A stretch of 41,180 bases of DNA from IMG/VR virus record IMGVR_UViG_3300042691_023582, positions 1 through 41,180 of that record; one strand, given 5' to 3'. This document shows positions 1-41,180 of the stretch, piece by piece (within the stretch, counting starts at the first letter, position 1; each line of letters opens with the position of its first letter). The position numbers and the translations under genes were made by a program. Below the pieces are notes generated by a model. The model worked only from the letters and a program-made list of their open reading frames with translations. It searched no databases and was not told the DNA's origin. Origin of the DNA: a virus.

Positions 1-69
1 GCTTCAGGTCGGTACGCAGGCGGTCGTACGGGAACTCGAAGCGTTCCTTGCCGACCCAGAGCTTGTAGA
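1..69. repeat. Terminal direct repeat, left copy (assembly overlap)
   Basis: These 69 bases are identical to 41112-41180. The large-terminase reading frame continues unbroken across the joined ends, so this is a circular or circularly permuted genome written with an overlap. It could in principle be a short physical terminal repeat, but its place inside the terL coding region makes a sequence-closure overlap more likely. Confidence 0.95.
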
Positions 70-85
70 GTTTTACTTCATCCAT
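1..85 (-). CDS. terL: Terminase large subunit, N-terminal end (gene wraps to the window end)
   Basis: The minus-strand ATG at 85-83 opens a frame beginning MDEVKLYKLWVGKERF. It runs off base 1 and continues in frame at the right end of the window. A Shine-Dalgarno-like GAGGGGA lies about 11 bases upstream. This adds 31 residues before the first ATG visible at 41103, giving a full protein of 568 residues. The preceding small gene stops at 87, immediately beside this start, so translation is probably coupled. Confidence 0.88.
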   Translation of the reverse strand, partial: MDEVKLYKLWVGKERFEFPYDRLRTDLK

Positions 86-86
86 C

Positions 87-257
87 TCAGTTATAGTCCC
101 CTCTCGCAACTCGCGTCATGATGTCGTAGATCCGCAGCGCGGTCAGCTTGTCGTGGTGGCGCTTCAGCTTGTTGCGGAAGCGCGACTCGACGATCTTGCG
201 CTTGTGGGCTTCGGTCATCGGCGGACGCTTACGCTCTTTCGGGCTGCCACTCTCCAC
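87..257 (-). CDS. Small basic protein upstream of terL
   Basis: A 56-residue frame from GTG at 257, with GGAG ten bases upstream. A 43-residue version from ATG at 218 is possible. The product is rich in Lys, Arg and His with a helical centre (RFRNKLKRHHDKLTALRIYD) and no recognised domain. It overlaps the end of the Cys-rich gene by 29 bases and abuts the terL start, so it appears to be part of the packaging operon. A nucleic-acid-binding role would fit its charge, but this is inference. Confidence 0.55.
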   Translation of the reverse strand: MESGSPKERKRPPMTEAHKRKIVESRFRNKLKRHHDKLTALRIYDIMTRVARGDYN

Positions 258-444
258 AGCAGTCTAGCTCCTGGGTTACCGGCCACTCGGCGGCGGGCGG
301 GTTGTCGCGGCTGACGTCGGGCGGCATCCGGCGGCACTCGCCAAACTTGCTGCCCTCTCCTCGCCACTTCCAATAGCGGCAGCCAAGACAGCATTGGAGG
401 GGTCCGATGATGATGTCGATGTGGGGTGGTTGGGTGGTTGTCAT
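229..444 (-). CDS. Small Cys-rich (zinc-ribbon-like) protein
   Basis: 71 residues from ATG at 444; an in-frame ATG at 456 would give 75. The sequence shows C-C-x2-C, then GECRRMPP, then a WP...LDCCGEW tail. This resembles the common small phage proteins with the pattern C-x2-C, CRR-x-PP, W-x-G-E-W, which probably bind a metal. Function is unknown. Neither start has a Shine-Dalgarno sequence. A promoter-like TTGACG/TATATG pair ends 9 bases before ATG 444, and the upstream ATG lies inside its -10 box, so I prefer 444 and suspect a leaderless message. Confidence 0.7.
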   Translation of the reverse strand: MTTTQPPHIDIIIGPLQCCLGCRYWKWRGEGSKFGECRRMPPDVSRDNPPAAEWPVTQELDCCGEWQPERA

Positions 445-453
445 ACTGTTATT

Positions 454-481
454 CATATAGGGTAAATATAAGGGCCGTCAA
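454..481 (-). promoter_or_regulatory. Sigma70-like promoter, probably for the packaging operon
   Basis: On the minus strand, TTGACG (481-476) is separated by 16 bases from TATATG (459-454). Expected initiation at about 446-447 is only two to three bases before ATG 444, which implies a leaderless or nearly leaderless transcript entering the Cys-rich gene, the small basic gene and terL. Confidence 0.45.
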
Positions 482-804
482 GAGGGTGCTTTAGTGGGTC
501 CGGCGTGCGGAACCCAAATATACGTAGCGTCAAGGCGAGCGATGGTGGAGGGCGGGCGGTGGCCTCGCGCGCGCGCGCACCCCCGTACGCGCGCGCACGT
601 ATTTACGTACGCGTGCGCGTATTTACGATCGCGCGCCCAGGCGCGCGCGCCTGTATCTAACGTGTCGCTGATCGTCCACACAATCGCGCGCGCCTAACGT
701 CGCATAATCCTACTAATGTCGCATTACGATTTGCGATTTCCCTAGGAAAATCGCGCAATCCGTAACACCGAACACTAGGCGCGCATGCCGGACTAGGCGC
801 ACCG
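482..804. other. Non-coding region with alternating CG tracts and palindromes
   Basis: About 320 bases without a credible gene. Bases 565-653 are dominated by GCGCGC and GTACGC runs, which favour Z-DNA or cruciforms. They include an imperfect 20-bp tandem repeat (591-610 and 611-630, sharing CGTATTTACG) and a perfect 16-bp palindrome at 638-653. A near-palindrome centred on CTAG lies at 733-754 (20 of 22 positions symmetric). CTAGGCGC occurs twice near 775-800. The position between the small-terminase-like gene and the terL operon suits a packaging site or origin; this is inference from location only. Confidence 0.5.
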
Positions 805-1317
805 TCAATCTGTAGTGGTGTCCTGGTCCGGTAGTGTCGGTGCGACGTGGGCGCGCATTGCGGATAGTATACCGGCAACGTCCTCTCGCGCGCGGTCCGT
901 CGCGACGCTATCCCTGAGGCGCTGAGCCTTATCGGCAGCGATCCCTGCAACGGTGGCAAGCTGTAGGGCTGAGGCTTTGTCGAGTTTATCGGCGGTGATC
1001 CCGTCCAGGGCTCGAAGGGCTGTAGACTCGAAGCGGTAAGCGGCGATAACCCGACCAACGGTTGGAGGCAAGCGAAGCGTGCCGTCGGGGTCATACTTAG
1101 ACCGCATGATCTTGACCCCTTGGGGGGTCAGTCCGTACCCCTTGCAAATATCGGACGTTGTAAAGCCTAGCTTGCCCAACGCTATCACCTGCGCCGCCCT
1201 CGTGGGGATCCTTCCCCATTCCCTCGCCAAGTCCTGATCTTGAATTTCGAGCGTAGCGGGTAACCCTTCCAACGGTTCAGACTCTTCCGCGATTGTCGGC
1301 GCAATATCGTTTTTCAT
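805..1317 (-). CDS. HTH DNA-binding protein, candidate terminase small subunit
   Basis: 170 residues from ATG 1317; a 184-residue version from TTG 1359 has no better signal. The centre (GKLGFTTSDICKGYGLTPQG) looks like a helix-turn-helix. It is followed by a helical segment (SALQLATVAGIAADKAQRLR) of the type seen in phage small-terminase and HTH proteins. It is the first minus-strand gene upstream of the packaging operon, which favours the terminase role, but 350 bases of structured non-coding DNA separate it from terL. A transcriptional regulator of the divergent plus-strand operon is the alternative. Confidence 0.6.
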   Translation of the reverse strand: MKNDIAPTIAEESEPLEGLPATLEIQDQDLAREWGRIPTRAAQVIALGKLGFTTSDICKGYGLTPQGVKIMRSKYDPDGTLRLPPTVGRVIAAYRFESTALRALDGITADKLDKASALQLATVAGIAADKAQRLRDSVATDRAREDVAGILSAMRAHVAPTLPDQDTTTD

Positions 1318-1442
1318 ACGGAAACACCGTGCGAAAAACGCGCGCGAAAAAAAGCGCAAAAAAAACTTGCTCTAGCCTACATCGTGACGCTACGTTGTCC
1401 GGCAGATAAGCAAAGGCGCAAAAGCGCCGGAAAGGTTAGACG
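1318..1442. promoter_or_regulatory. Divergent control region with A-tracts and a leader hairpin
   Basis: The region separates the minus-strand HTH gene from the plus-strand operon. Three A-tracts (5, 7 and 8 As) lie between 1334 and 1365 and suggest intrinsic bending. Next comes AACTTGCTC with a possible weak promoter: TTGCTC at 1367-1372, 18-base spacer, TACGTT at 1391-1396. A small hairpin (GGCGC-AAAA-GCGCC, 1415-1428) sits directly before the ribosome-binding sequence GGAAAGG of the gene at 1443, so it could modulate translation. Confidence 0.4.
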
Positions 1443-1850
1443 ATGAACGAATCAACGGTTGATATCCTCAGGAAGTTTGCGGCCGCGCGGCCGAACCTAG
1501 AACCTGGCAACTATTCCAGCGCGGCTGATTACCGGCGCGAAGCGCGCGCAATTCAAAAACAATTGCGCGATGCGCGCGCGATCCTCAGCGCATGCGAAAG
1601 GCTAAACATCGGACCGGACGCCTGGCGCGATGCAATGGCAACGGACCGCCTGAAGATTGCAAACGGCCGCGCCGAATTCGATGTGTGCCAATACTGGCCG
1701 ACGGAATACCGGCTCGCCGTTTGTCGCGTGGGTAAGTCTGCTATCTGGTCGCACCTGCGCGACGCTATGGGTTGCAAGACTCGCGACGAAATCCAACTAG
1801 CAGCGCGCGAGTATCTCCCGTCGTCAATTGTTCGTCGTTGGTTCAACTAA
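1443..1850 (+). CDS. Hypothetical phage protein
   Basis: 135 residues starting at ATG 1443 with GGAAAGG upstream. No domain is recognised. Residues 18-52 (NLEPGNYSSAADYRREARAI and onward) form an acidic/basic helix of a kind seen in small early proteins of phages. The remainder is mixed alpha/beta with tryptophans near residues 61, 84 and 102. It is the first gene of a plus-strand operon that ends at a terminator at 3235. Nothing indicates a catalytic site. Confidence 0.7.
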   Translation: MNESTVDILRKFAAARPNLEPGNYSSAADYRREARAIQKQLRDARAILSACERLNIGPDAWRDAMATDRLKIANGRAEFDVCQYWPTEYRLAVCRVGKSAIWSHLRDAMGCKTRDEIQLAAREYLPSSIVRRWFN

Positions 1851-1869
1851 CACAAAGAAAGACTACATC

Positions 1870-2622
1870 ATGAAAAAGAAACTCTCAGAAGTTAAACGCT
1901 ACGGATCCTCACTTCTAACGTTTGAAAACGCAAAAACATCAAAAGGTGAAAGCCTAGGCATTCTCACAGGCATCCTCTACCTTGCACCAGCGCGCGAAAG
2001 CGTACCTTTCGGAGGTGGCAATCTTTGTCCAATGGCAAGCAAGGGTTGTCAGGATGTGTGCCTATTCACGGCCGGACGAGGTAGCTTCAAACAAGTACGC
2101 AATGCGCGCATTGCGAAAACGGTTTATTTCTTCCAACATCGTGAGGCATTCCTAGAGGATCTAGAAAAAAGCCTATACGCATTACAAGACCGCGCCGAAA
2201 GTCTAGGCATGCGTCCGGCCGTTCGCTTGAACGGAACAAGCGATTATCCGTTTTTTAAAATGCCACTAATGCGAAAGTTTCGGCATTTGCAATTCTACAA
2301 CTACACCAAGGTTTATTCACGCATGATCGATTATTGCGACGGCAAACTTCCGGAAAACGAGCACCTCACCTTTTCACGGTCCGAAACAAACGAGACGCAA
2401 TGCGCGGACATACTGGCGCGCGGTGGAAATGTTGCCGTTGTTTTCTCCACCCGCAAAGGTTGGCCGCTACCGGCCGAATACCTAGGCCGCCCGGTCATCG
2501 ATGGTGACACTCATGATGTCCGCTTTCTGGATCCTCGCGGGGTTGTTGTCGGGTTGCGCGCAAAAGGTAAAGCGCGCGCCGATAAATCCGGGTTCGTGGT
2601 ACAAGTAGGGGTGCAATCATGA
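1870..2622 (+). CDS. GP88-family protein
   Basis: 250 residues from ATG 1870. The frame extends upstream, but that part overlaps the previous gene and lacks a ribosome-binding site. The N-terminal half carries the hallmark of the phage gene-product-88 family: LTFENAKTSKG, then Cys53-x6-Cys60-x3-Cys64 followed by LFTAGRGS. The three cysteines could bind a metal, but the spacing is not the CxxxCxxC of radical-SAM enzymes. VRLNGTSDYP and QFYNYTKVYSR follow. The family is widespread in phages and, as far as I know, has no established activity. Its stop overlaps the next start (ATGA). Confidence 0.8.
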   Translation: MKKKLSEVKRYGSSLLTFENAKTSKGESLGILTGILYLAPARESVPFGGGNLCPMASKGCQDVCLFTAGRGSFKQVRNARIAKTVYFFQHREAFLEDLEKSLYALQDRAESLGMRPAVRLNGTSDYPFFKMPLMRKFRHLQFYNYTKVYSRMIDYCDGKLPENEHLTFSRSETNETQCADILARGGNVAVVFSTRKGWPLPAEYLGRPVIDGDTHDVRFLDPRGVVVGLRAKGKARADKSGFVVQVGVQS

Positions 2623-2798
2623 ACGTATCAAAAAACATATTTGGAAAATGGGAAGTTCGCGCATACGTGAGGAAAAAAAACAAAAACAAAGGCTCTGAGG
2701 ATATGGAATTTAAAACATATTCAGCAAATTCAGGCGCCGAGGCTCTGCGAATGTTCGCGGATGATATGCGAAAAGAGGGAAGGCGGGTTGTATCATGA
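2619..2798 (+). CDS. Small basic protein in the GP88 operon
   Basis: 59 residues. ATG 2619 overlaps the GP88 stop as ATGA, so translation is coupled. The N-terminal part is strongly basic (RKKNKNKGSEDMEFKTY) and the C-terminal part is helical (AEALRMFADDMRKEGRR). No family is recognised. Base composition is notably A-rich compared with the structural genes. Its own stop overlaps the next ATG by the same four bases. Confidence 0.65.
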   Translation: MNVSKNIFGKWEVRAYVRKKNKNKGSEDMEFKTYSANSGAEALRMFADDMRKEGRRVVS

Positions 2799-2896
2799 CC
2801 GGCGCCCTAGCCTTCGCGATCATCGCGGCGAACATCGCCGGACTAATCATAGGCGCGCTTTACGCGCTGGTATGCGTTACCAGGGGCGGCGAATGA
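2795..2896 (+). CDS. 33-residue membrane protein
   Basis: ATG 2795 overlaps the previous stop (ATGA). The product is almost entirely one hydrophobic segment (ALAFAIIAANIAGLIIGALY) followed by a short tail ending TRGGE, so a single membrane span is likely. Its place inside a chain of coupled genes and its clean hydrophobicity argue that it is real despite its size. Function is unknown. Confidence 0.6.
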   Translation: MTGALAFAIIAANIAGLIIGALYALVCVTRGGE

Positions 2897-2997
2897 GCGC
2901 CACCCTCGACACCGCGCTATGCGTCATAATCCTGACGCCCCTGGCACTGACGCTAGCCTACATCATCCGCGACATAATCACAAAGGGGAACATATGA
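2893..2997 (+). CDS. 34-residue membrane protein
   Basis: ATG 2893 overlaps the previous stop (ATGA). One hydrophobic helix (residues about 8-24, ALCVIILTPLALTLAYII) is followed by a charged tail, RDIITKGNI. Together with the 33-residue protein just upstream it forms a pair of tiny membrane proteins made from one coupled message. They might act together at the inner membrane, for example in superinfection exclusion or host takeover; this is inference. Confidence 0.6.
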   Translation: MSATLDTALCVIILTPLALTLAYIIRDIITKGNI

Positions 2998-3179
2998 ACC
3001 ACGAAGATTCACGAATGCGCGCGCTAGTTTATGACGCATGGGAAACAAACTACGGACCGGACCTAGCGGACCGTCTGGACATAGAGCCCGGCGACGAGCT
3101 AGGATATATTCGCATGCTGTCCACGTTGCGCGATTTACTGGATTATGAATTGAGGGTATTGAGCAACGGTAAACGGTAG
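2994..3179 (+). CDS. Small acidic protein, last gene of the GP88 operon
   Basis: 61 residues from ATG 2994, overlapping the previous stop (ATGA). The sequence is acidic and helical (VYDAWETNYGPDLADRLDIE, then RMLSTLRDLLDYELRVL) with no known domain. It ends 18 bases before the stem of a strong terminator, which closes the plus-strand operon. Confidence 0.65.
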   Translation: MNHEDSRMRALVYDAWETNYGPDLADRLDIEPGDELGYIRMLSTLRDLLDYELRVLSNGKR

Positions 3180-3197
3180 AGCGCCAAGCAAACACCG

Positions 3198-3235
3198 GCG
3201 CGCCTAGCATAACCCGCTAGGCGCGCTTTTCTTTT
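3198..3235 (+). terminator. Rho-independent terminator of the first plus-strand operon
   Basis: A perfect 11-bp stem (GCGCGCCTAGC, 3198-3208; GCTAGGCGCGC, 3216-3226) with a 7-base loop is followed by TTTTCTTTT at 3227-3235. The orientation fits the genes at 1443-3179. The minus strand lacks a T-tract on the other side. Confidence 0.9.
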
Positions 3236-3238
3236 CGC

Positions 3239-3718
3239 CTAAACAAGGGGGGCCGGACCTTTGCCTAGCCACTGCGCCAACGCGTAATTGATACACGCTG
3301 ACACGCTTAGCCTGTACTCGAGCGCTCGTTGCGCAGTCGCAAGGTAGACATCCCTGTCCAGCGTAATACACGCGCGCGTCCGGCGCCCGTGAATCGGCAT
3401 CGATGGTAATCGTCGACCATTACAAGGGGGCACCACGTACGCCAGATCCTCCGGCACCCTGTGCCGGACCCTTTCCCGCCCAGCCTCGGCCACCTTCGCC
3501 GGATCCCACGTCAAGGGGGGCTCTCCCTTGGCCGACAAGGGGGGCTCACCTTGCAAGGGGGGCTCGCCTCCGGATTGCAAGGGGGGTTCGATCAAGGGGG
3601 GCTTCAGCCCCATCAACTCCGCGTCGATCGGGTCGACCACCTTGGCAAGGGGGAGCAACGCCGGGCTGACCTTCTTGGGCTTTGGTGGTAGTGGCTGGTT
3701 CAAGGGGGGCTCTCGCAA
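3239..3718 (-). CDS. Ribbon-helix-helix-like protein with EPPL repeats
   Basis: Up to 159 residues; the start is uncertain (TTG 3718; GTG 3640 and ATG 3613 are alternatives). The last 50 residues (RACITLDRDVYLATAQRALE, then YRLSVSACINYALAQWL) look like a CopG/Arc-type ribbon-helix-helix DNA-binding fold. The N-terminal part is proline-rich, with EPPL or KPPL units produced by the CAAGGGGGG array when read in one frame. It would be a small repressor if the RHH call is right. It follows the RusA-like gene and is the last gene of the minus-strand early region. Confidence 0.55.
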   Translation of the reverse strand: MREPPLNQPLPPKPKKVSPALLPLAKVVDPIDAELMGLKPPLIEPPLQSGGEPPLQGEPPLSAKGEPPLTWDPAKVAEAGRERVRHRVPEDLAYVVPPCNGRRLPSMPIHGRRTRACITLDRDVYLATAQRALEYRLSVSACINYALAQWLGKGPAPLV

Positions 3719-3746
3719 GGGGGGCTCAAGGGGGGTTCAAGGGGGG
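3244..3746. repeat. Twelve-copy CAAGGGGGG array
   Basis: CAAGGGGG(G) begins at 3244, 3423, 3512, 3536, 3554, 3578, 3593, 3646, 3701, 3716, 3727 and 3738, usually followed by CTC or TTC. Copies fall in different reading frames of the RHH-like gene and run over the end of the RusA gene, so conservation is at DNA level. The last four copies bring four G6 tracts together at 3704-3746 (gaps of 9, 5 and 5 bases), able in principle to fold as a G-quadruplex on the plus strand. Confidence 0.85.
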
Positions 3747-4033
3747 CTCACCCTGAAGATCTCGATCGTCGTACGGTCTTGGTCGGCTTTGACCTGTCGG
3801 TGGGAGACTTCGACGACAACGTCCGGCCCATCGCCTGGTAGTATGCCGGCATCGACGAGTCCATCCACGATGTACTTGGACGAAGTACCATCGGCGTCCC
3901 GTAGCTTCCGCAGGTAGCTTGTAACGAGGATGCGCACTGGTCCAGTAAGTCGCGGAGGCGCTTCCTGCGCCAGCGGTGGATGCTTAGTAGGTTGTTCCAT
4001 GAGGGAAGGGGGAAAGGTAGTTCGACCACGCAT
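3737..4033 (-). CDS. RusA-like Holliday junction resolvase, C-terminal catalytic part
   Basis: The frame opens at ATG 4033 and encodes up to 98 residues. From LTGPVRILVTSYLRK onward it matches RusA-type resolvases: LRDADG (the DxD position), a helix YIVDGLVDAGILP, then GDGPDVVVEV and RQVKADQDRTTIEI. RusA dimers cut Holliday junctions during phage recombination. The residues before LTGPVR do not look like RusA; the matching N-terminus lies in the overlapping frame (3748-4059). Either a -1 frameshift joins them or the gene is broken. The end overlaps the CAAGGGGGG array. Confidence 0.65.
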   Translation of the reverse strand: MRGRTTFPPSLMEQPTKHPPLAQEAPPRLTGPVRILVTSYLRKLRDADGTSSKYIVDGLVDAGILPGDGPDVVVEVSHRQVKADQDRTTIEIFRVSPP

Positions 4034-4059
4034 ATGGGGGAATCCGGTCCTCGTTCCAT
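3748..4059 (-). CDS. RusA-like N-terminal frame
   Basis: From ATG 4059 the frame reads VVELPFPLPSWNNLLSIHRW and then RRKRLRD, which resembles the start of phage RusA-like resolvases (LPxP-x-S-x-N). It stays open for about 60 more residues with a composition that looks non-native. The catalytic part is in the -1 frame. A heptamer T-TTC-CCC, in frame at about 4012-4018, has the shape of a -1 slippery site, but a shift there would bypass the SWNNLL motif. A simple indel is equally possible. Confidence 0.5.
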   Translation of the reverse strand: MERGPDSPICVVELPFPLPSWNNLLSIHRWRRKRLRDLLDQCASSLQATCGSYGTPMVLRPSTSWMDSSMPAYYQAMGRTLSSKSPTDRSKPTKTVRRSRSSG

Positions 4060-4090
4060 GGCGAGGACCGTATCACCCACGGGGGGCGAG

Positions 4091-4369
4091 TCAAGCGGTC
4101 GGCTCCGGCTGGTCCAGCCTCGTCGAGTTGGCAAGTGGGAGCCCATCCTCCCCGACCCCTACAACAGCCAACTGGTCGATCAGCGTCGCCCCGATCCGCA
4201 TCTTATCCCGCACGTCGATCGAGTTGACCCCAGTCTGCTGGCGGGTCGCCAGCTCGACCCACAACCCGTCGCGCTGCTCGGCCAGCGCGCTATGGACCAG
4301 CCTCACATCCTCCATCGTCAGGTGGAGGACCGCCGCCGGCGCGGGGGGGAACTTCCTATTTCGACTCAT
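4091..4369 (-). CDS. Hypothetical protein upstream of the resolvase
   Basis: 92 residues from ATG 4369, overlapping the preceding gene by 14 bases. After a basic, proline-rich start (SRNRKFPPAPAAVLHLTMED) the protein is helical (VRLVHSALAEQRDGLWVELA), then IDVRDKMRIGATLIDQLAVV. No domain is recognised. It could be a small partner in the recombination and replication cluster, but only its neighbourhood suggests this. Confidence 0.6.
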   Translation of the reverse strand: MSRNRKFPPAPAAVLHLTMEDVRLVHSALAEQRDGLWVELATRQQTGVNSIDVRDKMRIGATLIDQLAVVGVGEDGLPLANSTRLDQPEPTA

Positions 4370-4556
4370 CGGTCAGCTCCTCGAACTTGCGGTATACAAA
4401 CTTATTGGTGAACCGCTGCTGCGCCCAGACCCATTCCTTGAACTCGTCGGGCTGCATCAGTCGGGCGTTGTCCGCCACATCATCGGCCAGGTCCAGCAGT
4501 TTGTTCAGCACTTCCTCGTACCGCTCCCTCAACTGCTCTGCGTTCAGCTTCTCCAT
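4356..4556 (-). CDS. Small acidic helical protein
   Basis: 66 residues from ATG 4556 with a clear AAGGAG eight bases upstream. The start overlaps the stop of the methyltransferase C-terminal frame (TAATG). The product is highly charged and helical (EKLNAEQLRERYEEVLNKLL, then DLADDVADNARLMQ) and probably forms a coiled coil. No family was recognised. Confidence 0.7.
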   Translation of the reverse strand: MEKLNAEQLRERYEEVLNKLLDLADDVADNARLMQPDEFKEWVWAQQRFTNKFVYRKFEELTDESK

Positions 4557-4813
4557 TACCTTGTCTCCTTGTTGTTGATTAACTCCTCCACCAACACCCT
4601 CCACGCCCTCTCGGCAGTCTGGGGGACAACCCCATTCCCGAGCAATCTTAATTCGTCGGTCCGGTTGTCAATCGACGTCGCTATTCGGTCCTGGGCATCC
4701 ACAATCTGCGTAGTGGATGTTGCATCGAGGGCAAACTGGCTCTCCGCATTCCTCGCACTCACTACAATCGGACGCATACACGATGGCATCGTCCATCCGA
4801 TTGGCAGCCCCAT
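4556..4813 (-). CDS. Cytosine methyltransferase, C-terminal motif X in a second frame
   Basis: This frame ends TDELRLLGNGVVPQTAERAW, which is motif X of C5-cytosine methyltransferases, needed to complete the SAM site. It is displaced by one base from the frame carrying motifs I-VIII. A possible start is ATG 4813 (85 residues). The frame is open from 5518, and the stretch LNPRWVETLMGLPIGWT just before 4813 also resembles methyltransferase tails. The stop couples to the next gene (TAATG). It may be a separate small subunit, as in split enzymes such as M.AquI, the product of +1 frameshifting, or the trace of an indel. Confidence 0.6.
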   Translation of the reverse strand: MGLPIGWTMPSCMRPIVVSARNAESQFALDATSTTQIVDAQDRIATSIDNRTDELRLLGNGVVPQTAERAWRVLVEELINNKETR

Positions 4814-5540
4814 CAGCGTCTCGACCCAGCGGGGGTTGAGTAACCCTCGGCGGCTCCCATCCGTACTGCTGTTCGCCGGGGCGGCTGGGCCAGCAAAATG
4901 AAGCGTGGCAATTCTCCGTAAAATGCGACCACCCTTGTCTAGTGCTGCTAAAAGCTCCCAAGACGCCGATTGGTCTTTGTCCTCGTTTGCCGATGGCGTC
5001 GGCCAGGACGAACACCCGCTTCCGCTGGTGTGGAGCGCCAACTTCAGACGCGCTAAATATGCCCCACGTCGTTCGGTAACCAAACTCTCCCAAGTCGTGC
5101 AGGACGTCACGCAACCCGAGGGTAATGTGTCCTTCGACGTTTTCAAAGAAGCAGACTCTAGGCTGCATCCGAACAATTCCATCTGCGATGTAGGGCCAGA
5201 GGTGTCTGGGGTCTTCGGCGCCGAGTCGCTTTCCGGCTGCTGAGAATGGCTGGCACGGGTAGCCGCTACTGAGGATGTCCACCTTTCCACGAAACTCTTC
5301 CCATGGGAAGGTTTTAAGATCCGTCCAGATAGGAGCTGGGTCCAGGAGTCCCGCTTCCATCTTTGCGACCAAGTTCGCGCAGGCGAAGGCTTCGATCTCG
5401 CTAAAAGCGACTGTTCGCAGATTCGGGATTGCTCGTCGCAGTCCGAGATCAATGCCTCCGTATCCGGCACATAGGCTGACGTGTGTAACTGTTTCGGCAG
5501 GATCCAAACTCCACCCATCGGCTGACTCCTTGTTGTTCAT
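4668..5540 (-). CDS. DNA (cytosine-5-)-methyltransferase, main catalytic frame
   Basis: 290 residues from ATG 5540 (AGAAGGT upstream; GTG 5594 is an alternative start). Motif I is SLCAGYGGIDLGL (about 21-34), the catalytic loop GYPCQPFSAAGKR has its Cys at about 96, FFENVEGH is motif VI and QRKRVFVLA is motif VIII. The C-terminus has six closely spaced cysteines (CSECEECG, CPRC, CGC), probably a zinc cluster. Motif X is missing from this frame and appears in the +1 frame directly after its TGA, whose context is GAT-TGA-C. The enzyme would methylate cytosine, probably against host restriction. Confidence 0.88.
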   Translation of the reverse strand: MNNKESADGWSLDPAETVTHVSLCAGYGGIDLGLRRAIPNLRTVAFSEIEAFACANLVAKMEAGLLDPAPIWTDLKTFPWEEFRGKVDILSSGYPCQPFSAAGKRLGAEDPRHLWPYIADGIVRMQPRVCFFENVEGHITLGLRDVLHDLGEFGYRTTWGIFSASEVGAPHQRKRVFVLADAIGKRGQRPIGVLGAFSSTRQGWSHFTENCHASFCWPSRPGEQQYGWEPPRVTQPPLGRDADGAANRMDDAIVYASDCSECEECGEPVCPRCNIHYADCGCPGPNSDVD

Positions 5541-5548
5541 AACGCTAC

Positions 5549-5587
5549 CTTCTAACGACCCGCCCCACCGCCTGCAAGTTATTTCTT
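5549..5587 (-). promoter_or_regulatory. Promoter-like element before the methyltransferase gene
   Basis: On the minus strand AAGAAATAACTTGC (5587-5574) is followed by TTGCAG, a 17-base spacer and TAGAAG (5554-5549), eight bases before ATG 5540. The same 14-mer, with the same spacing to TACAAG, occurs before the gene starting at 9920. The -10-like box overlaps the Shine-Dalgarno sequence, so one of the two readings may be accidental. Confidence 0.35.
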
Positions 5588-5594
5588 CAGCCAC

Positions 5595-5850
5595 CTAACG
5601 CTACGCTCCTACGCTCCCCACCCCGACGCTCGACGGGACTCTGGCGGCCTGTCCTAGACGTCCCGCGCCCAAGCGCGGGACGGATGGGACTGGCCGCGAG
5701 TCCGTCCTCGGGGGGTTTCCAAAGGGGGGTGTCCCATTTACTATTATAGGTGGGACACTTTCGTGGGACACTTTACTCGTTGCGCTGCAAGTGGTTGCGA
5801 GAGGTGTCCCACGCGTCCCATTTGACCGTGGGACGCGTAGCGTTACGTTC
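5595..5850. other. TGGGAC repeat cluster, candidate replication origin
   Basis: Non-coding. Six copies of GTGGGAC(A/G)C or its complement lie at 5729-5736, 5750-5758, 5763-5771, 5804-5812, 5813-5820 and 5828-5836. Two pairs are inverted: 5729-5736 with 5751-5758 around the AT-rich TTACTATTATAG, and 5812-5820 with 5829-5837. More TGGGAC-like words occur at 5633-5690. A perfect 9-bp-stem hairpin (GTCCCGCGC-CCAA-GCGCGGGAC) lies at 5660-5681. Repeats next to the primase-helicase gene suggest an origin with initiator sites; an operator for the methyltransferase promoter is the alternative. Confidence 0.6.
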
Positions 5851-7779
5851 TTATTGGTCGCCATAGGGGGTGTAGGATGGGCGGCTGAGGCGTTCCTTGA
5901 TCCGCTTGTGGAGGCGCTCGGCGGTCGACTTGGAGCAGCCAACCTTCATCGCAGCCTCACGTACCGATAGCATCGGGTCGTCGGTCCAGACCTGTTCGAG
6001 GGCTTCGTCGTACTGGCCGGTGGCGGCCTCGTCCTGGTTCTCGGAGATGCGCCAGTAGGGCTTGGCGTAGTCGCTACGTTCGAGGTAGATCTTGCGCACG
6101 ATCTGGCCGGTGGCTGGGTCTCGGAGTCCCGTCCGCTCGGCGTTCTTGCTGAAGCGTAGGATGCACCTATTGTCCTCCTGACCAGCGAGGGCTAGTTCGC
6201 ATGAGGTTCGCACCCAGTTGGCTAGGGCGGACGTTCCTGCTGCGTTATAGACGACCTCTCGCGCATGGCGTGGGGCGGCCTCACCTCGCACGGGCTTGGG
6301 CGGGTGGGTCAGGAGCAGACACCCCGCCTTCAGCCCGTGGAGGGAGGGTTCGATCGCCCCGCGGAACGCGAAGAATGTTTCGGTGGAGTTGATGTCACCA
6401 CCACAGTAGGCCATGTAGTTGTCGATCACTATGACGTCGTACGGATAGTCCTTGTGGATCTCCACCATCATGGCCGCCACCATCGACGGGGTCAGCCCCG
6501 GCTTGTGGTACATCCGCAGGTTCTCGTCGAGCAGTTGCTCGTCGAGGTTGAGAGCATCCGTCACAGCGCAAAGATCCCGCTTCATGGTGTCGGGGTCGTT
6601 CTCCGCCTGCACCACCACCACCCGTAGTGGGGCCGCGACCTTGAGCTTCCCGAGGATGTCGGCCCCGACCGCAATCTGGGCTGCCATCTGGGTGGCGAGT
6701 ACGGACTTCCCGATGCCCGTCATCCCGACGAGCAGGGTGACCGCGCTGCGCCTCATCCAACCATCGCCGACCAGATAGTGGGACGGGTCTACGGTGTAGG
6801 ACCGCAGCGTCTCGATCGTCCAGTAGTCCTCGATCGTCTCGACCACGACCGGAGCCTCCGGCGCCGGACCCTTGTGGCGACTCACGTCCAGCACATCACG
6901 CGTGCCGGTGCCGTACCCTTTCGCGGCCAACGCCCTCGCGGCCTCCCGCATGTCGCCCCGATGGTTGAGCGCAGCGTACACGTAGTGCTTGCTGTACGCC
7001 TCGCCGGCACTGAACTCGGTCGACGTGCTGAACACGTACAGCGGGCCATCCTCGCCCTTCGTCGTGGCGCTGGTCGATCCGTCGTCCTTCCCCGGTCGCG
7101 TCCAGTGGACGTTGTCGCCCGAGGACTTGCCCCTGGCCCAGCCATGAGGGGTCAAGATCTCGAACCACGTCACCTTGTCCTTGAAGTCGTCCCACGGTGT
7201 GATCTCTTGAGCGTAACTCGCCACCGATGGCGTCTTGCTGGTCAGCTCGGGCTGGCTGGCTTCCTCTTTTGGCAGGATCAACTCGACCCATGAGTCCGGC
7301 AGGGTGGCCATCTCCATATCCTCGACCACCTGATACGATCCGCGATCGGTTGAGGATGGCGGCGCGACGACGTACCCACCATCGCCCCTGATGTCGATTC
7401 CCTTGGCCAACTTGTCGCTGGAGTTCGGCAGCACCATACCGTCCGGCGTGCGATAGTACCGGTGGAACCCGCCCCGAGGAGTCCGCACCATGTACGTCGG
7501 TGGCAGGTCCGGCATGTTGATCAGCTCGAACTCGCCATTTTTCCCCGACTCCTCGTCGAGGTCGGTGTCGATGACGATGATGCCTGATCCGGTCGGCAGT
7601 CCGATCAGCGCGTCGGGCCACCGCGCCCACCACTTTGCAATCGCCGCCTGATTGGTGGTCGCATCCTTGAACCCGTTTCGGGTGTAGGGTGCCTTGGTCC
7701 GCTTGCATGGGAAGACGGGCCGACCACTAGCGGCCAGCCTCATCGCCTCCCCGATGATGTCGGGGTTATGGGGGGCCAT
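5851..7779 (-). CDS. Primase-polymerase / RecA-fold helicase replication protein
   Basis: 642 residues from ATG 7779, overlapping the nuclease stop (TGATG). Residues about 10-170 form a bifunctional primase-polymerase domain: GLPTGSGIIVIDTDLD (DxD at about 71-73), RTPRGGFHRYY and KGIDIRGDGGYVVAPP. Residues about 345-560 are a RepA/AAA-type ATPase with Walker A GMTGIGKS (about 352-359) and Walker B YDVIVIDN (Asp about 453). The C-terminal 60 residues (LSVREAAMKVGCSKSTAERL) are a helix-turn-helix. No separate DNA polymerase is recognised, so this protein probably primes and unwinds for host or self synthesis. Confidence 0.9.
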   Translation of the reverse strand: MAPHNPDIIGEAMRLAASGRPVFPCKRTKAPYTRNGFKDATTNQAAIAKWWARWPDALIGLPTGSGIIVIDTDLDEESGKNGEFELINMPDLPPTYMVRTPRGGFHRYYRTPDGMVLPNSSDKLAKGIDIRGDGGYVVAPPSSTDRGSYQVVEDMEMATLPDSWVELILPKEEASQPELTSKTPSVASYAQEITPWDDFKDKVTWFEILTPHGWARGKSSGDNVHWTRPGKDDGSTSATTKGEDGPLYVFSTSTEFSAGEAYSKHYVYAALNHRGDMREAARALAAKGYGTGTRDVLDVSRHKGPAPEAPVVVETIEDYWTIETLRSYTVDPSHYLVGDGWMRRSAVTLLVGMTGIGKSVLATQMAAQIAVGADILGKLKVAAPLRVVVVQAENDPDTMKRDLCAVTDALNLDEQLLDENLRMYHKPGLTPSMVAAMMVEIHKDYPYDVIVIDNYMAYCGGDINSTETFFAFRGAIEPSLHGLKAGCLLLTHPPKPVRGEAAPRHAREVVYNAAGTSALANWVRTSCELALAGQEDNRCILRFSKNAERTGLRDPATGQIVRKIYLERSDYAKPYWRISENQDEAATGQYDEALEQVWTDDPMLSVREAAMKVGCSKSTAERLHKRIKERLSRPSYTPYGDQ

Positions 7780-8570
7780 CACCGCACCCGTGGATCGTAG
7801 TGCTTCATCCCGCGCCAGATGACGCAGGCGGCCTTAAACTGCCGCCAATAGTTCATCGACTCGGGATGCTCATACACCTCGACCCGCCCAGGCTCAGTGG
7901 TCGAGATGTAGATATTGATCAGCGACGCGATCTCGCTGGCGTCCTTGCCGTAGTGGGCTCTGGCGTACGCAGCCAACTGCTCGGCTTGGCCGTCGTACGG
8001 TGTACACTTCTGCCCCGCCTTGGTCTTGCGCGTCTTGAAGTCGATGATGCCGAACCCGCTTGGACTGTCGAAGATCGCATCTACCCGCCCGGCATATCCC
8101 TCCGGAGAATTCACCAGCACGACCTCTCGCGTGTGGATGTTCCACTTATTCTCGGCAATCGTTGACCTGACCGGCTCGACGAACTGGGACAACTCCTGAT
8201 CGTAGTCTTCCCCGCCGATCATCTTGTCGATCGCATCGTGGATGCGGGTACCAAGGTCGGCGGCCCCGCGAACATCCTCCTTAGATGCGTCGATGATCCG
8301 TTTGATGTAGTAATCTTCGGACTCATCCGCCTGCTTCGGGTTCGCCATAGCAGCTTTGACCGCTGCTGCGATCTTGTGGGTTTCAAGCTGCGGCTTGTGC
8401 AGCACGCCGAGGACATTCGTCACACTCGGCAACAGCTTCAGCTTGCGCGCATCGGCCACCGTAACGGCACGCTCGCCGTCACCGTCTGCGCGTTTGATTG
8501 TGTGGCATGACTCGCCGTCATGCGTGTACCAATGGGATCCTTCAACATTCGATCGGACTAATATAGCCAT
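7779..8570 (-). CDS. PD-(D/E)XK exonuclease, RecB/Cas4-like
   Basis: 263 residues from ATG 8570 with AAAGGAG upstream. The nuclease core is GYAGRVDAIFD (Asp164), GFGIIDFKTRK (Asp177-x-Lys179) and QAEQLAAYA (the QxxxY-type motif at about 198-202), with an upstream His111 in GTRIHDAID. These are the motif set of RecB/Cas4 family nucleases. No AddB-type Fe-S cysteine cluster is visible. It sits between the SSB-like protein and the primase-helicase, so DNA end processing or recombination during phage replication is likely. Confidence 0.85.
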   Translation of the reverse strand: MAILVRSNVEGSHWYTHDGESCHTIKRADGDGERAVTVADARKLKLLPSVTNVLGVLHKPQLETHKIAAAVKAAMANPKQADESEDYYIKRIIDASKEDVRGAADLGTRIHDAIDKMIGGEDYDQELSQFVEPVRSTIAENKWNIHTREVVLVNSPEGYAGRVDAIFDSPSGFGIIDFKTRKTKAGQKCTPYDGQAEQLAAYARAHYGKDASEIASLINIYISTTEPGRVEVYEHPESMNYWRQFKAACVIWRGMKHYDPRVR

Positions 8571-8599
8571 GGCGATGCTCCTTTCGTTAGGCTAATAGA

Positions 8600-8620
8600 G
8601 GGGCCGGATCGGACGGCCCC
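8600..8620 (-). terminator. GC-rich hairpin between SSB-like and nuclease genes
   Basis: GGGGCCG (8600-8606) pairs with CGGCCCC (8614-8620) around a 7-base loop. It lies just after the SSB-like gene stop. On the minus strand the following bases (TCTATTAG) are only weakly T-rich, so it is better read as an attenuator or RNA-stability element than a full terminator. Confidence 0.4.
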
Positions 8621-8629
8621 GTTGGTTAA

Positions 8630-9196
8630 TTAGAACGGCATCTCTTCGGACACGTCTCCGCCGAACTCTTGGGCCAACTGCTTGGCCTTGTTCAGTTGCT
8701 CGGTGGTCGGCTTGCCAGCCTTGGCGGCGGGCTTGGCGGCAGGTGCAGGCGCAGCGGCCTGCTGATCCATGCCTGCGGGCAGCGGGCTGATGGAGATGAT
8801 GTTCGCGTACTCGCGATCCCCCTGCTTGCTGATCTCATGGTCGATCGTGATCAGTGCCTTCTTCCCCTTCATCTCCGCGTAGTCCCATCCGTAAGCCGGG
8901 GCTTTACCCAACCACGACTTGAGGAACGCGAACAGCGCGCTCTTCTCGTTCCCCGAGATCTTCATCGCACGAGTGCAGATCTTGTGGGGGTTGTTCTCCG
9001 CGTCGCGATACCCGAACAGGAAAGCGGTGAGGTCCACCTTCTCCATCTCCTCGCTCTGGAACTTGCGACGCTCCACCCCGAACACGTCCTTCACATCCAG
9101 GCACGTAGCGATGTACGTCCCCTTGGCTGCCAGCGTGTCACCCGTGTCAAACATCCGCCCCGATCCGGTCGAGGTCGGCTTCTTCAGTACTGCCAT
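8630..9196 (-). CDS. Single-stranded DNA-binding-like protein
   Basis: 188 residues from ATG 9196 with GAAGGAAGAA upstream. The body (residues 1-130) is beta-rich (GTYIATCLDVKDVFGVERRK) and resembles phage SSB-like proteins often annotated beside RecB-type nucleases. A flexible Ala/Pro/Lys linker follows. The tail DVSEEMPF has the acidic, Phe-terminated form of SSB C-terminal tips that recruit replication partners. Neighbouring nuclease and primase-helicase genes support a replication role. An ERF-type annealing protein is less likely. Confidence 0.7.
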   Translation of the reverse strand: MAVLKKPTSTGSGRMFDTGDTLAAKGTYIATCLDVKDVFGVERRKFQSEEMEKVDLTAFLFGYRDAENNPHKICTRAMKISGNEKSALFAFLKSWLGKAPAYGWDYAEMKGKKALITIDHEISKQGDREYANIISISPLPAGMDQQAAAPAPAAKPAAKAGKPTTEQLNKAKQLAQEFGGDVSEEMPF

Positions 9197-9270
9197 GTTG
9201 CTTCTTCCTTCTGGGCTTTGGCCCGTTTTGGTCTTGCTTCCCGACTGCACCCGCAGCCGGAAATTGTTGG

Positions 9271-9747
9271 CTAATCGTTGGGTCTGTAAATCGTTGGCGA
9301 GATCGATGGCACATTCACCGAGTAAGCGTCAAGATAATTTTCCTGCCGCCGGTCGTACGTCGACTTCGTGTAGGTCTCGTTGTAACGCGCTCCGCCTCGG
9401 CAGCACTTGCGCGAACGATACCGAACGCCCTCGCGATTCGACTTGTATTCCTGGCGTCGCGCCTCGCACACGGTGCAGCGCATCAGCGCCTCGCGGTCGG
9501 TGTATCCGCACTCGCGCAGCGCCTCCATTAACACCTCGGGCTTCGGGTCGCGTGGCATGGTGAGCAGGTCTTGAAGCGTGTACGGTTTTATGTCGTAGTC
9601 CCAATGGAGGATGTCAAGAACCTTGCTACGCAGGTTGCACGGCTTGCGGGATTCCAACCACTGCGTCGCCATCGCGATGACTCGTCGGCGATGAGTCGGA
9701 TTGTTCCGGATACTCACGCACGACTGATGCCACTCCCAGTTGTTCAT
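9271..9747 (-). CDS. Hypothetical zinc-finger-like protein
   Basis: 158 residues from ATG 9747, which overlaps the preceding stop (ATGA). The N-terminal part starts MNNWEWHQSCVSIRNNPTHR. The C-terminal half has CTVCEARRQEYKSN and then RSRKCCRGGARYN, giving C-x2-C and a CC pair about 25 residues later, which could bind zinc as in HNH-like or zinc-ribbon folds. No catalytic HNH signature is seen. Lacking its own Shine-Dalgarno sequence, it is probably translated by coupling. Confidence 0.6.
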   Translation of the reverse strand: MNNWEWHQSCVSIRNNPTHRRRVIAMATQWLESRKPCNLRSKVLDILHWDYDIKPYTLQDLLTMPRDPKPEVLMEALRECGYTDREALMRCTVCEARRQEYKSNREGVRYRSRKCCRGGARYNETYTKSTYDRRQENYLDAYSVNVPSISPTIYRPND

Positions 9748-9920
9748 CGGGTGATGGTGTCGAAGATCAGGCAACCGATCGACCACGCCGCGAGAAACGC
9801 GAACAGTATGGTCATGGCGGTCATCTTCTTCAGCATGTCGTTCAGATGCTGGTTACGCTGCGCCCACTCCACGCGCTCGCGCTCCAGCCGGGCAATGTAG
9901 CCAAGGTCGTATTCGTTCAT
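9744..9920 (-). CDS. 58-residue single-span membrane protein
   Basis: Starts at ATG 9920. A charged helix (YIARLERERVEWAQRNQHLN) is followed by one hydrophobic segment (MTAMTILFAFLAAWSIGCLI) near the C-terminus. This gives a cytoplasmic coiled coil tethered to the membrane. It is the first gene of the minus-strand replication operon. There is no Shine-Dalgarno sequence, and a promoter-like TACAAG ends 8 bases before the ATG, so the message may be leaderless. Confidence 0.6.
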   Translation of the reverse strand: MNEYDLGYIARLERERVEWAQRNQHLNDMLKKMTAMTILFAFLAAWSIGCLIFDTITR

Positions 9921-9928
9921 GAGTCGCG

Positions 9929-9994
9929 CTTGTAATGCGGGATAAAATAAACCGCAAGTTATTTCTTGCACTATCGTAGCCGTTACCATACAAG
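9929..9994. promoter_or_regulatory. Divergent back-to-back promoter pair
   Basis: Plus strand: TTGCAC (9966-9971), 17 bases, TACAAG (9989-9994), 6 bases, ATG 10001. Minus strand: TTGCGG (9957-9952), 17 bases, TACAAG (9934-9929), 8 bases, ATG 9920. The two -35-like boxes face outward from a shared inverted repeat GCAAG-TTATTT-CTTGC (9954-9969). The identical -10-like boxes and spacings on both strands make chance unlikely. A single regulator or host factor bound to the inverted repeat could control both directions. Confidence 0.5.
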
Positions 9995-10000
9995 GCGTTC

Positions 10001-10180
10001 ATGAATGACATCAGTGGGGTAACTCCGGAAATGGTGAGTGCGATCATGCGCTCTATGCAACTGAAGGCGGCCCGCTCTCGGTGGGCCAAGCGAACCAATG
10101 AAGAGAAGCGTGCCGAGATGCGCCGCATCTCTGCGATGCGTGAGTGCGTAAGGAGGAAACGTGGCGAACAAGTTGCCTGA
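10001..10180 (+). CDS. Small basic helical protein
   Basis: 59 residues from ATG 10001. It is arginine-rich and helical (RSMQLKAARSRWAKRTNEEK, then RAEMRRISAMRECVRRKRGE), so it probably binds nucleic acid. It is the first gene of the second plus-strand island. No Shine-Dalgarno sequence precedes it, and a promoter-like TACAAG ends six bases upstream, consistent with a leaderless message. Its 3' end overlaps the next gene by 20 bases and carries that gene's AAGGAGG. Confidence 0.6.
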   Translation: MNDISGVTPEMVSAIMRSMQLKAARSRWAKRTNEEKRAEMRRISAMRECVRRKRGEQVA

Positions 10181-10382
10181 AGATAAGAGCAGTTGTCCGT
10201 CCTGCGGTGAGCAATGGATGACTCACCAGGGCATCTCCTCCACATGCGGTCGGCTGATCCGCTGCAAGCGTGCGCTGGAGCTGATCATGAAGCTGATCGA
10301 GATGAACCGCAAGGACATCACGCAAGAGGATATCTCGGCCATCAGCGAGATCTGCAAGCGCGTGCTGAAGGAGATCGGGTGA
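10161..10382 (+). CDS. Small protein with a C-x2-C motif
   Basis: 73 residues from GTG 10161, preceded by an excellent AAGGAGG. Cysteines at CPSCGEQW and later TCGRLIRC could bind zinc. The rest is helical (ALELIMKLIEMNRKDITQED). No family is recognised. The stop overlaps the next gene's GTG as GTGA. Confidence 0.65.
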   Translation: MANKLPEDKSSCPSCGEQWMTHQGISSTCGRLIRCKRALELIMKLIEMNRKDITQEDISAISEICKRVLKEIG

Positions 10383-10933
10383 GGAACACATTGACTGGAC
10401 CTCTGCCGCGCCATTTCTACGTGATGGTCGACTCGGCCTTCACCCATAAGGAGCCGGTCGGATTCGTGCCAGCGGTCTGGTTCGGGCTGGTCAGCTATCC
10501 GGCGCGGGCTTGGGGCGCGAACGTGATGCTGGAGTGCGGGGCGATCTACCGCAACCTTCCACTCCACAGTCTGGCGTTCGACAAGAATCCTGATCTAGCC
10601 TGGACGCAGCAGGATGCCCAGCAGTGGGACTGCTATGGGTGGGACTGGAGCGCGTGCGAGTATCCGTACCTTTCTGGGCTCGACGTAAAGGCTAAGTGCG
10701 CTGACCGCCATTTGATGGGCGAGTATCTGTTCAGCGTCGCGCCGGTCGGCGATGCGTACTCGGCCTATCCAGAGCAGTCCAAGGAATTCACGTTCGTAAA
10801 ACTTGACAACGGCAGGCTGACTGTTCAGCCTACGGATCGACTGATCTTCCGCGAGCGCAGCTTCACCGTCAACGAGACGATGGAGTTCCCGAGAGGGATT
10901 CTGCGCCAGACGGAGGTATGGACAGCAGAATAG
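10379..10933 (+). CDS. Hypothetical protein
   Basis: 184 residues from GTG 10379 (GTGA overlap). It opens VRNTLTGPLPRHFYVMVDSA and has a mixed, aromatic-rich composition (PAVWFGLVSYPARAWGANVM; WDCYGWDWSACEYPYLSG). No domain is recognised. The composition suggests a compact soluble alpha/beta protein. Its codon use matches the surrounding GC-rich genes. The seven-base gap before the next gene holds that gene's ribosome-binding site. Confidence 0.65.
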   Translation: MRNTLTGPLPRHFYVMVDSAFTHKEPVGFVPAVWFGLVSYPARAWGANVMLECGAIYRNLPLHSLAFDKNPDLAWTQQDAQQWDCYGWDWSACEYPYLSGLDVKAKCADRHLMGEYLFSVAPVGDAYSAYPEQSKEFTFVKLDNGRLTVQPTDRLIFRERSFTVNETMEFPRGILRQTEVWTAE

Positions 10934-10940
10934 GAGCATC

Positions 10941-11213
10941 ATGATAACGCATCGTGGAGAAAAGTTTGCTGGATACAACAAGCCGAAGCGCACGCCCGGC
11001 CACCCGAAGAAGTCCCATGCCGTGCTGGCGAAGGAGGGTGGCAAGGTCAAGTTGATACGCTTTGGGCAGCAGGGAGTAAGTGGATCGCCGAAGAAGAAGG
11101 GCGAGTCTGCTGCGTACCGCAAGCGTCGCGAGTCGTTCAAGGCGCGTCATGCGGCCAATATCCGCAAGGGCAAGATGAGTGCGGCCTACTGGGCTAACCG
11201 GGTCAAGTGGTAG
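10941..11213 (+). CDS. DUF6321-like small basic protein
   Basis: 90 residues from ATG 10941 with GGAG upstream. The pattern NKPKRTPGHPKKSHAVLAKE, IRFGQQGVSGSPKKK, ESFKARHAANI and AAYWANRVKW is that of the small basic phage proteins annotated as DUF6321, found widely in aquatic phages. The activity is unknown. The lysine/arginine content suggests binding to DNA, RNA or the virion interior. The C-terminus shares bases with the next gene's Shine-Dalgarno region. Confidence 0.75.
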   Translation: MITHRGEKFAGYNKPKRTPGHPKKSHAVLAKEGGKVKLIRFGQQGVSGSPKKKGESAAYRKRRESFKARHAANIRKGKMSAAYWANRVKW

Positions 11214-11224
11214 GAGGATCGTCG

Positions 11225-11443
11225 ATGAAGAACAAACCGTTTGTCAAGATGTCCAAGAAGTCGGCCAAACCAAAGAGTCGCGTGAATGAGGCTGGCGTGT
11301 ACACGAATCCAGCGCTGCGCAAGCGCCTGTTCAACAAGATCAAGGCAGGGACCAAGGGCGGAGACCCTGGCGAATGGTCTGCCCGTAAAGCGCAGCTACT
11401 GGCGTCCGAGTACAAGAAGGCGGGCGGAGGCTACAAGTCGTGA
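11225..11443 (+). CDS. DUF5872-like protein, N-terminal half
   Basis: 72 residues from ATG 11225, preceded by AGGAGG. The segment VYTNPALRKRLFNKIKAG, then KGGDPGEWSARKAQLLASEY and KKAGGGY, corresponds to the first half of bacterial DUF5872 proteins as I remember them. The second half follows as a separate gene in another frame through a GTGA overlap. The protein is very basic. Function is unknown. Confidence 0.7.
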   Translation: MKNKPFVKMSKKSAKPKSRVNEAGVYTNPALRKRLFNKIKAGTKGGDPGEWSARKAQLLASEYKKAGGGYKS

Positions 11444-11670
11444 AGAAGCCACAGCAATCGCTGGTAGAGTGGACGATCCAGAAGTGGCGCACATCCGACG
11501 GCAAACCGTCGAAGGGCAAGAAGCGTTACCTTCCTGACGCAGCGTGGAAGGCGCTGACGCCGGCGGAGAAGGCTGCGACCAACCGTGCGAAGGCTAAAGG
11601 CAATCGCAAGGGCAAGCAATTTGTAAAGCAACCGAAGAAGATCGCGGCGAAGACCGCGAGGTATCGGTAA
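11440..11670 (+). CDS. DUF5872-like protein, C-terminal half
   Basis: 76 residues from GTG 11440, overlapping the previous stop (GTGA). It carries SLVEWTIQKWRTSDGKPSKG, KKRYLPDAAWKALTPAEKAA and a tail KQFVKQPKKIAAKTARYR, which match the second half of DUF5872 proteins. The two halves would normally be one polypeptide; here coupled translation would make equimolar subunits. A candidate structured RNA begins six bases after its stop. Confidence 0.7.
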   Translation: MKKPQQSLVEWTIQKWRTSDGKPSKGKKRYLPDAAWKALTPAEKAATNRAKAKGNRKGKQFVKQPKKIAAKTARYR

Positions 11671-11675
11671 ACACT

Positions 11676-11794
11676 TTCCCGCCTAGACGCGGAACAAGCC
11701 GGGACTGTTTCTCGGTTCAGGGCCGTGCGCTTTTTACGTGATCAGCGAGTCGCGTGATGAGGTCGGCTAACGAGTAACGGCGGGAATCTTTTTT
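11676..11794 (+). ncRNA. Candidate structured RNA ending in an intrinsic terminator-like tail
   Basis: TTCCCGCC (11676-11683) pairs perfectly with GGCGGGAA (11779-11786), closing a domain of about 111 nt that is followed at once by TCTTTTTT (11787-11794). Inside are CCGGGA/TCTCGG (about 11699-11715, one G-U) and ACGTGA/TCGCGT (11736-11741 with 11750-11755, one U-G). A closing stem plus U-tract suggests a small RNA or a long terminator for the upstream DUF genes. I do not recognise a known RNA family, and no tRNA fold fits. Confidence 0.4.
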
Positions 11795-11906
11795 CACGGG
11801 CAGCACACTGCCTCCCAAAACCCACCGGTGATCTCCACGGTGGTCGTGAACGGTGGGCGGACCGCACCGTGTGTGCGCAGGTCTCCAATTTTCAGGAGGA
11901 TGGGCG
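11795..11906 (+). other. Leader with hairpins before the gene at 11907
   Basis: Non-coding. CCCACCG (11821-11827) pairs with CGGTGGG (11851-11857) around an inner hairpin, and GGCAG/CTGCC forms a small stem near 11799-11812. An AGGAGG ribosome-binding site lies eight bases before ATG 11907. No promoter was convincing. Confidence 0.35.
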
Positions 11907-12059
11907 ATGAGCGAAGACGAGATCGACTGGAAGGCCCGCGCATTGGAAGCAACCGTACGCGCCGACGAGGCGCAGCGGTGTCTGCGCGAGGCGATCGCTA
12001 TCGGCGAGCAGGCGTGTTATCCGATCCCGAGCGACTGGAGAAAGGCGGCATCTCGATGA
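11907..12059 (+). CDS. Small acidic protein
   Basis: 50 residues from ATG 11907, with AGGAGG eight bases upstream deciding the start. The sequence (MSEDEIDWKARALEATVRAD, then EAQRCLREAIAIGEQACYPI) is helical and acidic. No domain was recognised. Its stop overlaps the start of the next tiny membrane gene as ATGA. Confidence 0.6.
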   Translation: MSEDEIDWKARALEATVRADEAQRCLREAIAIGEQACYPIPSDWRKAASR

Positions 12060-12160
12060 TCAACTACCTTTTGGATCTTGCCTGTTGGCTATCCCTATTC
12101 CTAGCATTGCTTGCCCTTGGCTTGGCTGTCTGGATGGCCTGGGCTTGCTTTGGCCCGTAG
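12056..12160 (+). CDS. 34-residue hydrophobic membrane protein
   Basis: ATG 12056 overlaps the previous stop (ATGA). Nearly the whole product is one hydrophobic helix (LLDLACWLSLFLALLALGLA, VWMAWACF). It lies almost entirely antisense to the C-terminal codons of the minus-strand HTH gene, so both strands would be coding here. The clean membrane segment and translational coupling support it. It is the last gene of the second plus-strand island. Confidence 0.5.
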   Translation: MINYLLDLACWLSLFLALLALGLAVWMAWACFGP

Positions 12161-12426
12161 TAATACGTCGGCGGTGTTTTATCGACCTGTATCAGAATGC
12201 GTTTCCAGCCCATGCGGTTGATCTTTTCTACAGCCGCATTCTTGGTAATCCCGAGATAGTCGGCCATCTGCTTTGCCGTCACCCACCCCGGCGGAGGAGT
12301 GGTTGGGATCCGCAGCGAATCCAGTAGCGCCACGGCAGCAGCGCTTAAGCCATAACCCACTTTGGCTTTTGTTCGTGCAGTATCTTCAACGTCCAACTGC
12401 TCTCGTTGTCCCGATACTCTCCGCAT
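12064..12426 (-). CDS. HTH DNA-binding protein
   Basis: 120 residues from ATG 12426 with GGAGG upstream. The middle part GWVTAKQMADYLGITKNAAV, EKINRMGWKRIL is a helix-turn-helix of winged-helix or MerR-like type. The C-terminal tail is basic (KPRASNARNRDSQQARSKR) and is antisense to the 34-residue plus-strand gene. The 5' end overlaps the phosphoesterase gene by 82 bases. It could regulate one of the converging operons; the target is unknown. Confidence 0.65.
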   Translation of the reverse strand: MRRVSGQREQLDVEDTARTKAKVGYGLSAAAVALLDSLRIPTTPPPGWVTAKQMADYLGITKNAAVEKINRMGWKRILIQVDKTPPTYYYGPKQAQAIQTAKPRASNARNRDSQQARSKR

Positions 12427-13088
12427 ACTAATCCTCCACTCCACGCGCTGGTTGCGCGACGGGCCTTTGCATAGCCCATCGCGGGAATATCTGCAAGTGT
12501 TCCTACGCTGTACCCCATCGGCGCGCCCACCATCCGCCCAGGCTGCATCTTCGCCTTGTGGTCGTGGGCATGGATCACTTTGTGGCCCAACATCTCTACA
12601 TGGTCGCGGGTGCAGTTCTCTCCGTACATATACCCATGTCCGCAGAGTGTATCGCCAACCATCCGCCAAGCCTCTGGCGTGGCGATGGATGCGTACTCGA
12701 CCACTTGAGCCTTCCACTTGCCCGCCATCCGGCGGATCTCCCCGACCAGATGCCCGGCGAGGTGGGAGGTCTGGGCATTGTGGTGGTTCATCAGATTGAA
12801 CAGACGGTCCTCGTGGTTGCCCATGAAGAGAATATGAGGACGGTACTGGTTCAAGAACTCGCGCCCGGCCTCGAAGTCCTCGCCCACGCTAGACGACTCA
12901 TCACTGGTACCCTTTGCCCCAGCGCGGAACGCTGCCGTATCGAATGCATCGCCGAGGTGGACGCGGAGGTGGGGCTTGTATTCATCTGCAAAAGCTAGTG
13001 CCTTGTTGGCAACCTCCCAGTTGATATGGGAACCGTGGGTGCAGCCGACAAAAACGGCCTTCTTCCACCCGCCGCGATTGATGTTCAC
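12345..13088 (-). CDS. Calcineurin-like metallophosphoesterase
   Basis: 247 residues from GTG 13088 (GAGAAAG upstream; GTGA overlap with the preceding stop). The metallophosphoesterase motifs appear in order: FVGCTHG, HLGDAFD, FMGNHEDR, then LCGHGYMYG and HAHDHK. The first motif reads C-T-H where the family normally has D-x-H, so the usual first metal-ligand Asp is replaced by Cys. The remaining ligands are intact. The substrate may be nucleic acid, nucleotides or phosphoprotein and cannot be told from sequence. Confidence 0.82.
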   Translation of the reverse strand: MNINRGGWKKAVFVGCTHGSHINWEVANKALAFADEYKPHLRVHLGDAFDTAAFRAGAKGTSDESSSVGEDFEAGREFLNQYRPHILFMGNHEDRLFNLMNHHNAQTSHLAGHLVGEIRRMAGKWKAQVVEYASIATPEAWRMVGDTLCGHGYMYGENCTRDHVEMLGHKVIHAHDHKAKMQPGRMVGAPMGYSVGTLADIPAMGYAKARRATSAWSGGLVCGEYRDNESSWTLKILHEQKPKWVMA

Positions 13089-13258
13089 TCGTCGTCTGCC
13101 TTTCTCACCGGACGTCCGGTATGGCCGCAAACTACGCACTCCATATCGTCCGGGTCAAGGTAGGATTTACACCTCGCGCATAGGTAGGCCAGCTTATACT
13201 TGCGATGACCCCATCGCGACTCGTCCTCGTCCCGATGCTTTTCCTGTTTATATCTCAT
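13085..13258 (-). CDS. Zinc-ribbon protein
   Basis: 57 residues from ATG 13258 (ATGA overlap with the lipoprotein stop). Two C-x2-C pairs, CARC and CVVC, are separated by 12 residues (KSYLDPDDMECVV between) and form a classic zinc ribbon. The N-terminal part is highly charged (RYKQEKHRDEDESRWGHRKY). It sits between the lysis-like genes and the phosphoesterase. A binding role for nucleic acid or a partner protein is the only safe inference. Confidence 0.65.
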   Translation of the reverse strand: MRYKQEKHRDEDESRWGHRKYKLAYLCARCKSYLDPDDMECVVCGHTGRPVRKADDE

Positions 13259-13485
13259 TTCTCGATCTGGAAAACGTCGACCATTAGGATATTTTCCAGG
13301 TACTCGTCGCTGAGGAACCAACCGTCGACCTTAGGAGTATGGCTCCGCCCCGCCTCCATCCGCTTGATGTCTGCGCCGTCGATCGGCCTCAAGACGACGG
13401 ACGTTCCTCGCGAGGCGCAACCGCACAGCCATGCGGTTGACAGCACTAGCATCGCCACTACGTACTGACGCCACGATCTCTTCAC
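13255..13485 (-). CDS. Small lipoprotein, candidate outer-membrane spanin
   Basis: 76 residues from GTG 13485 with GGAAG seven bases upstream. The N-terminus is a lipoprotein signal (KRSWRQYVVAMLVLSTAWLC followed by GCAS), with the lipidated Cys at about residue 23. The gene starts inside the reading frame of the preceding membrane gene (13331-13585), in a different frame. This is the arrangement typical of Rz1 outer spanins embedded in or overlapping Rz. Unlike many Rz1 proteins it is not proline-rich, so a host-envelope lipoprotein role remains possible. Confidence 0.55.
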   Translation of the reverse strand: MKRSWRQYVVAMLVLSTAWLCGCASRGTSVVLRPIDGADIKRMEAGRSHTPKVDGWFLSDEYLENILMVDVFQIEK

Positions 13486-13585
13486 GGAGTTGCTTCCTTT
13501 CTTCCGCCTTCGTCTTCCGGCTCCCCATGATCGCCAGCACCAGCTCGACGATCAGCGGGGCGAGTGCCTTCAGTAGCTCGATCAT
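13331..13585 (-). CDS. Membrane-anchored helical protein, candidate inner-membrane spanin
   Basis: 84 residues from ATG 13585 (ATGA overlap). A hydrophobic N-terminus (LLKALAPLIVELVLAIMG) is followed by a charged helix (SRKTKAEERKQLREEIVASV, RSGDASAVNRM) and a very basic end. It overlaps the lipoprotein gene by 155 bases in another frame. An N-terminal membrane anchor plus helix partnered with an overlapping lipoprotein fits the i-spanin/o-spanin layout. The C-terminal Arg-rich part may partly reflect the constraint of overlapping coding. Confidence 0.5.
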   Translation of the reverse strand: MIELLKALAPLIVELVLAIMGSRKTKAEERKQLREEIVASVRSGDASAVNRMAVRLRLARNVRRLEADRRRRHQADGGGAEPYS

Positions 13586-13683
13586 TTCTTGCCGGTGTAG
13601 TATCCGGTAAAGAACCCGAACAGAAAGCCTGCCGCGAATGCGGATAGTACGATAACCACGACAAGCCTAGCCAGCGATTCCAT
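13582..13683 (-). CDS. 33-residue membrane protein in the lysis block
   Basis: From ATG 13683, ending TGA with ATGA overlap to the next gene. The product is one hydrophobic span (LARLVVVIVLSAFAAGFLFG) with a short tail ending YYTGKK. The start lies 17 bases inside the end of the holin-like gene. It may be a small holin-type or antiholin-type partner. Confidence 0.55.
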   Translation of the reverse strand: MESLARLVVVIVLSAFAAGFLFGFFTGYYTGKK

Positions 13684-13894
13684 CGGACTGCTTCTGGTGG
13701 GTGCGGATCGACCGCCACAGCGTGATGGCCGAGGTGACTGCCAGCAGCACCTCGTCGAGCGACGAGAGCAGGCTGTTCAACACCGGCACTACCTGGTCCG
13801 CATCAGACTGCTGGAGCCAGCCCTTGCCGACGACGAATGCCAGCACGATCGGCAGGATCTTGAATACCCACGACTTGATCAGTTCCTTGTTCAT
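13667..13894 (-). CDS. Holin-like membrane protein
   Basis: 75 residues from ATG 13894 with GGAGG upstream; the start overlaps the lipoprotein stop (ATGA). It has a hydrophobic N-terminal helix (VFKILPIVLAFVVGKGW), a short polar stretch, a second amphipathic/hydrophobic helix (SLDEVLLAVTSAITLWRSI) and a charged tail. The form 'helix, GKGWL, DADQV, helix, W, charged tail' resembles small phage holins of the Pam3-gp28 type. The neighbouring spanin-like pair supports lysis, though small size makes the assignment tentative. Confidence 0.6.
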   Translation of the reverse strand: MNKELIKSWVFKILPIVLAFVVGKGWLQQSDADQVVPVLNSLLSSLDEVLLAVTSAITLWRSIRTHQKQSDGIAG

Positions 13895-14313
13895 TTACGC
13901 GCCCTCCATTCAAGCGGTAGTTCGTTACTGCGTAGCGTTAGATCGGGCCGCTTGTTCCCAGTCATGCCGCACAGGTAGATCTTTACCATATCGCCGGGCT
14001 TGGTGTTCTTCAGCTTGTAGCCGGTGTCCTCGTAGGCGTTGTTCATGTGTTGGCGTTTATAGCCAGGTCGGATCTGCTCGACCGGACTGTGGGCGCCGTT
14101 GGGCTCCACCACCACGATCCAGCCGCTGACATTGCCCGACCGCACGGGGAACGCCGAGTGGTCTCCCTCCCATCGGATGTAGGTGCCGGTGTCCCAGCGG
14201 AGGTTGGCAATAGTGGCTGGATATTTAGGCGCCTCCACCTTGTCCGACTTGCAGGCCAGCAACCCGCACGCCATTGCCGCCGACACCGCTACGATCTTGA
14301 TGATGTTCTTCAT
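13891..14313 (-). CDS. Lipoprotein of unknown function
   Basis: 140 residues from ATG 14313. The signal (KNIIKIVAVSAAMACGLLAC) has a good lipobox, GLLAC, with the lipidated Cys at about residue 21, so the product should be exported and anchored. The mature part is beta-rich (WDTGTYIRWEGDHSAFPVRS, SGWIVVVEPNG). No catalytic motif is recognised. Both ends are linked by ATGA overlaps to the glycosidase-like gene and the holin-like gene. It might alter the host surface, for example in superinfection exclusion. Confidence 0.65.
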   Translation of the reverse strand: MKNIIKIVAVSAAMACGLLACKSDKVEAPKYPATIANLRWDTGTYIRWEGDHSAFPVRSGNVSGWIVVVEPNGAHSPVEQIRPGYKRQHMNNAYEDTGYKLKNTKPGDMVKIYLCGMTGNKRPDLTLRSNELPLEWRARK

Positions 14314-15128
14314 TTGGCCTCCTTCGTAATTTTACTCAACTTCCCTAGTAAATTGTAATTCGGCTTTCTATGGAAGGCGTAGCAGCACACGCTCACCCCT
14401 GCCTTCAAGTTGCTACTCACAAACGTCTCCCACGCTTCGACCACCGGAATCTGCCCGGTCACCCCGTCGGTGTGGAGCTTGCGCAGGATATCCCCCGTGT
14501 CGCTGACCGCGATGTGGTGGTAGTCTCCGCGAGCCGCTACCGCCGGATCCTTCATGTGGGTCTCCAGCCAGAGCGCGTCGGGGCGTCGGGCAGAGTAGGC
14601 GATCGTGTGGGCGCGGTCGAACAGGGACTCGCAGTGGTTGATGATGGCGATGCGGAACGCCTCCTTGAGGTCCGAGTCCTTCTCGCTGACCGGCAGGATG
14701 AGCAGGTTGTCCTGACCGTACTTCCCCTTCAGGTTGTTGGCCGCCACTAGGAACGGCGACGGCGACACCAGCGTGCGGTTCACATCGGCGTTGGAATTGT
14801 TGATGATGATGCGCGCCCACAGTCCGGCCCGCCGGCACTCGCTGATCCAGATTCCAATTTTCTGGACCTGCTCCTCCATTCTTCTAGCCACATCCTCCAC
14901 CTTCTCGCCGCGAGGCCAGTCGGCCATCCGCTCCATCAGCTCGAAGGTGATGCCGGTAAATCCTGACTCTACACAGGCGTTCACGTACTTACGGATCTCG
15001 TTGTACGACTGGCGTGACCAATCGTATGCGACGAATCCAGCGAACACCTGCTGCCCCTCGCGCTTGAGCGGGCGGGATGATCCGTTGATCTTGAATAGCG
15101 ATAGGATGAATTGAAGGAATCGACTCAT
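14310..15128 (-). CDS. Possible TIM-barrel glycosidase-like protein, candidate endolysin
   Basis: 272 residues from ATG 15128 (ATGA overlap). The short hydrophobic N-terminus (SRFLQFILSLFKI) could act as an anchor. The body, VFAGFVAYDWSRQSYNEIRK then SGFTGITFELMER and AGLWARIIINNSNAD, has the alternating beta/alpha look of a barrel, and acidic residues close to predicted strands (FELMER, WLETHMK) could be catalytic. I cannot assign a glycoside-hydrolase family. Its place beside holin-like and spanin-like genes makes a cell-wall enzyme plausible but unproven. Confidence 0.45.
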   Translation of the reverse strand: MSRFLQFILSLFKINGSSRPLKREGQQVFAGFVAYDWSRQSYNEIRKYVNACVESGFTGITFELMERMADWPRGEKVEDVARRMEEQVQKIGIWISECRRAGLWARIIINNSNADVNRTLVSPSPFLVAANNLKGKYGQDNLLILPVSEKDSDLKEAFRIAIINHCESLFDRAHTIAYSARRPDALWLETHMKDPAVAARGDYHHIAVSDTGDILRKLHTDGVTGQIPVVEAWETFVSSNLKAGVSVCCYAFHRKPNYNLLGKLSKITKEAK

Positions 15129-15340
15129 TTGTTTAATACCTTATGGAGCGCAATGCCCAATGCAATCGTGATGCCGCTGGTAATGGCCGTCCACGTTACC
15201 TTCCCGAGATTGGCGATCGCCCGGTCGTTGCGATCTAGCCTGGTCTGGATAGACGGCGCGCCGTTGTCGATGAATAGCCGGTGGTGGATGTCCGTGATGG
15301 TCTTGTCCATCTTCTCTAGTTTGTCTGCGATGTCGCTCAT
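15125..15340 (-). CDS. XhlA/holin-like C-terminally anchored membrane protein
   Basis: 71 residues from ATG 15340 (ATGA overlap). A charged coiled-coil-like N-terminal part (ADKLEKMDKTITDIHHRLFI; IQTRLDRNDRAIANLG) precedes a single C-terminal hydrophobic span (TWTAITSGITIALGIALHKV). This layout is that of XhlA-type proteins, which work with holins in some phages. It precedes the glycosidase-like gene in a coupled lysis block. Confidence 0.55.
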   Translation of the reverse strand: MSDIADKLEKMDKTITDIHHRLFIDNGAPSIQTRLDRNDRAIANLGKVTWTAITSGITIALGIALHKVLNK

Positions 15341-15834
15341 GGCTTCGGTTCCTTGACCGTTTTCTTCTTCGACGCCGCCAGATCCGCGAACTTTTTCGCC
15401 TCTGTCATCTGGCGGATATTGACCGTCGTCTCCTCCCTAGTCCGCACGTTATAGGTGCGGTGGATCTCATCTCCGTTCGTATCATGGGCCGACAACTGAG
15501 TCGATAGCAGATCGCCTTGGCGCACAATCCAGAAGGTGATGTTGCTGCCATCCTGCAAGCGGTAGGATAGGCCAGCCGGAGGGATTTCGTTGGTCGACGG
15601 ATGGGCCGACAGTAACGGCCACGCCGCGTCCATCTGCTGCTCGTATCGCAGCCAAGCGGGAGGCTCAGGCTGCGGAGCGGGTGGGGGCGGAGGAGGTGCG
15701 ATCAACGCTTGATACGCAGCCGATGCGCGGTGGATGTCCTTATCCGGATGCGTCGCTGCGAACTCCTCGAACGTCTGGCCGATGGCCGATGATGCGACCG
15801 CCACCACAAAAGCTATATAGCGTATAGTATTCAT
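15337..15834 (-). CDS. Exported proline-rich protein
   Basis: 165 residues from ATG 15834, which is better placed behind AAGGAGG than ATG 15840. The N-terminus is a Sec-type signal (NTIRYIAFVVAVASSAIGQ) with likely cleavage after AIG. A run of prolines (APPPPPPAPQPEPPAW) follows, then a beta-rich part (LSYRLQDGSNITFWIVRQGD) and a lysine-rich end. The function is unknown. It links the fibre genes to the lysis block. Confidence 0.6.
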   Translation of the reverse strand: MNTIRYIAFVVAVASSAIGQTFEEFAATHPDKDIHRASAAYQALIAPPPPPPAPQPEPPAWLRYEQQMDAAWPLLSAHPSTNEIPPAGLSYRLQDGSNITFWIVRQGDLLSTQLSAHDTNGDEIHRTYNVRTREETTVNIRQMTEAKKFADLAASKKKTVKEPKP

Positions 15835-15846
15835 TCCCATTCCTCC

Positions 15847-16581
15847 TTACGGAAGCATCGCCCGCTCGCGCAGGTATAGCTCCTTGATCTCGTTAGTGCC
15901 TAAAGCGCGGTTGTATATTCGCGCCATCGTGAGCGAGCGACCAGAGTTAATAAATGAATTTACACCATTTGCGTATGCTCCAACTCGAAGCTCATTATCA
16001 CAAGGCTGCAAGCTGGTGATATTGGTTCCGACTCGGGTAGTCGTGGCCGTCATATTCTCGCCGTTGATCCAAAGCTGCGTGTTCGTTCTTGCTCCGACCC
16101 ATGTAGCGGCGAGGTGCACCCAATTTGACGTAACTAGATTCGGAAGGTTGGCTTTATCAAAGCCGACATAATTTGTAGCGAATGACTGCGCATAGAATGT
16201 CAATCGTGTACCTGTCACGCTTGTAAAATAGTAAGTTCCAGTAGTTCCGGTTGAGAACTGATTGCCAATAATACCAGTCGAAGGAAGAGTTCCGACTGCC
16301 TTCAACCAAACTGACAACGTAAGTTCTCCGGCTCCCTGCACAGGATACACATTGGTTCCAGCTCCAATCCAAGCCGCCGTCGCTGTCGAGTTACTGGCAA
16401 TGCCTCGGTTGAGATTTTGTATCGGACCTCGCGTGTTTCCAACGATGCCGGTATTGGCGATGTTGTGGACCGCGTTTGATGCGCATGTGCCAGGGTAGAG
16501 CGCAGCCCATACGAGCCCTGCGTCATTCTGGGCCAGCGCGCTGCTGGCGACCAGCGCCAGTATCGCAACGATACGCCTCAT
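15847..16581 (-). CDS. LamG/concanavalin-like lectin protein with signal peptide
   Basis: 244 residues from ATG 16581 (ATGA overlap with the fibre stop). It has a Sec-type signal (RRIVAILALVASSALAQ). The body has LamG features: LTLSVWLKAVG, a central SNWVHLAATW followed by NTQLWINGENM, and ELRVGAYANGV...MARIYNRALGTNEIKELY. Such domains bind carbohydrate, so receptor or surface glycan binding is likely. The middle is AT-richer than neighbouring genes, suggesting an acquired module. Confidence 0.75.
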   Translation of the reverse strand: MRRIVAILALVASSALAQNDAGLVWAALYPGTCASNAVHNIANTGIVGNTRGPIQNLNRGIASNSTATAAWIGAGTNVYPVQGAGELTLSVWLKAVGTLPSTGIIGNQFSTGTTGTYYFTSVTGTRLTFYAQSFATNYVGFDKANLPNLVTSNWVHLAATWVGARTNTQLWINGENMTATTTRVGTNITSLQPCDNELRVGAYANGVNSFINSGRSLTMARIYNRALGTNEIKELYLRERAMLP

Positions 16582-19500
16582 CGTCCGATACCGATCCGAT
16601 ATAGGTTGGCCGCATTGGTCGTCGACATGATGACCTGCACCTTGACGTTTGTCACCGCAGTCCCCGGCATGACGACGTTCGTCGTGTAAGTGGTCGCTGC
16701 TGCCGCGATGGTCTGGGTACTGACCCGCGTGCTGCTGCCATCGGTCGCCGTGAAGATAACCGTACCGCTGCCTTGGTTGGCCCGCACCTTCAGCGGGTAG
16801 TTAGATCCAGTGTATGGAATCGAGAATGCGCCGTATAGAGTATTGGTGATGGTGGCCGTCGATGCGGTGAACAGGAACGCTGCATAGCTATCGATATTGG
16901 TCGTAGAGTCGGTTGAGATATCGTCGAGTCCTGTTCCAAACGTCCTAGCCCAGCCACCGTTCACGCTTCCCTCGAAGCGGTTGCCCCATTCAATAGATCC
17001 GTCTGAAGACCTCAATACTGAGTCCTGCGGATTGAACCACGAAGTGTCGAGTATATCTGCCAGAACGACTACGTTGTTCGTATCGAATCCTCGAACGATG
17101 GCGAGTCTCTGCTGATAAGGCCTACTGAAATTCGCATTGTTTGTGCTTGGCAATTGTTGAGATGATGCAGCAACAGAGTTTGTAGATCCGACTAGTGCAA
17201 CAAAATTAGTTGATGACTTCTGGAAGTAAAGCGTCGGGCCAAGCGTATTTTCAACGCCCATCACTACGTTCTCATTGCCGGTGTAGTCTTTTACAGAGAA
17301 ATAAAATCCATTACGAAACTCTGAGTCAGAATTTGGATCAGTATTTGTAATGATTAGTGTGGATGAGATGTATTGACGATATAGCTGCCCTCCATCGTCT
17401 GGCGGTGAAAGCAACACAAGGTTTGAATTTGTAAAGATTCCGTCGCCCCTAAGATACATGGATGTGGTGGCACTGGCAGTACCGACCACCATGCCGGTCG
17501 TTGCGGGACCGTGGAACAGATTGGTACCAGACCCACCACCACCCTGCGCCGCCTTCGCCTCCCAGCGATTGCTGGCCGCCACGTAGGTCAGGACGTAGTT
17601 GTTACTCGGTCCGTTGATGAACACATCGCTGAGTTCGCGCAGCTCCTGGTAGTTCTGGACCGCCACGTAGATCTGGCCGTTATTGGCCCCGACGCGCTCG
17701 ACCACGCCGATGAACGTGCCGTGGAGCGGAGCCTCTGGCAGGTTCGTCTGTAGCGTGCCGTTGGCCCCGAGATAGAGGACAGCGCCCTCGGTGAAGTTGG
17801 TCGTGTTGACGTTGTAGACCGTGCCGCGTGTTACCACGAAGCCGTTATTGTTGCTGTCGATATTTTCAGCCACAATGCCGATGGTGCGGGCAGACAGCGA
17901 CTCGCTGGTATGGGATGCACGCTTGACCGTCGGGTTGTCGCCAGCTGCCCCGAACACAAACACCACCTCACCCTTGGTCAGCGTGTTGGTCTCGGCACTC
18001 TTGGCGTACAGCATCAACTGCTGGCCGACATCAAGGCTGACGTTGGCATCACTTCCTAGCCGCAGCGTAGACCGATCGCTGTTCCACTGGACCCGCCGGG
18101 GAGCCACCGCGCCAGTCGGCGCCGCGTCGAACAGCGCGAAGTCCAGCGATGTGAGGCCAGCGTTGGTGAAGTCGATGTCACCGCTCATCAGTCCCCCCGG
18201 CTTCGGCAGCGCGTTGGTGTCGGTAGCCTGCGCGGTACCGGTGGCTTGGATGGTGATATTGGTTCCGGAGGTTGAGACCGAGATGCCGGCACCAGCCAAC
18301 ACCTGCGCGCCGCCCTCGATCTGGTTCAGGAACGTGTAGCGACCCAGCGACGGGCTCACCCATGTGGCGTAGTTCGTGTTGGCGTAGAGCGAGTGGGCGA
18401 TGGAGATCTGGCCCTTGAGCAGCGAGCGGGCCTGGTTGGTCGTCGTCTCGTACGCCAGCACCTCGGTGTAGTACAGCCCGTCGGGCGGGATGTTGGTGCG
18501 CGGGACAGCCACCTTGTACTGGTAGTACGTGACGGTGTTCGACGAGTACCCGCCGTTATTGCGTACGTATCCCGCCGATAGCGTCTTCACGACGTTGCTG
18601 CCAGCGATGATGTTGGTCGTGACGGTGGTCACGCCATTGCTGACGAACGAATACGCCTGGGCTGTCACCCTGATGGAGTCGACGCCGATCTGGGCGTTTG
18701 TAGTGGCGATGTAGTTCATTACAAACGAAGGAGTAGAGCTGACCGCTGGCGTGATATAGAACCCGTCGCTCACATACCGTGGCTGTGGGTCCGTGTGGCG
18801 CACCACCCTAGACACCGTAGTCGTCTGGTCGGCAAACACATAGGTGATGGAGTTAGTCTCGACAGAGTTGGTGTTATAGACGTTCTGCTGCACGTAGTAC
18901 GACACAACCACCTGATACTGCGAGGTGTAGATCGCCATTGTACTTTGTGACAATGATCGGATGGCGTCAGCCCCACCACCTACAGCCCTGAATCGGCCCT
19001 GCGCCGGAGATCCAGCACCAGTCGCGTTGGTCGGGTACAGCAACTGGTAGGTGAATCCAGAGTATCCCCACTGCTGCGTCGAGCTGAACGTCGGGTCGTT
19101 GATGACTTGCTTCTTGCTGTTATAGACGTAGATGTTCGTAACAACCGAGGTTGATCCGATCCACGCATTGGTCGTCACCCCGTAGTCCGGCACGAAGGTG
19201 GTGTAGTTGCTGGCAACGAATACCACGCAGGCGGGAGGAATCGACGATGCGTTGATCGAGTTGGTTCCGACCACGCTGACCAGACCAGTCAGGCTAACCA
19301 CGTCACCGTACTGAAGCGACGGATCGTTGACTGTAGTGACGATAACGCCATTCGAGTACCCAGCGTACGAGTTGGTCCCCGCAGGCACCCGCCCATAGCA
19401 GTTCGTGAATGTCTCGTAGATGATTGTCGTGATGTTGGTCGTCGCGATCTGGCCCTGCCCGTTGGCCGAGGCGTAATCCAGATAGGTGGCGCCCCTCACC

Positions 19501-19715
19501 GGATACGACAGCCGGACGCCCGCGTTGCTGAACTGGACATCCGAGAACTCGAAGATCAGGTATTGGTCGTCGTACCCGCTCCACTGCCATAGCACCGCGT
19601 CGAACCCCGGAGGGGCCGAGTCAGTGGCCTTGCCAGTAAACCGGTTGGTGTTGACCGGGAAGGCGGAGGCCAGCCACGGGGCGAGGAACAGCAGGGCGAG
19701 TAGTATGTTTTTCAT
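16578..19715 (-). CDS. Large fibre/adhesin-like protein with an N-terminal signal peptide
   Basis: 1045 residues from ATG 19715. It opens with a textbook Sec signal (KNILLALLFLAPWLASA, cleavage after ASA), unusual for a phage fibre. The rest is beta-rich with many Thr-Asn pairs. Around residues 740-765 it has the phrase ATTGMVVG...MYLRGDGIFTN, typical of phage tail-fibre shafts. Codons for residues about 755-940 (roughly 16890-17450) are clearly AT-richer than both flanks, as expected of a swapped receptor-binding module. The last 100 residues return to GC-rich use (TTNVVMPGTAVTNVKVQVIM). Confidence 0.75.
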   Translation of the reverse strand: MKNILLALLFLAPWLASAFPVNTNRFTGKATDSAPPGFDAVLWQWSGYDDQYLIFEFSDVQFSNAGVRLSYPVRGATYLDYASANGQGQIATTNITTIIYETFTNCYGRVPAGTNSYAGYSNGVIVTTVNDPSLQYGDVVSLTGLVSVVGTNSINASSIPPACVVFVASNYTTFVPDYGVTTNAWIGSTSVVTNIYVYNSKKQVINDPTFSSTQQWGYSGFTYQLLYPTNATGAGSPAQGRFRAVGGGADAIRSLSQSTMAIYTSQYQVVVSYYVQQNVYNTNSVETNSITYVFADQTTTVSRVVRHTDPQPRYVSDGFYITPAVSSTPSFVMNYIATTNAQIGVDSIRVTAQAYSFVSNGVTTVTTNIIAGSNVVKTLSAGYVRNNGGYSSNTVTYYQYKVAVPRTNIPPDGLYYTEVLAYETTTNQARSLLKGQISIAHSLYANTNYATWVSPSLGRYTFLNQIEGGAQVLAGAGISVSTSGTNITIQATGTAQATDTNALPKPGGLMSGDIDFTNAGLTSLDFALFDAAPTGAVAPRRVQWNSDRSTLRLGSDANVSLDVGQQLMLYAKSAETNTLTKGEVVFVFGAAGDNPTVKRASHTSESLSARTIGIVAENIDSNNNGFVVTRGTVYNVNTTNFTEGAVLYLGANGTLQTNLPEAPLHGTFIGVVERVGANNGQIYVAVQNYQELRELSDVFINGPSNNYVLTYVAASNRWEAKAAQGGGGSGTNLFHGPATTGMVVGTASATTSMYLRGDGIFTNSNLVLLSPPDDGGQLYRQYISSTLIITNTDPNSDSEFRNGFYFSVKDYTGNENVVMGVENTLGPTLYFQKSSTNFVALVGSTNSVAASSQQLPSTNNANFSRPYQQRLAIVRGFDTNNVVVLADILDTSWFNPQDSVLRSSDGSIEWGNRFEGSVNGGWARTFGTGLDDISTDSTTNIDSYAAFLFTASTATITNTLYGAFSIPYTGSNYPLKVRANQGSGTVIFTATDGSSTRVSTQTIAAAATTYTTNVVMPGTAVTNVKVQVIMSTTNAANLYRIGIGR

Positions 19716-19748
19716 GGATAGGGATCCTATTGCTGGGTGGATGAAAAT

Positions 19749-22700
19749 CTACTGCGATCTTTCTGAGCGTTGGCCTGGTATTCCGCGAAGCGAATCATTC
19801 AGCCCAGACAATCCAGGCAATCCTCCTGATGACTTGTACGGAAGCAAGTCCTTCCACTTCTTGTCTTTAGCCCTTAGCCTAGCCTTGATTCTGGATGCCT
19901 CGTCGTCGCTCAATGTGTCGATCCAATAAATGACATCGTTTTCGTTGGCGTCGCCGTTGTAAATATCTTTTAGCAGCCGATCCATCTCTACATTGTTTTG
20001 CCTCATCTCAATGGTCTTATCTCTTCGCTCCAAAAACTTCTTATACGTATCCGGATCTTTTGTGCCGATTGGATACGGAGGTAGAACATCAAGAAGCGTT
20101 CTTCTTACTGGCTCTCCGCTAGGGAGCCTGTATGGCTCTACTCTTTCACTTAATCCAGGGATGTCAGCAAAAACGCTATCGACAAATCCTTTGGGATGTG
20201 AAAAATATGGGTTAGTTAGTTGATTTACATATCTCAAAAGACCACTAGCGGGAACTGCTTGAAGCGCAATGAATCCGGAGGATCTGCCAAAACCCCCCTC
20301 GCTGTAATCAATATCACCGGTGGCAACTTTCATCAAATCAGACGCTGCGGTAAGCGGTGTCTGACCAACATAGTATTTTGCTATATTTGATCCTATTTTT
20401 GAAACCCTCTCAAAATAACTCTTGCCTATCATTTCTGGATTATCGACCATCGCATCTCTAACTGCCGCCGGAATTGCAAGAGCTAGCGAAAATCCACCGA
20501 ACATCTGCATTGGAACCCAACGATTACCAATAAGTATTGAATAAGGTTTGTGGCTTTGATACCACACCCTTCGCTCTTCTTCATCTTTGGGCGGAGCCCA
20601 TGTTGTCCTTCCAGTCGCAGCTAAAATTGCAGCAAGCGATGTTATCGTTGTGCCAGCGATAGCCTGACCCAAGCGTTCTTCTTTTATCGACTTGACCTCT
20701 TGTTTGAGATCTTCTGGCAGATCCTCGTATTTCCTTCCATGCCTTGCCCTTGCTATACCATCAAGAGACATCCCGTAGCCAGTCTGTTTTGACCCAGCAA
20801 CAAATGCAAACGGGCTATTATCGAATCCTCGCTCAGCGAACTTAATCGGAGTTCTTACAAACATGGCAACCAGTTTTGCCGGAATTGATATACCTGGGTT
20901 GTTTGCCTTTCTTGCCTTGTCTATGCTACCCCCAATCCAGTCGATAGCTCTGCTAAATTGATTTGCACTCAAATCTGCTGCCGTATCGCCAAGTTTATCT
21001 CGATATAGGTATCTGTCCGCAAGGCTGGTGGCTTGCCTTAATGCGACTTCCGGGTCTAGTCCAGAATCTACAAGCCTGTGGGTTTCGCCAACCCTTATCA
21101 TTGTCGAAAAGAACCTGTCTTGAGCCTCAAGAAATTGAGGTATCAGGCGCAAAGCCTTTGGCAATTTTTTGTTGTATTCCTTGGCAAAAGCGCCCTCAGA
21201 ACTTGTAGTTCCAATATCGTCAAGAGACCTCACGCTGTCTTCGTTTGTAAAAACCTTCTTGAAGTTATCCCACGCCTCTGGAACAGCCTTTGCTGCCTCT
21301 TTAAGATATAATCCAGACCCTTTCAGCTTTCCTTGTCCTAGAAGTGCTGTTGGCCTCACTAATGCAGTCTGAATCGTATTTCCCAATATATTGCGCTGAT
21401 GTGTTCTTGGATTGCTCAATGCGTTCGTATATCGATAAGCATCCCACCAATCGCGCTTCCTCAACTTGATATCCCTCATCGCGTCATCGACTACTGCCTG
21501 TAGAGCTGCTAGTTGCTCCGGCCCCTTCTCGGCCTTTTCTGCCGCGATGAACTTGGCCTTTAGGTCATCCATGCGCTCTTGCGTTATCTTTGCGCCTTTG
21601 CTTTCTGCGAACTTAATAAAGGCTCGAAGATGAAGGTTTCCGCGCCCCTCTGGAGTTCCCATCTGCAATTCGCGCATTGTGCGCAAGATTGTTCCGGCAT
21701 CGGTACCCATTGATGTAAGTTCGTCGAACTCAGCATCTGCCAGTTTGTTTTCCTTGGCCCTCTGGTTAATGTATCCGGCCAACCTTGCCGCGCGCTTGAA
21801 CGGATCTGTTTCAGACTTTATCGACGCAAGTTCTGCTACAGGGTCTGCCTTGGTGGCAGACGCCGCGTCTTCGGCGATTTTCTTTACGGGAGTCACTGGG
21901 GCATACGCAGCCCCGGTCGTCCTAGCCATTGCCGCTTCCTGCTGCAATGTTTCGCTGCTGGCAGCCCTTGTAACCGTCTTGCGCTCGCGCATTCCCTCTG
22001 GAGGCTTTGGCGGCGGCATATCGAGACCCTTCGATATAGACTCGGCGTATGACCTTACCTCGTCATCGCTGGTTAGATTTTTACGGGCTATATCTTTAGA
22101 CCTGTTGTAGATCTGGCGAAGGTATGGCTTGATCTGCCCACCGAACTCTCGGACCATTTCAGACGCCCAGGCTCCGAATTCAGTGGCCCCTTTGGCAAAC
22201 TTAGCCGCTCCGATGATCGAATACTCTACGGCCATTCCGATTGGTTTTTGAGCCCCAAGTGTCCCGCCCTCGCCAAGTTGACGCAGTCGCTCCCTAGCGT
22301 TGTTTTCAACTGAATCGAAGAATGAGATGATCTTCTCCTTCTTCGATATGCGATCAGCAATCTCAGACGTTGTCCCTCTTGTATCAAGCCCCAGCTGCTT
22401 CGCTCGCTCAACGGCCTGAGCCCGGTCCCTCATGTACCGTGGCTCAGCAGCCGGAGCAGGCGCTACTTCTTCCCCTTGTACGCCCCGTCCCACCGGTCCT
22501 GGCGGGACATTCCCGCCTGGCGCAGGGCGATAGCCACCGCCTGCTTCTGGGCGGCCTTCTTGGACTTCGGGCGTGACGATCCGATCTTGCCCTTCTTCTT
22601 GTACCCGCGCACCATCTCCGCGATATTCTCCGACACCACCTTCTGCGACTTGCCTTTCTTTAGCGGCATTGTATGCCTCCTCTATTCTTTTTAGTATCTC

Positions 22701-25700
22701 TTTCGGAGCACCCCCCGTGGGTACACCAAACTGTTCGGCCAACTCGTTGAGACGCTTCTGCTTACCTTGGTAGCTGGCGATGGCGTCGATCTCGGCGCGT
22801 AGGTTGCCGAGGTCGATGTCTTCAAGGCGTTGCGGTTGAGCAGCGGCGGCTTCGGCTCGCCGTTGGTTGAAAAGAGGCGTTTCGCCCTCTCCGAAAATAT
22901 CGGCAGTGGTGTCCAACGGCTTGCCGCGCATAGGCTCGGCCTGCCTTCTTTCTATTTCTGCGCGCTGCTCGGACCTCGCCCGCTCGGATGCGACCTGCTC
23001 TGGAGTCTGGGACTCCAATCGCAATCCCTCGCCGAACGGAGACTCACCCTCGGCTTGCGGAGCCTTCTTCTCAACCTTGCCATAAATCGTAACGCCATCT
23101 TCGACGATCTGGACTCCGTACTTCTCGCCGTCTTCGAGAACAACCGCGTTTGTGTCTGGATCTATTTCAAGAACCTTGAATGATTCGCCACCAATCTTTA
23201 CTTCATCGCCTACATTCAGAGATGATGTATTTACTTGTTCGGCGGTTTTAGGTTTTGATATGGCGTCGCGATTAAATGCCTTGTTCTGTTTTACTACAAG
23301 TTTGTCTTCTTTTTCTGTTTTAGAGATCGTTTCGCGATTCTTTCTATACTGCCGGATTTCTTTTCGTATTTCTTCAAACATTACATCTGGACTTGGAGAG
23401 CTTATTTTCCCTTCTCTCCAAAGAATCGTTGCCATTTCATCAGCAGGAATTTTACCGCCATATACAATCCTGCCAAACCCTCCAAGTTCTGAAACCCTCG
23501 GAGCCGAATCGTATTCTCCACCTTTTGGATTCCTTAGCTGGCTTCTCGGCAATAATCCGCCAGCATCATTAATAGAATCAATAACAGGCGTAAATCCCGT
23601 TTGCTTATACGACGAGAATCCACGAGCCTTCTTCCCTGGCTCTGGTGCTGGCTCCTCTGGGCGTGGCGCCGGGGCGGATGGTTGCTCTGAAGTGGCCTGT
23701 CGAGTGGTCAATCCCTCTGTAGCCATTGTTCTAGTAATTCGCCCGTCAGGCTTTCGCAAGCTGCCGCCGCGAATAGCCTCAAACAGCGCATCCGCATTCC
23801 CTCGCAATATTGGCGTATCAGTCCTGATAATCGAAATTGGCATTCCGCTTGATTCAATGTAAGGGCTGTTTCCGCGATACTTTATATTTTTACTAAACAC
23901 AATAACGGATCGATCACCAAGTTCGCCTGCCCAAGACCAGCGACCCTTTCCGAGAAATGATTCGACCGGATCAACCATTCCGCCTGTCAATCCTTTCTCG
24001 GCTATATTTTGTGTTATTTTATCTAATTCTTCTTCAGTTTGCCCACCTCTTTTTACAACTTGATGTACAGACAAATACGGCGCTATCGCGTCAAATTCTT
24101 CTCGCGTCCAAGTTGATGGATCGCGTTTGGCGATGTCCACCATTCGAGCCATTTCTTTTGTAGTTCCAGTAGAAGGTACTCCTACTTTTTTTGCTTCTGA
24201 TTGAAGATCTTTTCTATTTACTGGAACTTGCGCCGGAGCGGCTGGCTCCTCGGCTACTGCGGGGCGAACAACTGGTTCTGGTTCGACCGGCTTAGTGGCC
24301 GCCACCACAATCTCATCAACCACCTGTTGAGCGGTCTTGCCGTTCGTAGATACACCATAGTAACGCGCATCCTCTTCGATCGCCTGCCGCTTGTTGGTCG
24401 CATCTGCGATCTTCTCTTGCAGCTTTGCGCGAAGATCATCTGCCGAGGCGAACTCGGTAACTGGCCCGGACGGACGGGCGGGCGGGAGAGGCTCTGGCTC
24501 TGGTACAGGTTCGGGGCGGGGAGTTGGTGCTGGCTCAACCGGAGCAGGCTGGCGAGCTGGGGCCGAGGCTCGCTCCTTCATGGCTTGCTCCACCTGTGAG
24601 ATGCTGTCCTCGATGTCCTGGTCGCTAAACCGTTTCGACCTCAAATCAGCAACGATTTCAGACGCCTTGGCATCAGTATAGCCAAGTGCCTTCAATTTCA
24701 GCTTGAACAATTCGTCGGTCGAACCGACCCCTGCGCCTTCAACTGGACGCCCGGTAAAAGGATCCAATACAAGATCACTCGGTTCTTCTGTTGTTTTTGC
24801 TGGCGCGCTTACTGGTTCAGTCCGAACCTTAGCCTCAATATCCTCTGCCCGATCTATTACGCTCGTTGGCGCAACATCATCTGGTGCATCGCGTGATATC
24901 TTCTTCATGGTATCGACGACGAGTTTTGCATCAGGATCTCCGGCCCTGTAGGCGTCGTCGAGCTGCTTGGTTGTCTTACCGGCAAACTTAGAGTATGCCG
25001 ATTTGAATGCCTCGCCGAATCCGGCGAACGCGCCGCCTATAACAGCACCGCTAACCGCGCCACCTGCGGCCTGCGATGTGATCTCTTCAAATGTCGGAAG
25101 CCTTTGCTCTTCGATTCCGGTCTCTATTACTGCACCCACTGCGCCGATTGGCGCTCCGGCAACAGCGCCTCTTACTGCGGTCTTCGCTATCTTTCCGCCG
25201 ACAGTGGCTGCCTTTACGCCCTTTCCAGCCGGGATAAGATTCAGCAATCCGTCCCTTATCGCGCGACCATAAGATATGGTGTCTCGACCCTCTATTTCCT
25301 GAGCGGCCAAGCTACCAGTGAAGCCTCCGGCAAACGACAGGACAGGATATGATATACCCCATGTCGCCGGGGCCAACGCAGCTCCCAATGCTTGTGATGA
25401 AGCTCCGATTGCGACCTCGGCCCCAAGCCCTGCCGCTTGCTGGCCGATTGACGGACCTTCTTCTTTTTCAGGCTGCGAGGGCGGGATTGAAATTCCGCGC
25501 TCGGCAATCCTTCCGTACTGCAATGCCTCCTTGGCCTGCCGCTGCTCGTATGCAGACCGAGCCATTGCGCCAACTTGAGTCTCCACCTCATCAGCGGAAA
25601 ACCCTTGGTCAAATAGCTTTCCGACATCCTTCGCAAAGTCCGGATACTGCGTAGCAAGCTCGGACTGGCGACGCTTGCGCTCGCGCTTATTGGTGATATA

Positions 25701-26171
25701 GAAGACCATATCTTCTGGCTTAACGCCTCGCATTAGAAGATCTTCTATGTCGTCGCTATACTCTGGATACTCTCGTTTTAATTGGTCAGCCAGATCCCTG
25801 GCCTCGCGCGCGAGATCCTCGTCTTTGTACACATTGTATACATCAGCGATCGGCTTCGGCAACGTCGCGTAACGCTGCGATGTTTCACGCGCAGCAATCG
25901 TCGCGTCGACTTGGCGCTGGAGCGCGTCACGCGGAGACGGAGGGGCGATCGGCCCCATGAACTCCGGACTGTATTCCTCGCCGGGGCGGACTGGCCCTAC
26001 GAAGTCGAAGGATGGTTGAGTGGACCCATACCCTGGCCCCATAAGCGATCCGAGAATATCATCAAGAGACGAATCCATCGTTGATCGCGATGGTTGTCCT
26101 GAATAGCCCCCACGGCCAGAAGACGGCGGAAGCAATCCAGATAGTATTTCCTGAAGCTCGTTATCCGTCAC
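19749..26171 (-). CDS. Giant internal-virion / polyvalent protein
   Basis: 2140 residues from GTG 26171 (GTGA overlap). Two short helical repeats lie near residues 125-205. Glycine/alanine-rich, membrane-active-looking helices occur at about 240-385. Four SAP-like units (G-V/L-x-T-x-G-x-(T/A)-x-E pattern) sit near 600, 665, 1150 and 1265. [19 protein letters not shown]...[15 protein letters not shown] module is near 980-1035. A C-terminal region (about 1560-1910) with [16 protein letters not shown] and [15 protein letters not shown] resembles LPD38 of large polyvalent proteins. It is probably ejected with the DNA. Base composition is mosaic. A second gene is nested at 22463-22669. Confidence 0.75.
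22463..22669 (-). CDS. DUF6496-like small protein nested in the giant gene
   Basis: 68 residues from ATG 22669, preceded by a strong AGGAGG six bases upstream. The sequence [20 protein letters not shown], then [20 protein letters not shown], matches the small basic phage/plasmid proteins annotated DUF6496. It is read in a different frame of the same strand as the 2140-aa protein. In that frame the same bases give only a Gly/Pro/Glu-rich linker between the third and fourth SAP-like units. A conserved family plus its own ribosome-binding site makes this a real overprinted gene. Confidence 0.8.
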
Positions 26172-27625
26172 CGAATCACCTCGTATTGCTGACCAGCAGC
26201 TTTCAACGCTCGCTCAATATCTGCAAATTGTGATTGAGAAACTTCACGCTTTCCATATTGCGTTTTAACTATAACGAATCCCGGACGTGGCCTTTCGCCT
26301 TGATAGCCCTCGGGCTGGCCCTCATACGGCCTCGGGAATGGAGCAACCTGTGTTGGTGCTGCGGGTTCAGAGTTGCGTATAGACATATAATAAGACATAG
26401 ATTGTCTCGCATCATCAAGCTCTGATTGGAGCGTTGATATCTGCGATTCAATATCTGACCTTTCATTGTCTTCCTTCGCCCTAGAAATCTTGGCGCGAAG
26501 AGCGTCAATTCCCCTTTGTAATGCCCCGGTATGCGCACGAAGATCGTCATACGCTGCTTGAGCCCGCATAGCAACGCCTTGTCTGTCTCCGCTGGATTGA
26601 GCGTCTCTAATAGCCTGATCTTGACCAGCCTTCCACTGATAGTAATCGATCTTGAAGTCTCTTTCTGTTCTTGCCAGATCACTCCTAGCTGCCTCGCGCA
26701 ACCGCTCGCGCTCGCGCTGACGCTCCTCTTTTACAGCCCCGACCCCGCCAAGACCCTTGACGTACTTAAGCGCATTCTCTGCGCTCATGCCTCCGCGTAC
26801 GGCAGAGAAACCTTGATTCATGAATGATGCGTACTCTGGGTCTTGCGCGATCTTCTCGTCCATTGATACGAGTTCTTGGAACTTTCCAAGCTCGCTTCTG
26901 ATCTGGGCCGTGTCTTGTATTCCAGCCAACTCTTCTTCTTGGCGCGCAAGCCGTGGTTGATCCCCCTGCATCGCAATGTCTTCCTTCAACCTTTCCTCTG
27001 CCAATCCGCGAGCGCCCTGCTCCATCTTCAACCTGTCCACCTCGCTCTGCGGGAGTGTGCGGAATCTGGTGGCTGGCTGACCAGCCTTATCAAGCTGCAA
27101 CTCGCCACGCGGGCCGACCGGCACCTTAACCATAGCCTCGGCACCCTTCTTCTTAAACGGAACATCAGGACTCATATCCCCGACCGGCTCTCCGGTCCCA
27201 CGTCCCTTGTAGAACTCCTGCATCGTCTCGCGCCCCTTCTCGCGCTTCCTGACATCCGACGCCGCGAACGATTGCGGTGTCAGCATGAACTCTTCGGCGC
27301 CTGCGGCCTTCATCTGCTGCATATAGCTCTGGTAGTCGCGGGACTGACGAAGCCCCTGCTCGATAGGCGACTCGCCTCCCATCTGGCGGAAGGCGTCCTG
27401 CGTTACGGCGATGCGGGCAGACTGCGGGTAGCGGTTGGAGTATTCGCTCCACAACCCGCGGAACGAGATCGGGTCGCGTGCGCGCATGGCCGCCTCCGGC
27501 CCCTTGCTGCGGATAAACTCGTCGAATGAAATGTAACGAGACTCGTAGGCTGGGCTTCCCGCCATCGATTGGAAGTTGCCCTGAGCCGCACGCGATTGAA
27601 GACTACCTGAGAAAAAGTCAGCCAT
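26168..27625 (-). CDS. Virion-associated coiled-coil protein (hypothetical)
   Basis: 485 residues from ATG 27625 with AAGGAGAG upstream. The N-terminal part (MADFFSGSLQSRAAQGNFQS, SRYISFDEFIRSKGPEAAMR) is polar. Residues about 210-410 are long charged helices (VKEERQRERERLREAARSDL; AKISRAKEDNERSDIESQIS), a likely coiled coil. It lies between smaller structural-like genes and the giant internal protein, so an internal core or ejection protein is plausible. No named family is recognised. Confidence 0.65.
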   Translation of the reverse strand: MADFFSGSLQSRAAQGNFQSMAGSPAYESRYISFDEFIRSKGPEAAMRARDPISFRGLWSEYSNRYPQSARIAVTQDAFRQMGGESPIEQGLRQSRDYQSYMQQMKAAGAEEFMLTPQSFAASDVRKREKGRETMQEFYKGRGTGEPVGDMSPDVPFKKKGAEAMVKVPVGPRGELQLDKAGQPATRFRTLPQSEVDRLKMEQGARGLAEERLKEDIAMQGDQPRLARQEEELAGIQDTAQIRSELGKFQELVSMDEKIAQDPEYASFMNQGFSAVRGGMSAENALKYVKGLGGVGAVKEERQRERERLREAARSDLARTERDFKIDYYQWKAGQDQAIRDAQSSGDRQGVAMRAQAAYDDLRAHTGALQRGIDALRAKISRAKEDNERSDIESQISTLQSELDDARQSMSYYMSIRNSEPAAPTQVAPFPRPYEGQPEGYQGERPRPGFVIVKTQYGKREVSQSQFADIERALKAAGQQYEVIR

Positions 27626-27637
27626 CTTGGTCTCTCC

Positions 27638-28348
27638 TTACATCCTTCTACCAGGCAGCCCACCAGCACCACCGATCGTCGGCGTCGGGCGTGTACCCTT
27701 GAGCGGAGGAAGCCCAGCCGCTGCGCGACGGGCCTCCATCTCGGCGATCCCCTGCTGGAAGTTGACCGGAGCCGCCGGCATCGGCTTGTAGTCTTTAGTG
27801 TACTGGACATCGATCACGTCGGTCCCTGGGCTGGATAGCCCTTCGAGGAATCCGATTTGCGGCGATGTACCGGGCGAAGCCTGACGGAACAGCGGAGGAA
27901 CCATCTCCATGACGGTGCGGATCTCGCTCATCATCTCCGGCGATCCGTAGGTTCCTTGCAGGTAGTGGCGCATATAAATCTGATTGATCGTGTTATACGT
28001 GTTGCGATCGATCGTGCCAAGCGCGGGACGCGGCAATTCGTTATACAGCATGTTGCTGATATCGCGCTGCTGCCGTTTGAGCTGCGTCTGCATGTCGGGC
28101 ATGTTAGCCATATTGTTCTGGAGCCCGAACAGCCGCATGTTGAATTCCTGCTGGCGCTGGGCCTCCTCAGGCGACGGTTCGCGCTGACGCTCGCGGTACG
28201 GGTACGGCGATTGCATCTGCGGTTGGTCGGCCATCGTGTAGCTGGGCGACATCTCGCTGAAGCGCGCAGCGCCTCCGCTCATGCCCGGCGATCCGAACTG
28301 CGGACGGGGTGAGCCGCCGCCCTTGGCGTAGTAGGGGTCGATGTTCAC
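27638..28348 (-). CDS. Hypothetical virion-region protein
   Basis: 236 residues from GTG 28348, overlapping the preceding stop (GTGA). It is rich in Pro, Gly, Met, Gln and Arg (QMQSPYPYRERQREPSPEEA), with a helical core (FNMRLFGLQNNMANMPDMQT; YNTINQIYMRHYLQGTYGSP). No domain is recognised. The composition resembles internal or connector-region phage proteins. The ending LKGTRPTPTIGGAGGLPGRR is probably disordered. Confidence 0.6.
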   Translation of the reverse strand: MNIDPYYAKGGGSPRPQFGSPGMSGGAARFSEMSPSYTMADQPQMQSPYPYRERQREPSPEEAQRQQEFNMRLFGLQNNMANMPDMQTQLKRQQRDISNMLYNELPRPALGTIDRNTYNTINQIYMRHYLQGTYGSPEMMSEIRTVMEMVPPLFRQASPGTSPQIGFLEGLSSPGTDVIDVQYTKDYKPMPAAPVNFQQGIAEMEARRAAAGLPPLKGTRPTPTIGGAGGLPGRRM

Positions 28349-29229
28349 TTCATGCCCTCTGGAGACGGCGGGCGGATGGGAGCCTGTCGTCCGGTAGCTG
28401 GAATGCCCATATCTCCTGTGCGCGTATTTATAAATGGAGGTTGCGACCTTATGTTAAGCATCCAAAGAGGGATTCTGCGAGATTGGTCCATTGCGCCTTC
28501 TGCTATTCTGTCGTAATTCCTAACGAACTCTTCTATGCTGGCAACTGGTCTTCCAGTTCGATTGGCCCACTGAGAATAAGTCTGATACTGACTCATTGCC
28601 ATTTGTTCTTTTTTCTTTTTCTGAAAATCAGCAAGACCGGCTTCCGCACTAGCGCGTCCAGAAATAAAATTAGCATACCAATCAAAAAACGATTTGCTCA
28701 AGTCTTGCGGAACATCTGTGATTTGCTTGATGTATTCAGAGAATACATCTTGGAATGACATACCTGATTCTCGTGCTATTGCATCTCCAGCGTAATCACC
28801 AATCTGTCCGTAGAAACGACCAAGGCGCTCAAAGTTGGGAGCCAATGAGTTGTACCTTCTTGTGGCCGCTTGGTACGCCTCGTAGCTTGCTTGTGGGGTT
28901 GTCTGTCCGCTTGGCCTGATCGCAGCGGCAAACATCTTTCCGAACTCCTCTCCACTTATTCCTCCAGCGTACATTGGTTCCTCTACAGCCTGCTGCGCAA
29001 ATGGAGCAGAAGCCGATGGTGCTGAAATCTGCGGGGCAGCAGAACTGCTAGGCCCACGAGCAAACGCAATCGCGGGCGGAGTCGCCATCGTCGCACCAAC
29101 TGGAAGCGCGGCCATGCGCGGAGGCTTGGGCGGCTGCATCGGCTGCGGGTTGAACTGGAGGTTGTACATCTCCATCAACTGGCGGCGCTTCTCGTCGGTC
29201 GTCATTGAGTAGGGGTCGTATTGGTTCAC
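28345..29229 (-). CDS. Hypothetical virion-region protein
   Basis: 294 residues from ATG 29229. A disordered N-terminal part (NPQPMQPPKPPRMAALPVGA) is followed by helical regions (ISGEEFGKMFAAAIRPSGQT; FQDVFSEYIKQITDVPQDLS; SKSFFDWYANFISGRASAEA). No enzyme motif is seen. The 3' half (28430-28980) is noticeably AT-rich compared with both ends, another compositional patch in this region. It is linked to the next gene by a GTGA overlap. Confidence 0.6.
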   Translation of the reverse strand: MNQYDPYSMTTDEKRRQLMEMYNLQFNPQPMQPPKPPRMAALPVGATMATPPAIAFARGPSSSAAPQISAPSASAPFAQQAVEEPMYAGGISGEEFGKMFAAAIRPSGQTTPQASYEAYQAATRRYNSLAPNFERLGRFYGQIGDYAGDAIARESGMSFQDVFSEYIKQITDVPQDLSKSFFDWYANFISGRASAEAGLADFQKKKKEQMAMSQYQTYSQWANRTGRPVASIEEFVRNYDRIAEGAMDQSRRIPLWMLNIRSQPPFINTRTGDMGIPATGRQAPIRPPSPEGMK

Positions 29230-29246
29230 TTTAGTCTCCCGATCAA

Positions 29247-29699
29247 TTACATTCCAGACATGCGATCAGGATTCAGGTGCGGATTGCGTCGCTCCCAAGA
29301 AGGATTCCCCGGTCCTTCTATTTGAGGATAACGCTCTCCATAACGCTCCTCCCCCCACTTGCGCGGAGCAAGGGGTCGACCCCTTGAGATCAACGACTCG
29401 ACATACCTATCGAGAGCTTTAGCGTTTTGCGGGATAGCGTAAAATGGATTGCGCTCCATTATCATCGACTTGACCAAGTTTATGTCGTTACTCTCAATCG
29501 CATCCCAGATTGGATCAGACATGCCTCCAAGCCCTGAACTGGGTGGTGTCATTTGAATTGGTCCAAGCTCCTTGATGCCTTGGCCTCTGGGCCTTGATAT
29601 GGGACCAATGTTGATTGGAGTGTACGGCATTGATCCAGAAGAAGGGCTAGCCCCTGGCTGCTTGCCAAATGTTTCCATGTATTTTTTGTAGTCCATCAT
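29247..29699 (-). CDS. Hypothetical virion-region protein
   Basis: 150 residues from ATG 29699 (an adjacent ATG 29696 is possible), overlapping the preceding stop. It is proline/glycine-rich (GKQPGASPSSGSMPYTPINI; RGQGIKELGPIQMTPPSSGL), with a short ankyrin-like helical piece (PIWDAIESNDINLVKSMIME). No family was recognised with confidence. Small size and location suggest an internal or tail accessory protein. Confidence 0.55.
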   Translation of the reverse strand: MMDYKKYMETFGKQPGASPSSGSMPYTPINIGPISRPRGQGIKELGPIQMTPPSSGLGGMSDPIWDAIESNDINLVKSMIMERNPFYAIPQNAKALDRYVESLISRGRPLAPRKWGEERYGERYPQIEGPGNPSWERRNPHLNPDRMSGM

Positions 29700-30187
29700 A
29701 TAGCTGCTCCTGTGCCGTTTATTGACTGACTTGCGTATTGAGCGTAAAGAGATTCTATATATCGCTTAAGTGCATTTAGCTTCTCCTCAAACAGCGGGTC
29801 TCCACTGTAAGCGATGCCTTGGTTGGCAAAAATCCTTCTTATATTCTGAAACAATTCATTAGCCGCCTTTATCTTGTCACCCTTGTGCGCATAAAGGTAT
29901 TGATTGAAGTACGGCTCAAAATCCTTGTGAACTCCAGTAAATGACTTATACTGCTCTGCTGCGGTTGTTTTTGCCGCCAGCTCTGATTCCATCAACTTCT
30001 TGTTTTTCTCTGCCTGCACATCAAATGGGCTTTTTTTATTCGTTGGGAAAAACAATCCTCCACGCCTATTGCTTCCCCAGAATTCAGAAACAGACGGACC
30101 CATTCCGTAAACCAAATCGGATCGCTGCCTGCCCGTGTTGTTATTTTGTCCGCTAGGTGGAATTCTTAGCATTTTTATTTCTCCCAT
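29696..30187 (-). CDS. Hypothetical virion-region protein
   Basis: 163 residues from ATG 30187 (an in-frame ATG follows five codons later at MLRIPPSGQ). The N-terminus is polar and Asn/Arg-rich (PPSGQNNNTGRQRSDLVYGM). The second half is helical (VQAEKNKKLMESELAAKTTA; IKAANELFQNIRRIFANQGI; EEKLNALKRYIESLYAQYAS). Codon use is AT-rich. No domain was recognised. It overlaps the next gene by four bases (ATGA). Confidence 0.55.
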   Translation of the reverse strand: MGEIKMLRIPPSGQNNNTGRQRSDLVYGMGPSVSEFWGSNRRGGLFFPTNKKSPFDVQAEKNKKLMESELAAKTTAAEQYKSFTGVHKDFEPYFNQYLYAHKGDKIKAANELFQNIRRIFANQGIAYSGDPLFEEKLNALKRYIESLYAQYASQSINGTGAAI

Positions 30188-30191
30188 TGCT

Positions 30192-30758
30192 TCACTTCGT
30201 GTAGCAGTTTCTCACGCAAATGCTATCAGGAAGTTGTGATCCTCTCGGGTAATGACGGGCGTGGCCGACGTGGCCGATCGAGAACCCCTTGTCGATCGCC
30301 GCCCTGCGGAACTTGCCGCACACGCATCCATTGATCCGGCTATGGGATTCGTTGTAGTCCCATCCGAACCACGGCCCTTTCATCTGACGCAACACCTTGT
30401 TATCGGCCAGCCACAGCGCGGTATGGAAGTCGCTCTCGTCAGCCCAGGCCGATAGCCCAGTCTCCGTATCGCACTTCACGCAGGTGATGTTGAACCGAGA
30501 CTCAAACAACCCATTGCTCGCGCTATACGGGCGAACGTCGGCGTCGGCGAAGAGGTGGTAGTCTACCCCCTTCAGCCCCAGTGCCATCTCTACAGCGGCG
30601 TTATACGCGGCCACCTGATCGCGGTCGTTGCCGCGATAGACGAGGATGTTCTTGCGCGGGATATGGGAGTCCAGCAGCCACAGCAATAGCTCTGGGGCTA
30701 CCCGCAGATCCGGGTTGGCAATGATGCAGGCGGAGATCTTGGATCGGTCTGTAATCAT
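30192..30758 (-). CDS. Glycosyltransferase-like protein
   Basis: 188 residues from ATG 30758, overlapping the fibre stop (ATGA). The sequence has a GT-A layout: SACIIANPDLRVAPELLLWL, YRGNDRDQVAAYNAAVEMAL, then LFADADVRPY, whose D-A-D fits the metal-binding DxD motif. The remainder includes ESDFHTALWLADN and a Cys/His-containing end. It is shorter than typical family-2 enzymes, so it may be a minimal domain. It follows the collar-fibre gene and could glycosylate virion or host glycans. Confidence 0.6.
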   Translation of the reverse strand: MITDRSKISACIIANPDLRVAPELLLWLLDSHIPRKNILVYRGNDRDQVAAYNAAVEMALGLKGVDYHLFADADVRPYSASNGLFESRFNITCVKCDTETGLSAWADESDFHTALWLADNKVLRQMKGPWFGWDYNESHSRINGCVCGKFRRAAIDKGFSIGHVGHARHYPRGSQLPDSICVRNCYTK

Positions 30759-31525
30759 AGCTTCATGTGGGCGTAGAGGGCGATGTAGGGCGGTCGGTTG
30801 TCGGTGTCGAGGTTCCCATTATATGGACCGTAATGTTCAGCGTAATGGTCATCCGTCGGCTTTTGCGATTCAGGAAGAGTACCGCTAGATGGGCCGCACC
30901 ACGCAGCGACGCCCCACGTTCCATCATCTCCAACGTCACAGTCAGGCAAAGATATGGACGTGACCACATTATCTGAACCCGGGAACTGCAAGCATACTCC
31001 CGTAGTCAGATCGTATTCGACTCCATCCTGTGCGTGTGTGATGTGGCGAAGATAATGGTCGTTGTGGTTATTCTCGGTCTGGCCGTGCCACTTGAATCCA
31101 CCCGTATCTCCATACGAGTATGATGGTCCGACCGTAACAATGAACTTGTCACGCAGATCCGGCGTCCCGTTTGTCCCGTCGCAGAGCTGCCAGCCATCTC
31201 CCAAGTCGGCAACTGTGGCGAATACAATGATGCCTGATGGTAGCGTGGCATCGCTACCGGGCGGACCCTCCGGCCCCTGCGCGCCGTCCTCGCCGTCCTG
31301 TCCGTCGGTGCCATCGATGCCATCGTCTCCGTCCATCCCGTCTTTTGGACCCAGCGTCTCGGCTTGCGTCTTGGTCCTGCCCCACGGCTCGCGGCGAGGC
31401 TGTACGGTTAGCCCTGCCTGCACCTCCCAGAGCGACTCGACCGACCGCTGGCTGCTCTCGTCGAAGAGCGGGATATCGATGTACTTATCCGGCTCTCCGC
31501 GCGGCTTGAGTTCGCTCAAGTTCAC
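30755..31525 (-). CDS. Tail fibre with collagen-like stretch and tail-collar domain
   Basis: 256 residues from ATG 31525. After an N-terminal attachment region, residues about 65-95 are G-x-y triplets (GMDGDDGIDGTDGQDGEDGA, QGPEGPPG), a collagen-like trimeric stalk. Next comes PSGIIVFATVADLGDGWQLC, DGTNGTPDLRDKFIVTVG, the signature of the phage tail-collar domain. The C-terminus has WHGQTENNHNDHYLRHITHA and an ending RPPYIALYAHMKL typical of these fibres. It probably contacts the receptor. Confidence 0.85.
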   Translation of the reverse strand: MNLSELKPRGEPDKYIDIPLFDESSQRSVESLWEVQAGLTVQPRREPWGRTKTQAETLGPKDGMDGDDGIDGTDGQDGEDGAQGPEGPPGSDATLPSGIIVFATVADLGDGWQLCDGTNGTPDLRDKFIVTVGPSYSYGDTGGFKWHGQTENNHNDHYLRHITHAQDGVEYDLTTGVCLQFPGSDNVVTSISLPDCDVGDDGTWGVAAWCGPSSGTLPESQKPTDDHYAEHYGPYNGNLDTDNRPPYIALYAHMKL

Positions 31526-32598
31526 GAATCACCATCGTAGCTGTCAGGCGTGTCGTCGATCGCGGTGCAGGCGTCGATCTGGGTAATGCCGGCGCCGGTC
31601 AGCGATTCGATCTTGAGCCGCCATACCCGGCAGCGGATCGGATTGTCGATCACCCACACATGGCGGAAGCGGTTCTTGGTATTGTCGGTAATGGTAACGG
31701 TAAAGCTCTTGGACTTGTTCAACTTGTCCTGCGACTGCCCGTACTCGATCGTGGCCTTGAATGACCCTGACCGACCATTGCAAAAGAACGCCATCTTCGT
31801 AATCAGTATGGGATGAAAATGCACATGGTAGTACGGGCGCGTTACGGCTGATGCGGATGTCGACCCGCTGTAGTAGAACACCCGCTTGTACTCCATGTCG
31901 TACACGACCTTGCCGAAGATCAGCAGGTTGCGCGCCCAGTTGATCGTCGGGGCCACGAAGGTGAACGGCTCGGCAGCGTAGTCGCGGACCAAGCGAGAGA
32001 TCTCCACCGCCGGTCCACGCCCATCCCACAGCCAGTGGCGGTACTGCGTGCCGCCGCCCTTCCACACCAGAAGTGCGTTCCCGTACCATACCGCGTTGGT
32101 GTACTGGACGCCGTCGTTGTCGCTGCCGATGCCGAAGAATGCCGTCGAAAGCAACTGGTCCTTGACGTTGAAGATGAAGGCGCGGTCCTCTTTCAGGATC
32201 ATCACCTTCCACTCGCCGATCTCTACGATCAGCTTGATCTTGCCGCCGGACATTGTGTAGGTCTTCTGGACCGTACCCCAATCGGGTCCAGCCACCAGAT
32301 CCTTGCCTTCCTCGGGCTCGATCCAGTACCGCTGATCCCACGTCAGTCCGCGAATCTGGTTCGGCGCAAGATCCTCGTCAGGCGTGTCGTAACTGACAAA
32401 GTCTACATAGAAGATATTGGACGACGGTTGCGGTGCCGCAGCGTATTCCATGACACCGTCGCGGTCAGGGTTGACGTGGTCCTGCTGCGTGCATTCTCCA
32501 CGACGCAGCGACAGCCAGTCCGTAGACTGGTTGATGGATAGCGGGAAGCCCTGGGCCATGCCGCCTTCGATGGTTGCCCATTGAACCTTGGCTGGCAT
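31522..32598 (-). CDS. Tail-associated structural protein (beta-rich)
   Basis: 358 residues from ATG 32598, overlapping the fibre gene by four bases. It opens PAKVQWATIEGGMAQGFPLS and is rich in Trp, Tyr and beta-forming residues (WYGNALLVWKGGGTQYRHWL; NWARNLLIFGKVVYDMEYKR). Repeated blade-like segments recall the beta-propeller tail tubular proteins of short-tailed phages, but no family is certain. Its position between the adaptor-like and fibre genes supports a tail-tube or tail-hub role. Confidence 0.6.
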   Translation of the reverse strand: MPAKVQWATIEGGMAQGFPLSINQSTDWLSLRRGECTQQDHVNPDRDGVMEYAAAPQPSSNIFYVDFVSYDTPDEDLAPNQIRGLTWDQRYWIEPEEGKDLVAGPDWGTVQKTYTMSGGKIKLIVEIGEWKVMILKEDRAFIFNVKDQLLSTAFFGIGSDNDGVQYTNAVWYGNALLVWKGGGTQYRHWLWDGRGPAVEISRLVRDYAAEPFTFVAPTINWARNLLIFGKVVYDMEYKRVFYYSGSTSASAVTRPYYHVHFHPILITKMAFFCNGRSGSFKATIEYGQSQDKLNKSKSFTVTITDNTKNRFRHVWVIDNPIRCRVWRLKIESLTGAGITQIDACTAIDDTPDSYDGDS

Positions 32599-32602
32599 GG
32601 CG

Positions 32603-32995
32603 TTACTCCGTCTGGGCTGCTAGATCGCCGAACTTGCCTTTGAGTCCAGCACTGCCATCGACCTCTACGTCCTCGGTCGAGTACAGGTGGCGCGCAAACT
32701 TCATCGCCTCGCGGTACTGCTGGAACACGCTCCCCTGCTCGCGGTTGTTGTACCCACCCATCGAGAGTAGGTAGTAGTCGACCCCGAACTGGAACGCAGG
32801 CTCATACTTCGCGTCGAGCGCGATGTTGGTACCGACCGAGGTGATCGGATCGGCGATCAGACCGATCCGGCTACGGAAGTCGTAGATGGTCCGGTTAACG
32901 GCTTGCAGGAAGTCTGCCGTGAACCGGGTGGTTGAAACACCAGTTCCGTACTGGAGCGTCTTCTGGTCGAATAAGGTCTGGGTGTTTATCGCCAC
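32603..32995 (-). CDS. Head-tail adaptor-like protein
   Basis: 130 residues from ATG 32995. Helical segments (RFTADFLQAVNRTIYDFRSR; FQQYREAMKFARHLYSTEDV) and its small size resemble connector/adaptor proteins that bind the portal. Its place after the capsid-region genes and before the tail protein fits. The homology is weak by eye, so the function is inferred mainly from order and size. Confidence 0.5.
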   Translation of the reverse strand: MAINTQTLFDQKTLQYGTGVSTTRFTADFLQAVNRTIYDFRSRIGLIADPITSVGTNIALDAKYEPAFQFGVDYYLLSMGGYNNREQGSVFQQYREAMKFARHLYSTEDVEVDGSAGLKGKFGDLAAQTE

Positions 32996-33012
32996 AGCCC
33001 CACGCTCCTGTT

Positions 33013-33402
33013 CTACTTCTCGTAGATTACGCTGACGACCGGAGTGACACTGGATGTCGCTGTCGCGTTATTGAAGCGCGCAACGACGAGGTCTCCGCCG
33101 AGGTAGACCGGCGATGCGAAGTTAGTCGAGAACCCGCTGGCCCCAACCACAATCGCAGGCAGGATTGTCTTGGCCGCCCCGTGGGACGTACCGATGTTGC
33201 TGACGGTATAGACCTGGACCGTCGAACTGCCGCCCGCCGCATTCGCGTACACAGCCACCACCTTGCCTCCGACGCTGATCGCGTTGGTGACAGTGGCCGA
33301 CTCGTTAGTCGCGATTGCCGAATTGCGAATGGTAATGGAGCTATGCTCGCCACCGAATGCGGATACGGCGAGAAGACTGATGATGGCGAGTTGTTTCTTC
33401 AT
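33013..33402 (-). CDS. Exported beta-rich virion-region protein A
   Basis: 129 residues from ATG 33402, which has no clear Shine-Dalgarno sequence; a GC hairpin (33412-33431) lies just upstream. A Sec-type signal (KKQLAIISLLAVSAFGG) is followed by a Thr/Ser/Val-rich beta protein (SITIRNSAIATNESATVTNA; GKVVAVYANAAGGSSTVQVY). Located among capsid genes, it is probably a decoration, head-fibre or surface protein. The signal peptide is unexpected. Confidence 0.6.
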   Translation of the reverse strand: MKKQLAIISLLAVSAFGGEHSSITIRNSAIATNESATVTNAISVGGKVVAVYANAAGGSSTVQVYTVSNIGTSHGAAKTILPAIVVGASGFSTNFASPVYLGGDLVVARFNNATATSSVTPVVSVIYEK

Positions 33403-33411
33403 GGAAGAACA

Positions 33412-33431
33412 GGGCGGGTTTTACCCCGCCC
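33412..33431. terminator. GC-rich hairpin between exported proteins A and B
   Basis: GGGCGGG (33412-33418) pairs with CCCGCCC (33425-33431) around a 6-base loop, TTTTAC on the plus strand. On the minus strand the stem follows protein B's stop and is followed by TGTTCTTCC, a weak T-tract. It may attenuate transcription or stabilise the upstream mRNA. Confidence 0.5.
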
Positions 33432-33437
33432 GCTCCG

Positions 33438-33902
33438 TTAGTTGTTGCTGGTAGCTGTCTGAACGAGGACGTTCGTCGCCTGAACCACGAGGCTCAGTGA
33501 GTCGTATTGACCCAGCACTGCATTCGTCGACAGATACGCAGGAGCGCTGTCGAGAATCGTGATCGCGTTCGTACCCGTATTGATGATGACGACTGACTGT
33601 CCGACCTTCGACGAAGCAACCGCTGAAAGCGTCGCATTCGTCACAACCGTCGCAGCCGAGATCGGCATCAGCGATCCACTGACAGCCACAGCGGTGCCAG
33701 CAGTCACGGTCGTCGAGGCCGAGGCCGTCGAGATAATCGCGTCCGCCACCACCACTCCGTCGATCGTGTTGGTCGCCTTGCCGGACTCGTACTTCACCGT
33801 GAAGACATCGGAGTTACCCGTGTTCTTCAAGACGAAACCATCGATAGCCAGCGCAACACCGCAAACAAGCACCACGCTAATAGTACCAAGGATCTTCTTC
33901 AT
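33438..33902 (-). CDS. Exported beta-rich virion-region protein B
   Basis: 154 residues from ATG 33902 (GGTGA upstream). A Sec-type signal (KKILGTISVVLVCGVALA) precedes a beta-rich body. The second half (VIINTGTNAITILDSAPAYL, VLGQYDSLSLVVQATN, ending SNN) has the 'LGQYDSL...ATN...SNN' form found at the ends of phage fibre/decoration proteins. A capsid decoration or head-fibre role is likely. It sits directly downstream of the capsid gene after a strong hairpin. Confidence 0.65.
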   Translation of the reverse strand: MKKILGTISVVLVCGVALAIDGFVLKNTGNSDVFTVKYESGKATNTIDGVVVADAIISTASASTTVTAGTAVAVSGSLMPISAATVVTNATLSAVASSKVGQSVVIINTGTNAITILDSAPAYLSTNAVLGQYDSLSLVVQATNVLVQTATSNN

Positions 33903-33921
33903 TGATTCACCTCACGTTTGA

Positions 33922-33950
33922 GCGGGTGACGGGAATATCCCGCCACCCGC
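33922..33950 (-). terminator. Strong hairpin downstream of the major capsid gene
   Basis: A 13-bp stem with one G-U pair (GCGGGTGGCGGGA with TCCCGTCACCCGC on the minus strand) and a 3-base loop. It is followed by TCAAACG, so the T-tract is poor. Placed just after the most highly expressed gene, it may act as a partial terminator or protect the capsid mRNA 3' end. Confidence 0.6.
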
Positions 33951-33965
33951 CTTGAACTAACTCGA

Positions 33966-34922
33966 TCAGGCTCCCGCGTTGCCGCGCAGACCATGAGCGC
34001 GATCGCAACCCGTCGCGAAGACCATACGGACGCGCTGATAGGTCACGTCCACGTTGGACCCATCGGCCCAGGTCTTCACCTCAGGCTTCGCACCCCAGAC
34101 CCAGCGGAGCTGGTAGTCCATCGAGCCGAAGTCGATCGCGCCGAAGAACGCGGTCGAGGAGGTCAGGTAGTCCCAAACGATCACGTCGAAGGCACCGTTG
34201 AAGATGTTCTTCGCGTTGAGGCTGTCCTCAGGCCGTTTATCGGACTGCACCAGCTCAAGTGCCTTTCTGCGCAGGTTGCGCGGGACGATCAGGTACTTCA
34301 TCGCCAGAGGACGCAACAGGCCACGACCATTGACGACCTTGGCGAAGTTGGTGTCCATCGTCTCAAGCGAGTTCTGCGTCAGCGCAGCCGCCGTCTCCTG
34401 GTTCGTCCACGTACCGGCACCGTTCTCAAGATTGCGAGCGGTGTCGATCAGGGCGAGACCGTCGGCGCACTTGAACGGGCCAGTCGACCCGAACGTCGTG
34501 TTGAACGGCAGCGCCGCGTGGTACTCGATCGTGTCGCGGCCAGCCTGCATCAACCCCTTCTGGAGCTTGGAGATCAGGCCGTACTGCGCCGTCTCGCGGA
34601 GGCGGTCTTCGATACGCAGACCCAACCGGAAGGTCTCCGGAGTGATCTGGTTGTCGTAACCCTGGATCGCCACGTCGAGGGGCAGTTCATCCGCATCGCG
34701 GCTGACCGGCACCGTGCCGAGGCCAACGAGGGCCGTCGACTTGACGTGGTCGAGGTTGGTCGTCTCTTCGTTGAAGAGCTGCAAACCCTGGACTGCCTGC
34801 TTCATGAGGTCTTCGTTGACCTTCTGGAAGTTGGTCTCCAGGAAGTCCGCGAAGTTCTCCTTCGACAGGATGCCGGGGCTGCTGAATGAGTTGCTGTTAG
34901 CTGAGTATGTTACTGATGCCAT
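33966..34922 (-). CDS. Major capsid protein
   Basis: 318 residues from ATG 34922 with AAGGAG upstream. The features fit HK97-fold coat proteins: a helical N-arm (NFADFLETNFQKVNEDLMKQ), a long central region (LRETAQYGLISKLQKGLMQA), a P-domain-like part (YLIVPRNLRRKALELVQSDK) and a C-terminal beta region (AFFGAIDFGSMDYQLRWVWG). It follows scaffold-like and decoration-like genes in the usual order. No N-terminal propeptide or protease gene was seen, consistent with a scaffold-assisted, protease-free head. Confidence 0.85.
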   Translation of the reverse strand: MASVTYSANSNSFSSPGILSKENFADFLETNFQKVNEDLMKQAVQGLQLFNEETTNLDHVKSTALVGLGTVPVSRDADELPLDVAIQGYDNQITPETFRLGLRIEDRLRETAQYGLISKLQKGLMQAGRDTIEYHAALPFNTTFGSTGPFKCADGLALIDTARNLENGAGTWTNQETAAALTQNSLETMDTNFAKVVNGRGLLRPLAMKYLIVPRNLRRKALELVQSDKRPEDSLNAKNIFNGAFDVIVWDYLTSSTAFFGAIDFGSMDYQLRWVWGAKPEVKTWADGSNVDVTYQRVRMVFATGCDRAHGLRGNAGA

Positions 34923-34937
34923 TGTCGTATCTCCTTA

Positions 34938-35423
34938 TTAGGCAGCCGGTGCAGCGTCGATCACGGACTGGAGGAACTTGACGCGCACCCGCGCGAGAGT
35001 ATCCGAAGAATCGTTGACCGCCGGATCGTAGTTGAAACCAAGCTCAAGGATCGTAACGACCTTGTCGGTCTGATCGCCGGTGTTGACCGTGACCTTTCCG
35101 TTTGTGACATCAAGCTCATAACCCTGACCGATGTTCGCAGTGGAAACAGTACCGCTAACGACGTGCATCTCGAACACGAGGTCCGATGTGATCTCACCGA
35201 CCTGCACGTAACCCTGCGTTCCAGCCGCAGACGCGCGATCCGTCAAGGCATAATAAGATGCCCCGCCGGTAGACGCTCCGCCCGATACCGCGACCAGCGC
35301 GCCCGAGCTATTAATGCGCAGGATCTGTCCCGCCTTCCATTCCGTATTCTCTCCGACGTAGCGGGTCACGAGCTGCATCGACCCCTCCACGACTTTCGGA
35401 TTAACCGCAACTAATGTAGCCAT
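34938..35423 (-). CDS. Head decoration-like protein
   Basis: 161 residues from ATG 35423 (AGGAGG upstream). It is a beta-rich Gly/Ser/Thr/Val protein (VTRYVGENTEWKAGQILRIN; YELDVTNGKVTVNTG) placed just upstream of the capsid gene, where many phages encode the decoration/stabilisation protein. No specific family signature is certain. It has no signal peptide, unlike the two beta-rich proteins downstream of the capsid gene. Confidence 0.6.
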   Translation of the reverse strand: MATLVAVNPKVVEGSMQLVTRYVGENTEWKAGQILRINSSGALVAVSGGASTGGASYYALTDRASAAGTQGYVQVGEITSDLVFEMHVVSGTVSTANIGQGYELDVTNGKVTVNTGDQTDKVVTILELGFNYDPAVNDSSDTLARVRVKFLQSVIDAAPAA

Positions 35424-35443
35424 TTGATGGCCTCCTTGTTTGT

Positions 35444-35815
35444 TTAGTCAGCTATTTCTTGAAGCTGCCCTCCCGCGTAGGCTTCATCGCCTGCGGTCTT
35501 GGCAGATTCCGCGAGCCTCATCGCACGACCCGAAATCACATCCATTTCCTTCTGGAATGACTCGCGGGGACGCTTGAATAAAGGATCGCCCTTATGTGTT
35601 ACCTGCTCGCCCTTCGGGCTTGTGACCGGCGTATACCCACGTCGCTCATAGTACTCGACGGGGATCTCCGGATCACCGAAGAAGGCGGAGAACGCGCTAC
35701 TTGCACCCTCGCACTCCGGCGCAAACTGAGATACAATCTCAGCCCGCTCATCGACGATGTACTGAGCGTCGACGTTAACCTTCGGTGCGATACGCTGCTT
35801 TTTGACTGGAGGCAT
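35444..35815 (-). CDS. Hypothetical head-region protein
   Basis: 123 residues from ATG 35815. A basic start (PPVKKQRIAPKVNVDAQYIV) is followed by SAFFGDPEIPVEYYERRGY and a helical C-terminus (RESFQKEMDVISGRAMRLAE). No family is recognised. Order (scaffold, this, decoration, capsid) suggests a head accessory or minor scaffold component. Confidence 0.55.
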   Translation of the reverse strand: MPPVKKQRIAPKVNVDAQYIVDERAEIVSQFAPECEGASSAFSAFFGDPEIPVEYYERRGYTPVTSPKGEQVTHKGDPLFKRPRESFQKEMDVISGRAMRLAESAKTAGDEAYAGGQLQEIAD

Positions 35816-35829
35816 TAGAATGTCCTTTC

Positions 35830-36558
35830 TTATCGACCCATACGGAACGGAACTACACCACGGGGAGCTTGGCTCCTAATCGCCCCGCTTGCGCGGAGAA
35901 ATGCACCAAAACGCTCTTCAGGAGTTACTGCTTTCTTCGGAGCCACCGCCTTGCCGCCGACGCTGCCCGGTGGGCGCATCTGCGAGGTGTTGGCCCGCAT
36001 CCGGCGAGCAACTTCCATCTGAGTCTGCAACGGCAGGAACTGGAACTCAGGAATATCCTGCACCAGCTTGAGGCTGTCCTGAATCGCTTTGTACTCAGGA
36101 TTTGCCTGCAATTCCTTACGCTGCAACTCTTCCCGCAGCCCCTGCAACTCGCGCTGATAATGATCGTCGCGCATCGCAAGTAGCTTGTGGACGTACCGAA
36201 CCGCATTAGCCGGATCGTCGCGAACCTCAGACTCCAGTTTCTCGATCTCGGCCTTAACGTCCTGAACCGGCTGTGAGTTTGCACCCATCGTCCGCTTCAG
36301 CACTTCCAGCTCGACTCGGAGATCCTGTAGACCGCGATCCCGCTCCGCCAATGCTCTCTGCGCATCCTTCGCCCGCTGCTCCCATTGGGAACCAGCAGGT
36401 TCCGTCGTTGATTCGTTTTGGTCAGCAGGACGGGCTTCCCCGGCTTCGACCGGCTCAGTTTCAACTACGGACGGTGACGTAGTATCGACCTGTGCCTCAT
36501 CGCTGCTGTCAGGCGACGTAATCATCGGACTGAACACAGCGGTATCTTTTTCAGACAT
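35830..36558 (-). CDS. Scaffolding-like protein
   Basis: 242 residues from ATG 36558. The N-terminus is acidic and disordered (SDEAQVDTTSPSVVETEPVE). Residues about 60-150 are coiled coil (AKDAQRALAERDRGLQDLRV; HYQRELQGLREELQRKELQA). The C-terminus is basic (RMRANTSQMRPPGSVGGKAV). This charge and helix layout is typical of internal scaffolds, and the gene lies between portal and capsid as expected. Confidence 0.7.
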   Translation of the reverse strand: MSEKDTAVFSPMITSPDSSDEAQVDTTSPSVVETEPVEAGEARPADQNESTTEPAGSQWEQRAKDAQRALAERDRGLQDLRVELEVLKRTMGANSQPVQDVKAEIEKLESEVRDDPANAVRYVHKLLAMRDDHYQRELQGLREELQRKELQANPEYKAIQDSLKLVQDIPEFQFLPLQTQMEVARRMRANTSQMRPPGSVGGKAVAPKKAVTPEERFGAFLRASGAIRSQAPRGVVPFRMGR

Positions 36559-36817
36559 CTTTTTTCCTTTCGTTGTCTGTTATCTGCATGCTGGCGATTG
36601 TTTCAAGTAAATCAAGCAACATCTTTAATCTTAAATATCCGCCCTGTGCGCGGCATACGGAAGTAAAGTTGTCGCCATGAACAAGGTTCATATTCTCGAC
36701 CTCTTGCATCATGCGGATGGCTGGGACGACTCCCTCGCGGAAGTCATCCGAAAACCAGCAACGCTTGATTGCAGCCTTCTGCTTAGAGGTAAGATCAGAC
36801 TTATGTTCTTTAGCCAA
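36551..36817 (-). CDS. Hypothetical small helical protein
   Basis: 88 residues from ATG 36817, overlapping the portal gene end and the scaffold start by eight bases each. It is helical and charged (LTSKQKAAIKRCWFSDDFRE; LRLKMLLDLLETIASMQITD). No known domain. It is translationally packed between portal and scaffold, so a head-assembly helper is plausible. Confidence 0.55.
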   Translation of the reverse strand: MAKEHKSDLTSKQKAAIKRCWFSDDFREGVVPAIRMMQEVENMNLVHGDNFTSVCRAQGGYLRLKMLLDLLETIASMQITDNERKKDV

Positions 36818-39110
36818 CGGGCAGTCCCATCTGGGCGGCGGCTCCAGCCTGAGCCGCGATCTGTTGCCCTTGAACCTGTCCTGCGGTCTGCCCCATCTCG
36901 GGCGGCACCATTGTTGGTGCGGCCATCTGCGGCTGCTCGGCCTGCAATGCCATGCGCGTCATCTCGATGTGCTGACGAAGAAGCGGCAATCCAGGGTACT
37001 GCTCGTCCGCGTTCGCGATCTGGCTGAACTGGGCGAGGTACATCTCATGGACCTTCAGGTGGGCCGCCTTGTTCTCGTCAGGCGACGGTTCGATGTAGAC
37101 GGGGTTCGCCACCTCTACCATCATCTGGTTCTCGGCCCGCGCAACACGCTCGGCGTCGAATGACTTCGGCTCCTTGATGAAACGCGACGCACCGCTCCAC
37201 CGCTTGGACTTGAACCATTCCTTCAGAAGGTTCGGGATGTCCATGTACTGGGCGAACGTCGGGTTCTGCGTGAACTGCATCAACGCCATGTCGATGGACT
37301 GCTGGCGGATCGAGTCGTTACCGGCCTCTTCCACCACGTCGATCACCACCTCGTAGTCGCCGAACAACTGGTCGGCCTTGACCTCGGTACGCTCGTTCTC
37401 GCCGGAGATCTCCAGCACCTGACCGGGCAAAGCGAAGAGCTGCCAGTAGCGGGGCAGGTGTTCGCCATAGAACCGCAGCACCTGCCCGAGCTGGTAGCGG
37501 GCGTGGATCAGGTGGGGCATCCGGCTCTGCTCGTAGACGTTGGCCGCCTCGGTCGCCGAGGTGCGCTGGCCCAGCGGGATACCCTCGATCGGGCGATCCG
37601 TGTTCATCGCACGGTTCGCATCCTCTTCGAGATAGCTGATGTTAGCCATGATGGTGCCGGTAATGTCGGAGATCTGGAACTCCCCGATCGAGTCCATACG
37701 CTCGACGTTGATGACCTTGCCAGCCCCGAACTTGATGTCGTCGCTGTACACCTCGCCGTACACCGCTTTCAGCGGCTTACGGTTGTGGAGCGTGCGGTTG
37801 TCGATCGCCTGGTTCTTGGCTGTCGTCAACTCGTCATAGTTCGACATGATAATCTGGGCGCCAGCGAGGTGGTAGAGATTGTCCCCGTCGTCCGGCAACT
37901 GGTGCCACATCATCCACGGGATCATATCGGACGGGTCCGGGTTGCGCTCGAAGCGGATGCAGACCGGCGTGCCGCCGCGCAGCGCGCCGACGAACGTCAG
38001 CCAGTAGAGCTTCGGCACGATCGTCTTCTCGTTCCACTCGCCCGTCATCTCGTCGATCGGCAGCCTCACCCACACATCCCACTGCTCGAACTGCCCCGTC
38101 TGCGTGTCGTCGCCCGCCCCCATACCGAGGTTCAGCATCTTGTCGGAATGGAGATTCTGGTCGTACTCGCCGCGATAGATCTGGACTTCCTTGATCTCGT
38201 CCACGTTGTCGTAATACCCGGCGCGCTGCCCTTCGTAGAAATCGTTGTAGTTCGACAGCGTGCGGGTCATCACGCAGTTCTGCTTCTGCATGTCGCCGAT
38301 GTGGCGGTCTGCGTAGAAGTTCTCGTTCGGCATGAACATCAGCGACAAGTGGTTGTTGATTATGTGGTCGCGCTTGACCAACTCGTACCCGACGATCGGT
38401 GGGATCTCGGTCGGAGCGGATTGCTCGCCACGGATCGGCGTCTTCATCCAGCGGCTGCCGACCTTGCGGTTCCAGCAAAGTCCGACGGGCAGATTGCCGT
38501 ATTTGTTCAGAAGGGTAAGCCCCTCGATCATCTTGCGCTCGAACCCGTCGTTGATATTGTTCCAGCGGGCCAGCGCGGTATGCTGGTCGGCCAATGCCTT
38601 CCCTTCCTCTTCCTTCAGGAACGAACCGTCGGCATAGAGCGGACGGTAGCGAAACGGATCGGGGCGGGCGAACAGGACGCTGAGGGTCTGGGTCGAGAGG
38701 CGCGTCACCTGCTTGTAGAACAGCGTGGACCCCGTCTTTGCGTGGGTCGTCGACTCGCGGTTCTCGTCATTCTTGTTGGTCTTCGCGTCGCGCTTCGCGG
38801 AATTGCGCGCACACTTCCACATGTAGTCGATGTCGCGCCAGAGGTCTTCGAGGTCGCCGCGATCGGCGGTATAGCGCGTGTGGAAGTCCTGGACCACCAG
38901 CAATGCCTTGCGGACCAGCTCCTCGCTTTCGACGAAGTTAAAGCCGGGCGGGTCGGTGGGAAGTGGAGTGGAGTCTATATCCGGAAGGTCAGACGGGACG
39001 AATGTCCCTTCTACCCCGGCACCACCGCCCGTCCCGGCGTAAGATTCATAAACGATTGATTCACCGCTCTCGTTCCCATTCGATGAATCATAATCGTCGT
39101 CATTGCTCAT
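36810..39110 (-). CDS. Portal protein
   Basis: 766 residues from ATG 39110 with AAGGAA upstream. The long helical and mixed protein contains QDFHTRYTADRGDLEDLWRD, FYKQVTRLSTQTLSVLFARP, IEGIPLGQRTSATEAANVYE and RYQLGQVLRFYGEHLPRYWQ, which fit large P22-like/podoviral portal proteins in size and layout. The C-terminal 60 residues are Gln/Ala/Met-rich (QMAAPTMVPPEMGQTAGQVQ), possibly the barrel or a disordered tail. It lies between the terminase and scaffold genes. Confidence 0.82.
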   Translation of the reverse strand: MSNDDDYDSSNGNESGESIVYESYAGTGGGAGVEGTFVPSDLPDIDSTPLPTDPPGFNFVESEELVRKALLVVQDFHTRYTADRGDLEDLWRDIDYMWKCARNSAKRDAKTNKNDENRESTTHAKTGSTLFYKQVTRLSTQTLSVLFARPDPFRYRPLYADGSFLKEEEGKALADQHTALARWNNINDGFERKMIEGLTLLNKYGNLPVGLCWNRKVGSRWMKTPIRGEQSAPTEIPPIVGYELVKRDHIINNHLSLMFMPNENFYADRHIGDMQKQNCVMTRTLSNYNDFYEGQRAGYYDNVDEIKEVQIYRGEYDQNLHSDKMLNLGMGAGDDTQTGQFEQWDVWVRLPIDEMTGEWNEKTIVPKLYWLTFVGALRGGTPVCIRFERNPDPSDMIPWMMWHQLPDDGDNLYHLAGAQIIMSNYDELTTAKNQAIDNRTLHNRKPLKAVYGEVYSDDIKFGAGKVINVERMDSIGEFQISDITGTIMANISYLEEDANRAMNTDRPIEGIPLGQRTSATEAANVYEQSRMPHLIHARYQLGQVLRFYGEHLPRYWQLFALPGQVLEISGENERTEVKADQLFGDYEVVIDVVEEAGNDSIRQQSIDMALMQFTQNPTFAQYMDIPNLLKEWFKSKRWSGASRFIKEPKSFDAERVARAENQMMVEVANPVYIEPSPDENKAAHLKVHEMYLAQFSQIANADEQYPGLPLLRQHIEMTRMALQAEQPQMAAPTMVPPEMGQTAGQVQGQQIAAQAGAAAQMGLPVG

Positions 39111-39161
39111 AAAGTATTCCTTGTCGAAGTGAAGCTGATTGGAACACGAAATTGCAGCGAA

Positions 39162-39509
39162 TCAAGCACCGTCCTCAATTAAGATGAACGGCTTCAGCAC
39201 GTCCTTACCAGTAATAGACTTCTCTCTACACAACCAGTATCCATCACCGAACGTCCGCTCGTAGTTAACGAGGTCGTGCGCCCAGTTCGGCGCGTGGACC
39301 AGATGCCCCACGCATTCCTCCGTGAACATCCTGCACTTCGGCCCGACGGCAACAACCTCCATCCAGTTGGTATTGCCCAGCGACTTCGCGGTCAGCTCGA
39401 CCACCACCTTCCCTTTATCATCCCGCACATGGTCGTTCCTGCACTTGCGCAGCAGGATGTGGTTGCCCAGCGGCTTGAACGTATCGACATCAATATCCGG
39501 TAGTTTCAC
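39162..39509 (-). CDS. GroES-like co-chaperonin
   Basis: 115 residues from ATG 39509, overlapping the terL end by 20 bases. It begins VDTFKPLGNHILLRKCRNDH, which matches the Cpn10 opening 'PLGDRVLV+', followed by NTNWMEVVAVGPKCRMFTEE and GHLVHAPNWAH, the equivalent of 'xxVGxG' and 'GDxVLF'. The loop between residues about 25 and 42 (HVRDDKGKVVVELTAKS) would be the mobile loop. Phage co-chaperonins such as T4 gp31 help the host GroEL fold the capsid protein; the location beside head genes fits. Confidence 0.6.
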   Translation of the reverse strand: MKLPDIDVDTFKPLGNHILLRKCRNDHVRDDKGKVVVELTAKSLGNTNWMEVVAVGPKCRMFTEECVGHLVHAPNWAHDLVNYERTFGDGYWLCREKSITGKDVLKPFILIEDGA

Positions 39510-41180
39510 AAATATCCTCCTCTTGCGTTGATCCCACAGCCACCCTCTTCACTGCCTTCGTACCATACTCCCCCATATAGCGCATCGGAATCTGCGCGGC
39601 GTAGGAAAGGCAGGAGCCGACCAGGTGGTTGTCCTTGTCCTTCGGCTTCTCCGGCGCGTTGACCGTCGACTTCCCCTCCATCCAGACGTAGTCCTGCCAC
39701 TCGGCGATGAAGTGGCGGAGCGTCTTGAAGAAGAACATACGCGGGCTCCCCTTCCCGCCGGTGATCGGGTTGGTCAGGTCCGGGTTGATCCGCAGCAGCT
39801 CCTTCACCATCGGGATCCGCTGGTCGTCGCGCTTGGCCGAGGCGGGGATGACGTGGATACCGGCGGCGTTGTACAGCCAGCCGATCTCCCTCCCCATCTC
39901 GGTCTGGGCGAACGAGCGGGCGTCCAGCACTGAGCGGAAGAACACGTAGTTCTCCATCCTCTCCTCGAACCGCTGGAGTTCGATCCCGAGTCGCCCATCC
40001 TTGATTGGCCCCTTAGCCACCAGCTCATTCCCGCAGACCTCGACGATCCCGCGAACATTCTCGTAAATCGAACGGTCACGCTGGTAGTATTCAAGGAAGG
40101 CGTAGATGAACCCCTCGCGGTCGACGGCAAAGCACATGCAGGCCGTCGGGTTCTTTGTCCCGTGGTCGAGGGCGCGGTACAGCGTATAGCTGCTGTCGAT
40201 CTTGAACGGCTCGATGAAGTGGATCGCGGGCTCGATCTCGTCGTAGACGAGGCCGCTGGTCTGGTGCCATTCCCCGTAGTAGCGGGACCGCCCCTCGCGC
40301 AGCGTCTTGAGATCGTTGTTGCGCTGGGGCGTCGTCACCCACTTCTCGTACGCCTTCAACTTCATCTCTTTCGAGTAGTACTCTTCCGATGCTTCGTCGA
40401 CGGTGATTGAGTAGGTGGCCGGGTTGTGGCCCTTCGTGTTCTCGCCGCGCTGGAATTTATGCAGCCACGTACCTGCCCCAGTATGTGGGTTACCTTGCAC
40501 CTTGTGGGGCGTGAGGCTGAAGATGTGGCGACCGTTACGACGACGAACGCGCTCGTCTGCGCCGTCAAAATGAGACTCGGGCGGCTGCTCGTCCCAGAGG
40601 AATATATCGCAGCCAAACGATTCAAAAGCCTGTTGGTCTTGGTCATACGCCATGAAGTAGATGGTTGATCCGCACTTGAGTTCGATATGGGGGTCGCGGT
40701 CCCACGGGACGGACTTTGTTTTGCCCCCACGGTCTTTTTTCGTGTACAGCGAAATTTCATTATGAGGCACCCACTTCTTCAGCTCCGGCCAGATCGTCCG
40801 CTTGTGGAGTGCCATCTGGTAGGTGCCGATCGCAGCGCGCTTCGGGCCGCCCCACTCCCGCCATTTGACCCCATGCTTCGTAAAGATCTCCCACGTCGGG
40901 TCGCAGGGCATCAGGTCGAGCAGCAGGTCTATCATCGCGACGCAGGTTTTACCTACACCGTTCGGTGCCTGCATGATCTTCGCGTCGCTCTTCGTGTCGT
41001 TGAGGAACGCGAGCGCGTCGTTGTCGCGCCCCTCCTTCGTGCAGGACGGCACGTAGTACCGCAGGCGGTTGTTCGACAGCTCCTTCTCCAGCGATTCGAC
41101 CATCGACCGCAGCTTCAGGTCGGTACGCAGGCGGTCGTACGGGAACTCGAAGCGTTCCTTGCCGACCCAGAGCTTGTAGA
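39490..41180 (-). CDS. terL: Terminase large subunit (main part)
   Basis: The frame runs off the right end and joins 1-85; the full protein is 568 residues. Numbered from the true start, Walker A is APNGVGKT (about 77-84), Walker B is IFLWDEQP with Asp-Glu at about 202-203, and a C-terminal RuvC/RNase H-like nuclease begins YRALDHGTKNP (Asp about 344), with VLDARSF and DKDNHLVGSCLSYAA downstream. It pumps DNA into the prohead and cuts it. It is the anchor gene of the packaging operon. Confidence 0.93.
   Translation of the reverse strand, partial: YKLWVGKERFEFPYDRLRTDLKLRSMVESLEKELSNNRLRYYVPSCTKEGRDNDALAFLNDTKSDAKIMQAPNGVGKTCVAMIDLLLDLMPCDPTWEIFTKHGVKWREWGGPKRAAIGTYQMALHKRTIWPELKKWVPHNEISLYTKKDRGGKTKSVPWDRDPHIELKCGSTIYFMAYDQDQQAFESFGCDIFLWDEQPPESHFDGADERVRRRNGRHIFSLTPHKVQGNPHTGAGTWLHKFQRGENTKGHNPATYSITVDEASEEYYSKEMKLKAYEKWVTTPQRNNDLKTLREGRSRYYGEWHQTSGLVYDEIEPAIHFIEPFKIDSSYTLYRALDHGTKNPTACMCFAVDREGFIYAFLEYYQRDRSIYENVRGIVEVCGNELVAKGPIKDGRLGIELQRFEERMENYVFFRSVLDARSFAQTEMGREIGWLYNAAGIHVIPASAKRDDQRIPMVKELLRINPDLTNPITGGKGSPRMFFFKTLRHFIAEWQDYVWMEGKSTVNAPEKPKDKDNHLVGSCLSYAAQIPMRYMGEYGTKAVKRVAVGSTQEEDICETTGY
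41112..41180. repeat. Terminal direct repeat, right copy (assembly overlap)
   Basis: Identical to 1-69. Joining the two copies restores an uninterrupted terL start with its ribosome-binding site, which confirms closure of the genome at this point. Confidence 0.95.

Follow-up and report, generated by a model that had tools for sequence, protein, structure and literature searches.

Lambda Rz1, which lies inside Rz, is a nested phage gene. Gene E of phiX174, located inside gene D, is another (PMC8227390). In both pairs, as at the locus described here, the smaller gene is complete and shares its strand, but not its reading frame, with the larger gene around it. Most overlaps are held to arise by the overprinting of a new frame (PMC8227390). 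The polyvalent and large polyvalent proteins of phages, very large proteins encoded among virion genes, are the second system of comparison (PMC5512222). A term search of that paper returned no 'overlap' and no account of out-of-frame genes inside polyvalent proteins. Nothing combining nested genes with polyvalent proteins was found in a literature search thin on subscription journals, and a prior description is possible.

The window, i.e. the whole stretch of viral DNA analyzed (41,180 bp), contains a small gene nested in a giant ORF. The segment is best read as a true two-frame coding region (probability about 0.88): an internal start is predicted to make the small protein, while the linker of the giant protein is read through in the other frame, both being kept.

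The locus and its genome

Terminase, major head protein, tail-fibre and primase genes are recognizable in the window and identify a tailed-phage genome. Positions 1-69 and 41112-41180 are identical, and owing to these 69 bases at both ends the window is probably a complete genome, either circularly closed or terminally repeated. The features of the locus are:

19749..26171, minus strand: giant ORF of 2140 codons, large-polyvalent-protein-like by size and position (ORF list)
22671..22784, minus strand: SAP-like unit just upstream of the nested gene, core at about giant residue 1149 (motif search, by resemblance only)
22676..22681, minus strand: AGGAGG ribosome-binding site of the nested gene, with a 6-nt spacer to the ATG at 22669 (Shine-Dalgarno energy -12.0)
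22464..22670, minus strand: dual-coded linker of the giant protein, from a 12-letter start to VQGEEV, hydrophilic, pI 4.7 (translation)
22463..22669, minus strand: nested gene for a 68-aa basic protein (P0001) of the phrog_2423 family (ATG ORF and profile match)
22344..22403, minus strand: SAP-like unit just downstream, giant residues 1257-1276 (Pfam SAP_new25, sub-threshold)

The small ORF lies wholly within the 2140-codon ORF, on the same strand and in its +1 frame, and covers giant residues 1168-1236. Its coordinates had been given correctly by an earlier sequence-only reading, and the strand, which that reading left unstated, is minus. A stop codon lies in the nested frame a few codons before the start. 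None of the 73 other ATG or GTG codons in the same frame of the giant ORF has a Shine-Dalgarno sequence as strong. Only 2 of the 68 nested codons end in T, versus 24.1% in the rest of the giant ORF (binomial p 1.8e-6). The phage has no second copy of the family, and its sole copy sits inside the giant gene. ORFs of 121 and 94 codons are also present in the +1 frame, so the length of the nested ORF is not significant by itself.

The giant ORF shares strand and block with the genes for the major head protein, the terminase and the tail fibre, and thus encodes a very large phage protein among virion genes. Its product (P0002) contains no LPD or effector domain, as no Pfam or PHROG domain scored above threshold; it is therefore called large-polyvalent-protein-like and not a member of that class. 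The SAP-like units reported on both sides of the nested gene are present, one as the sub-threshold SAP_new25 match and the other, which has no Pfam match, by resemblance. Between them, the proposed low-complexity linker appears as a hydrophilic stretch. No relatives of the central parts of the protein were found in IMG/VR. About 200 N-terminal residues are common to the giant of phage C75C1 (39% identity, E 7e-26), the genome of which lacks the small gene. The resemblance between the window giant and the other giants with a nested gene is confined to the dual-coded stretch, except that some alignments extend weakly into the flanks.

Family assignment of the small protein

P0001 matches the phrog_2423 profile with an E value of 1.4e-9. 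Nested proteins from two other contigs match it as well (L060, E 1.1e-11; L280, E 1.1e-5). The family comprises small phage proteins of unknown function with a ten-letter signature. Its MPLKxGKS start and a C-terminal motif of 12 letters were found (alignments A2, A4, A5), and the first residues and C-terminal motif of the nested protein are identical to those of the family. The first IMG/VR scan with the nested protein yielded 242 relatives with identities of up to about 80%. The protein of the window has a pI of 10.8, and family proteins are strongly basic throughout (pI 10.8-12). Profile match and relatives bear out the claim of a conserved small gene that is nested out of frame behind its own AGGAGG. 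It is this homology, and not ORF length, that identifies the gene as real.

The protein had been described as DUF6496-like. A distant relationship holds through the C-terminal helix (KQAxAIALxxAGKxRKK), which is common to DUF6496 (PF20106) and the family of the nested protein; hhalign gave 96% between the phrog_2423 family profile and a DUF6496 protein over the C-terminal half. Membership does not hold. P0001 and most family members miss the Pfam model, the best nested member (L280) reaches 22.0 bits against a gathering cut-off of 24, and the N-terminal MPLKxGKS part is foreign to DUF6496. P0001 had no match in Pfam, searched at E values up to 1, or in NCBIfam, and belongs to phrog_2423. Literature naming DUF6496 was not found in a search thin on subscription journals.

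Recurrence in other phages

The arrangement is not unique to the window. A family member nested in a giant phage ORF was found in 42 further IMG/VR contigs, all of them metagenomic; the phage collection searched yielded no cultivated phage with a nested copy. In the first scan, two of the 80 relatives kept (L049, L060) were enclosed by very long ORFs, with the phase relation of the window. The others came from searches with the L060 protein, with an alignment of the giant-frame overlap and with giant flanks. The nested ORF is intact and in the giant's +1 phase in all 42 contigs, and nearly all carry a Shine-Dalgarno sequence; it is weak in L271, and L248 was left out of this comparison because its row was in the wrong orientation. 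The family is represented exactly once in each of 21 nested contigs. Bacterial genomes contain free-standing copies only, and no family members were found in plasmids.

The giants with a nested gene fall into at least three groups. That of L060 carries LPD38 (PF18857, E 8.7e-32), a large-polyvalent-protein domain detected only there. A common N-terminal part connects the L086/L171/L181 and L085/L175/L178/L193 groups. The dual-coded cassette has a domain of about 60 residues (AYRQNTxDTL...) upstream in some giants and downstream in others (L060, L049 and L172 versus L177 and L243), and domains have thus been shuffled around it. L243 was rejected as an empty site, since the contig has a nested gene near its other end.

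A long open +1 stretch in a 6.4-kb ORF could resemble a small basic protein by chance, and the 121- and 94-codon ORFs in the same frame demonstrate that such stretches occur. Conservation over the full length of the family (55-80% identity between the nested protein and phage genes), the 42 contigs with the same arrangement, and the strong Shine-Dalgarno sequence together with the codon signature speak against coincidence. Homology and recurrence already refute this explanation, which retains a negligible probability.

Shine-Dalgarno-like sequences are able to stimulate frameshifting. The AGGAGG might accordingly promote a programmed +1 shift, producing a truncated giant that ends in a phrog_2423 domain, and in-frame fusions of this domain to other head proteins do exist. 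Every nested member nevertheless has an ATG or GTG start codon at the corresponding position, spaced from the Shine-Dalgarno sequence as for initiation, and free-standing members start at the matching residue. With the stop just upstream in the nested frame of the window, and no slippery sequence seen by eye, frameshifting is very improbable, and internal initiation is the preferred reading.

Selection on both frames

Substitutions were compared pairwise among 22 distinct overlaps, so that the counts are not independent. Silent changes in the nested frame numbered 1746 versus 868 expected, those in the giant frame 443 versus 881 expected, and giant-frame stops 6 versus 40 expected. Residues are invariant at 28 of 56 positions in the nested frame and at 5 of 57 in the giant frame. 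T-ending codons make up 0.9% of nested codons; their share is 21.7% in the free-standing set and 19-34% in the remaining parts of the same giants. Of the 115 entries in the free-standing set, among them two nested controls, L049 and the window (L082), only 10 have an open giant-equivalent frame; both controls are open. In three giant groups, giant-frame synonymous change (the fraction of conserved residues whose codon differs) was 0.04, 0.00 and 0.05 in the overlap and mostly 0.25-0.55 in the flanks, and within the overlap substitutions move from the third to the first codon position of the giant.

The small gene might be real and the giant frame across it non-coding, as in two separate halves or a pseudogene. 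The poor sequence conservation of this frame would fit. It conflicts with the openness of the frame, which has no stop across the nested gene in any nested contig, and with the flanks, which are homologous on both sides and in one frame also in giants that lack the gene. Furthermore, third-position T has been removed beyond the need to avoid stops: a T-ending synonym is possible at 42 positions in the window and would create a giant-frame stop at only 10 of these, yet T is used at 2. A non-coding giant frame is given a very low probability.

The two-frame coding region remains the favored reading. The proposal that both frames had been kept open is strengthened by the substitution counts, the loss of T-ending codons and the drop in synonymous change, which indicate selection on both. 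This rests on relatives and, in the window, which is one sequence, on codon make-up only. Since T is avoided beyond stop avoidance, the giant frame appears to be kept not merely open but hydrophilic. With the nested protein fixed and GC3 high, the chance of an open frame is about two to ten times higher in the +1 phase than in the other phase for every member tested, which may explain the constant phase of the nested genes.

Under this reading, the giant mRNA would be translated through the segment as a flexible hydrophilic linker. Ribosomes would also initiate internally at the AGGAGG-ATG, yielding a separate 68-aa basic phrog_2423 protein. A pre-existing small gene would have entered a low-complexity linker of the giant ORF in phase +1, the one phase in which the second frame opens once nested codons avoid third-position T. 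The overlap would then have been retained since both products are used.

Origin of the arrangement

Among 52 loci with a homologous downstream giant region, some contain the nested gene, while about 30 with enough upstream sequence do not; the family is absent altogether from most contigs of these 30. L270 was not scored as lacking the gene, as the contig ends before the site. The giants of L280 and L281 are 49% identical over 1897 aa and homologous on both sides of the site, where L280 has the 63-residue dual-coded stretch and L281 an unrelated linker of about 30 residues. The linker is thus absent where the nested gene is absent, as the sequence-only reading had expected for homologous giants. 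The pair demonstrates presence and absence of a unit, and the wider diversity of the free genes suggests insertion as the direction.

In two phages (contigs L264 and L265, loci L306-L309), the giant lacks the nested gene, and a free-standing gene for DUF6496 is present instead. A general replacement of this kind was rejected, as PF20106 occurs in only 2 of 30 contigs whose giants lack the nested gene.

In trees of the short proteins, the gene of the window groups with the free-standing L077, L016 and L091, and 24 other nested members form one clade (support 0.93). The tree favors an independent insertion in the window, but not strongly enough to reject a single nested clade (AU p 0.42, or 0.37 when more rows are included). 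A tree of the giant C-terminal domain rejects one clade of nested giants, with L270 wrongly counted as lacking the gene; gain and loss cannot be told apart there.

Alternatively, loss of its stop could have extended an upstream gene across the small gene, before a fusion to a downstream gene completed the giant. Eight contigs (L114, L126, L138, L146, L158, L143, L125, L115) display what might be the first step: the tail of an upstream gene of about 105 codons overlaps almost all of the small phrog_2423 gene, with the phase relation seen in the giants, the upstream gene terminating close to the end of the small one, and T-ending codons are depleted in this overlap too. No such intermediate is present in the window, and some giants with homology on both sides lack the gene, which implies that the flanks can be joined without it. 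Read-through is regarded as an unlikely origin, though the least unlikely of the alternatives.

Related overlaps were noted elsewhere. In L141, L149, L151, L153 and L155, the small gene is crossed by 86 open codons of the giant-equivalent frame, and few of its first 56 codons end in T; these are possibly further overlaps. Phage MW202796.1 (L081) contains an unannotated family gene of 45 codons at 12013-12150, and an annotated gene (205 aa) terminates within it, again with the same phase relation.

The small gene could also have been born inside giants by overprinting and have escaped later as a free gene. Nested members do occur in several giant groups. Diversity and spread are far greater among free members (phages of Acinetobacter, Caulobacter, Enterobacter and Prochlorococcus; bacterial genomes), and most nested members belong to one subclade, which makes this order of events highly improbable. 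Insertion of a finished gene is favored by this greater diversity and by the homologous giants without the gene. The earlier suggestion of an insertion into the giant ORF therefore stands as to its direction; the event itself is not visible in the lineage of the window, for which no close giant relative was found. Tentatively, giant virion-protein genes may have acquired the small gene on several independent occasions, each time in the only phase that keeps both frames usable. The segment would then be a mobile two-frame cassette, composed of a linker and an autonomous gene; the odds of this are put somewhat below even.

Possible function of the small protein

Free copies, which in many phages belong to the head-morphogenesis cluster, adjoin portal, GroES-like, scaffold and head genes and are often located directly behind the portal gene. 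In Acinetobacter phage AB1 (L311 3001-4374) and relatives, the head maturation protease begins with the phrog_2423 domain, fused in frame. The AB1 protein matches phrog_2423 at residues 1-40 (E 4.3e-16) and phrog_2229 at 59-449 (E 3e-145; DUF2213). This fusion suggests a prohead association, and the small protein could possibly bind nucleic acid or the scaffold, an assignment held with less than even confidence. A structure model predicted three helices (pLDDT 78). It had no match in the PDB, and the structure comparison returned only a weak viral match.

Comparison with known systems

The window giant resembles large polyvalent proteins (PMC5512222) in size and mosaic architecture, and the giant of L060 shares LPD38 with them; the window giant differs from them in lacking any Pfam domain above threshold. 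Apart from the nested set, the phrog_2423 members found either stand free as genes or form in-frame domains, whereas that of the window lies out of frame inside a gene. The family phrog_2423 itself gains interest, being common in phages, of unknown function and now tied to a head maturation protease. Linkers of giant phage proteins may hide further genes missed by annotation. The many phages with the arrangement share a measurable codon signature, the loss of third-position T, and offer a natural data set for measuring two-frame constraint and a testable rule for housing a finished gene inside another. In the usual view of overprinting, a new protein arises in a spare frame; here, a widespread gene would keep its sequence while the disordered linker of the giant adapts. 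In contrast to phiX174 E/D and lambda Rz1/Rz, the nested gene comes from a widespread family, the other frame appears to be an adapted linker, and the arrangement recurs in several groups of giants.
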